46,491 nucleotides of DNA from contig CAIXIJ010000082.1 in assembly GCA_903919455.1 (NCBI GenBank), positions 1 through 46,491 on the forward strand. The letters run 5' to 3'. Position 1 is the first letter of the stretch, and each line of letters starts with the position of its first letter. The notes beneath the pieces are model-generated. The model did not search any database. It was not told the DNA's origin and was given only the letters and a program-made list of their open reading frames with translations. Source of the stretch: an uncultured Acidimicrobiaceae bacterium. GTDB lineage: Bacteria; Actinomycetota; Acidimicrobiia; Acidimicrobiales; Ilumatobacteraceae. A program made the translations under genes and the position numbers. Below are positions 1 to 46,491 of the stretch, piece after piece.

Positions 1-1102
<1,102 letters not shown>

Positions 1103-1112
1103 AACCGTGCAC

Positions 1113-1136
1113 GGCTCGCACCCGAAGGTGAGAGCC
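1113..1136 (-). other. UUCG-capped hairpin just before 16S
   Basis: GGCTC (1136-1132) and CACC (1130-1127) pair with GGTG (1122-1119) and GAGCC (1117-1113) around a UUCG loop, with one internal mismatch. The hairpin ends about 10 nt before the 16S 5' end. It may be part of the pre-16S processing stem or the leader fold. Confidence 0.5.
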
Positions 1137-1316
1137 GAGTCGATTGCTAGAGCCGTGCGCTCCATCGGGGAATAGCCGATGTGCCGGCGCACAGATCTGA
1201 CTTGATTTGCCACAGGCTTGGGAGCCCGTGGACTTTATGAATTGACAGACAGCATCCGACGACGACCCGAAGGGCGTCTTCGTTGCTGACCGCACTGTTG
1301 TTCAGTCTTCTCTTCC

Positions 1317-1330
1317 GTTTTCAAGGAGCC
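1317..1330 (-). promoter_or_regulatory. boxA-like antitermination element in the rrn leader
   Basis: The minus strand reads GGCTCCTTGAAAAC, close to the bacterial rRNA boxA pattern (TGCTCTTTGAAAA) bound by NusB/S10. It lies about 215 nt before the 16S 5' end and about 90 nt after the proposed promoter. A nusB gene is present at 36100-36528. The call rests on motif resemblance only. Confidence 0.45.
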
Positions 1331-1418
1331 GACGCTCTGACGAGCGGTCGCTCTGGCACACAGCTTGGCTGTTGGTGCCGGTTCCGGAGGCCGTTCTGGC
1401 TGTCCGGAGCGAGTAGCA

Positions 1419-1447
1419 ACGCTATCGCTGCCGTTCCAGTCAATCAA
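1419..1447 (-). promoter_or_regulatory. Putative rrn promoter overlapping the tyrS stop codon
   Basis: On the minus strand TTGATT (1447-1442, four of six to TTGACA) is followed after exactly 17 bp by TAGCGT (1424-1419), a TAnnnT-type -10. The -35 hexamer covers the tyrS TGA (1446-1444). TAGCGT is the same hexamer found 7 nt before two plus-strand start codons in this window, which supports it as a local -10 consensus. An additional TTGACT at 1443-1438 overlaps the -35 but has no -10 at good spacing. Confidence 0.5.
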
Positions 1448-2736
1448 CCTCTTGGCAAAGTTTTTCCGACAACAAACTCGCGCTTTCCCTTGCGGAGCAG
1501 CAGGAAACCACCGCTGAGCAGGTCGGATGCCATCAGTAGGCCATCGGCCTCGAGCACACGATTTCCGGCGCGAACAGCACCCTGTCCGAGCAAACGCGCG
1601 ACTTCGCTATTCGACTTGGCGACACCCGCCTCGATGAGCAGTTCGTGCACCCGAAGGTTCTGGATGTCGTCTGGCAGCGCCACCGACGGTGCCTCAGCCG
1701 CCACCACGGCCAGCGCACCGGCAGATGCGGCTGTCGGGTCGCCGCCAAACAGGACGTTCGCTGCTTCTGCTGCGGCGGTCGCTGCCGCATGGCCGTGCAC
1801 CATCCCGGTGAGTTCGTCTGCGAGCGCTCGTTGCGCAGAGCGACGCTCTGGCGCCCCTGCGTGCTCCTCCAGCAGACCTTCGATCTCCACGAGCGGGCGC
1901 AGCGAGAGCATCTTGGTGAACGTGCCGACCATCTGATCGTCGACCTGCATCCAGAACTGTCGGAACTGGTACGGCGACGTGCGAGCGGGGTCCAGCCACA
2001 CAGCGCCGCCGACGGATTTGCCGAACTTCGAGCCGTCGGCCTTCACCATCAAGGGGTGGGTGATCGCGAATGCCTGCTTCGACAGTCGGCGACGGATCAG
2101 TTCCACACCGGCGGTGATGTTGCCCCACTGGTCGCTGGCACCGGCCTGGAGCTCCACGCCGTGCGCCTCGTACAGATGCCTGAAGTCGTTCGCCTGCAAC
2201 AGCATGTAGCTGAATTCGGTGTACGAGATGCCGTGCTCGCTGTCGATTCGGCTGCGCACCGAGTCTTTCGCAATCATCTGGTTGATCGTGAAGTGCTTGC
2301 CGACGTCGCGAAGGAACTCCAACATCGAGACCGACGTGGTCCAATCGGCGTTGTTGACCAGCGTGGCCTGGTACGGCCCGGGCTCGAAGTCGAGCAGCTT
2401 GCTGAGCTGGGCCTTGATGCACTCCACGTTGTGGCGCAGTGTCTCGTCATCGAGGAGGTTGCGTTCCTCGCTGCGCCCGCCCGGGTCGCCGATCATTCCC
2501 GTGGCACCGCCAGCGAGCGGGAACGGCCGGTGGCCAGCCATCTGGAACCTGCGCATGAAAAGTTGGCCCACGAGGTGACCAACGTGCAGCGAATCGGCGG
2601 TTGGGTCGAAGCCGATGTACAGACCGATCGGCCCTTCAGCGAGACGGGAGCGAAACGCTGCGAGGTCGGTGGTGTCGTGCACGAGGCCGCGGGCCTCGAG
2701 ATCGGCGATCAAGTCCATAGACGGCAATGTTGCCAT
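1444..2736 (-). CDS. tyrS: Tyrosine--tRNA ligase
   Basis: This cytoplasmic enzyme charges tRNA-Tyr with tyrosine using ATP. The protein has about 430 residues, the usual bacterial length. It shows the class I HIGH-type motif HVGH at about 51-54, the specificity segment SDQWGN at about 201-206, and KFGKS (KMSKS loop) at about 237-241. A C-terminal S4 RNA-binding domain starts near residue 360. The start is uncertain: ATG at 2736 fits the family, but GTG at 2745 has the better-spaced GAGGAGAG upstream. A longer in-frame ATG at 2832 would run into the divergent DUF2332 gene and is unlikely. The gene stands alone between mpg and the rrn operon. The mpg-tyrS order is also known in Mycobacterium. 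No T-box leader fits, since only about 31-40 bp separate it from the divergent gene. Confidence 0.96.
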   Translation of the reverse strand: MATLPSMDLIADLEARGLVHDTTDLAAFRSRLAEGPIGLYIGFDPTADSLHVGHLVGQLFMRRFQMAGHRPFPLAGGATGMIGDPGGRSEERNLLDDETLRHNVECIKAQLSKLLDFEPGPYQATLVNNADWTTSVSMLEFLRDVGKHFTINQMIAKDSVRSRIDSEHGISYTEFSYMLLQANDFRHLYEAHGVELQAGASDQWGNITAGVELIRRRLSKQAFAITHPLMVKADGSKFGKSVGGAVWLDPARTSPYQFRQFWMQVDDQMVGTFTKMLSLRPLVEIEGLLEEHAGAPERRSAQRALADELTGMVHGHAAATAAAEAANVLFGGDPTAASAGALAVVAAEAPSVALPDDIQNLRVHELLIEAGVAKSNSEVARLLGQGAVRAGNRVLEADGLLMASDLLSGGFLLLRKGKREFVVGKTLPRG

Positions 2737-2763
2737 GCTGGGCACCAGTTCACTCTCCTCGGT

Positions 2764-2769
2764 TAGCGT
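2764..2769 (+). promoter_or_regulatory. -10-like TAGCGT box 7 nt before the DUF2332 start
   Basis: TAGCGT ends exactly 7 nt before ATG 2777, so transcription would begin at or next to the start codon and give a leaderless mRNA. There is no Shine-Dalgarno between them and no clear -35. The same layout recurs at 17011 and 33144. Confidence 0.45.
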
Positions 2770-2776
2770 CCGGGCG

Positions 2777-3844
2777 ATGGCAACTACCGAGGAGCTCACC
2801 CGTCGCTTCCGCGACTTCGCCAGAACGGGCACTCACAGCAGGGCGCCGTTGTACTCGAAGCTCGCCGCTGCCATGGCTGACGACCCCGACGTGGTTCGCC
2901 TTCTCCAGGCGGCGCCGGAGCCGCAACAGATCCCCGTGCTGCTCTTCGCGTCGGTGCACCACCTGCTGCTCGGCGGTGAGGGCATTCGGCTCGCGTCGCA
3001 CTATCCGAACCTGTCGTCGACACCGGTCGACGATGATCCGGTGGGGGCATTTCGCGAATTCGTACTTGGTCACGCCGACGAACTGACCGAGCTGATCTCC
3101 ACCCGCCATACTCAGACCAACGAGGTCGGCCGCTGTGCGCAGTTCCTCCCGCCCTTCGGCTTGCTTGCTGCCGAGGTGGGCACACTCGCCCATGTCGATG
3201 TGGGAGCGAGCGCGGGGTTGAACCTGCTGCTTCCCCGCTACTCATTCGACTTCGATCCGGGCGGACGTGTCGGCAGGGAGTCCACCGTGCATCTGCGCTG
3301 CGAAACCCGTGGCAACGTGCCCGTGCCCACCGAGATGCCGCATATTGCTGCATCAATCGGGCTCGATCTCATGCCGATCGATGTGGGCGACGACGAAGAA
3401 GTTCGGTGGCTTGAGGCATGCGTATGGCCCGACCAAGCCGACCGTTTCGCCCGCCTCGTGGCCGCCATCGAGTTGGCCCGTGCCGCTCCGCCCGATGTAC
3501 GCCGAGGTGATGCGGTGGCCGACCTCGCCGCCATCGTGGAGGAGGCGGCCATTCATGGTCACCCGGTGGTGACCAACAGTTGGGTGCTGAACTATCTGCC
3601 CTACGGCGCCCGGCTCGACTTTGTTGCGGCGCTCGACCGCATCGGCGCCGCCATGGACGTGTCGTGGGTGATCGCTGAGGCACCCGGGCAGACGGTGGGT
3701 CTACCGGTGCCCACCACCGACCCACCTGAAGAGATCACTGTGGTGACGTTGGTTCGTTGGCGCAACGGTGAGCGCACCGTGCAACGCCTCGGCACCACTC
3801 ACCCGCACGGCTACTGGTTCCGCTGGGAGCCTGCCGACGCCTGA
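2777..3844 (+). CDS. DUF2332 family protein
   Basis: This protein of 355 residues has unknown function. It matches the DUF2332 family, known from actinobacteria and proteobacteria. Visible signatures are the ASVHHLLLGG segment near residue 60, the THTQTNEV-like ISTRHTQTNEVGR segment near 110, and HVDVGASAGLNLLLPRY near 140. The last of these resembles a glycine-rich, nucleotide-binding type turn (inference only). No signal peptide or membrane segment is visible, so it is probably cytoplasmic. ATG 2777 is chosen because it lies just outside tyrS and 7 nt after a TAGCGT box; upstream in-frame codons are antisense to tyrS. It is a single plus-strand gene and its last 34 bp overlap the end of mpg on the other strand. 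Confidence 0.85.
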   Translation: MATTEELTRRFRDFARTGTHSRAPLYSKLAAAMADDPDVVRLLQAAPEPQQIPVLLFASVHHLLLGGEGIRLASHYPNLSSTPVDDDPVGAFREFVLGHADELTELISTRHTQTNEVGRCAQFLPPFGLLAAEVGTLAHVDVGASAGLNLLLPRYSFDFDPGGRVGRESTVHLRCETRGNVPVPTEMPHIAASIGLDLMPIDVGDDEEVRWLEACVWPDQADRFARLVAAIELARAAPPDVRRGDAVADLAAIVEEAAIHGHPVVTNSWVLNYLPYGARLDFVAALDRIGAAMDVSWVIAEAPGQTVGLPVPTTDPPEEITVVTLVRWRNGERTVQRLGTTHPHGYWFRWEPADA

Positions 3845-4332
3845 GGAGGCACCATCCACCGGCGAGGCCAGTCGACGGCCTGAGAGATGCCCACACGAGG
3901 TGTCACGATCGGCATCAGCGGCGGTGCCACACCATCGTCGAACAACTCTGCAAGCCGGCCATCCCACGAGCGGTCGATGCCGAGTTCCCGAGTGAGGCGT
4001 CCGGGCCCCACGGTGCGTGCCGACGGAGTGCCGGGCAACTCCACCGCCCGAATCAGCACCGCCTGTCCGTCGCCCTCAGCGCCGGTGACCAGGTTCACGC
4101 AGTGATGCAGGCCGTAGATGAGGTACACGTACCAGTGCCCCGGGGGTCCGAACATCGCAGCGTTGCGCTGGGTGCGGCCACGGAACGAGTGGCTGGCTGG
4201 ATCGTCGGCCGTGTACGCCTCCACCTCGGTGATGCGCGCCAATCGACCATCGACGCGCATCAACTGGTTCAACAGGCGTGGCGCCACCTCCGTGGCGTCG
4301 GCCTCAGCGAACGTCGCCGGTAGTCGCCGCAC
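3811..4332 (-). CDS. mpg: DNA-3-methyladenine glycosylase (AAG/MPG family)
   Basis: This base-excision repair enzyme removes alkylated purines. About 173 residues carry the AAG fold: ATEVAPRLLNQLM near the N-terminus, the catalytic ITEVEAYTADDPASHSF block (general-base Glu in EVEAY) and the MFGPPGHWYVYLIYG block that inserts into the DNA. These are followed by HHCVN and AVLIRAVEL. GTG 4332 gives a protein that starts where the family does, but no Shine-Dalgarno precedes it. Its first 29 bp overlap the end of argH, so it is probably translated by coupling at the end of the arg operon. The open frame continues upstream without family similarity. Its 3' end overlaps DUF2332 by 34 bp. Confidence 0.9.
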   Translation of the reverse strand: MRRLPATFAEADATEVAPRLLNQLMRVDGRLARITEVEAYTADDPASHSFRGRTQRNAAMFGPPGHWYVYLIYGLHHCVNLVTGAEGDGQAVLIRAVELPGTPSARTVGPGRLTRELGIDRSWDGRLAELFDDGVAPPLMPIVTPRVGISQAVDWPRRWMVPPQASAGSQRNQ

Positions 4333-5695
4333 GAAGTTCGGCCAGCTTGATGCGGAACCGTTCGAGTTGCACCGCCACGGGCGCGGGGCCGGCCCCACCG
4401 GGGGTGGTACGACGCTGCACCGACACACCCGGTGCCACCAGCGCGGCGGCCTCCGGGCCGAGCGCGGGGTCGGCCGCCACCAGATCGCGCAGCGCACCCT
4501 CCCCTGCCAGGGTGCGGCGAACGAGCGCGCCAACGATGGCGTGAGCGTCGCGGAACGGAGTGCCGCGTTGCACCAACCACTCGGCAAGATCCGTCGCGGA
4601 ACTGGTCTCTGCATCGGCCGCGGCCTGCATGCGTTCGGGCACCCACGCGGCCGTGGCGATCATGCCGGTGACTGCGCCGAGCGCCAAGCGAATCTGATCC
4701 ATCGCGTCGAACAGGGGCTCTTTGTCTTCCTGGTAGTCGCGGTTGTAGCTGAGCGGCAGACCCTTCATCGTGGCGAGGAATCCGGTGAGATCGCCGATGA
4801 GGCGGCCAGCCTTGCCACGGGCGAGTTCAGCGATGTCGGGGTTCTTCTTCTGCGGCAGCATGGAAGAGCCGGTGGCGTAGCCGTCGTCGAGCTTGGCGAA
4901 CCCGAACTCGTCGGTGGTCCAGAGCACGAATTCCTCACCCATGCGCGACAGGTTGATGCCCACCAGCGTGAGCACGAACAGCGCCTCGGCAATGTGATCG
5001 CGGGAACCGACTGCGTCAAGCGAGTTCTCGAATCGCCCCGCGAAGCCGAGCTCGGTGGCGGTGAAGTCGGGGTCGAGCGGCAGCGACGAACCGGCCAATG
5101 CACCAGCGCCAAGTGGCGAGACATCGATTCGCTCCAGGGCGTCGAGCATGCGCTCGACATCGCGACCGAGCGCCCAACCGTGGGCGAGCAGGTGGTGTGC
5201 CAACAGCACCGGTTGCGCGCGTTGCAGATGCGTGTAGCCGGGCAGGTACGTGCCACCCGCTGCCTCTGCGCGCTGCAGCAGCACGTCCTGCAGTGCGACC
5301 ACTCGTTGCGCCACCACCATCAGTTCGCGCTTCAGCCACAGGCGAACGTCGGTGGCCGACTGATCGTTGCGGCTCCGGCCGGTGTGCAGCTTGGCTCCAG
5401 CCGGGCCAGCAAGTTCCGTAACACGTCGCTCGACAGCGGTGTGGATGTCTTCGTCGCTGGGTCCGAAGGCGAATGATCCGTCGCCCATCTCGGAGGCGAC
5501 CTGCTCTAGCGCAACGAGCACGGCGTCGCGTTCTGCCTCGGTGAGGATGCCCACGCGGGCAAGGCCGCGCACATGTGCCACGGAGCCGGCGATGTCGTCG
5601 GGCCAGAGGCGCTGGTCGAACGACAGACTCTCCGTGTACGCCATCAACTCTGCGGCTGGACCACCTTCGAAACGACCGTGCCACAGCGTGCTCAC
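4304..5695 (-). CDS. argH: Argininosuccinate lyase
   Basis: This enzyme catalyses the last step of arginine synthesis, splitting argininosuccinate into arginine and fumarate. The protein has 463 residues, normal for the fumarase/aspartase superfamily. Visible motifs are GRSRND at 106-111, YTHLQ at 154-158 (catalytic His region) and the mobile signature loop GSSMLPQKKNP at 276-286 with the catalytic Ser. It starts with GTG at 5695, overlapping the argR stop in GTGA. In most actinobacteria argG lies between argR and argH; here argR abuts argH directly and argG must be elsewhere if present. Confidence 0.97.
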   Translation of the reverse strand: MSTLWHGRFEGGPAAELMAYTESLSFDQRLWPDDIAGSVAHVRGLARVGILTEAERDAVLVALEQVASEMGDGSFAFGPSDEDIHTAVERRVTELAGPAGAKLHTGRSRNDQSATDVRLWLKRELMVVAQRVVALQDVLLQRAEAAGGTYLPGYTHLQRAQPVLLAHHLLAHGWALGRDVERMLDALERIDVSPLGAGALAGSSLPLDPDFTATELGFAGRFENSLDAVGSRDHIAEALFVLTLVGINLSRMGEEFVLWTTDEFGFAKLDDGYATGSSMLPQKKNPDIAELARGKAGRLIGDLTGFLATMKGLPLSYNRDYQEDKEPLFDAMDQIRLALGAVTGMIATAAWVPERMQAAADAETSSATDLAEWLVQRGTPFRDAHAIVGALVRRTLAGEGALRDLVAADPALGPEAAALVAPGVSVQRRTTPGGAGPAPVAVQLERFRIKLAELRAATTGDVR

Positions 5696-6159
5696 GACAG
5701 ACCCGCCAGTTCTCTCAGATGGTCGCGCAATGACTCGCCACCGACTCCTTCTTCAGCCACACACAGGAGGGTGTCGTCACCGGCCACCGTGCCCAGAATG
5801 CCGGGCAGACCAGAGCGGTCGAGCGCAGATGCCACCACGTGTGCGCAACCCGGAGGGGTGCGCAACACGACCAGGTTGCCGCTATGACGAACCTCGGCCA
5901 CCCACTCGCCCATCACCCGACGCAATTGATCCTCCGGCGCGATGCGCTGCGGCTCGTACTCCGGGATGGCGTACACCGTGTCGCCTCCAGGCACCCGCAC
6001 CTTCACTGCACCGAGGTCGTCGAGGTCGCGCGACACCGTTGCCTGTGTGGCGGCAATGCCATCCTCTGCCAGAAGGTCGACGAGTTGCGGCTGGTTGGTG
6101 ACCGCGTGCTTGGCGATGAGCCGAGCGATGGCCTGTTGACGTTGCACCTTCGATGCCAT
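5692..6159 (-). CDS. argR: Arginine repressor ArgR
   Basis: This is the transcriptional regulator of arginine genes, a hexamer that binds ARG boxes when arginine is bound. It has 155 residues, the normal length. The N-terminal winged helix-turn-helix covers about 1-65 (TQATVSRDLDDLG at 38-50 is the recognition helix region). The C-terminal oligomerisation and arginine-binding domain has the GTVAGDDT motif at 123-130. It sits inside the operon it presumably controls, 1 bp after argF. The dyad at 10125-10156 over the argC promoter is the obvious candidate target. Confidence 0.95.
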   Translation of the reverse strand: MASKVQRQQAIARLIAKHAVTNQPQLVDLLAEDGIAATQATVSRDLDDLGAVKVRVPGGDTVYAIPEYEPQRIAPEDQLRRVMGEWVAEVRHSGNLVVLRTPPGCAHVVASALDRSGLPGILGTVAGDDTLLCVAEEGVGGESLRDHLRELAGLS

Positions 6160-6160
6160 G

Positions 6161-7057
6161 TCAGCGAACTCCCATCAGAAATGCCAGCGCTCCGCGCGCG
6201 GCGTGCAATCGGTTGTGTGCTTGAGCGATGACATGGCTCTGTGGGCCATCAATCACCTCGGGCATCACTTCGTAGCCCCGATACGCCGGCAGGCAGTGGT
6301 AGAAGCCGGCGCCCGGTGCTGCAGCAGCCATCATCGCGGCGTCGACGCCGTACCCCTCGAACACCTTCACCCGTTCAGCTTTTTCGGCTTCCTGGCCCAT
6401 GGATGTCCAGGTGTCGGTGTGCACCGCGATGGTTCCTTCAACAGCGTCGAGCGCACGCGCGGTCTGGCGCACCTGGCCCGCTCCGAGCGAGTTCAGTCGC
6501 TCCAACTCGGCCTGTGTGCAGTCGTAGCCCACTGGGCAACCCAACGACACGTTCACTCCGAGGATCACGCAGATCTCGGCAAGCGAACGCGACACGTTGT
6601 TCCAGTCGCCCACGAACGCCACCGTCCGATCGTCGAGCGAACCATGCACCTGCTGCATGGTGAGCATGTCGGCCAAGGCCTGCAACGGGTGCGACCAGTC
6701 GCTGAGCATGTTCACCACGGGCACCGGACTACACGCCGCCATGCGCACGACCTTGTCGTGCTGGAACACACGCGCTGCGAGCAGCGCGTGGTAGCCGGCC
6801 ATCACGCGGGTGACGTCCTCCACGCTCTCGCGCACGTCGAGGCCGATCTCCTCGCCACGGGTGTACACGGGGTGGCCACCGAGGTGCACCACCGCCATCT
6901 CCATCGAGTGCCGTGTGCGGTTCGAAGGCTTCTCGAAGATCAGGGCAACACCCTGGCCATCGAGCACGTTGGGAAGACCGGGACGCTGCGCGAGTTGCAG
7001 CATGGTGACGAGTTCGTCGCTCGTGAAATCGGTGATGTCGAGCAGGTGCCTGGTCAT
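6161..7057 (-). CDS. argF: Ornithine carbamoyltransferase
   Basis: This enzyme forms citrulline from ornithine and carbamoyl phosphate, which links it to carAB in this window. It has 298 residues. The carbamoyl-phosphate loop reads SNRTR at 45-49, where STRTR or SARTR is commoner, so Asn in the second position is a mild variant. HPLQALADMLT (residue about 125) and HCLPAYRG at 254-261 complete the active site. ATG 7057 overlaps the argD stop in ATGA, and the start is well supported by the family N-terminus (RHLLDITDFT). Confidence 0.96.
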   Translation of the reverse strand: MTRHLLDITDFTSDELVTMLQLAQRPGLPNVLDGQGVALIFEKPSNRTRHSMEMAVVHLGGHPVYTRGEEIGLDVRESVEDVTRVMAGYHALLAARVFQHDKVVRMAACSPVPVVNMLSDWSHPLQALADMLTMQQVHGSLDDRTVAFVGDWNNVSRSLAEICVILGVNVSLGCPVGYDCTQAELERLNSLGAGQVRQTARALDAVEGTIAVHTDTWTSMGQEAEKAERVKVFEGYGVDAAMMAAAAPGAGFYHCLPAYRGYEVMPEVIDGPQSHVIAQAHNRLHAARGALAFLMGVR

Positions 7058-8250
7058 GACGCCACCTCCTCCAGTACGGACCGAAGAATGGCCACTGCTT
7101 CGGCGATTTCGGCCGACGACACCGTGAGCGGCGGCGCAAGTCGCAGCGCCGTGGCGTTCACGGCGTTGGTGACGAGGCCACGTTCCAATGCGGCGAGGTA
7201 CACGGTCTTGGCATCCACGCCATCGAGTTCCATCGCAAGCAACAATCCGGCACCGCGCACCTCGGTGACGTGCGGCAGTGCGCGCAGCGCAGCGCTGAGT
7301 TCGGCTCCACGCTCGCGTGCGAGCCGCGGCGCATCGATGCGGTGCATCTCGTCGATCACCGCACTGACAGCCGCTGTGGCGATGGCCGTGCCGCTGTAGG
7401 TGCTGCCGTGATCGCCCGGCTGGAACACGCCGGCCACGGAACGCTTGGCCCACACCGCTCCCACAGGAAAGCCATTGCCCATCGCCTTTGCGAGGGTGAC
7501 CACATCCGGCACCACGCCGGCGTGTTGGAAGCCGAACCATTCGCCGGTGCGAGCGAAACCGGTCTGCACCTCGTCGATCATCAGCAGCAGGCCGCGTTCG
7601 TCGCAGAGCGCGCGGACTGCCCGCAGGTAGTCCGGGTCGGCGGGCACGACTCCGCCTTCGCCCTGCACGGGCTCGAGCAGCACGGCGGCGATGGTCGGGT
7701 CGATGGCTGCTTCGAGGGCAGCAAGGTCGTTGAAAGGAACGTGTCGGAACCCGTCGGGCATCGGCTGGAACGGCTCGTGCTTGGCCGGTTGCCCGGTGGC
7801 CGCCAACGCTGCGAGGGTGCGACCATGGAAGCTGCCATAGGCGCTGATGACCCCGTGACGCCCACGACCGCCGAACTTGCGCGCCAGTTTCAGCGCCGCC
7901 TCGTTGGCCTCTGCTCCGCTGTTGCAGAAGAACACCTGGCCCTGCTCGCCGGTGGCAGCCTCGAGCATCGAGACCAGTTGCACAGCGGCACGCGTGGCCA
8001 CCGGGTTCGCAAAGAAGTTGCTGACGTGCAGCAGCGTGGTCGCCTGCTCTGCGATGGCCTTCGCCACCACGGGGTTCGAGTGCCCCAGCGAGGTGACTGC
8101 GATACCGCACAGGAAGTCGAGATACCTCTTGCCAGACGAGTCCCACAGCTCGGTGCCGCTACCACGCTCGAACATCACCTGCGGAGCGCCGAAGACGGGC
8201 ATGAACGGGCAGTACTGGAGACCGCCCTCGTCGAATGCGTGCGAACTCAT
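7054..8250 (-). CDS. argD: Acetylornithine aminotransferase
   Basis: This PLP-dependent class III aminotransferase makes N-acetylornithine from the semialdehyde. It has 398 residues. Visible features are the PLP-site region FCNSGAEANEAALKLARK, DEVQTGFARTG (the Asp that binds the pyridine nitrogen) and the Schiff-base lysine in TLAKAMGNGFPVGA. ATG 8250 overlaps the argB stop in ATGA and gives a normal N-terminus. A longer frame to 8364 would run into argB and is rejected. Confidence 0.96.
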   Translation of the reverse strand: MSSHAFDEGGLQYCPFMPVFGAPQVMFERGSGTELWDSSGKRYLDFLCGIAVTSLGHSNPVVAKAIAEQATTLLHVSNFFANPVATRAAVQLVSMLEAATGEQGQVFFCNSGAEANEAALKLARKFGGRGRHGVISAYGSFHGRTLAALAATGQPAKHEPFQPMPDGFRHVPFNDLAALEAAIDPTIAAVLLEPVQGEGGVVPADPDYLRAVRALCDERGLLLMIDEVQTGFARTGEWFGFQHAGVVPDVVTLAKAMGNGFPVGAVWAKRSVAGVFQPGDHGSTYSGTAIATAAVSAVIDEMHRIDAPRLARERGAELSAALRALPHVTEVRGAGLLLAMELDGVDAKTVYLAALERGLVTNAVNATALRLAPPLTVSSAEIAEAVAILRSVLEEVAS

Positions 8251-9107
8251 CTGACCATCGTTCCAATCCCCTCGTCGGTGAAGATTTCGAGCAGCAGCAC
8301 GTGGGGAATGCGACCGTCGAGAATGTGGGCGCGACGCACGCCGTTTCGAACCGCATGCACGCAACTCTCCACCTTCGGGATCATTCCCCCGGCGATGGTG
8401 CCATCGGACATCAGTGCATCGAGTTCATCAGGAGTGGTCTGGCGAATGAGGCTGTCGGGATCGCTCACCACACGGCGCAAGCCCTCGATGTCGGTGAGGT
8501 AGACGAGTTTCTCGGCACCGAGCGCCTCGGCAATCGCCCCAGCGACGGTGTCGGCGTTGATGTTGTACGCCTGACCCAGTTCATCCGTACCGATGGTGGC
8601 CACCACGGGCACAAACTCGTCGTCGAGCAGCGCCTGAAGAATGGTGGGGTTGATGGACTCCACATCGCCCACGAAGCCGAGCTCCGGGTCGCGAGCCGTA
8701 GCTCGAATCAGACCGGCGTCCTCGCCGCTCACGCCAACGGCAAGCGAGCCGTGCACATTGATGGCTGCCACGAGCTGCGGGTTCACCTGACCGATGAGCA
8801 CCATACGCACGATGTCGACGGTCTCGCTGTCGGTGACGCGCAACCCGTTGCGAAACTCGGTGACCTTGCCCAACCGTTGCATCAGATCGCTGATCTGCGG
8901 ACCGCCGCCATGCACCACCACCGGCCGCATGCCCACCTGGCGCATCAGCACGATGTCTTCCGCGAACAACTGCAACGCGTCGTCCTCGCTGGCTCCAGCA
9001 AGCGCGTTGCCGCCGTACTTCACCACCACCACCTGGCCGGCGAACCGGCGGATGTAGGGAAGGGCCTCGACCAGCACGGCCGCTTTGTCGAAGGGTGTTG
9101 CGCTCAC
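8247..9107 (-). CDS. argB: Acetylglutamate kinase
   Basis: This kinase phosphorylates N-acetylglutamate and is commonly the feedback-controlled step of the pathway. It has 286 residues of the amino-acid kinase fold: VVVKYGGNAL near 27-36, VVHGGGPQIS near 63-72 and the substrate/ATP region YNINADTVAGAIAEALGAEKLVYLTDIEG. It starts with GTG at 9107 in a GTGA overlap with argC. In the common actinobacterial order argJ would lie between argC and argB, but the overlap leaves no room for it. Confidence 0.97.
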   Translation of the reverse strand: MSATPFDKAAVLVEALPYIRRFAGQVVVVKYGGNALAGASEDDALQLFAEDIVLMRQVGMRPVVVHGGGPQISDLMQRLGKVTEFRNGLRVTDSETVDIVRMVLIGQVNPQLVAAINVHGSLAVGVSGEDAGLIRATARDPELGFVGDVESINPTILQALLDDEFVPVVATIGTDELGQAYNINADTVAGAIAEALGAEKLVYLTDIEGLRRVVSDPDSLIRQTTPDELDALMSDGTIAGGMIPKVESCVHAVRNGVRRAHILDGRIPHVLLLEIFTDEGIGTMVR

Positions 9108-10120
9108 GGATACATCCCTACTGCCGCCAGACCAGCGGTCTCCGGAAGCCCGAGCGCCACGTTGGCGGCCTGTATGGCACCGCCCGACGCCCCCTTGGCC
9201 AGGTTGTCGATGGCGCAGATCGAGATCACCGTGCGGGTGCGCTCGTCGAATCGAACCGTGAGGTGAGCGGCGTTGCTGCCCATCACAGCCTTGGTGGAGG
9301 GCGAGGTCTCACTGACCACAACGAACGGTTCACCGGCGTACGCAGCAGACATCGTTGCCAACAGGGACTCGGTGGACATATCCGCTGCGGGTTTGGCGTA
9401 GCACGTTGCCAGGATGCCGCGATTCATCGGGGCGAGATGCGGGGTGAACAGCACCCCTGCGCCAACCTCCTGTTCGATCTCGGGCGTGTGCCGGTGGTCG
9501 AGCAATCCATAGGCCTGCACATCCTCGTCGGCGCTGCAGAAGAGGCTGGAGTGCTTGAGACCGCGGCCGGCACCGCTGATGCCGGTGATGCTGTTCACCA
9601 CGATCCCGGATGTCTGCACCAAGCCAGCCCGTACGAACGGGGCCAGGGCCAGTGTGGCGGCCGTGACATGACAGCCGGGCGTGGCGACGAGCCGGGCCCC
9701 CTTCAGCGCTGCGCGGTGCAACTCGGGTAACCCGTAGACCGCCTCGGCCAGCATCGCCGGTTGGTCGTGCTCGAAGCCGTACCAACCCGGGTACAGCGAG
9801 GCGTCCTTCAACCGATACGCGGCCGACAGGTCGACGATGCAGCCCACGGAACCCACCAATTGCGGCGCCAAGGCCATGCTGGCCTCGTGCGGAAGCCCCA
9901 GGAACACCACGTCGAGGCCTTCGGCCCGGGCTGGGTCGAAGGCCTCGAACACCAGATCAGGGAACTTGGCAGCGAGGCTGGGATACAGCGAGGCTGCCCG
10001 TACCCCTGCCTGCGTATCGCCGGTGGCGTACGCCACTTCGAAGTCGGGGTGCTGCGCACACAACCGCAGGAGTTCGGCGCCGGTGTAACCCGACGCTCCG
10101 AGGATGCCTACTCGCGTCAT
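9104..10120 (-). CDS. argC: N-acetyl-gamma-glutamyl-phosphate reductase
   Basis: This NADPH-dependent enzyme reduces N-acetylglutamyl phosphate to the semialdehyde. It has 338 residues. The nucleotide-binding GASGYTG is at 8-14 and the catalytic Cys is in ATPGC, at residue 150. As first gene of the arg operon it starts at ATG 10120, only 9 nt after a TATGAT -10 box. The message is therefore probably leaderless; no Shine-Dalgarno is present. The start matches the family N-terminus (RVGILGASGYTG). Confidence 0.97.
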   Translation of the reverse strand: MTRVGILGASGYTGAELLRLCAQHPDFEVAYATGDTQAGVRAASLYPSLAAKFPDLVFEAFDPARAEGLDVVFLGLPHEASMALAPQLVGSVGCIVDLSAAYRLKDASLYPGWYGFEHDQPAMLAEAVYGLPELHRAALKGARLVATPGCHVTAATLALAPFVRAGLVQTSGIVVNSITGISGAGRGLKHSSLFCSADEDVQAYGLLDHRHTPEIEQEVGAGVLFTPHLAPMNRGILATCYAKPAADMSTESLLATMSAAYAGEPFVVVSETSPSTKAVMGSNAAHLTVRFDERTRTVISICAIDNLAKGASGGAIQAANVALGLPETAGLAAVGMYP

Positions 10121-10124
10121 AGAC

Positions 10125-10156
10125 GCATGATCATACAGATTCTCGTATTGTCATGC
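10125..10156 (-). promoter_or_regulatory. Dyad operator over the argC promoter, candidate ArgR site
   Basis: The arms GCATGACAATAC (10156-10145) and GTATGATCATGC (10136-10125) form an inverted repeat with 10 of 12 positions paired and an 8-nt centre. The dyad runs from inside the -35 through the whole -10 of the argC promoter, the classical place for a repressor. ArgR boxes are AT-rich dyads and argR is in this operon, so ArgR is the natural ligand. The match to the E. coli ARG box is only partial. Confidence 0.6.
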
Positions 10157-10158
10157 AA
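10130..10158 (-). promoter_or_regulatory. argC promoter, probably leaderless
   Basis: TTGCAT (10158-10153) and TATGAT (10135-10130) are separated by exactly 17 bp. The -10 matches TATAAT at five of six positions; the -35 matches only TTG. The -10 ends 9 nt before the argC ATG, which places the expected start of transcription within a few nt of the start codon. The -35 overlaps the stop codon of the upstream DUF4230 gene (TGA 10153-10151). Confidence 0.65.
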
Positions 10159-10813
10159 CGCTGACGGGGTCCGCCACGAACCGCACATCGACGGTCGTGA
10201 CGCCGAGGCCGCCGAGCATGGTCGTGAGCATCGAGCGCACATTCGCCTGAGCGGTTGCCAGCAGATCGGTGGACACCGCAGCGTCAGCGATCTTCTTCGA
10301 TGCGGCGTCGTAGAGCGTCACTTCGCTGGTTGGACTGTCGCTGAAGATGCCACCGATGCGGTTCAGAATGCCGCGGTCGCGGTTCATCACATGGCTGAGC
10401 GAGCGGTCGAACTGCGGCTCCCCGAGGGTCGCCATCGGCACCTCGATCGTGGCACTTGTGCGATCAGCGCTGAACACCACCGCGCCATCTCCGAGGTGCG
10501 AGAAGTCGACCACCGCATCCACGCTGGCGACTGCCACGAACTGCACCCGTTCACCGGCGAGGGCCGCAGGCAGATACTTCACGTCCTGCTCCTGGTCGAT
10601 GGTGACCTCGAAGCGGCCCTGGGCGGCGTGGTAATCCGCAAGATCGCGGAGGTCGAGCAAAATTGGCGGCGCCGAGTGATCGACCGTCTGCGTGGCGAAC
10701 GGGTTGCCGATCTGCAGACCCACCCCCACTGCAAGAGCGACCAAGGCCCCGACCACCAACCCCACGATGAGGGTGGGAAGTGACCGACGACGCGGCGAGC
10801 GCTGCTGGAACAT
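10151..10813 (-). CDS. DUF4230 domain protein, single-pass membrane
   Basis: The protein has 220 residues: a short basic N-terminus, one transmembrane segment at about 12-34, then an extracytoplasmic DUF4230 domain. Family features are EQDVKYLPAALAGERVQFVAVASVDAVVDFSHL followed by IEVPMATLGEPQFD and the RDRGILNRIGG segment (quoted in parts; together about residues 75-165). The function is unknown. ATG 10813 has AAGGAG 6-7 nt upstream. It reads into the arg operon but argC has its own promoter overlapping this stop codon. It is divergent from yqgE with a 62-bp gap. Confidence 0.82.
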   Translation of the reverse strand: MFQQRSPRRRSLPTLIVGLVVGALVALAVGVGLQIGNPFATQTVDHSAPPILLDLRDLADYHAAQGRFEVTIDQEQDVKYLPAALAGERVQFVAVASVDAVVDFSHLGDGAVVFSADRTSATIEVPMATLGEPQFDRSLSHVMNRDRGILNRIGGIFSDSPTSEVTLYDAASKKIADAAVSTDLLATAQANVRSMLTTMLGGLGVTTVDVRFVADPVSVA

Positions 10814-10875
10814 GATGTTCTCCTTCGGTGGCCCCCTGTGGCCCACCGAACGGTTTGGACGTGCAGAATGGGAGT

Positions 10876-11448
10876 GTGAGTTCCCACGACGCACCAATTC
10901 CTGGCTCCACCAAGGGCCAACTGCTGGTGGCCACTCCCCCGCTCGTCGATCCCAACTTCGATCGCACCGTGGTGTACGTGCTCGAGCATCACGATGACGG
11001 CGCCGTGGGGGTCGTGCTGAATCGGCCAACGATGCACCAACTCCCCGACGGCATCGCCCGCTGGGAGCCTCATCTCAGCGGGCCTTCGGTGCTGTTCGAC
11101 GGCGGCCCAGTTGCAATGGATGCATTGATCGCGCTGGCCCGGGTGGAACACCCCGACGACGATGTGTGGAGCCCTGTGGTGGGCGACCTTTCATCGGTCG
11201 ATCTTGCGCTCGACCCCGGACTGGTGGCGGAAGGAGTGCACTCGCTGCGCGTGTTCCGCGGCTATTCAGGCTGGGGGGCCCACCAACTCGAGGGTGAACT
11301 GGCCGAAGGCGCCTGGATGGTGCTGCCGGCCCACGCCGACGACGTGTTCTGCTCCGAACCAGACAGCCTGTGGCGCGCCGTGCTGCGCCGCCAAGGCGGA
11401 CGCGTTGCCTGGGTGGCCAACGCCCCCGACGACCTCAGCTCGAACTGA
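10876..11448 (+). CDS. YqgE/AlgH family protein (DUF179)
   Basis: The protein has about 190 residues, the usual size for the family. Characteristic segments are GQLLVATPPLVDPNFDRTVV, VVLNRPT, GGPV, and RVFRGYSGWG followed by QLEGELAEGAW. The molecular function is not established; Pseudomonas AlgH was linked to alginate gene expression, but that role need not apply here. GTG 10876 is the best start. A GGGAG is too close (1 nt) to be a normal Shine-Dalgarno, and a weak -10 (CAGAAT, 10864-10869) 6 nt upstream hints at leaderless expression. It is a single plus-strand gene ending 7 bp from the convergent pheT end. Confidence 0.92.
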   Translation: MSSHDAPIPGSTKGQLLVATPPLVDPNFDRTVVYVLEHHDDGAVGVVLNRPTMHQLPDGIARWEPHLSGPSVLFDGGPVAMDALIALARVEHPDDDVWSPVVGDLSSVDLALDPGLVAEGVHSLRVFRGYSGWGAHQLEGELAEGAWMVLPAHADDVFCSEPDSLWRAVLRRQGGRVAWVANAPDDLSSN

Positions 11449-11459
11449 GCAGCGCTCAG
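11445..11459. other. Hairpin spanning both stop codons of yqgE and pheT
   Basis: CTGAGC (11445-11450) and GCTCAG (11454-11459) form a perfect 6-bp stem with the 3-nt loop AGC. The yqgE TGA (11446-11448) lies in one arm and the pheT TGA (11458-11456) in the other. There is no U-tract on either side, so if it terminates transcription it is not a standard intrinsic terminator. Confidence 0.45.
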
Positions 11460-13804
11460 CGCAGCGAGGCGCCGAGCTTGGCGACACCCGCGATGATCTT
11501 GTCGCGCACCTGGGCCACATCGGCATCCGTGAGCGTGCGATCCGCGGCCTGCAGACGAAGGCGGTAGGCCAGGCTCCGGGTGCCGTCTGCCGTGCCCTTG
11601 CCGCGATAGACGTCGAACAGCGACAGGTCCACCAGGCCGTTGCCGGCTCCTTGCCGGATGGCCTTCTCCACCTTCTCTGCCGAGACCGAATCGGGGACGG
11701 AGAACGCAAGGTCGAAGTCGCTCGAGGGGAACCGACTGGTGGGCTTCCACTGGGCGATCTTCGGTTCTGCGGCCAGCAGGATGCTGAGGTTCAACTCCAA
11801 CACCGCCACGCGCTCGTCGATGCCGTAGGCGTCGAGCGCATCGGGGTGCACTTCACCCACGGCACCTACGACGTCCTTGCCCGCCGACAGCGTGGCCGAG
11901 CGAGTGGGATGCAAGCCGACGGGCACGTTGCTCTGGTCGACTCGGGCGCCCCAACCCATGGCAGTGACGAGCTCGCGCCAGATGGTCATGGCTGCTGTTG
12001 CATCGCTGCCTGCCAACACGATGGCAAGGGCTTCGTACTCGGCGGGCAACACGTCGCTGCTCGGCGGGTATACGTGGCCGATCTCGAACAACGCAACGCC
12101 GGACCGGCGATGCGACTCGTTGAACTCGACTGCTTTCAGCAGGCCGGGCCGCAACGAGGTGCGCAGCACGTCGTCGCCCACCACCAGGGGATTCAACAGG
12201 CGCACGGCCTCCGGGGCGAGGCCTGCTCGCTCGAGGTCGCCAGCAGCGAGGAACGGGTGCGGCATTGCCTCGCTGATGCCGAGGCCGAGCAAAACCTCGC
12301 GCAGATGACGACGGCGTTGCTGGAGTGGCGAAAGGCCACCGGGCTGTGTGCTCTTCGGCACGGTCTTGCCCAACTTGCCGTAGCCAAAGTGTCGGGCGAT
12401 CTCCTCAACGATGTCGATTTCCAACGTGCAGTCGGGTCGCCACGACGGCACGCTGACCTCGAGGTGATCGCCCTGCGCCTGGCAGGCAAAGCCAATGGGC
12501 TCGATGAGCGCGCTGATCTGCTCCGCAGTGAAGTTGGTGCCGAGCAACTGGCTCACACGGTGGGGCCGGACGGTGATGTGGGTGGTGCCGGGAAGATGCG
12601 CGTCGCTGCGCGCATCCACCATGCCGTCGTGCACCACTAGGTCGGGGCATGTGAGGCGGAGCAGTTCCACGAAACGGGCGATCGAGGCGTCGATGCCGTA
12701 CGGGTCGGCGCCACGTTCGAATCGAGCCGACGCTTCGCTGCGCAGCCCCATACGAGCCACGCTGCGCAGAATGCCCATCGGCTCGAACCACGCGGTTTCG
12801 AGGGCGATGACACTGGTGCTGCTGCTGATCTCGGTGTTCTGGCCGCCCATGATGGCGGCAAGGCCAATGGGCCGATCGGTGGCGTCGCAGATGAGCAGAT
12901 CGGCGCTGGTGAGCGTGCGCTCAACGTCGTCGAGCGTGACGATGGTCTCGCCCTCAGTCGCCAACCGAATACGAAAGCCGCCACCGCCCAGCGTGTGATA
13001 GTCGTACGCGTGATTCGGCTGGTTGGTCTCCAACATCACGTAGTTGCTGACGTCGACGATGTTGTTGATCGATCGCATGCCAGCGGCGGCAAGGCGTCGA
13101 GCCATCCAGTCGGGTGACGAGGTAACCGACACGTTGCTGATGACGATCGTGGTGAAGCGCGGACAACGGTCGCCGGCGACGATCTCCACCGGCGCACTCA
13201 TGGCGGGCGACACCGGCGCGAGCGCCGTCGGGGCACCGCAGAGTGACAGGCCGAGATGTGCGGCGAGGTCGCGCGCCACGCCGAGGTGCCCGTAGGCATC
13301 GGGTCGGTTACGCAGCACGTCGAGGTCGTACACGATCTCTTCGCCTAGGCCGAGCGCGTCGCCATACGGCACGCCCAGCGGAGTGCCTTCGGGAAGAATG
13401 AGAATGCCGCTGTGGTCGTCGCCGAGGCCGAGTTCGCGCGCTGAGCACAGCATGCCCTCACTTGGAATGCTGAGAATCGGCTTGGGTTCGATGGCCCGGC
13501 CGTCGGGCATCACGGTGCCGGGAGTTGCCAGGGGGATGATGTCGCCGGGCTGCATGTTGAACGCCCCGCACCAGACATGACGCTCCACGCCATCTCCGGA
13601 ATCCACGAACACTCGATGCACCTTCGCCGCGTCAGGGTGACGTTCGGTCTTCAGCACACGTGCCGTGATGACACCTGGCACTGTGCTGCCCACGTGCTTG
13701 ACATCTTCCACGGCGAGGCCGAGATGGGTGATGGCATCGGCAATGGCTTCCACATCGTCGCCCACGGGCACGAGGTCGGTGAGCCAGGAATGAACGATCT
13801 TCAT
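11456..13804 (-). CDS. pheT: Phenylalanine--tRNA ligase beta subunit
   Basis: This large subunit of the alpha2-beta2 enzyme has 782 residues. Domain order: EMAP-type tRNA-binding domain at about 38-150 (VITARVLKTERHPDA and CSARELGLG), the B3/4 editing region near 200-400, the B5 domain, a degenerate synthetase core, and a C-terminal FDX-ACB anticodon-binding domain over about the last 95 residues (FPSSDFDLAFSVPD). ATG 13804 lies 12 bp after pheS. Its 3' end is 7 bp from yqgE on the opposite strand. Confidence 0.97.
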   Translation of the reverse strand: MKIVHSWLTDLVPVGDDVEAIADAITHLGLAVEDVKHVGSTVPGVITARVLKTERHPDAAKVHRVFVDSGDGVERHVWCGAFNMQPGDIIPLATPGTVMPDGRAIEPKPILSIPSEGMLCSARELGLGDDHSGILILPEGTPLGVPYGDALGLGEEIVYDLDVLRNRPDAYGHLGVARDLAAHLGLSLCGAPTALAPVSPAMSAPVEIVAGDRCPRFTTIVISNVSVTSSPDWMARRLAAAGMRSINNIVDVSNYVMLETNQPNHAYDYHTLGGGGFRIRLATEGETIVTLDDVERTLTSADLLICDATDRPIGLAAIMGGQNTEISSSTSVIALETAWFEPMGILRSVARMGLRSEASARFERGADPYGIDASIARFVELLRLTCPDLVVHDGMVDARSDAHLPGTTHITVRPHRVSQLLGTNFTAEQISALIEPIGFACQAQGDHLEVSVPSWRPDCTLEIDIVEEIARHFGYGKLGKTVPKSTQPGGLSPLQQRRRHLREVLLGLGISEAMPHPFLAAGDLERAGLAPEAVRLLNPLVVGDDVLRTSLRPGLLKAVEFNESHRRSGVALFEIGHVYPPSSDVLPAEYEALAIVLAGSDATAAMTIWRELVTAMGWGARVDQSNVPVGLHPTRSATLSAGKDVVGAVGEVHPDALDAYGIDERVAVLELNLSILLAAEPKIAQWKPTSRFPSSDFDLAFSVPDSVSAEKVEKAIRQGAGNGLVDLSLFDVYRGKGTADGTRSLAYRLRLQAADRTLTDADVAQVRDKIIAGVAKLGASLR

Positions 13805-13816
13805 GTCGCTCGCCTC

Positions 13817-14818
13817 TCAGAACTGCTCGATGAAGCGGATGTCGTTGGTGTACATCTCGCGGACGTCGCCGACGGCGTGGCGCTCCTTGGCCATACGGTC
13901 GATACCGAAACCGAACGCGAAACCGCTCCATTCCTCGGGGTCGAGGCCACCGGCGCGCAGCACGTTGGGATGCACCATGCCGCACCCACCAAGTTCCAGC
14001 CAGTCGCCCTTCGGTGTGCGGATATCGAACTCGGCAGACGGCTCGGTGAATGGGAAGTAGCTGGGACGGAGTCGACTGGAGAAGCCGTCGCCGAAGAACG
14101 CTTTGGTGAACGCCTCGATGGTGCCGGCGAGGTGGGCGAGGGTGATGCCCCGATCGATGACGAGACCCTCGATCTGATGGAAGACCGCCAGGTGCGTGGC
14201 ATCCGTGGTCTCGTTACGAAACACCTTGCCCGGCATGATCATGTAGATCGGCGGCGCGATGTGCTGCATCACACGAATCTGCACCGGCGATGTATGGGTG
14301 CGGAGCACGGTGCTGCCCGGGTTGCCGTGGTCGACGTAGAACGTGTCGTGCATGCTGCGCGCTGGGTGATCCGGCGGCATGTTCAATGCCTCGAAGTTGT
14401 ACCAGTCGGTCTCCACCTCCGGGCCCTCGGCCACCTGGAACCCCAGGCCGACGAAGACGTCTTCGAGTCGCTGCCAGGCCTGGGTGACGATGTGTGCATG
14501 GCCTCGACCGGGCTTCGACAGCACTTCGGTGAGATCGATGCGCTCGGCCTCCAACTGCACAGCACGTTCGGCGCGCTGGAGTTCCTGAGCACGGGCCTGC
14601 ACTGCGGACTGCACGGCCTGGGTGGCTTCGTTCAACGCCTGGCCCGCGGCCTTCTTCTCCTCGACCGTCGCCAGCGCGCCCAACCGTGTCTTGAACTCGG
14701 CGAAGGGGCCCCTCTTGCCGAGGAGTTCGGTTTCCAGCGCCCGCGCCTCGGCCAGCGTGGCCACGGCTGCGAGGCGCTCTACTGCGGCATCGGCTGCTGC
14801 GCGTACGTCGTCGATCAT
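13817..14818 (-). CDS. pheS: Phenylalanine--tRNA ligase alpha subunit
   Basis: This is the catalytic subunit for Phe-tRNA formation, with 333 residues. It has the N-terminal coiled coil (about 1-85) and class II motifs: the motif 2 region STVLRTHTSPVQIRVM and motif 3 GFAFGFGIDRMAKERH near the C-terminus. ATG 14818 is preferred because GGAG lies 6 nt upstream. A GTG at 14830 would add four residues and has a closer, poorer GGAG. It is followed by pheT and preceded by the rRNA methyltransferase, in the infC operon. The same order is known in Mycobacterium. Confidence 0.96.
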   Translation of the reverse strand: MIDDVRAAADAAVERLAAVATLAEARALETELLGKRGPFAEFKTRLGALATVEEKKAAGQALNEATQAVQSAVQARAQELQRAERAVQLEAERIDLTEVLSKPGRGHAHIVTQAWQRLEDVFVGLGFQVAEGPEVETDWYNFEALNMPPDHPARSMHDTFYVDHGNPGSTVLRTHTSPVQIRVMQHIAPPIYMIMPGKVFRNETTDATHLAVFHQIEGLVIDRGITLAHLAGTIEAFTKAFFGDGFSSRLRPSYFPFTEPSAEFDIRTPKGDWLELGGCGMVHPNVLRAGGLDPEEWSGFAFGFGIDRMAKERHAVGDVREMYTNDIRFIEQF

Positions 14819-14845
14819 CTTGTTCTCCACTGCTCCAGAGTGTTT

Positions 14846-15532
14846 CTACCCGTTGCGCCGTTGCCGTGCGACTTCAAATGCCAACACGGTGGCCGCCATG
14901 GCCACGTTCAGACTCTCCGCTGCCCCTTCGTGAGGGATGGTGATCCAGCCATCGACGGGCGCATCGTCGGGTACGCCATGGGCCTCATTGCCAACCACGA
15001 TGGCCACCCGTTCGGTGAACGCCGCGTCGGTGTATGCCGTGCCGTGATGCGAGGAGGTGGCCAGCAACGTGAGCCCGGCCGAGCGCAACTCCCCCAACTC
15101 GGCGGAAACGACGGGCACCCGGAACAGGGATCCGGCGGTCGCCCGCACGACCTTCGGGTTGAACGGGTCGACCGAGCCGGCGGTGAACACCACTGCATGT
15201 GCGCCAGCAGCTTCTGCCGACCGAATGATGGTGCCTGCATTGCCAGGATCAGCGATTCGATCGGCCACCATCACGAAGGTGGCCGCACCGGGCAACACCT
15301 GCGGACGCTGGTGCACCACCGCGATCACCGGCTGCGGGTGTTCGGTGGTGGCGACTCGCTCGATGACATTGGGCGCGAACTCGTACAACGGGGCATCGCA
15401 CCGCACTGAATCCGCGCCCGGCGCCACGAACTGCGCCTCGATCTGCCAGCCGGCGGCAACAGCCTGCTGGAGCAGGCCCGCGCCTTCGACCACGAACACA
15501 CCTTCGTCGGAACGCGCACTGCGGCGCCCCAA
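14846..15532 (-). CDS. TrmH/SpoU family RNA 2'-O-methyltransferase (TsnR-like)
   Basis: This SPOUT-fold methyltransferase of at least 228 residues probably modifies rRNA. Visible features are an N-terminal substrate-binding segment (DEGVFVVEGAGLL), motif 1 VADRIADPGNAGTIIRSAEA, motif 2 VAIVVGNEAHGV and motif 3 PHEGAAESLNVAMAATVLAFE with the conserved NxxxAA pattern. TTG 15532 is the first standard start, but the reading frame and the family-like segment YSSPKVQRLRRLL continue upstream. The only near-cognate codon in reach is CTG 15598, overlapping the rplT stop. The true N-terminus may therefore be about 22 residues longer. It lies between rplT and pheS, as tsnR does in Mycobacterium. Confidence 0.9.
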   Translation of the reverse strand: MGRRSARSDEGVFVVEGAGLLQQAVAAGWQIEAQFVAPGADSVRCDAPLYEFAPNVIERVATTEHPQPVIAVVHQRPQVLPGAATFVMVADRIADPGNAGTIIRSAEAAGAHAVVFTAGSVDPFNPKVVRATAGSLFRVPVVSAELGELRSAGLTLLATSSHHGTAYTDAAFTERVAIVVGNEAHGVPDDAPVDGWITIPHEGAAESLNVAMAATVLAFEVARQRRNG

Positions 15533-15594
15533 GAGGCGCCGCAGTCGCTGTACCTTCGGGCTCGAATACGTGAGCCCCGCAGGGTGGGGAGCGC

Positions 15595-15948
15595 TCAGAG
15601 CGCCGCCTTGGCCTGCTCCACGACAGCCGAGAAGGCAGCCGCGTCGTTGATGGCGAGATCCGACAGCATCTTGCGGTCGACCTCGATACCGGCAGCGTTC
15701 AGACCGGCGATGAACCGGCTGTAGCTGATGTCGTTCAGGCGGCAGGCAGCGTTGATGCGCTGAATCCAGAGGCGACGGAACTCGCCCTTCTTTGCCCGAC
15801 GGTCGCGGAAGGCGTACTGGCCGCTCTTCATGACCTGCTCGTTCGCAGCCCGGACCGAACGGCTCTTATTGCCGTAATAGCCCTTGGCGCGCTCGAGCAC
15901 CTGACGACGACTCTTCTTCGCGTTTACTGCACGCTTCACACGAGCCAT
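15595..15948 (-). CDS. rplT: 50S ribosomal protein L20
   Basis: The protein has 117 residues, the normal length, with the basic N-terminus [15 protein letters not shown] and the conserved [20 protein letters not shown] segment (two parts of residues 48-68). It binds 23S rRNA early in 50S assembly. It is the third gene of the infC-rpmI-rplT operon, 48 bp after rpmI. No Firmicute-type L20 leader structure is visible. Confidence 0.98.
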
Positions 15949-15996
15949 GGTGTTTCTCCTTCTTCGATCTCTTCGTTCGTAGGGTTGCCGTCGGGG

Positions 15997-16194
15997 TCAG
16001 CGCTCGCCGAGCAGACGCTTGATCTTCTTCGCGTCGCCGGGGTGCACTGCGACCATGCCGTCGAGACGGCGGGTACGGGTGGACGGCTTCTTCTCGAACA
16101 GGTGCTGACGGTTCTGCTGCAGGCGACGGAGCTTGCCGGTGCCGGTCTTGGAGAACCGCTTCGCAGCGGTCTTGCTGGTCTTCATCTTGGGCAT
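15997..16194 (-). CDS. rpmI: 50S ribosomal protein L35
   Basis: The protein has 65 residues, with the family pattern MPKMKTSKTAAKRF and the basic SPAAEPS-free core KLRRLQQNRQHLFEKK, ending in DAKKIKRLLG. It belongs to the large subunit. It lies 33 bp after infC and 48 bp before rplT. Confidence 0.97.
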   Translation of the reverse strand: MPKMKTSKTAAKRFSKTGTGKLRRLQQNRQHLFEKKPSTRTRRLDGMVAVHPGDAKKIKRLLGER

Positions 16195-16227
16195 GGTGTT
16201 TTCCTGTGGGGTGTGTTCGACGATCCG

Positions 16228-16809
16228 TCAGGCGGGGTCCGCGGCCGGAGCTTCCGGTGCGGCGTCGGAGTGCTTCTTGGGTGCTGCCTTCTTCTCCGGC
16301 GCGATGACCATGGTCATGTTGCGTCCTTCGAGTCGGGCCTGCGTCTCGACCTTGCCGGCGGCGCCGACTTGTTCGAGCACTTGATCGAGGATCTTCGAGC
16401 CCAGTTCCGGGTGGGCCATCTCGCGGCCTCGGAACTGGAGCGTGACCTTTACCTTGTGGCCCTCTGCAAGAAACTCCTGCATGTGACGCACTTTGGTGTC
16501 GAAATCGCCCTTGCCGATCTTCGGACGGAATTTCACTTCCTTGATCGAGACCTGCACGGTCTTCTTGCGCGATTCCTTGGCCTTCTGGCTCTCCTCGTAG
16601 CGGAACTTGCCGTAGTCCATGATTCGGCACACGGGCGGCGTGGCCATGGGCGCGACTTCGACGAGGTCGAGGTCGAGCTGGCGGGCCAGCGTGAGTGCTT
16701 CGGGCAGGGCTTTGATGCCCAACTGATTGCCGTCGGCCCCGATGAGGCGAACCTCACGGGCGCGGATGCGCTCGTTGTACCGGTGTTCTGGTTGCTGCGG
16801 CGGTGCTAT
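16228..16809 (-). CDS. infC: Translation initiation factor IF-3, AUA start
   Basis: IF3 keeps 30S subunits free and proofreads start codons and initiator tRNA. The frame gives 193 residues with the N-terminal domain (NERIRAREVRLI, DYGKFRYEE) and C-terminal domain (RPKIGKGDFDTKVRH, FRGREMAHPELG), plus an Ala/Lys/Pro-rich tail. No ATG or GTG exists between the in-frame TGA at 16818-16816 and the conserved NERIR block. The only fitting start is ATA at 16809-16807, with AGGAG (16823-16819) 9 nt upstream. Non-AUG starts allow IF3 autoregulation in E. coli (AUU), so this reading is biologically sensible. A start at TTG 16722 would delete the conserved N-terminus. Confidence 0.93.
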   Translation of the reverse strand: MAPPQQPEHRYNERIRAREVRLIGADGNQLGIKALPEALTLARQLDLDLVEVAPMATPPVCRIMDYGKFRYEESQKAKESRKKTVQVSIKEVKFRPKIGKGDFDTKVRHMQEFLAEGHKVKVTLQFRGREMAHPELGSKILDQVLEQVGAAGKVETQARLEGRNMTMVIAPEKKAAPKKHSDAAPEAPAADPA

Positions 16810-17023
16810 GGCTGCTCACTCCTGTGCAATGGGTGTGTCCCCTCCTGTGGTGGCGATGCGAAGTCGCCGAACACGACGGAGACACACCGCTTCAGGCGGC
16901 ATGCTACGCAATCTTCAGTGACCCGGAGCGCACCTTCAACCTCGAGAGGCAGGTGGCCGGGTGGGGCTATGCCGCGAACGGCGCCCACTTCGCCTCAGTT
17001 GTCAGCCCGGTAGGGTACCAGTC
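16810..17023 (-). promoter_or_regulatory. Leader and promoter region of the infC operon
   Basis: These 214 bp separate infC from the divergent DUF1844 gene. A TAGCAT -10-like box lies at 16906-16901 on the minus strand, without a recognisable -35. It would give a leader of about 85-90 nt. The octamer CACAGGAG occurs twice near the start. The second copy is the infC Shine-Dalgarno, and the first precedes a five-codon frame ATT-GCA-CAG-GAG-TGA that ends on the second. Confidence 0.35.
17011..17016 (+). promoter_or_regulatory. -10-like TAGGGT box 7 nt before DUF1844
   Basis: TAGGGT ends exactly 7 nt before GTG 17024, with no Shine-Dalgarno between. This is the same geometry as the TAGCGT boxes at 2764 and 33144. 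A leaderless message is inferred. Confidence 0.45.
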
Positions 17024-17347
17024 GTGACCAGCGATGACACCACAACCGACCTGGACGACACGATCGACGCTGCGGACGCTGCGTTGCGCGAGACCCGCGA
17101 GCGCCTCGCTGAGGTGCCCGCCGAGGTAGTGGTCACCAACCACGTGGTCGGTTTCTACGAACTCGCCGCCATCCACTTGAGCGCCAATCCGCCACGTCTC
17201 GCCGATGCGGCACTGGCCATCGACGCAATGGCCTGCGTGGTGGAAGGGCTCGGCGAGCGCCTCGGCAACGAGGCACCGGTGATGGCTGATGCGCTCAGCA
17301 ACATCCGCATCGCGTTTGTGCAGATCAAGAACGCGACGGCTGACTGA
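17024..17347 (+). CDS. DUF1844-like small protein next to infC
   Basis: The protein has 107 residues, acidic and without membrane segments. An N-terminal acidic linker (about 1-20) precedes a mostly helical domain with RLAEVPAEVVVTNHVVGFYELAAIHL (read in two parts, residues 26-51) and DALSNIRIAFVQIKNA near the C-terminus. The layout matches DUF1844 proteins that I remember next to infC in Streptomyces and relatives; the function is unknown. GTG 17024 is chosen for its position after the TAGGGT box. Upstream in-frame codons lie in the infC leader region. Its last 23 bp overlap the convergent ATL gene. Confidence 0.68.
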   Translation: MTSDDTTTDLDDTIDAADAALRETRERLAEVPAEVVVTNHVVGFYELAAIHLSANPPRLADAALAIDAMACVVEGLGERLGNEAPVMADALSNIRIAFVQIKNATAD

Positions 17348-17627
17348 ACCGACCCATCGGGGCGCGTCGCACTCGACCACCATCCACCGTCACGCCCTCG
17401 GAGCGCAGCAACTGCGTCTGATCCATCTCGCTACCCGGCACCAGGCGGCCGCTGCTGTTCACCACCCTCCACCAAGGCAAATCCAGCTCGGAGCCAGCAA
17501 GCAGGCTGCCGACGAGGCGACAGAGCTTCGGGTAACCGGCATCGGCGGCGATATCGCCGTACGAGACCACTTCACCCTCGCGTAACGACTGGATGACCGC
17601 GATGATCCGCTGATCGCGATCGAGCAC
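17325..17627 (-). CDS. Alkyltransferase-like (ATL) protein, MGMT fold without the acceptor cysteine
   Basis: The protein has 100 residues of the DNA-binding domain of O6-alkylguanine-DNA alkyltransferases: VVSYGDIAADAGYPKLCRLVGSLL-type helix-turn-helix region (about 20-43), then the active-site loop PWWRVVNSSGRL at 51-62 and LLRSEGV. The acceptor motif PCHRV reads PWWRV, so Trp replaces Cys and the protein cannot accept an alkyl group. Known ATLs bind alkylated guanine and hand the lesion to nucleotide excision repair. GTG 17627 lies 2 bp after the CSD stop, at the end of the def operon. Its 3' end overlaps DUF1844 by 23 bp. Confidence 0.88.
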   Translation of the reverse strand: MLDRDQRIIAVIQSLREGEVVSYGDIAADAGYPKLCRLVGSLLAGSELDLPWWRVVNSSGRLVPGSEMDQTQLLRSEGVTVDGGRVRRAPMGRFSQPSRS

Positions 17628-17629
17628 GT

Positions 17630-17833
17630 TCAGACCTTGGTGATGCGGGCAGCCTCGTAGCGACCGAGTTTGCCGAGCAATTCGAAGGTAACCGGCGTGC
17701 CAACTTCGATGTCGCGTGTGCCGTCGGCGATCTCGATGCAGTGGAACGGATACCGCTGCCCGTCGGCGGTGGACACCTCGCCCAGGCCGACACTGCGGTC
17801 GAATGCCGACACGACGCCGGTGGCGGCGCTCAC
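17630..17833 (-). CDS. Small cold-shock-domain-like (OB-fold) protein
   Basis: The protein has 67 residues with the length and layout of a cold-shock protein: TGVVSAFDRSVGLGEV at 5-20, YPFHCIEIADG at 28-38, and VGTPVTFELLGKLGRYEA at 44-61. The canonical RNP1 (GFGFI) and RNP2 (VFVH) aromatic residues are mostly replaced (VGLGEV and YPFHC), so RNA binding by the usual surface is uncertain. ATG 17833 overlaps the hisG stop in ATGA, and the ATL gene follows after 2 bp. A nucleic-acid-related role with ATL is inference only. Confidence 0.65.
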   Translation of the reverse strand: MSAATGVVSAFDRSVGLGEVSTADGQRYPFHCIEIADGTRDIEVGTPVTFELLGKLGRYEAARITKV

Positions 17834-18705
17834 GGAATGATCTTGGAGATCGGCAACTCGAGGATGCCGGTGGCACCGGCATCCTTGAGCGCAGGAATGA
17901 GCGTGTTGATCTGCCGCTTGGCGACCACGGTCTCCACAGCGAACCCGCCCTCGCCGGCCAACGGGTTCACGGTGGGCGACTTCATCGACGGCAGCAGGGC
18001 GACGACGGCATCGAGCTGGTTGGCGCTCACGTTCATCTTCACCAAGACCTTGCCCCGCGCGTCGAGCGTGCCATTTAGCAGCGTCATCAACTGGCCCATG
18101 GCATGACGCTTGGAAGGGTCGTCGTAGGCAGCACGGTTCGCAACCACTTCGGTGTAACTCTGCAGGATCTCGTCGATGATCCGCAGCCCGGCGGCACGCA
18201 GGGCGCGGCCGGTCTCGGTGATGTCGACGATGCAGTCGGCGATGTCGGGGATCTTGGCTTCGCTTGCGCCGTAGCTGAGACGAATGTCGGCGTCGATGCC
18301 CTTGGCGGCGAAGAACCGCTTGGTGAGTTCCGGGTACTCGGTGCTGACGCGCACACCCTGGGGAAGTTGTTCCACCGACGTGACCGACGAATCGCCCGCC
18401 ACAGCCACGACCACCTTGATGGGCAACGATGTGGCCTTCGAGTACTGCAGTTCGCCCAGGCTGACCACGTCGCTGGCGGTTTCTTCCACCCAGTCGCGAC
18501 CGGTGATGCCAATGTCGAACAGGCCCTCCGCCACATAGGTGGGAATCTCCTGCGGCCGCAGGATTCGCACCTCGGCGATACGCGGGTCGTCGATGGAGGC
18601 TTTGTAGTCGACCGATGATGAGCGCAGGACTGGCAGATCGGCCGCTTCGAAAAGCTCGAGCGTGGCCTTCTCGAGCGAACCTTTGGGGAGCACCAACTTC
18701 AGCAC
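17830..18705 (-). CDS. hisG: ATP phosphoribosyltransferase, long form
   Basis: This enzyme catalyses the first committed step of histidine synthesis, joining ATP and PRPP. It has 291 residues, the long HisG with a C-terminal ACT-like regulatory domain (about 215-285) that binds histidine. Visible parts are LKLVLPKGSLE at the N-terminus, DIGITGRDWV (about 68-77) and the PRPP-loop region DCIVDITETGRALRAAGL. GTG 18705 starts the protein at the family N-terminus. hisE, which often precedes hisG in actinobacteria, is absent; mogA is the upstream neighbour (25-bp gap). Confidence 0.96.
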   Translation of the reverse strand: MLKLVLPKGSLEKATLELFEAADLPVLRSSSVDYKASIDDPRIAEVRILRPQEIPTYVAEGLFDIGITGRDWVEETASDVVSLGELQYSKATSLPIKVVVAVAGDSSVTSVEQLPQGVRVSTEYPELTKRFFAAKGIDADIRLSYGASEAKIPDIADCIVDITETGRALRAAGLRIIDEILQSYTEVVANRAAYDDPSKRHAMGQLMTLLNGTLDARGKVLVKMNVSANQLDAVVALLPSMKSPTVNPLAGEGGFAVETVVAKRQINTLIPALKDAGATGILELPISKIIP

Positions 18706-18730
18706 AGGGCCGAGGCTATCGGTATGCCGC

Positions 18731-19216
18731 TCAGTGAGCGGTGGGAGAATCGGCGAGCAGACGCAGGGCGTGCGGCAACACATCGAGGATGGCCCCGAGT
18801 TGTTCCACGCAGCCTTTGGGCGACCCGGGTGTGTTGCAGATGATCGACAACCCCCGAACCCCCACGATGCCGCGGCTGAGCCGGCCGAGTGGGTTCACCA
18901 AGCGCATGGCCTCGGCCAGACCCGGCGCTTCACGTTCGATGATCGCCCTGGTGCCCTCGGGTGTCTGGTCGCGCTGAGCGAAGCCAGTGCCGCCGGTGGA
19001 CACCACGAGACCGGCGAAGCCATCCGTGAGCGACCGCAATGCGCCGGCCACGTTGTCGGTGCCGTCGGCCACCACCTGATGGTCCACCACATCGAACCCG
19101 TGCTCGATGAGCAGGGCGACGAGACCGGCTCCACTGGTGTCCTGCCTGGTACCAGCGATGACGCCATCGCTGACGGTGAGTACCTTTGCCTGCAGAGCGG
19201 GGGATGCATCGGTCAT
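18731..19216 (-). CDS. Molybdenum cofactor biosynthesis protein, MogA/MoaB family
   Basis: The protein has 161 residues of the MoCF-binding fold: VLTVSDGVIAGTRQDTSG at 12-29, VSTGGTG at 72-78 and the NTPGSPKGC segment near 128-136 (more often LPGSP). Family members adenylylate molybdopterin. MogA and MoaB cannot be told apart safely from sequence alone. No other molybdenum gene is nearby, so it looks like a passenger in a translation operon. ATG 19216 overlaps the rsmB stop in ATGA. Confidence 0.88.
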   Translation of the reverse strand: MTDASPALQAKVLTVSDGVIAGTRQDTSGAGLVALLIEHGFDVVDHQVVADGTDNVAGALRSLTDGFAGLVVSTGGTGFAQRDQTPEGTRAIIEREAPGLAEAMRLVNPLGRLSRGIVGVRGLSIICNTPGSPKGCVEQLGAILDVLPHALRLLADSPTAH

Positions 19217-20337
19217 GACGTTCTACGGTACCGGAGCAGGATCATGCCGTCGGTGCCCGCATCGTGGGGCAGCACACGCCAACCATCACCCAGAGGACGC
19301 CACTCCCCTTCGGGCCGGTCGCCAATGACCTCGAACCCGATCGGCACGGTGTGCTCGACGGATTCAGCCGACAGCAGGGTGCACACGCTGTACACCAGGG
19401 TGCCACCCGGAGCGACGAGCGAAGCAACCGCGTCGAGGATGCGTTGTTGCAACACCGCGAGCTCCTCCACTGCCTTCGGCTGCATCCTCCAACGAGCATC
19501 CGGACGTCGTCGCAATGTGCCGAGGCCGCTGCACGGGGCATCCACCAGCACGTGCTGAAAGCTTCCGGGGGCGAACGGCGGCGTGAGACCGTCGGCCGCG
19601 AGTGGCAGCACTGATGTGGCGCCCAAGCGCTGGGCATTCTCCGCGACCAGTCCGACGCGTTGCAGTTGCAGGTCGGCGGCCACCACCGTCGCACCACCGG
19701 CTGCGATGGCGGTGGCCTTGCCACCCGGCGCCGCGCACACGTCGAGCACCAGATCGCCGGCTGACGCCGGTACCGCTGCAGCAACCCACTGGGATCCGAG
19801 GTCTTGCGTATAGCCGTCGGCGCGTTCGGTAGCCGAAGGCGCTTCGTTCATCGCCTCCATCGCAGCGATGGCATCGTCGATGCCGAGTTCGGAGGTGAGC
19901 CGCTCGACGATCCAGTCGGGGTAGCTCAGCCTCACCGCATCCGATGGCCAAACCATCGGAGTAGTGGACACTCGGCGCAGGATCGCGTTCACGAATCCGC
20001 GAGCTCGCTTGGGTGCCAGTTCCACGGTTTCTCCCACCGCAGCGTGCGCCGAGACACCCATGAAGTGCAATTGATATGCCCCTAGGCGCAAGAGCGTGCG
20101 AATCTCCGGGTCGGGTTCGCTGCTGACGAATCGGTCGACCAGTGCATCGCACGCGCGGCGCATCCGCGTGGTTCCGTGGACCAACTCCGTGACGAACCGA
20201 CGATCGCGGTCGTCGAGACGGCTGTGCTGCAGTTGCGAGGCGGTGACGAGATTGGCGTACGCGCCGTCCTGATCGATGCGACACAGGCAGTGATACGCCA
20301 CTCCCCTTGCCGTGGCTGCCGAACGCGGAACGCTCAT
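19213..20337 (-). CDS. rsmB: 16S rRNA (cytosine-967-C5)-methyltransferase RsmB
   Basis: The protein has 374 residues. A NusB-like RNA-binding domain covers about 8-130. The Rossmann methyltransferase domain follows, with motif I DVCAAPGGKA at 199-208 and motif IV DAPCSGLGTLRRRPDARW at 266-283. Motif VI is VYSVCTL, with the nucleophilic Cys. It is slightly shorter than the E. coli protein (about 430). ATG 20337 overlaps the fmt stop in ATGA; fmt-rsmB is a widely conserved pair. Confidence 0.95.
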   Translation of the reverse strand: MSVPRSAATARGVAYHCLCRIDQDGAYANLVTASQLQHSRLDDRDRRFVTELVHGTTRMRRACDALVDRFVSSEPDPEIRTLLRLGAYQLHFMGVSAHAAVGETVELAPKRARGFVNAILRRVSTTPMVWPSDAVRLSYPDWIVERLTSELGIDDAIAAMEAMNEAPSATERADGYTQDLGSQWVAAAVPASAGDLVLDVCAAPGGKATAIAAGGATVVAADLQLQRVGLVAENAQRLGATSVLPLAADGLTPPFAPGSFQHVLVDAPCSGLGTLRRRPDARWRMQPKAVEELAVLQQRILDAVASLVAPGGTLVYSVCTLLSAESVEHTVPIGFEVIGDRPEGEWRPLGDGWRVLPHDAGTDGMILLRYRRTS

Positions 20338-21158
20338 TCGAAATGCTCGTCGGGCAACAGCCGTGCACCTCGGGCGAAGTCGGCAAACGGCATGGGACCC
20401 TTTCCTTCAGGCTGCACGGTGACGGGCAGCAACTCATCGGCCACGAGATCGGCGGCCAGCACCTTCACGCGCTTACCGCGCAACGTGGTCCAGGCACCTC
20501 CGAGACGCACCAGGCGATCAATCTGCGCAGCAGGGGCAGACCAGTCGATGCGGAGTTCCTCGGGTCGAATCTTCGCCGCGTAGAGCGGCTCGCCCGCTTG
20601 GGGCACCGGATGTGGCAGCGGCGCACCGAGTGCATCGATGAGTTGACGAGTGCCGACAGCGACAAGCGTGTCGCGTAGTTCCGCAGCGGTGCATCGAGAC
20701 TCGATGGGCACGTGCACGGTGGAGAACACCGGACCGGTGTCGAGACCTTCTTCGAGCTGCATCAGGCACACCCCGGTGACCGAATCGCCAGCGAGTAGCG
20801 CTCGCTCGACTGGTGCAGCGCCGCGCCATCGCGGCAGCAGCGAGAAGTGCAGATTCACCATGGGCACCTCAGCCAGAACGTGCGGGCGAATGAGCTCGCC
20901 GAAGGCCACCACGACACCAAGCTCGATGCGCTGACCGAGCACATCATCGACGTGATGGCTGACGGGGATACCGAGCTCCATCGCCGCCGCTTTGACAGGA
21001 CTGGGGCTGAGCTCCCCACCTCGACCACGGCGCTTGTCGGCTCTCGTGACCACCATCGCCACGTCGTGACCGGCCTCCACCAACGCGTGCAATGGTGGCA
21101 CCGCCATGGCCGGCGTGCCGAAGTACGCGAGGCGACAATGCAACGCTGTGGTGGTCAA
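20334..21158 (-). CDS. fmt: Methionyl-tRNA formyltransferase, TTG start
   Basis: This enzyme formylates Met on the initiator tRNA and is the partner of Def upstream. It has about 274 residues, shorter than E. coli Fmt (315), mainly through a compact C-terminal domain. Key parts are LAYFGTPAMAVPPLHAL near the N-terminus, NLHFSLLPRWRGAAP with the catalytic Asn and His, and LEEGLDTGP with the catalytic Asp. No ATG or GTG precedes the conserved N-terminus closely. TTG 21158 overlaps the def stop (TTGA) and TTG 21143 is the alternative. The open frame runs on upstream across def without similarity. Confidence 0.93.
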   Translation of the reverse strand: MTTTALHCRLAYFGTPAMAVPPLHALVEAGHDVAMVVTRADKRRGRGGELSPSPVKAAAMELGIPVSHHVDDVLGQRIELGVVVAFGELIRPHVLAEVPMVNLHFSLLPRWRGAAPVERALLAGDSVTGVCLMQLEEGLDTGPVFSTVHVPIESRCTAAELRDTLVAVGTRQLIDALGAPLPHPVPQAGEPLYAAKIRPEELRIDWSAPAAQIDRLVRLGGAWTTLRGKRVKVLAADLVADELLPVTVQPEGKGPMPFADFARGARLLPDEHFE

Positions 21159-21679
21159 CGCAACTTCAGGCGTCGCCGCTGCGGTGCCTGCGGGGCCTCC
21201 TGGATGCGCCGGTACTCCGCCATGGCCTCTTTGCGTTGCTCCGGTGTCATCCGGTCGAACATCAGCACGCCATTGAGGTGGTCGATCTCGTGCTGGAACA
21301 CGCGGCCAAGGAAGTCGTCGGCCTCGATCTCCACTTCCTCGCCGTCGAGCGTGATGCCACGAATGAGCACCTGGTTCGGACGGAGGATGTCGACAAACAA
21401 CTCGGGAATGCTGAGGCAGCCTTCGGTGTACACGAACTCGCCTGCGGACTCCACGACCACGGGGTTCACCAACGCCATCGGCTCGTCGTCGATGTCCCAG
21501 ACGATGACCTGCTTCTGCACGCCGATTTGCGGGGCAGCCAGCGCGCAACCGGTGTCGGTGGTGTACAGCGAATCGAACATGTCGTCGACGAGCCGGGCAA
21601 TTTTGCCATCGACATCCGTGACTGCACTGGCCTTCGACTTGAGGACCGGATCACCGAAGGTGCGGATCTGCTGCTCCAT
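21155..21679 (-). CDS. def: Peptide deformylase
   Basis: This metalloenzyme removes the formyl group from nascent proteins. It has 174 residues with all three motifs: GCALAAPQIG at 44-53 (GxGxAAPQxG type), EGCLS at 86-90 with the metal Cys, and HEIDH at 130-134 (HExxH). ATG 21679 is the only sensible start. It lies 6 nt after a TAGCCT box and has no Shine-Dalgarno, so the operon message may be leaderless. It heads the operon def-fmt-rsmB-mogA-hisG-CSD-ATL. Confidence 0.97.
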   Translation of the reverse strand: MEQQIRTFGDPVLKSKASAVTDVDGKIARLVDDMFDSLYTTDTGCALAAPQIGVQKQVIVWDIDDEPMALVNPVVVESAGEFVYTEGCLSIPELFVDILRPNQVLIRGITLDGEEVEIEADDFLGRVFQHEIDHLNGVLMFDRMTPEQRKEAMAEYRRIQEAPQAPQRRRLKLR

Positions 21680-21698
21680 GCTGCAAGGCTAGCGACCG
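21680..21698. promoter_or_regulatory. 19-bp divergent control region, def / RsmC-like gene
   Basis: Only 19 bp separate the two divergent ATG codons. They contain the palindrome GCTAGC (21689-21694). On the minus strand TAGCCT (21691-21686) lies 6 nt before the def ATG; on the plus strand TAGCGA (21690-21695) lies 3 nt before the other ATG. Two Shine-Dalgarno-led leaders cannot fit here, so at least one gene must be leaderless or transcribed from within its neighbour. Confidence 0.45.
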
Positions 21699-22328
21699 AT
21701 GTCGGCGCCCGGTTCCCACTACTTCGATGAAGAACCCACCACGGAGTCTGCTCCGCGAGATGTGCAGTTGTTGCTGCCCGATGCGCAGCTCACGTTGCGC
21801 ACCGACCGCGGCGTGTTCGGATACGACCGAGTGGATGCCGGTACCAAACTGCTGCTGTTGCGCGCACCCGTACCGGCCACCAGCGGCGATCTGCTCGACA
21901 TCGGTTGCGGCACCGGAGCAATCGCGCTGACGATGGCCACTCGCTCCCCCGGTGCCACCGTGTGGGCCATCGATGTGAACGAACGAGCCCGCGAGCTGTG
22001 CCGCGGCAACGCCGAGCGGAACGGCCTGTCCAACGTGCGTGTGTGCGCGCCGGAGGATGTACCCGGCGACGTCGCTTTCAGGAGCATCTGGAGCAACCCG
22101 GCGATCCGCATCGGGAAGCCGGCGCTGCATGCCATGTTGCTGCAGTGGCTGGCGCGCCTCACCGACGATGGCACCGCCGTGCTGGTGGTGCACAAGCACC
22201 TCGGAAGCGACTCGCTGCAGGCGTGGCTACACCAGCAGGGCTACCCGACCGAGCGATTGGCATCGTCGAGCGGATACCGAATTCTTCGTTCAGGCTCGAG
22301 GCGGGTCGATCTCGACACGCAGTCGTGA
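21699..22328 (+). CDS. Class I methyltransferase, RsmC/YbxB-like
   Basis: The protein has 209 residues, a single Rossmann methyltransferase domain of the small-domain MTS type. Visible are the N-terminal TLRTDRGVFGYDRVDAGTKLLL segment (in two parts, about 32-54), motif I LLDIGCGTG at 65-73, the acidic residue in AIDVNERA and NPAIRIGK in place of NPPFH.G. RsmC methylates G1207 of 16S rRNA; single-domain homologues probably act similarly, but this is inferred. ATG 21699 is 19 bp from the divergent def start. The last 39 bp overlap the end of priA. Confidence 0.85.
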   Translation: MSAPGSHYFDEEPTTESAPRDVQLLLPDAQLTLRTDRGVFGYDRVDAGTKLLLLRAPVPATSGDLLDIGCGTGAIALTMATRSPGATVWAIDVNERARELCRGNAERNGLSNVRVCAPEDVPGDVAFRSIWSNPAIRIGKPALHAMLLQWLARLTDDGTAVLVVHKHLGSDSLQAWLHQQGYPTERLASSSGYRILRSGSRRVDLDTQS

Positions 22329-24020
22329 GCCCTTCGGGCGCGGTGTTGCGGCGAGCACCCCGCCCAGTTGGGTCCATGTGTCGGCACGCACCATGGCGCC
22401 CTTCGGCGTGGGAGCGAACTCGAGTCCGGACGCGGTGGCAAACGGCACAGCCTCGGCCCCTTCGATGACTGCGAGCGCTCGAAATGGTGGCAACCCGAGC
22501 ATCGACCTGCGCTCGAGTTCCGCATCGGCCAACCGCCCAGGATCGCCCAATTGCACTGCACGCAGTAGTGGATGATCGGGCACGAAGGTCTGCACGAGAA
22601 TTCGGCCGCCACGTTCACGACTCCCGACCAGCCGAGCCGCCCTCACGATGAGTGCGAGCGCCTGCTCCGTCGCTCGGTAACGCGGTGCGAGCAGCTCTGC
22701 ATCGAAGTCGATGAACGCCACGACATCGACGTTGCGCACGCGGTGCAGCACGGCTTCGGTACCGACGTACACGTCGGCTTCGGGCAGATCGCCGGTGTCG
22801 CCGGTGACGCTGACCACAGGCCTGTTGGCGGCTGCCTCGAGTTCCTCGCGCAAGCGCGTCACGCCCGGCTTCACCACCGCCATGGCAGCCGAGCCGCATT
22901 GCTGGCACACCATGGGCCGTTCGGTGGCACAGCGGCCGCACACCAGCAGACCACGGTCGTCCTGCGCCACCGCAGCATCGCATCGTTCGCACCGTTGCAG
23001 TGCCTTACAGCTTCGACAGGCGATCAGGCGGGCCCGACCCGATGTGTTCAGGACACACACCACTCTCGTGCCTGCGGATCGGAGCTGTGCGATGAGCGAA
23101 GAGCTGAGCAGCGATCGTTTCCACGGGTCTTCGTCGGTGCGATCGACGATCTCGACGAACGGCCAACCGCTCGCCGCTTCCGAGGCGCTGGGGCGCTCGA
23201 GTCGGTCGCCAGCCCAGTGCAACGCGGTGGCGGTAGGGCATGGCGAGACCAGCACGCAGGCAGCACCGGCGCGCCTGGCGCGCTCGATGGCCACGTCGCG
23301 CGCATGCCACGTGGGGGTGCGTTCATCCTGCAATGACTCGTCGTGCTCGTCGAGCACGACGACGCTGCGTAGATCGGGGCACGGCGCCCAGACAGCAGTG
23401 CGCGTGCCCACCACCACATCCACCCCGGCCGCGGCTTGTGCCCAGTCGTCGGGCAGCATGGCAACGGACAGCCCGAGACGTCGCAACCGGTTGGCGATCG
23501 CTCGTGTGGCCGCCGGCACCGGGTGCACCACGATGCACGGACCCTGGCGGGCAATGGCCTCCAACATGGGCAAGGGGTCGGTCAGCGGCGTGATTCGCCG
23601 CACCCCGGATACCACCGCGCCGGCGCCCGAGGTGATGACGGGGACGGTGCGTCGAGCAGTTGGAAGACCGGGCACCATGTTGGGAGGGTTCGCGGCGACC
23701 AGGAATGGTCGGATGCGTGGTGCGCCCCAGCGTGTCGCCGCCCAGTGGGCGAGGTCGACAATGTCGTCGGAGGGGCCTACCGACGAGAACTTGGCGATGG
23801 GCACGAGACGCTCGATCGGCAGAGCCGGATCGGGAGCACCCAACGACACCACCCACCCTCCGACTCGCCGACCATGCAACGGCACGCGCACCAACGAACC
23901 CACCGACACCCTGCCGACGAGGCCCTCGGGGACGAGGTAATCGAACACTTTGTCGAGGCCGGTGACATTGGGTACCACCCGGGCCACCAGCGCGGGCGTG
24001 ACGTCGCCCGCGTTGCTCAC
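22290..24020 (-). CDS. priA: PriA-like primosomal protein N', degenerate helicase
   Basis: The protein has 576 residues. The N-terminal 3'-DNA-binding domain ([20 protein letters not shown] at about 11-30) is intact. In the helicase core the Walker A GSGKTE is gone (QGPCIVVHP in its place), DEEHD reads LDEHDE and SATP reads SPCPT. The zinc-binding Cys pairs remain ([13 protein letters not shown], then CGRC and CQQCG). Actinobacterial PriA proteins are known to lack the ATPase motifs, so it may load replication proteins without unwinding. GTG 24020 overlaps the metK stop in GTGA. The 3' end overlaps the RsmC-like gene by 39 bp. Confidence 0.9.
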
Positions 24021-25210
24021 ACGCCGACGGCGCGCATGAATGCGTCGAGGCGGCTCAACTGCTCCCAGGTGAACTCCGGACGGTTGCGACCGAAGTGACC
24101 GTACGCCGCAGTGGCCTGGTAGATCGGACGCTTGAGGTCGAGATCCCGCACGATGGCGGCCGGGCGCAGGTCGAACACCGACGTGACGGCATCCACGATC
24201 TTGCTGTTCTCCACCTTCTCGGTGCCGAACGTCTCGACCAGCACGCTCACCGGGTGCGCCATGCCGATGGCGTAGGCCACCTGCACCTCGCAGCGAGTGG
24301 CAGCGCCGCTGGCCACCACGTGCTTGGCGACCCAACGAGCCGCGTAGGCGGCCGAACGGTCGACCTTGCTCGGGTCCTTACCGCTGAACGCACCACCGCC
24401 GTGGCGGCCCATACCACCGTAGGTGTCGACGATGATCTTGCGTCCGGTGAGGCCGGTGTCGCCATGCGGGCCGCCGATGACGAACTTGCCGGTGGGGTTC
24501 ACGTGGACGTCGTAGCCGTCGTCGGCGAACTGCTCGGGCACGATCGGCCGAATGACCTGCTCGATGAGGTCGGGGCGGATGACGGTGTCGCGATCGATGC
24601 CGTCCTGGTGCTGGGTGCTGATGAGCACGTGCGACAGGCGAACGGGGCGCCCATCCTCGTAGTCCAGCGTGACCTGGGTCTTGCCGTCGGGTCGCAGGTA
24701 CGGCAGTACGCCAGCCTTGCGAACCTCCGACAGGCGCTCGCTCAGGCGGTGCGCCAGCCAGATTGGCATCGGCATGAGGTCGGGCGTGTCGTCGCATGCG
24801 TACCCGAACATCATGCCCTGGTCGCCTGCACCCTGCAGTTCGAGCTGGTCCTCGGCGTTGCCGACCGAGCGAACTTCCTCGCTCTTGTCCACGCCCTGGG
24901 CGATGTCGGGGCTCTGCTCGTCGATGCTCACGATGACGCCGCAGGTGTTGCCGTCGAAACCGTAGAGAGCGTTGTCGTAGCCGATGCCGTTGATGACCTC
25001 GCGAGCCAACTTCGGAATGTCCACGTAGGCCTCGGTGGTGATCTCGCCGGCCACCACGCACAACCCGGTGGTGAGCAGGGTCTCGCAGGCAACGCGCCCG
25101 TGCGGGTCTTCCCTCAGAATGGCGTCGAGCACGGCGTCGCTCACCTGGTCGGCCATCTTGTCGGGATGGCCTTCGGTGACGCTCTCGGAGGTGAAGGTGT
25201 ACTTGCTCAC
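24017..25210 (-). CDS. metK: S-adenosylmethionine synthetase
   Basis: This enzyme makes SAM from methionine and ATP and so feeds the methyltransferases in this window. It has 397 residues. Signatures are [13 protein letters not shown] at the N-terminus, [12 protein letters not shown] (about 120-131), and [23 protein letters not shown] 25210 is preceded by GAGGAG at about 9 nt. It lies 13 bp after coaBC, which leaves no room for a SAM riboswitch. Confidence 0.98.
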
Positions 25211-25223
25211 GGCCTGAGGCTCC

Positions 25224-26417
25224 TCATGTGGTGGTGGCACGAATCTCGCACACAGTATCCAGTACTGCCTTCGCGATCGATCTTTTGTCGGTGAGCGCCA
25301 CGGTGGTGGCGCTGCCGTCGGCACGCAGCAGCGTGACGGCGTTGGTGTCGTGTTGGAAGCCAACCCCTGGAGCGCTCACATCGTTCGCCACCATCAGGTC
25401 GAGTTGCTTGCGTTCGAGTTTGCCACGCGCATTCGCCACCAGGTCGCTGGTTTCTGCGGCGAAACCGACCAGCACCTGTCCTGCGGGCTTGGCGGCACCG
25501 AGGCCGGTCAGGATGTCGGGCGTGGGTTCGAGAATGATCTGGGGAACTCCCTGGTCCTTCTTGATCTTGCCGTCTGCTGCCGCCACCGGGCGGAAGTCGG
25601 CCACTGCCGCTGCCATCACCACCACGTCGGCCGTAGGTGCGAGTTCGCCGAGCGACGCTTGCATCTGTGCTGCGGTCTCGACGGCTCGAACCTCCACGCC
25701 GTGAGGCACCGGCAGTTCCACCGTGCTGACGAGGGTGACGCGAGCCCCGCGAGCGGCGGCCTCGGCGGCAATGGCATAGCCCTGCTTGCCGCTGCTGCGG
25801 TTGGCGATGACGCGCACGGCGTCGATGGGTTCGCGGGTACCGCCTGCGGACACGACCACAGTGAGGCCGGCCATGGGGCCAGCACCCAGTACCTCGAGCA
25901 CCTTGGCCACGATCGTCTCGGGGGCAGCCAGTCGACCGTGCCCGAGGTCGCCGCCGGCAAGACGACCGGACTCGGGTTCCACGATATGCACGCCTCGCGA
26001 ACGCAAGGTGGCGATGTTGGCCTGCACCGCCGGGTGCTCCCACATCTCGGTATGCATGGCGGGGCACACCACCACAGGAGCCCGAGTGGCCAGCAGCGTG
26101 TTCGAGAGCAGGTCGGTGCTCAGGCCAGCGGCGTACGCGCCCAGTAGACGCGCCGTGGCAGGAGCGACCAACACCAGGTCGGCGGACTGGCCGAGCCGAG
26201 TGTGCGGAATGGGACTGGCCTCGTTCCAGAGACTGGTCTGCACCGGTTCGCTGGCCAGCGCCGACAGCGTGGTGCGACCGATGAAGTGTTCTGCACCGGC
26301 GGTCATCACCGGTACGACGTGTGCGCCACCGTCCACGAGTCGTCGGCAGACCTCGACGGCCTTGTAGGCCGCGATACCCCCGGTGACCCCGAGCACGATG
26401 CGCTTGCCGGCGAGCAC
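25224..26417 (-). CDS. coaBC: Bifunctional phosphopantothenoylcysteine decarboxylase / phosphopantothenate--cysteine ligase
   Basis: This protein performs two consecutive steps of coenzyme A synthesis. It has 397 residues. CoaC (about 1-185) is a flavoprotein with [18 protein letters not shown], the catalytic His in [12 protein letters not shown] and the [14 protein letters not shown] substrate motif (PAMNxxM in most homologues). CoaB (about 190-397) has [20 protein letters not shown] and [12 protein letters not shown] 26417 follows rpoZ after 10 bp, a common actinobacterial order. Confidence 0.97.
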
Positions 26418-26427
26418 GACCCGGCGA

Positions 26428-26715
26428 TCAGGCAGTGGTGTCGGCCGCTTCGTCGGCCACTTCGGCCTGCGGCTCGACCCGGAGGATCTTCTTCGCGGCG
26501 ATCTCCTCGAAGCTCTTGCTCAGCGGCTTCTGCGCCAAGGTGGCAACCTGGACCGGCACGATGAAGTCGGTGCCGTCGCGCAGATCGCGCTCGTAGGCGA
26601 CCAGCTGACGGGCACGCTTGGCAGCCAGCGTGACGAGACTGAACTTCGAATCGACGCGATCGAGGAGGTCCTCGATCGGCGGGTTGATCATCGTGTCATA
26701 CGTACGCTTCGACAT
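26428..26715 (-). CDS. rpoZ: RNA polymerase omega subunit
   Basis: The protein has 95 residues. The conserved core is NPPIEDLLDRVDSKFSLVTL (about 11-30) followed by AAKRARQL; a longer Glu/Ala-rich C-terminus is usual in actinobacteria. It helps assemble the beta' subunit. ATG 26715 has a strong AGGAGG 7 nt upstream. It lies between gmk and coaBC. Confidence 0.96.
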   Translation of the reverse strand: MSKRTYDTMINPPIEDLLDRVDSKFSLVTLAAKRARQLVAYERDLRDGTDFIVPVQVATLAQKPLSKSFEEIAAKKILRVEPQAEVADEAADTTA

Positions 26716-26759
26716 GCAGTTGCCTCCTGAAAGCAGCGGTGCAGTCTACCGGAAAAGCG

Positions 26760-27329
26760 TCAATCAGCAGAGCGATGCTGCCGGATGATCTCCATCATCT
26801 CGTCGACCGTGCGTTCGAGGTCGTCATTCACGACCACATGGTTGGCGATCGCCAATCCCACCGGCTCCTCGTCGAGTGCCTTCTGCAGTCGCTGATCCAC
26901 TTTGTCTTCGGGATCGCCTCGGCCACGCAGACGCCGCTGCTGCTCCTCGCGCGACGGGGGCAGCACGAAGATGAGCACCGCCTCCGGGTGCACCGACTTC
27001 ACCTGACGAGCCCCATCAACCTCGATTTCGAGCACGACATCGCGTTGCGAGGTGACATCGGGCCGCGGTGTTCCGTAGTAGTTGCCGAGAAAGCTGGTCC
27101 ACTCCAAGAACCCACCTTCCTCAATGTGGCGCTCGAAGGTGGCATGGTCGGTGAACACGTACGCAGTGTCGCGTTCCCCTGGCCGTTGTTCCCTGGTGGT
27201 CCACGACCGACTCAGCCACAGCCGAGGGTCGCGCTCCACTAGGGCGCTGACGATAGTGCCCTTGCCCACACCACCGGGGCCGGACACAATGAAGATGCGT
27301 GATAACGACACGGCGGGCAAGCCCGTCAC
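26760..27329 (-). CDS. gmk: Guanylate kinase
   Basis: This kinase phosphorylates GMP to GDP. It has 189 residues. The P-loop GPGGVGKG is at 17-24 (GPSGVGK in most homologues). The GMP-binding region has SWTTREQRPGE and FLEWTSFLGNYYGTPR. GTG 27329 lies 4 bp after mihF and gives a normal N-terminus. The mihF-gmk-rpoZ order is typical of actinobacteria. Confidence 0.97.
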   Translation of the reverse strand: MTGLPAVSLSRIFIVSGPGGVGKGTIVSALVERDPRLWLSRSWTTREQRPGERDTAYVFTDHATFERHIEEGGFLEWTSFLGNYYGTPRPDVTSQRDVVLEIEVDGARQVKSVHPEAVLIFVLPPSREEQQRRLRGRGDPEDKVDQRLQKALDEEPVGLAIANHVVVNDDLERTVDEMMEIIRQHRSAD

Positions 27330-27333
27330 GGCC

Positions 27334-27645
27334 TCACTTACCGAGCTGCTCGAGCAACGCTGCCTTCTGCTGCTGGCCGAGGCCTTGCACGCGGCGGTTG
27401 TCGGCGATGCCGACCTCCTCCATGATCTTGGCGGCCTTGACCTTGCCGACGCCCGGAAGCGACTCGAGCAGGGCCTTGACCTTGAGCTTGCCCACGGTGG
27501 AACTCGTGGACGCGAGCGCCTCGTTCAGCGAAACCTGACCATTTTTGAGCTGGTTCTTCAGTTCCGCCCGGGCCGCACGAGCCTCAGCTGCCTTGGCAAG
27601 GGCGTTTGCACGCTGTTCAGGGGTGAGTTGCGGAGGAGTTGCCAT
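27334..27645 (-). CDS. mihF: Integration host factor, actinobacterial type (mIHF)
   Basis: This nucleoid-associated DNA-bending protein is specific to actinobacteria and unrelated to HU/IHF-alpha/beta. It has 103 residues, close to the usual 105. A long N-terminal helix (about 5-45) is followed by a helix-two-turns-helix DNA-binding unit: LLESLPGVGKVKAAKIMEEV and GLGQQQKAALLEQL. ATG 27645 matches the family start (PPQLTPEQR); an in-frame upstream ATG at 27720 would add non-family sequence and overlap pyrD. Confidence 0.96.
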   Translation of the reverse strand: MATPPQLTPEQRANALAKAAEARAARAELKNQLKNGQVSLNEALASTSSTVGKLKVKALLESLPGVGKVKAAKIMEEVGIADNRRVQGLGQQQKAALLEQLGK

Positions 27646-27664
27646 GAAACGACCATACTCCCCT

Positions 27665-28597
27665 TCATCCCACCGATGGTGGCAATCCGCCACGGTGGGC
27701 CATTCCCGAGAGCTGGCCACATGTCACACCCCGCTCGGCGCACCAGGCCAAGAGTTCGGCCTGAATGCGATGCGACGCTCGTGGATCGAGGAACGAGGCG
27801 GTGCCGACCTGCACTGCATTGGCGCCTGCCAGGAGCAGTTCGGCAGCGTCCCACCCCGTGGCGACGCCGCCGACACCGATGATGGGAACCTCAGGAAGTG
27901 CAGCGCGTACGTCGTACACCGTGCGGACGGCGACGGCGTGCATCGGTCGGCCGCTGTAGCCGCCGCCGCCTGCGCCGAGCGCGGGCCTGCCGGTGCGCGG
28001 GTCGAGCACCATGCCCAACAGCGTGTTCACCAGCGTGAGGGCTTCTGCCCCGGCCTCGTGCACCGCGGCCGCAACCTCCACCACCCGATCGGTGTTCGGG
28101 CTGAGCTTCGCCCATCGCGGGCGCCCCACGGCCTCAGTGACCCTCATTACCTCGGCTGATAGTTCGGCGTCGTGCGCAAAGATGCCCCGGCGCCCCTCCA
28201 GGTTCGGACACGACAGGTTCACTTCCACGGCAACCACCGCAGCAGGCGCAGACGCCAGTTGCTCCGCGGCACGTTGGTAGTCCTCCACAGTGCGACCCCA
28301 GATGCTGGCCACCACCCGAGCACCCGTACGAAGGAGGGCCGGCAGTTCCTCGGCGAGCCAGTGCTCCACCCCCGGGCCCTGCAAGCCGACAGCGTTGATC
28401 ATCCCTGGCCCGGCTGGGTGCACCCGCGGCGCAGGATTCCCTGCCCATTCGAAGGAAGCCAACGACTTCACGACCACCGCGCCCAACTCGGACAGGGGGA
28501 AATAGCGGGCGAACTCTGCTGCATGCCCGGCAGTGCCGGATGCAGTCATCACCGGCGCCGGGAAGGACAGCGAGCCGACCTGCACCGACGAGGTCAT
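27665..28597 (-). CDS. pyrD: Dihydroorotate dehydrogenase, class 1B type catalytic subunit
   Basis: This FMN enzyme oxidises dihydroorotate in pyrimidine synthesis. It has 310 residues of TIM-barrel type. The class 1 pattern is clear: MTASGTAGHAAEF near 17-29, NAVGLQGPGVEHWL, NLSCPN with the Cys active-site base, and VNTLLGMVLDP, then PIIGVGGVATGWDAAELLLAGA. Class 1B enzymes use NAD through a PyrK partner; no pyrK is in this window. ATG 28597 fits the family start; an upstream in-frame start at 28645 adds nothing recognisable. pyrF, commonly the next gene, is missing. Confidence 0.93.
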   Translation of the reverse strand: MTSSVQVGSLSFPAPVMTASGTAGHAAEFARYFPLSELGAVVVKSLASFEWAGNPAPRVHPAGPGMINAVGLQGPGVEHWLAEELPALLRTGARVVASIWGRTVEDYQRAAEQLASAPAAVVAVEVNLSCPNLEGRRGIFAHDAELSAEVMRVTEAVGRPRWAKLSPNTDRVVEVAAAVHEAGAEALTLVNTLLGMVLDPRTGRPALGAGGGGYSGRPMHAVAVRTVYDVRAALPEVPIIGVGGVATGWDAAELLLAGANAVQVGTASFLDPRASHRIQAELLAWCAERGVTCGQLSGMAHRGGLPPSVG

Positions 28598-28675
28598 CTG
28601 CAAGCGCCTATCCCGGTGCGTCGCCGGAGACCGAGGAGGGAGCAACCGCAGCGATGCGGAAGCAAATGCCCACCA

Positions 28676-31974
<3,299 letters not shown>

Positions 31975-31975
<1 letters not shown>

Positions 31976-33084
31976 CACACACCTGCCTTTGCGTCCATCA
32001 GGTCGGCAAACATGCCGAACAGGTACCGGCTGTCGTGAGGGCCTGGGCCCGCTTCAGGGTGGTACTGCACGCTGAACGCCGGAGCGCCGAGCACCCGCAT
32101 TCCTTCGTTCGTGAGATCGTTGAGGTTGAGGTGCGTCACCTCGACCTTCCCTTCGAGGCTGGCGGGATCCACACAGAAGTTGTGGTTCTGGCTGGTGATC
32201 TCCACGTGCCCGGTGGCCAGGTGGCGCACCGGATGATTGCCGCCGTGATGACCGAACGGCAGTTTGAACGTTTCGCCGCCGAGCGACCGGCTGAGCAGTT
32301 GGTGGCCGAGACAGATCCCGAACACCGGCACCTGTCCGACGAGGTCGCGAATGGTGTCGACCGCATAACCCACCATGGCCGGATCGCCCGGACCATTGGA
32401 GAGGAACACGCCATCAGGGCGACGGGCCAGCACCTCGGCCGCAGTGGTGGACGCGGGTACCACGTCGACGGTGCCGAGTTCGGCGAGGTGCCGCAGGATG
32501 GTGGTCTTGATGCCGAAGTCGAACGCAACGATGCGACGCGGGCCACTGCCCACCGTGTAGGCCTCCGGTGTGGTGACCTGAGCAACGAGATCAACCCCGT
32601 CGGTGCCGGGTTCGGCCCCTGCCGCCGAACGAAGTTCGGCTTCCGAGGCCACGCCGAATGCTCCGGCCATCGCGCCCGTATCGCGCAGCAAACGAGTGAG
32701 CCGACGTGTGTCGAGGCCGGCTATGCCGCTGATGCCGAAGCGACGCAGCATGGCATCGAGGGAATCCTCGGCTCGCTGATTGCTGTGACGGCGAGCCATC
32801 TCTCGCACGATGACACCGCGGCAGAAGGGCCGGCTGGACTCGAAATCGTGGTCGTTCACCCCGTAGTTCCCGATGTGGGGATAGGTGAACGTGATGATCT
32901 GGCCGGCATAGCTGGGGTCGGTGATGACCTCCTGGTAACCCGACAGCACGGTGTTGAACACCACTTCGCCGCTGGCGATGCCGCCCAAGGGATCCGCCCC
33001 GATGAGCTCCCCCTCGAACACACTTCCATCGGCGAGCACAAGGGCCGCCTCGCGCATGGGCGCATGCGAATGAACGTTGGTCAC
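31975..33084 (-). CDS. carA: Carbamoyl-phosphate synthase small subunit
   Basis: This glutamine amidotransferase subunit passes ammonia to CarB. It has 369 residues. The N-terminal CarA-specific domain has [11 protein letters not shown] and [14 protein letters not shown]-type segments. The class I GATase domain has the nucleophilic Cys in [10 protein letters not shown] and the His-Glu pair in [14 protein letters not shown] 33084 is supported by GGAGA about 7 nt upstream; ATG 33057 is a shorter alternative. It is the first gene of the carA-priA operon. Confidence 0.97.
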
Positions 33085-33097
33085 CAGGGGTCTCCTT

Positions 33098-33122
33098 CCC
33101 GTACGAGCCTCACGGGACTCGT
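33098..33122 (-). promoter_or_regulatory. carA leader with two mutually exclusive hairpins
   Basis: On the minus strand ACGAG (33122-33118) can pair with CTCGT (33107-33103), and CCCGT (33116-33112) can pair with ACGGG (33102-33098). The two 5-bp stems interlock, so only one can form. The second ends directly before the carA Shine-Dalgarno. This could be a pyrimidine- or arginine-responsive translational switch, but both stems are short. Confidence 0.3.
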
Positions 33123-33139
33123 TTCACGGTCGGAACGAC

Positions 33140-33149
33140 AGGATAGCGT
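33140..33149. promoter_or_regulatory. Overlapping divergent -10-like boxes, carA and glycosyltransferase gene
   Basis: The plus strand has TAGCGT at 33144-33149, exactly 7 nt before GTG 33157. The minus strand has TATCCT at 33145-33140, about 55 nt before the carA GTG. The two hexamers share the TA at 33144-33145, so simultaneous firing in both directions should be exclusive. Confidence 0.42.
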
Positions 33150-33156
33150 GCCCGCT

Positions 33157-34614
33157 GTGCTCGTCCGTGTCCTGTTGGCTTCGCAGCACGGTTTCGCTGC
33201 CGTGGACCCCGTGCTCGCCGAGCTCGGCGAAGCGCGCCGGGCGCTCGCCTACAGCGACATCACGCTCGACCATGCGCTGTTGAGCGCCACCGATGGGTTT
33301 GCTCCTGCTCTGCTGCGGGGGTTCCGCGAGGCGCTCGACGACGGAGCTGAGGTGGTGGTCACGCTCGACGCCGATGGCCAGCACGACCCGCGACAGATCC
33401 CCGATCTCGTTCGCCACCACATCGCCCACCGCAGCGGGCTCACCATCGGGTCGAGATGGACACGCGGCGGGTCCTCCCCCGGCACCGGCGCCGCACGCAC
33501 GCTGCTGAGCCGCACGGGCAATGCGACGGTGAAGGCCTTCACCGGCGCTCGAGGGGTGAGCGACAGCACCACCTCGTTTCGGGTGTACAGCCCCGAGGTG
33601 GTCCGACTGCTGCTCGACGAGTCGCTGCCGAGCGAGACCTACGGCTTCTTCAGCGCCATGGTGGCCATCATCCAAGCCCACGGGTTTGCCGTCGACGAGG
33701 TGCCGATCCAGTTCAGGCCTCGCCACGCTGGTGGCGCCCAGATCGAGCAGCACGACCTCCGCGAGTTCGCCGCCAGCCTTCCCGCTGTTCGGCGTCACGT
33801 GCACAGCATCCGGCGCACGATGCGCAGCAATCAGTCCGTGTGGGCACAGCGCAACCCACAACTGCGCGCCCAAGCGGCCACCGGCGAGTCGATGTTCGGT
33901 GCCACCGAGGAGTTGGCGCAACTCTCCGACGCAGATCGTTTCCTCACCTGGATCGCCGACACGTTGGAGCCACACCTCGGCCGACGGGTGCTCGAGGTCG
34001 GTGCGGGTGTTGGCGCCATTGCCACCAAGTTGGCGATGGCTGGGCACGACGTGGTGGCCATCGAACCCGCCGCCAATGTCTTTCCCGACTTGGAACGTCG
34101 CACGCTCGGGTTGTCGGGCTTGCAGGCGCGCCAGGTGACGTCGCAGGCGTTGCTGGACGAAGGAGCCAGTGCCTCGTTCGATTCCGTGGTCTACGTAAGC
34201 GTGCTGGAACACATTCGCGACGACGTCGACGAACTTCGCACGGCGTTCCAGTTGCTGCAACCGGGCGGCACCCTTGCTCTGTTCGTGCCGGCAATGCCAA
34301 GCCTGTACGGCAGTCTCGACTTCAAGTCCGGCCACTACCGGCGATACGACCGTGAGTTGCTGCGCCAGGTGGTCGCCGATGCCGGGTTCGAACAACAGCA
34401 CATCACGTACATGGATCTGGTGGGCGTAGTGCCGTACTTCCTGATGTATCGACTGCTCGACGTGAAGACGCTCGACTCAGGTTCCTCGCGCATTTACGAC
34501 TCGCTGATCGTGCCGATCAGTCGGTTCATCGAGTCGCGTGTCGGAGCGCCAGCTGTTGGCAAGAATCTTGTTGCGGTTGCACGTCGACCGCTGGGCTCGA
34601 ACCAACCCGCTTGA
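33157..34614 (+). CDS. Bifunctional family 2 glycosyltransferase / class I methyltransferase
   Basis: The protein has about 485 residues in two parts. Residues about 45-225 match polyprenol-phosphate-sugar (DPM1-like) GT2 enzymes: the DxD region VTLDADGQHDP at 68-78, LTIGSRW, and SDSTTSFRVYSPEVVRLLL. Residues about 255-485 are a methyltransferase with motif I VLEVGAGVG at 278-286, SVLEHIRDD, and LLQPGGTLALFVP. The GT part lacks the usual first strand (IPxYNE) and the DDGSTD loop, and only about 45 residues precede the first GT-like segment. GTG 33157 lies 7 nt after TAGCGT; GTG 33148 is three codons upstream but inside that box. Its last 89 bp overlap DUF2079. A role in cell-surface glycan synthesis is inferred. 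Confidence 0.85.
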   Translation: MLVRVLLASQHGFAAVDPVLAELGEARRALAYSDITLDHALLSATDGFAPALLRGFREALDDGAEVVVTLDADGQHDPRQIPDLVRHHIAHRSGLTIGSRWTRGGSSPGTGAARTLLSRTGNATVKAFTGARGVSDSTTSFRVYSPEVVRLLLDESLPSETYGFFSAMVAIIQAHGFAVDEVPIQFRPRHAGGAQIEQHDLREFAASLPAVRRHVHSIRRTMRSNQSVWAQRNPQLRAQAATGESMFGATEELAQLSDADRFLTWIADTLEPHLGRRVLEVGAGVGAIATKLAMAGHDVVAIEPAANVFPDLERRTLGLSGLQARQVTSQALLDEGASASFDSVVYVSVLEHIRDDVDELRTAFQLLQPGGTLALFVPAMPSLYGSLDFKSGHYRRYDRELLRQVVADAGFEQQHITYMDLVGVVPYFLMYRLLDVKTLDSGSSRIYDSLIVPISRFIESRVGAPAVGKNLVAVARRPLGSNQPA

Positions 34615-36103
34615 GCACCACCGCGTTGTCGTCTTCGAAGACGGGCTCGAACGGACCGCCTGTGACGCGCATCGCGTCGTAGACCGCCTGATTGTTCGCG
34701 CCGATCTGCGTCTTGTCGAGCACGACGTACTCGACCGTGCGCGGGTCGGGCAGATGAGCACAATCGTCGTTGCCCCACACCGCCGCCGAGAACGGGTTCG
34801 GCCAGTCGTAGACGCGATGGCGGTGCGACAAATGTGGCAGCAACTGGTACGTGGCCGCCACCGACGCGTCCTCCGGCACCACCGCAAGGGCCCGACGCAG
34901 CGATTCGTGCCGAACGTTCGGGTTGCTCCACACCACCGAATCCTTCTCATTCAGCGGAGACGGCGACCAGGCGATGTTACTGACGTAGGCGCAGCCGACC
35001 AGCCACATCGGCAGCAACACCTTGGCCACCTTGAAGCGCCAGAACACGTAGGCGCCCTGGATGGACGCGATGAACAGCGGAGCGATCATCACCGACGTGT
35101 ACTGGTAGCGAATCATGCGCGCGTAGGGACTGAGTCCGATGACGCTGGCCAACAACTGGGGCGCTGCCATCAGCAACGCCAAGGGGTTACCCAGGTACAC
35201 CCAGCCAACCGGCCACGACATCTGCTTGTAGAAGGTGAGCCGATCGTGCTGCACCGCGTCGCTGATCACCCGGTTCGGGTGTCGAATGATGTTCGCCAGG
35301 ATCTCGGGTGTCGTGGAGCCGTAGTTCCCGTAGAAGTACGTGATGTAGAAGGGTTCCTGACCATCGTTGAAGAACGGGATCACCACCTTCGTGGCCAGCA
35401 GGTACCAAACGACGCCCAGCGCCATGGTGCCCACACACATCTTCCGGATACGACGGAAATCCGGGGCTGACCGCATGGTGACAAGCAGCACGATGCCCAA
35501 CATGAACACGGCGAGCGCGACGTCTTCTCGAGTGGACAATGCCAGGAGCACCATCGCGAAGTACCAACCCCACCGCTCGCGAGTGGCGAACCACCACGCG
35601 AAGAGAAACGGCGTGATCACCAATGCCTCAGGGTGAAACATCGCCCAGCTGATCCACTGCAGTGGCGCGTACATCAAGAAAACGAACGCGAAGCAGGCGC
35701 CCATCCACTCGTTACGGAACCGGTCGCGAGCGATCAGGTAGACCGGCGCCGCACCGAGGCCGAGCACGCACGCTTGCGCGACATAGAGAAATGACGGCCC
35801 GGCACCGAGCCAGTAGAAGGGCACGAAGGCCACCCCGATGAGGTTCACATGGTGACCCCAGAAGTTCAAGCCGCGCACGCTCATGAAGTTGCTGCCCCGC
35901 GACAACAGCCATAAGCCCTGGTCGTAGATGCCCATGTCGTAGGACCACGTGCCGAAGTTGCGGTGGTTCTGCACCCCAAGCGACCCGAACACGGTGGCGA
36001 AAACGAAAATGCCGATCAGGGTGAGCCATGCCGCGGCGTGCATGGTGGCGAGCCGCTGCAGGAGCCGCTCGCGCCCGTCGCGAAGTCGCGACGTCGTGCT
36101 CAT
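34526..36103 (-). CDS. DUF2079 polytopic membrane protein
   Basis: The protein has 525 residues with about 10 hydrophobic segments over roughly residues 25-385 and a C-terminal soluble domain (about 390-525). Family features are TWSYDMGIYDQGLWLLSRG near 52-70, HHVNLIGVAFVPFYWLG near 84-100 and HPEALVITPFLFAWWF near 158-173. DUF2079 proteins resemble GT-C type lipid-linked sugar transferases; the Asp in MGIYDQ and the Glu in FHPEAL are in the places expected for such enzymes, but the activity is unproven. ATG 36103 overlaps the nusB stop in ATGA. Its 3' end overlaps the glycosyltransferase fusion, so two envelope-like genes converge here. Confidence 0.88.
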   Translation of the reverse strand: MSTTSRLRDGRERLLQRLATMHAAAWLTLIGIFVFATVFGSLGVQNHRNFGTWSYDMGIYDQGLWLLSRGSNFMSVRGLNFWGHHVNLIGVAFVPFYWLGAGPSFLYVAQACVLGLGAAPVYLIARDRFRNEWMGACFAFVFLMYAPLQWISWAMFHPEALVITPFLFAWWFATRERWGWYFAMVLLALSTREDVALAVFMLGIVLLVTMRSAPDFRRIRKMCVGTMALGVVWYLLATKVVIPFFNDGQEPFYITYFYGNYGSTTPEILANIIRHPNRVISDAVQHDRLTFYKQMSWPVGWVYLGNPLALLMAAPQLLASVIGLSPYARMIRYQYTSVMIAPLFIASIQGAYVFWRFKVAKVLLPMWLVGCAYVSNIAWSPSPLNEKDSVVWSNPNVRHESLRRALAVVPEDASVAATYQLLPHLSHRHRVYDWPNPFSAAVWGNDDCAHLPDPRTVEYVVLDKTQIGANNQAVYDAMRVTGGPFEPVFEDDNAVVLKRVGSSPAVDVQPQQDSCQQLALRHATR

Positions 36104-36528
36104 GCCGCCCGGAGCACCGGGACCAGCGCGGCCAGCACGCCGTTCACGAACCGTCCTGAGTCGTCGGTGCTGAAGCGCTTGGCCAACTCGACCGCCTCAT
36201 CGAGCACCACCGCCACCGGCACCTCACGACGGCCGAGCAACTCGAAGGCTCCGACCCGCAGCACGTTGCGGTCGATGGCTGGCATTCGCTTCAAGGTCCA
36301 TCCCTTGGCGTGAGCAGAGATTGCGGCATCGAGCTCGGCCATGTGTTGCTCGACCCCTTCCACGAGCGCCCTGGTGAGTTCGTCCGGGACGGAGATCTGC
36401 GCCGCGAGCACCTCGCTGGGTGCAATGCCCTTGGTTTCGGCTTCGTACAGCAGGATGAGCGCCCGTTCGCGGGCGTCGCTGCGCTCGTCGTCGGCCGGTC
36501 TCGCGGGGCGGGACTCTCGGCGCGCCAT
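36100..36528 (-). CDS. nusB: Transcription antitermination factor NusB
   Basis: The protein has 142 residues, all-helical. Family segments are RESRPARPADDERSDARERALILLYEAE (two parts, 4-31), LDAAISAHAKGWTLKRMPAIDRNVLRVGAFELL (in parts, about 72-104) and VALDEAVELAKRFSTDDSGRFVNGVL, here with VVLDEAVELAK. It binds boxA of rRNA leaders with S10; a boxA-like site is present before 16S at 1317-1330. It lies 3 bp after efp, a conserved pair. Confidence 0.96.
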   Translation of the reverse strand: MARRESRPARPADDERSDARERALILLYEAETKGIAPSEVLAAQISVPDELTRALVEGVEQHMAELDAAISAHAKGWTLKRMPAIDRNVLRVGAFELLGRREVPVAVVLDEAVELAKRFSTDDSGRFVNGVLAALVPVLRAA

Positions 36529-36531
36529 GGA

Positions 36532-37095
36532 TCAGACCCGGGTGATGTAATCGCCGGAGCGGGTGTCGACCTTGACCTTGTCGCCCACGTTGATGAACAG
36601 CGGCACCTTCACGACCTTGCCGGTCTCGAGCGTGGCCGGCTTGGTGGCGCCACTGACGCGATCGCCCTGGATACCCGGCTCCGTGTCGGTGATGGTGAGT
36701 TCCACCGATGCAGGAATTTCCACGGTGACAATGTCGCCGTTGTAGAAGGCGATGATGGCCACGGAGTTCTCCACCATGTAGTCGGCGGCGTCGCCGAGGG
36801 CAACGGGCGACACGTGCTGCTGGTCGTAGCTCTCGAGATCCATGAACACGTACTCGTCGCCGTCGCGGTACAGGAACTGCATGTCCTTGCGATCGAGGAT
36901 GGCTTGCTCCACGCGAACGCCAGCGTTAAACGTGCGGTCGATGACGGCACCGTTGCGCAGGTTGCGGATCTTGGAGCGCACGAAGGCGCCGCCCTTGCCC
37001 GGCTTGACATGCTGGAACTCGACGACCTGGAACAGGACGCCGTCGAGCTCCAGGGTGATGCCGTTCTTCAGATCGTTGGTGGTGATGGCGGGCAC
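36532..37095 (-). CDS. efp: Elongation factor P
   Basis: EF-P relieves ribosome stalling at proline runs. It has 187 residues, the normal length, with three beta-barrel domains. The tip loop KPGKGGAF has Lys at position 34, the residue modified in other bacteria. No epmA/epmB modification gene is in the window. GTG 37095 has AAGGA 6 nt upstream; longer in-frame starts would enter pepQ. Its first 28 bp already overlap the pepQ end. Confidence 0.97.
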
Positions 37096-38165
37096 GGAGA
37101 ATCCTTCGGAGATGACGTGAGGACGCGGCACCCGTCGCTGGTGACGACCACCAGATCTTCGACACGGATGCCGCCGAAACCTTCACGATAGATGCCAGGT
37201 TCGACAGTCACTACGTCACCGACCTGCAAAATGGCCTCGCCGGCCCGGTTCACGAACGGGTCTTCATGGATCAACAGCCCCACGCCATGGCCGGTGCCAT
37301 GGGTGAACCAGTCGCCGTAACCGGCCTCGGCGATGATGTTCCGACAGACACCGTCCAAGTCCTTCACGGCCAGGCCGGGCCGAACAGCGGCAACACCAGC
37401 CATCTGGGCGCGCAGCACCAGGTGGTACAGATCCTGCTGCTGCGAAGACGGCGAACCAGCCACGAAGGTGCGGGTCATGTCGCTGTGGTAGCCGTCGACC
37501 AGTGCGCCCACATCGATGATCACCGTGTGGCCGTGCTCGATGACCGTGTCGGTGGGCCTGTGATGTGGCAGCGCGGCATTGCGCGGGCCGGTTGCCACGA
37601 TGGTGTCGTAGCTCGGGCCGGTGGCGCCGAGTTCACGCATCCGCAACTCCAGGCGGTTTCGCACCTGTGCCTCGGTGAGCCCATCGCTCAACGAAGGTGC
37701 CACTTCAGCGAGTGCCTGGTCGGCGATGGCGCAGGCCCGGCTCATGGCATTCACTTCAGCCTGGTCCTTCGTGCGCCGCTCGGCCTCCACCACGCCCACT
37801 AACGGCACCAATTCGTTCGAGATTGCGGCGGCGTACATCTCGTGCTGATGCACCGAGACGTGCACGGACTCGAAGCCGACTCGAGCGTGACCTGCACAGG
37901 AGGCAGCGATGTGCGCCAGCGTGTCTGCCCCCGTTGCACCAACCCGAACTTCGGCGTCGACTCCTGCTGCGGCCAGCTGTTGCTCTGCTTGAACCCCATA
38001 CCGACCATCGGTGATGAGGGTGAGTCCATCCTCGTACAGGACCACCCAGCCGTTCGAGCCAGTGAAACCTGTGAGCCAGCGAATGTTGGTGAGATCGCTC
38101 ACCAGTAGCGCCTCTACACCCTTCAGACGAGCCTGCACTCGGGCGGCCCGTGCAGCGACGGTCAC
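37068..38165 (-). CDS. pepQ: M24 family Xaa-Pro peptidase
   Basis: This metallopeptidase splits dipeptides or N-terminal residues before proline. It has 365 residues: a creatinase N-terminal domain (about 1-125) and a pita-bread catalytic domain. All five metal ligands are visible: the two Asp in [19 protein letters not shown], His in [13 protein letters not shown], Glu in [13 protein letters not shown] and Glu in IRVEDLV. Prolidase and aminopeptidase P cannot be told apart safely. GTG 38165 overlaps the aroQ stop in GTGA. Its neighbourhood with efp, both proline-related, is conserved in many bacteria. Confidence 0.93.
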
Positions 38166-38599
38166 GAGGCCAACTTCCTCGCAATAGCCTCGACCGCGAG
38201 TTCGTATCCGTGCATGCCCAGCCCCATGATGGACCCAGTGGCCACCGGCGCCACCACGCTGGTGTGGCGCCACGGCTCGCGAGCGTTCGGGTTGGAGATG
38301 TGCACCTCGATGATCGGGCCGCTGAATGCGGCCAGGGCATCGTGAATGCTCCACGCGTAGTGCGTGAACGCGCCAGGGTTGATGATGATCGCATCGGCCG
38401 CGCCTCGAGCAGCATGGATGGCATCCACCAACTGCCCTTCGTGGTTGGTCTGGAACGCAGAGACGGTGTGCCCGTGGCGCTCAGCGACGGTGGTCACCAA
38501 GGCCTCGTAATCGGCCAGGGTGGCGCTGCCGTAGATATGCGGCTCGCGCTGCCCGAGCAGGTTCAGGTTGGGTCCGTGGAGAAGGGCGATGGTTGCCAC
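38162..38599 (-). CDS. aroQ: 3-dehydroquinate dehydratase, type II
   Basis: This enzyme catalyses the third step of the shikimate pathway. It has 145 residues, the usual type II size. Motifs are LLHGPNLNLLGQREPHIYG at about 6-24 with the catalytic Tyr, QTNHEGQLVDAI, INPGAFTHYAWSIHDAL and the EVHISNP block with the catalytic His. GTG 38599 starts at the family N-terminus, 4 bp after the GNAT gene; an in-frame ATG at 38647 would overlap that gene. Confidence 0.97.
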   Translation of the reverse strand: MATIALLHGPNLNLLGQREPHIYGSATLADYEALVTTVAERHGHTVSAFQTNHEGQLVDAIHAARGAADAIIINPGAFTHYAWSIHDALAAFSGPIIEVHISNPNAREPWRHTSVVAPVATGSIMGLGMHGYELAVEAIARKLAS

Positions 38600-38603
38600 A
38601 GAC

Positions 38604-39173
38604 CTATCGTGCCACGCGGGCCTTCCACGCCGGTCGATCAATCGCATAGACCACGTGTCGTTGGCCCCACCAGCCGGGGGTCATCGGGTGATCGAACTCT
38701 CGACGCGGATCGAGTTGCATACCGATCTTCTCCATCACACGGCGTGACTTGCTGTTGGCGATGGTCGTGAAACTCACCACTTCGTCGCCGGGTAGGTCGA
38801 GGTGTTCGAACGCATGACGCAGCACGGCCTGAGCAGCTTCAGGAGCGAAACCGTTCCCCCAGTGTTCGTGCGCCAGACGCCATCCGATCTCCACGCACGG
38901 AGTGAGGCCGTCAACGAACCATGTCGGCGCAGCCAAACCGACGTAACCGACGAATGCCGCCGTATCGGTCCGTTCGACAGCCCACAGGCCCCAGCCACGC
39001 GACTCCAACATCTCGGACATGCGATCCACCATTGCGTCGCTCTGCTCCCCCGTCAGCGTGGACGGGAAGTAGTGCATCACCTCGGGGTCGCCGGTGAGCG
39101 CTGCGAACGGCAACTTGTCGGCCTCGCGCCAGCCACGCAGCAGTAGGCGGTCGGTGACGATCTCGAGCGACAC
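38604..39173 (-). CDS. GNAT acetyltransferase, RimJ/RimL type
   Basis: The protein has 189 residues and resembles enzymes that acetylate N-terminal or amino groups with acetyl-CoA. Visible are the N-terminal TDRLLLRGWREAD segment at 7-19, EIGWRLAHEHWGNGFAPEA with the acetyl-CoA pyrophosphate-binding turn, and FTTIANSKSRRVMEKIGM. The substrate is unknown. It is wedged between aroB and aroQ with 3-4 bp gaps, an unusual passenger within a shikimate operon. GTG 39173 is the start. Confidence 0.92.
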   Translation of the reverse strand: MSLEIVTDRLLLRGWREADKLPFAALTGDPEVMHYFPSTLTGEQSDAMVDRMSEMLESRGWGLWAVERTDTAAFVGYVGLAAPTWFVDGLTPCVEIGWRLAHEHWGNGFAPEAAQAVLRHAFEHLDLPGDEVVSFTTIANSKSRRVMEKIGMQLDPRREFDHPMTPGWWGQRHVVYAIDRPAWKARVAR

Positions 39174-39176
39174 GGC

Positions 39177-40199
39177 TCAGGCCATGTCGCTGAGCGCTGC
39201 CAACGCGGCAGCGGGGTCCACGCCGGGAACCACTTCCACGCCTCGCGGGCCATCAAGCACGAAGGTCAAGCCGTCGGAGAGGACCTTCTTGTCGAGACCC
39301 ATCAGCGACACCAGATGCTCGGCCGACAGGCCGGGCGGCAGCGATGTGCCAAGTTCATAGGCGCCGCCAACCACCTCGTAGTGACGTTGCACCCGAGCCT
39401 CGTCGATACGCCCGAGCCGATGGGCGAGGTGTGCCGCGTACACCAATCCGACGCCCACGGCTTCGCCGTGCGCCAGCGAGTGATCGGTAGCGATCTCCAG
39501 CGCATGAGCCAGCGTGTGTCCGTAGTTCAGCAGTGCGCGACGACCGCCCTCACGTTCGTCGGACGCAACCACGTCGGCCTTGATCTGCACACAGCGAGCC
39601 ACACGCTCGGGTTCGGCCATCGCCAGCAGATCGTCGCCCGTGAGAAAGTGATACTTCGCCATCTCGCCACGTCCGCAGCGCAGCTCGCGCGGCGGCAACG
39701 TGGCCAGCGCATCGAGATCGCAAATCACTCCGCTGGGCTGCCAGTAGGCACCCACCAGGTTCTTTCCGCCGATGCCATCGATGGCAGGCAGGTTCACACC
39801 CGTCTTACCGCCGATGGCCGCGTCGACCATGCCCAGCAACGTGGTGCTGACATGCACCACCGGGATACCGCGGTGCCACGTCGCAGCGGCGAAGCCGGCC
39901 ACGTCGGTGACCATGCCTCCGCCCACGCCGACGATGACGTCGTTGCGCGTGAGGCCCATCTCGGCAAAGCCACGGCACAGGTGCTCGATGGTGGCCAGCG
40001 TCTTGTGGTCTTCACCATCGCCGATCTCAAACCGCTCGAAGGGCACACCGGGGTCGATGTCGATGGGGATCCCCGCCTGGGTGACCAGGGCGGCACGTCG
40101 AACAGAGCTCGGCAGCAACGCTGGCAGTTCGGTGCGCGCGCCATGCCCAACCAATACGTCGTAGCTGCGATCGCCCAAGGGCACACGAACGGTGATCAT
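39177..40199 (-). CDS. aroB: 3-dehydroquinate synthase
   Basis: This NAD- and metal-dependent enzyme converts DAHP to 3-dehydroquinate. It has 340 residues. Key segments are GDGEDHKTLATIEHL, GGGMVTDVAGFAAATWHRG, STTLLGMVDAAIGGKTGVN and NYGHTLAHALE with a metal-binding His. ATG 40199 overlaps the aroK stop in ATGA. Confidence 0.97.
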   Translation of the reverse strand: MITVRVPLGDRSYDVLVGHGARTELPALLPSSVRRAALVTQAGIPIDIDPGVPFERFEIGDGEDHKTLATIEHLCRGFAEMGLTRNDVIVGVGGGMVTDVAGFAAATWHRGIPVVHVSTTLLGMVDAAIGGKTGVNLPAIDGIGGKNLVGAYWQPSGVICDLDALATLPPRELRCGRGEMAKYHFLTGDDLLAMAEPERVARCVQIKADVVASDEREGGRRALLNYGHTLAHALEIATDHSLAHGEAVGVGLVYAAHLAHRLGRIDEARVQRHYEVVGGAYELGTSLPPGLSAEHLVSLMGLDKKVLSDGLTFVLDGPRGVEVVPGVDPAAALAALSDMA

Positions 40200-40705
40200 C
40201 GCAGCACTGCCTCCACGACCTCACTGACCGAACGGTTGTCGACCAGCACGATCGCATCGGCGACCTCTCGGTACAGGGATTCACGTTCGGTGAACATGCG
40301 TTGCAACGTACCCGCTGGATCCTTGTCGAGCAGTGGACGGTGACCACCGCCACGTACACGCTCCACCAGCGTCGCCGGGTCGGCGCACAGCCAGACCACA
40401 CGAGCTCCGGAGGTCTTCAGCAGGTCGCGGTTGGTGGCGCTGAGCACCACTCCCCCCGCTGCAGCGATGATGCTGGGCGACGGCGATGCCAATGCTTCGC
40501 GCAGTACATCGGTCTCGAGCGTGCGAAAGGCAGGCTCGCCATCGGTGGCGAAGATCTCCCGCACGGTCCTCTTCGTTCGCGCCTCGATGATGGTGTCGCT
40601 GTCGAGCAACGGACGCGAGAGCCGCTCTGAGAGCACCCGGGCAACGGTGGTCTTGCCCACCCCCATCATCCCCACGAGCACCACGTGCTGGTCGCGATCG
40701 ATCAT
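40196..40705 (-). CDS. aroK: Shikimate kinase
   Basis: This enzyme phosphorylates shikimate with ATP. It has 169 residues. The Walker A GMMGVGKT is at 12-19. The shikimate-binding residues lie in DSDTIIEARTKRTVREIF (DxD and R) and AAAGGVVLS (GGG loop), followed by the lid RVRGGGHRPLL. ATG 40705 lies 3 bp after aroC. Confidence 0.97.
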   Translation of the reverse strand: MIDRDQHVVLVGMMGVGKTTVARVLSERLSRPLLDSDTIIEARTKRTVREIFATDGEPAFRTLETDVLREALASPSPSIIAAAGGVVLSATNRDLLKTSGARVVWLCADPATLVERVRGGGHRPLLDKDPAGTLQRMFTERESLYREVADAIVLVDNRSVSEVVEAVLR

Positions 40706-40708
40706 GGG

Positions 40709-41869
40709 TCAGGGAAGGGTCTGGCGGAAGGACTCGGCGTTGCGAACGAACTCGGCGACCGAATCGCCGCCGAACTTGCGTTGCGCTTCGGCGGCGAGCA
40801 CCAGTGCCACCATCGTCTCGGCCACCACACCCATAGCGGGCACGGCCGTGACATCGGTGCGTTCCTTGAAGCTGACGGTCTCTTCCTTGGTGACCACGTC
40901 GACGGTCTTCAGTGTGGGGCGATTCAGCGTGGCGAGGGGCTTCATCGCGGCGCGCACCACGAGCAGTTCACCGGTGGTCATGCCACCCTCGGTGCCGCCT
41001 GCCAGCGCGCTCTCTCGGCGGTAATCGTTCAGTTCGGGCACCCACGAGATGGCGTCGTGCGCCACGCTGCCGCGACGACCCGCCACATCGAAGGCATCGC
41101 CGATCTCCACACCCTTCACGGCCTGAATGCTCATGATGGCCTGCGCCAGCGCTGCATCGATCTTGCGGTCCCAGTGCACATGGCTACCGAGGCCCACCGG
41201 CACGCCATATGCGAGCACCTCTGCCACGCCGCCCAGCGAATCGCCGTCCTTGGCGCACGCCTTGATCTCTTCGATCATTGCGTCGCCGGCGGCAGCATCG
41301 AAGCAGCGGACTTCGGAGGCATCAACGGCGGACAGATCCGCTGGCGTGGGCCGAACCCCACTGCTGCGCACCGGCCCCATCTGGGTGATGTGGGAGATGA
41401 CCGAGACGCCGAGATGCGACAGCAGCTTCTTCGCCAGGGCGCCTGCAGCAACGCGGGCAGCGGTCTCGCGGGCGCTGGCGCGCTCGAGCACATCGCGTGC
41501 GTCGGTGAAGCCGTACTTCTGCATTCCCACCAGATCCGCGTGCCCTGGGCGCACCTGGGTGAGCGGGTCCTTGGTGGCTCCGGGTGCAGGCGACATCTCT
41601 TCATGCCATTTGTCGCTGCGGAACCATTCGCTGTTCTTGATCTCGATGGCCACCGGAGAGCCGAGGGTGCGCCCATGACGCACGCCGCCGACGAGCGTCA
41701 GTTCGTCCTGCTCAAAGCGTTGGCGAGGGCCGCGGCCATAGCCAAGACGGCGGCGCGCCATCTCCGATTGGATCTCCTCGACCGTAATCTCGAGACCGGC
41801 CGGGAGGCCCTCGACGATGACGACGAGGGCCTGGCCATGTGATTCGCCGGCGGTGAGGTAACGCAGCAT
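40709..41869 (-). CDS. aroC: Chorismate synthase
   Basis: This enzyme forms chorismate from EPSP and needs reduced FMN. It has 386 residues. Signatures are [19 protein letters not shown] at the N-terminus, [37 protein letters not shown] and [23 protein letters not shown] 41869 is the family start. It lies 10 bp after aroE. Confidence 0.98.
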
Positions 41870-41879
41870 CCGGTGAAGG

Positions 41880-42713
41880 CTACTGGCGGCGCGCTGCGAG
41901 TTCCCGTTCCGCAGCGGCGGTCATCACATCAATGTCGGGCACCAGGCCATGCCAGAGTTGCTGCTGCAACGCCGCCTGGTGGACCAACATGCCGAGCCCA
42001 TCCACCGCGATGGCACCCACCGACCGGGCCGAACGCAGCAGTGCGGTCTCCCGCGGGTGGTACACGATGTCGGCCACCACCTGCCCTGCGCGCAGCAGAT
42101 CGGGGTCGCACGGAAGATCGACATTGCTGCCCATGCCCACCGACGTGGCGTTCACCACGATGTCGGCGTCGCGTACCGCATCTGCTCCGGCCACTACACC
42201 GACCCGGCCTGCCAGCGCAGCCGTTGCCTCCGCGCTGCTGGCGGTGCGATTGATGACGGCCACCTGGGCTGCACCTGCTCGACCCAAGGCGTCGGCAATG
42301 GCGCGCGCCGCACCGCCTGCGCCGAGCAGTCCAATGGTGCGGCCATGCACCGACACGCCAGCGGCAGACAACGACGCCACGAATCCGGCGCCGTCGGTGC
42401 TGTACCCCACCAGCGTGCCGTCGGCGGCTGGGACCACGGTGTTCACGCTTCGCAACGCCTCTGCAGCCGGATCCAGCGCATCAACCGCACCCGCAACAGT
42501 CTCCTTATGGGGCATCGTGACACTGAGTCCGCCCAGCCCAAGCAGTCGCATCGCATCAATGGCGCGCTGGCCTTCGCCGGGTGCAACGTGCAACGCCACG
42601 TACACCCAGTCGACGTCCAGCGCGTCGAACGCCGCGTTATGCAGCGCGGGCGACAGGCTGTGGTGGACCGGACTGCCGATGACGGCAGCGACGCGTGTAG
42701 TCCCAGAGATCAC
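41880..42713 (-). CDS. aroE: Shikimate dehydrogenase
   Basis: This NADPH enzyme reduces 3-dehydroshikimate to shikimate. It has 277 residues. The substrate domain has [12 protein letters not shown] and the catalytic Lys in VTMPHKETV; the Rossmann domain has [12 protein letters not shown], followed by INRT and [12 protein letters not shown] 42713 overlaps the mltG stop in GTGA and fits the family start; the frame is open upstream to 42824 without similarity. Confidence 0.96.
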
Positions 42714-43879
42714 AGCAGACCAGCCTCTCGTGCCTTCTTGACGTTCGCTGCGTGCTGCTCTGGCGTGGCAGCGAACACATGGTGTCCGTCGGCGTCGGCG
42801 AGCACGTAGTACAGGTACAGGCACGCCGTGTCGGGCGGCAGGTTCTTACAGATCGGATCGCCGAGCGACGGGTTCGCCACCGGGTTCAACGCGGCCTGGA
42901 TACTGGCGCGACCAGGGTTCGCTATCGGCGTGGGTGGCAGGCCCGTGTGCAGGTAGGTGTTGTACGGGGTGTCGATCTTGCGGAGTTCGCTGAACGGCAT
43001 GCTGCCGTCCTGTTGGTAATACAGCGAGGCGTCGATCTGTAGTGGCATTCCGAGGAACAGTCGATTGCAGATCACCCGAGCGATCTTCGCCCGGTCCTCC
43101 GGCACCTTTGCCTCGCGCTCGATCAGCGAGGCCACCACGAGCGCCTGGTAGGGCGAGTACCCGCATGACGACTTCGACTTCACCTCGATGTCTTCCTGAG
43201 TGGCCACTCGTTCCATGAGACCCACCATGCGTTGCACCACCTGCTGCTCGGTCTCTCCGTTCGACACCTGGTAGGTATCGGGAAAGAGCAAGCCTTCGAG
43301 GCTGTTCACCCCGGCGGGCGAATACTTCGAGCGCACCGCGCCATCCGTGGCGGCCACACCAAACGCGCTGGCGCTCATCCGCGCCACCTTCTGTTCGAGG
43401 CGAGCGGCCATCTTCGAGTACGTGAAACCCTCCGGGAACGTGACTTTCGTGAAGGTCTGCGAGGGCGGCGTCCGCAGCACCCGCATGATGTTGCCCATGT
43501 GGTCGTTCGGCCGGAGTTGGTAGTAACCGGTGGTGAGTTCCAGCCCGCCGTGGTGATCCACGTACCAGCGGAACACCCACGCCTTGCCCACCAGATCCAT
43601 CGATTCCAGTCGGGCGCTGACGGTCTGCAGGGTGTCGTCAGCGTTCACCGTGAAGGTGACGGGATCGCCGGCATCACCGGGAGGGTTGACCTGCTGGGTG
43701 TACCAGAGGCCACCAACGCCGACGACGACCAAGGCAGCGAATCCGAGGAACATGAGCAGCCAGACAACCCACTTGAATGGCCGACGATGCCTCGGCGGGC
43801 GCTCCACCACGAGTGCATCGGTGATCTCGGGGTTGTCCCATGGGTCCTCGTGCCACCGTCGCTCGTCGATCATGGTCAT
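42710..43879 (-). CDS. mltG: Endolytic murein transglycosylase MltG (YceG-like)
   Basis: This inner-membrane enzyme cuts nascent peptidoglycan strands. It has 389 residues: a cytoplasmic N-terminus of about 35 residues, one transmembrane helix at about 36-58, then a LysM-like region (TFTVNADDTLQTVSARLES) and the catalytic YceG domain. The catalytic Glu is in VVASLIEREA, and GLLFPDTYQ and IDASLYY are further family marks. ATG 43879 overlaps the ruvX stop in ATGA; a second ATG at 43873 is two codons in. Confidence 0.96.
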   Translation of the reverse strand: MTMIDERRWHEDPWDNPEITDALVVERPPRHRRPFKWVVWLLMFLGFAALVVVGVGGLWYTQQVNPPGDAGDPVTFTVNADDTLQTVSARLESMDLVGKAWVFRWYVDHHGGLELTTGYYQLRPNDHMGNIMRVLRTPPSQTFTKVTFPEGFTYSKMAARLEQKVARMSASAFGVAATDGAVRSKYSPAGVNSLEGLLFPDTYQVSNGETEQQVVQRMVGLMERVATQEDIEVKSKSSCGYSPYQALVVASLIEREAKVPEDRAKIARVICNRLFLGMPLQIDASLYYQQDGSMPFSELRKIDTPYNTYLHTGLPPTPIANPGRASIQAALNPVANPSLGDPICKNLPPDTACLYLYYVLADADGHHVFAATPEQHAANVKKAREAGLL

Positions 43880-44298
43880 GATCGAGCCGACCGCCCGTCG
43901 AGCCAGTGCTGCAAGATGACGGCGGCAGCCACTTTGTCCACCACTTTGCGGCGTTTCACGGCGTTCATCCCGGCCTCGATCATCGCTCGGTCGGCGCTGA
44001 CGGTGGTGCGACGCTCGTCGGAGGTGTGGACCGGCACGCCCACCACGGTAGCCAACGCCTTGGCTTCCTTGATGGCAGCCTGCGCAGCGGGGCCAGAGGT
44101 GCCATTCATGTTCAGTGGCAGCCCGACGACGACTGCTTCGGCCTCTTCCTCGAGGACGAGCGCCGCTATCTGCTGATGGTCGCGAGCCGGTGAACCCGAC
44201 CGCTGCAGCACGGTGAGCGGCGACGCGATGGTGCCGGACCGGTCGCTGACCGCGATCCCGATGCGCTTGCTTCCGAGGTCGACACCGAGCACCCGCAT
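43876..44298 (-). CDS. ruvX: Holliday junction resolvase-like protein RuvX (YqgF)
   Basis: The protein has 140 residues of RNase H fold. Acidic catalytic positions lie in GVDLGSKRIGIAVSD at 4-18, VVGLPLNMNGTSG and near the C-terminus (VVDKVAAAVILQHWLD). Homologues act in 16S rRNA maturation (pre-16S nuclease) and were first predicted as resolvases. It lies 3 bp after alaS and overlaps mltG; the alaS-ruvX pair is widely conserved. Confidence 0.95.
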   Translation of the reverse strand: MRVLGVDLGSKRIGIAVSDRSGTIASPLTVLQRSGSPARDHQQIAALVLEEEAEAVVVGLPLNMNGTSGPAAQAAIKEAKALATVVGVPVHTSDERRTTVSADRAMIEAGMNAVKRRKVVDKVAAAVILQHWLDGRSARS

Positions 44299-44301
44299 GG
44301 G

Positions 44302-46491
44302 TCAGCCTCGCGCCGCCGCCTCCGCGATGCGAAGTGCTTCATCGAGGCCTTCGGTGTTCTTGCCACCGGCAGTGGCGATGTCGCCCTTCCCGCCGCCTCC
44401 ACCGCCTACGGCCTTTGCTGCGTCGCGGATGAGGTCGCCGGCAACCTTGCCGGAGCCCGGCTGCACCGCAGCCACCAATGACACGCCACCACTGTCGGAG
44501 ATACCACCCAGCACCACCGCGTCGACACCCTGTTGACGAATGGCGATGGCCAGGTCGCGAAGATCACCGGGCGACAAACCATCGATGCGAGTGACCACCA
44601 CGTCGCCGATTGCCTCGGCAGCCAGCTCGCTGGCGCGGCCAGTGGCCAACTGGGCGCGGAGGTGCTTGACCTCGTCGCCGAGCGACCTGATCTCGTCGAG
44701 GCGGCGCTGCACTCCGGAGACCATGTCGTCGGACGAGGAGCCCACGAGGCGAGCCACCTCGGCAACGGCCGCGGCGTCGCGCTGGTGCAACTTCAGAGTG
44801 TTCTGGCCCGTGGTGGCCTCGATACGCCGAAGGTTGCTGCCGACCGAGCTCTCGCCGACAACCTTGATGGTGCCGATGTCGCCAGCGGCGCGCACGTGGG
44901 TGCCGCCGCACAGTTCGATGGAGCTGCCCACCTCGAGTACCCGCACGACGTCGCCGTACTTGTCGCCGAAGAAAGCAATGGCGCCTAGCGCAGTGGCTTC
45001 GTCCTTGGTGGTTTCGAACACGCGGGCAGGAGAGTTGGCCAACGTCTCGGCGTTGGCGATGTCTTCGATGCGTCGGATCTCGTCGTCGGTGACTGCGGCG
45101 TAGTGCGAGAAGTCGAACCGAAGTCGATCGGGACCCACCAGCGAACCAGCCTGCTTCACGTGCTCACCGAGCACCTTGCGCAGGGCATGGTGCAGGATGT
45201 GCGTACCCGTGTGATTGCGGCGAATGGCGGAGCGACGCTCAACGTCGATGGAGGCGGTGGCGGAGGCGCCAGCGACCACGGAACCACTGGTGACCACGGC
45301 GACGTGCCGGCGCAGCCCGGGCAGGGCGTAGGTGGTGTCGAGAACATCGGCTGCTCCGTCGGCGGTGACGATGGTGCCGGTGTCGCCCACCTGGCCGCCG
45401 GCTTCTGCGTAGAACGGGGTGCGGTCGAGGAAGATCTCCACCGTGTCGCGGCCGTCATCGGTGGGGCTGCCGGGCAGCACCGCCAACACCCGAGCCTCGG
45501 TGGTGTCGAGGGTGTAGCCGACGAACTCGGTGATGCCGAACTGCTCCACGACATCGCGGTAGCCGTCGAGGCGGTCATCGTCGGCACCCTTGCCCTTGCG
45601 GGCCGCCTTGGCGCGCTCGCGCTGCTGCGCCATCTCCTGGTTGAAGCCCTGTGTGTCGACCGCTACTCCGCGCTCGCCGGCGATTTCTTCAGTGAGTTCC
45701 AGCGGGAAGCCGTAGGTGTCGTGCAGCAGGAACGCCGTACTCCCGGTGAGGCCCTCGCTCTGGCCTTCCAGCTCGTCCTCGAGGATCGAGAGACCCGTCT
45801 TCAGGGTCTGCCGGAAACGCTCCTCCTCGCGGGTGAGCACGTTCAGCACGAAGTCCTTGTTCTTGAGGACATCGGGGTACGCATTGCCCATCACGGCGAT
45901 GGCGGTCTCCGCCAACGACGGCATGACGAGCTTCTCGGTACCGAGCAGGTAGGCGTAGCGCACCGCGCGGCGGATGATGCGGCGCAGCACGTAGCCGCGA
46001 CCCTCGTTGCTGGGGAACACACCATCGCTGACGAGCATGGCGCTGCTGCGAGCGTGCTCGGCCAGCACGCGCATGGCGAAGCTGTTGCGGTCGTCGTAGT
46101 CGCCGGAGACGTAGGTCTTACCGGTGAGGCTGCAGGCGTTCTCGATGAGCGGCTGCATGAGGTCGGTCTCCCACACGGAGTCCACGCCCTGGAGCAAACA
46201 CAGAATGCGCTCGAGGCCGGCGCCCGTGTCGATGCTGGGCCGCGGCAGGCGCGTGCGGCTGCCGTCCGGGGCCTGGTTGTACTGCATGAACACGAGGTTC
46301 CAGAACTCCATGAACCGGTCGCCGTGCGGATCGTTCAGCGGGCCACCTTCGGGACCGAAGGCCGGGCCACGGTCGATGTGGATCTCCGAGCACGGGCCGC
46401 AGGGGCCCGTGTCGCCCATCTGCCAGAAGTTGTCCTTGTCGCCGAGGCGCTGGATGCGGTCCATCGGCACGCCGACCTGCTCGTGCCACAT
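44302..46491 (-). CDS. alaS: Alanine--tRNA ligase, C-terminal part (5' end beyond window)
   Basis: The 729 residues in the window correspond to about residue 140 to the end of a class II enzyme of about 870. Present are the end of the aminoacylation core (GDTGPCGPCSEIH, RPSIDTGAGLERI), the C-terminal part of the tRNA-recognition domain, the editing domain with zinc ligands (HTGTHILHHALR and the later CGGTHVRAAGDIG) and the DHHA1 domain (LVAAVQPGSGKVAGDLIRDA). The ATG at the window edge is internal, not the start. It heads the minus-strand train that continues with ruvX and mltG. Confidence 0.97.
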   Translation of the reverse strand: MWHEQVGVPMDRIQRLGDKDNFWQMGDTGPCGPCSEIHIDRGPAFGPEGGPLNDPHGDRFMEFWNLVFMQYNQAPDGSRTRLPRPSIDTGAGLERILCLLQGVDSVWETDLMQPLIENACSLTGKTYVSGDYDDRNSFAMRVLAEHARSSAMLVSDGVFPSNEGRGYVLRRIIRRAVRYAYLLGTEKLVMPSLAETAIAVMGNAYPDVLKNKDFVLNVLTREEERFRQTLKTGLSILEDELEGQSEGLTGSTAFLLHDTYGFPLELTEEIAGERGVAVDTQGFNQEMAQQRERAKAARKGKGADDDRLDGYRDVVEQFGITEFVGYTLDTTEARVLAVLPGSPTDDGRDTVEIFLDRTPFYAEAGGQVGDTGTIVTADGAADVLDTTYALPGLRRHVAVVTSGSVVAGASATASIDVERRSAIRRNHTGTHILHHALRKVLGEHVKQAGSLVGPDRLRFDFSHYAAVTDDEIRRIEDIANAETLANSPARVFETTKDEATALGAIAFFGDKYGDVVRVLEVGSSIELCGGTHVRAAGDIGTIKVVGESSVGSNLRRIEATTGQNTLKLHQRDAAAVAEVARLVGSSSDDMVSGVQRRLDEIRSLGDEVKHLRAQLATGRASELAAEAIGDVVVTRIDGLSPGDLRDLAIAIRQQGVDAVVLGGISDSGGVSLVAAVQPGSGKVAGDLIRDAAKAVGGGGGGKGDIATAGGKNTEGLDEALRIAEAAARG

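Follow-up and report, generated by a model that had tools for sequence, protein, structure and literature searches.

Introduction

In S. coelicolor, the boxes in fragments shifted by ArgR, as tabulated in PMC5839063, include contiguous 20-bp pairs at argC, argG, argH and arcB. The E. coli ArgR operators, as far as they are treated in the relevant part of PMC3293853, also consist of two ARG boxes that overlap the promoter, with one known exception, an arrangement shared by the locus described here.

We analyzed the region upstream of argC in a 46,491-nt contig, hereafter called the window, from an uncultured Acidimicrobiaceae bacterium (GTDB family Ilumatobacteraceae, the host's family), in which a tandem pair of ARG boxes coincides with a predicted leaderless promoter. 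In leaderless promoters, the −10 hexamer usually lies about 6–9 nt before the start codon. Such promoters reportedly occur in Actinobacteria, the study of M. tuberculosis in PMC3898074 being the case in point. A literature search for an arginine repressor in Acidimicrobi found no paper, and one for ArgR and a leaderless argC gave a single paper, on E. coli and Klebsiella; neither search, with most subscription papers outside it, found a description of the fused arrangement.

Two Abutting ARG Boxes Upstream of argC

Read on the minus strand, the argC start codon ATG is directly preceded by the 40 bp CGTTGCATGACAATACGAGA ATCTGTATGATCATGCGTCT (Table 1). The earlier note, made from the letters of the window, had described 10118–10160 as a 12-nt dyad (10 of 12 paired, 8-nt centre) spanning the −35 and −10 hexamers of a leaderless argC promoter, with ArgR as its likely ligand. 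This stretch comprises exactly the ATG and two 20-bp boxes. The dyad, the hexamers, their 17-nt spacer and the 9 nt between the −10 hexamer and the ATG proved exact to the base, and the −35 hexamer overlaps the stop codon of the upstream gene as described, by one base, the TGA lying inside box A. The note had, however, considered the site “not a textbook ARG box”, which was wrong: rather than one 12-nt dyad departing from the ARG box, the 40 bp are two abutting tandem ARG boxes, each of 20 bp and of Streptomyces type, and they are conserved (see below), in keeping with the proposed operator over the argC promoter.

Table 1. Position of the operator, promoter and gene features in the window.
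Feature	Position	Strand	Remarks
ARG box A, promoter-distal	10141..10160	−	CGTTGCATGACAATACGAGA; 12.0 bits (S. coelicolor EMSA-derived matrix); kept in family
ARG box B, promoter-proximal	10121..10140	−	ATCTGTATGATCATGCGTCT; 13.8 bits (S. coelicolor EMSA-derived matrix); kept in family
−35 hexamer TTGCAT	10153..10158	−	last five bases form the left half-site of box A
−10 hexamer TATGAT	10130..10135	−	begins within the left half-site of box B
Dyad arms	10125–10136 and 10145–10156		8-nt centre at 10137–10144
TGA of upstream gene	10153..10151	−	
argC start codon ATG	10120..10118	−	
DUF4230 gene	10151..11029	−	upstream, co-directional, start uncertain; PF14014 75 bits, cut-off 27
argC	9104..10120	−	TIGR01850 380 bits, cut-off 233.6; start codon directly 3' of box B
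argB	8247..9107	−	second cluster gene; TIGR00761 above cut-off
argD	7054..8364	−	PRK03244 above cut-off; match from residue 54; true start probably further in than the ORF limit
argF	6161..7093	−	PRK00779 above cut-off; TIGR00658 just below its own
argR	5692..6159	−	TIGR01529 above cut-off; PRK03341 below its own; both Pfam ArgR domains
argH	4304..5695	−	directly after argR; TIGR00838 above cut-off

The boxes were scored with a symmetric matrix derived from 37 boxes in gel-shifted S. coelicolor DNA, namely those in Table 1 of PMC5839063 not marked there as excluded from the paper's own model. When the matrix was passed over the window, the best tandem pair was the one at 10121–10160, with 25.8 bits; the runner-up had 8.5 bits, and the highest tandem pair in 30 dinucleotide shuffles of the window reached 18.9 bits. 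The strongest single ARG-box-like match lies elsewhere, at 36875–36894 (AACTGCATGTCCTTGCGATC, 13.87 bits), outside the ten best tandem pairs. Since this single match is similar in strength to the boxes at argC, it is the pair, and not the single box, that is distinctive.

The site shows four features of an actinomycete ArgR/AhrC operator: imperfectly palindromic boxes of 18–20 bp that fit the model of bound sites, contiguous tandem boxes with 20-bp spacing, a position at the predicted promoter of an arginine-biosynthesis gene and an ArgR encoded in the same genome. With its period of 20, it does not follow the E. coli-type pattern, in which 3 bp separate the 18-bp boxes and the period is 21.

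Conservation in the Family and Beyond

ArgC was searched for in 150 genomes of the host's family, and 144 of these, the host's own included, gave a match, representing 27 genera. The counts of pairs, columns and start codons given below are from 130 of them (again including the host), which reduce to 123 distinct operators after seven rows that duplicated the 40-mer of another row were collapsed; six further loci were added separately. The others were left unused because the N-terminal part of ArgC lay outside the match (G130, G148 and G009, the first two of which start at a contig end) or because the ArgC match was weak (G077, G083, G110, G112 and G137, E-values from 1e-5 to 4e-4). Loci L112–L191, several of which repeat the same contigs or sit far outside the family, were kept out of all counts.

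With the Streptomyces matrix, a tandem pair of at least 12 bits was present no further than 150 bases from the ArgC match in 130/130 family loci and reached at least 15 bits in 128. A period of 20 scored best among periods of 17–24 in all 130, while none of the control stretches at −300 to −150 reached 12 bits (maximum 9.1). The six further family loci, in which the 5' end was in view, had pairs of 17.6–30.1 bits, bringing the total to 136/136. A scan in which the spacers were left free returned a spacing of 4-6-4 in 128 of the 130 loci. When a model was derived from the family itself, leaving out the window and its nearest relative, the minus-strand score of the site was 48.7 bits and its plus-strand score 30.2, the next place in the window having −13.5. 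Protein identity to the ArgC of the window ranges from 96% down to 56% among the family matches, so the match between operators goes beyond what the relatedness of adjacent DNA would bring about. The tandem ARG-box pair and its conservation are far beyond chance. The earlier note had set beforehand that a dyad not conserved among relatives would speak against its reading; the pair turned out to be conserved.

Outside the family, we sampled 60 genomes: all 19 of the remainder of the order and 41 hand-picked to represent a range of families. The pair reached at least 12 bits in 15/19 genomes from other families of the order, 4/21 from the rest of the class and 14/20 from the rest of the phylum. 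ArgR was present in 58 of the 60. The two genomes that lack it also lack the pair (−3.8 and −6.0 bits), but some that have ArgR score equally low (L240, −5.2), and the co-occurrence of ArgR and boxes has little power since nearly all of the genomes have ArgR. In several argC upstream regions (L250, L236, L263, L234, L241, L243, L245 and L253), an inner spacer of 3 nt seemed to be preferred to one of 4 nt, as in L250, which reads TGCATTCTATGCA-6-TGCATAGAATGCG, with a period of 19. This may represent a lineage-specific ARG box that is one base shorter, a lead only, as the optimum was picked among many geometries. Differing inner spacing may also explain part of the patchiness of the pair outside the family.

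Promoter Hexamers and Start Codon

If the 40 bp were a pure pair of ARG boxes, the left and right halves of each box should be equally constrained, and the observed halves are unequal. Column 26, the first T of the −10 hexamer, is T in 123/123 distinct operators, while the mirror position fits in 38/123 (Fisher p = 4e-36), and column 31, the last T (T6), is likewise T in 123/123, with the mirror fitting in 69/123 (p = 6e-20); these p-values ignore kinship, but the invariance of T1 and T6 across 27 genera does not rest on the p-values. The A at the second position is also invariant in all 123, but it is demanded by the ARG box anyway. Column 3, the first T of the −35 hexamer, is T in 97/123, with the mirror fitting in 26/123, and at the equivalent place of box B, T occurs in 16/123. 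The extra constraint thus falls on T1 and T6 of the TA...T of a −10 hexamer and on T1 of the TTG of a −35 hexamer. The latter is weak, since TTGCAT matches TTGACA at three of six positions, as is the case in 95/123 distinct operators. The TTGCAT/TATGAT pair was absent from the output of a simple promoter scan, whose only overlapping match was ATGACA-16-GATCAT, in a region where shuffles gave 1.2 sites on average. On balance, conservation supports the predicted TATGAT −10 hexamer named in the earlier note well, and the putative TTGCAT −35 hexamer less so.

In 130/130 family loci, an in-frame ATG or GTG begins at −3 to +1 nt relative to where box B ends; with the reference point moved to seven other places, this was so in 2 to 22 of the 130. 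The six further loci agreed (6/6). The start codon is at the box edge even where ArgC carries an N-terminal extension (e.g., L017, L031 and L037). The distance from the −10 hexamer to the start codon, 9 nt in the window, is 6–10 nt in all 130 loci, and a Shine–Dalgarno core (AGGA, GGAG or GAGG) is absent at −20 to −4 in every one of them. This absence is a consequence of the layout and not an independent proof, because box B fills that space. Both the −10 distance and the absence of a Shine–Dalgarno site agree with a leaderless promoter, and from the usual distance between −10 hexamer and transcript start, the argC leader is predicted to be 0–4 nt long. The leaderless geometry first proposed for this gene is supported.

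We considered the possibility that the hexamers are merely ARG-box sequence and that argC is expressed from a long message, starting at a promoter 5' of the DUF4230 gene. In its favour, the DUF4230 gene runs in the same direction and has its stop codon within the operator, the promoter scan missed the hexamer pair and made its one overlapping call at chance level, and the −35 hexamer is weak. This explanation does not, however, account for the invariance of T1 and T6 of the −10 hexamer beyond box symmetry, nor for the enrichment of the −35 T1 in box A and not in box B. It is also at odds with the start codon, which holds to the box edge despite a longer ArgC N-terminus, and with the lack of a Shine–Dalgarno core in 130/130 loci. 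We regard it as very unlikely.

A Single Dyad or an RNA Element

The dyad that first drew attention to the site is made up of the outer half-site of box A paired with the outer half-site of box B, and a repeat finder lengthened it to 22-nt arms with 73% pairing. The dyad was probably conspicuous owing to the inner half of box A, which is weaker in the window (ATACG) than in many relatives; among the 123 distinct operators, this half is ATGCA in 60 and ATACG in 10. If the dyad itself were the operator, it could belong to another repressor, with ArgR uninvolved. The dyad is real, with 10 of 12 bases paired, and its outer halves pair at 4/5 positions in the window, compared to 3/5 within each box, and at 3.90/5 on average over the 123 distinct operators, compared to 3.65 within box B. 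In the relatives, however, it is the two halves within box A that pair best (4.33/5), and the position, period and sequence of the site fit the ArgR sites of gel-shifted fragments, as tabulated in PMC5839063. Moreover, the window contains 103 equally good dyads (12 + 12 nt, at least 10 paired, centre of 0–12), eight of them with an 8-nt centre, so that the dyad by itself carries no significance. Such dyads being common in the window, and this one being explained by the tandem boxes, we rejected a single-dyad operator as very improbable. Although RNA hairpins can arise from inverted repeats, control of argC by an attenuator or riboswitch is more improbable still, because with the supported −10 hexamer the predicted transcript start falls at or downstream of the repeats, which would hardly enter the message, and because the sequence fits a protein-operator matrix; an Rfam search of 9600–10700 returned no family at the gathering score.

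Gene Cluster, ArgR and Wider Regulon

The cluster downstream of the operator, argC-B-D-F-R-H, includes argR, and no second PF01316 match was found in the genome (assembly 97% complete). The nearest solved relative of the argR product is the arginine repressor 3ere (identical in sequence to 3fhz, 3laj and 3lap; E = 1e-34), in which TQATLSRDL aligns with the stretch TQATVSRDL. Judged by these matches, the ArgR of the cluster is an ordinary ArgR. Encoded in the cluster, it still appears the likely ligand of the operator. The DUF4230 gene runs into the operator, and read-through from it, giving a longer argC message as well, is possible.

In the host's genome, argG and argJ lie outside the cluster. 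We inspected L212, L213 and L275–L296, in which the N-terminal part is missing from three argG matches and one argJ match. A tandem pair of at least 12 bits was found at none of 13 argG loci of the genus, including L213 (best 6.6 bits), and at none of 11 argJ loci, including L212 (best 11.5 bits, at L292, ≈1.1 kb beyond argJ). The arginine regulon in its usual extent is thus not fully seen. One argJ locus, L290, has an 8.6-bit pair directly before argJ, too weak to call. An ArgJ match was absent in G033 and G098, two genomes of the same genus, both at least 96% complete; another enzyme may take the ArgJ step there.

Discussion

The sequences and tandem period of the boxes, the placing of the hexamers and the start codon, and the conservation of all these, together with the single ArgR match, point to arginine-dependent repression of argC-B-D-F-R-H by ArgR, which would occlude a leaderless promoter; going by sequence, we hold this reading, including the inferred binding and 5' end, to be very probable. 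The operator would consist of the two abutting 20-bp boxes (or, in the older way of counting, of 18-bp boxes 2 bp apart). Arginine-loaded ArgR, if bound to both boxes, would cover the −35 and −10 hexamers together, so that RNA polymerase would presumably be unable to bind. When arginine drops, ArgR would be released and transcription would begin at the start codon or within ≈4 nt of it, yielding a leaderless mRNA. If the cluster is transcribed as one operon, the internal argR would be subject to negative autoregulation as well.

We lean somewhat towards the broader proposal that, at the argC genes of the family, operator, core promoter and start codon constitute one rigid module of ≈43 bp. The 20-bp period of the boxes would set the 17-bp promoter spacer, the first base of each hexamer falling within a left half-site or immediately ahead of one, and the edge of box B would be the place of the start codon. 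With this register, one ArgR hexamer would cover the whole promoter, leaving no room for control in a leader, and ArgR control of biosynthesis has perhaps shrunk to this one operator. The analysis also yields a conserved ARG-box model ready for use in an actinobacterial family and predicts leaderless argC messages throughout that family. Furthermore, comparing symmetric positions can separate promoter constraint from repressor-site constraint where the two overlap.

The resemblance to Streptomyces is close: the operators there, in the parts of PMC5839063 and PMC3293853 that describe them, also comprise two contiguous 20-bp boxes near the gene start, with half-sites TGCAT and ATGCA. The S. coelicolor argC box B1 (GAGAGCATGACTATACGTGC, as tabulated in PMC5839063) and box A have 12/13 bases in common over GCATGAC-ATACG. 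In contrast to Streptomyces, both hexamers at the argC site fall within the boxes, and box B is immediately followed by the start codon; in the one 9.2-Mb genome of the sample (G260, L264), box and start codon are separated by 14 nt with an AGGAGG site. The regulon differs as well, since argG has boxes in S. coelicolor according to the table in PMC5839063, while none of at least 12 bits was found in the genus of the host. In E. coli, the 18-bp boxes are 3 bp apart (2 bp at argR), whereas the period of 20 in the host's family corresponds to 2 bp in 130/130 loci. Like the leaderless promoters of Actinobacteria, the putative one of argC has its predicted transcript start at or near the start codon and no Shine–Dalgarno core; it differs from them in being read from geometry and in being fused with a repressor operator. 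The tandem ArgR operator belongs to a known kind, and only the fused geometry of operator, promoter and start codon, kept throughout the family, is unusual.
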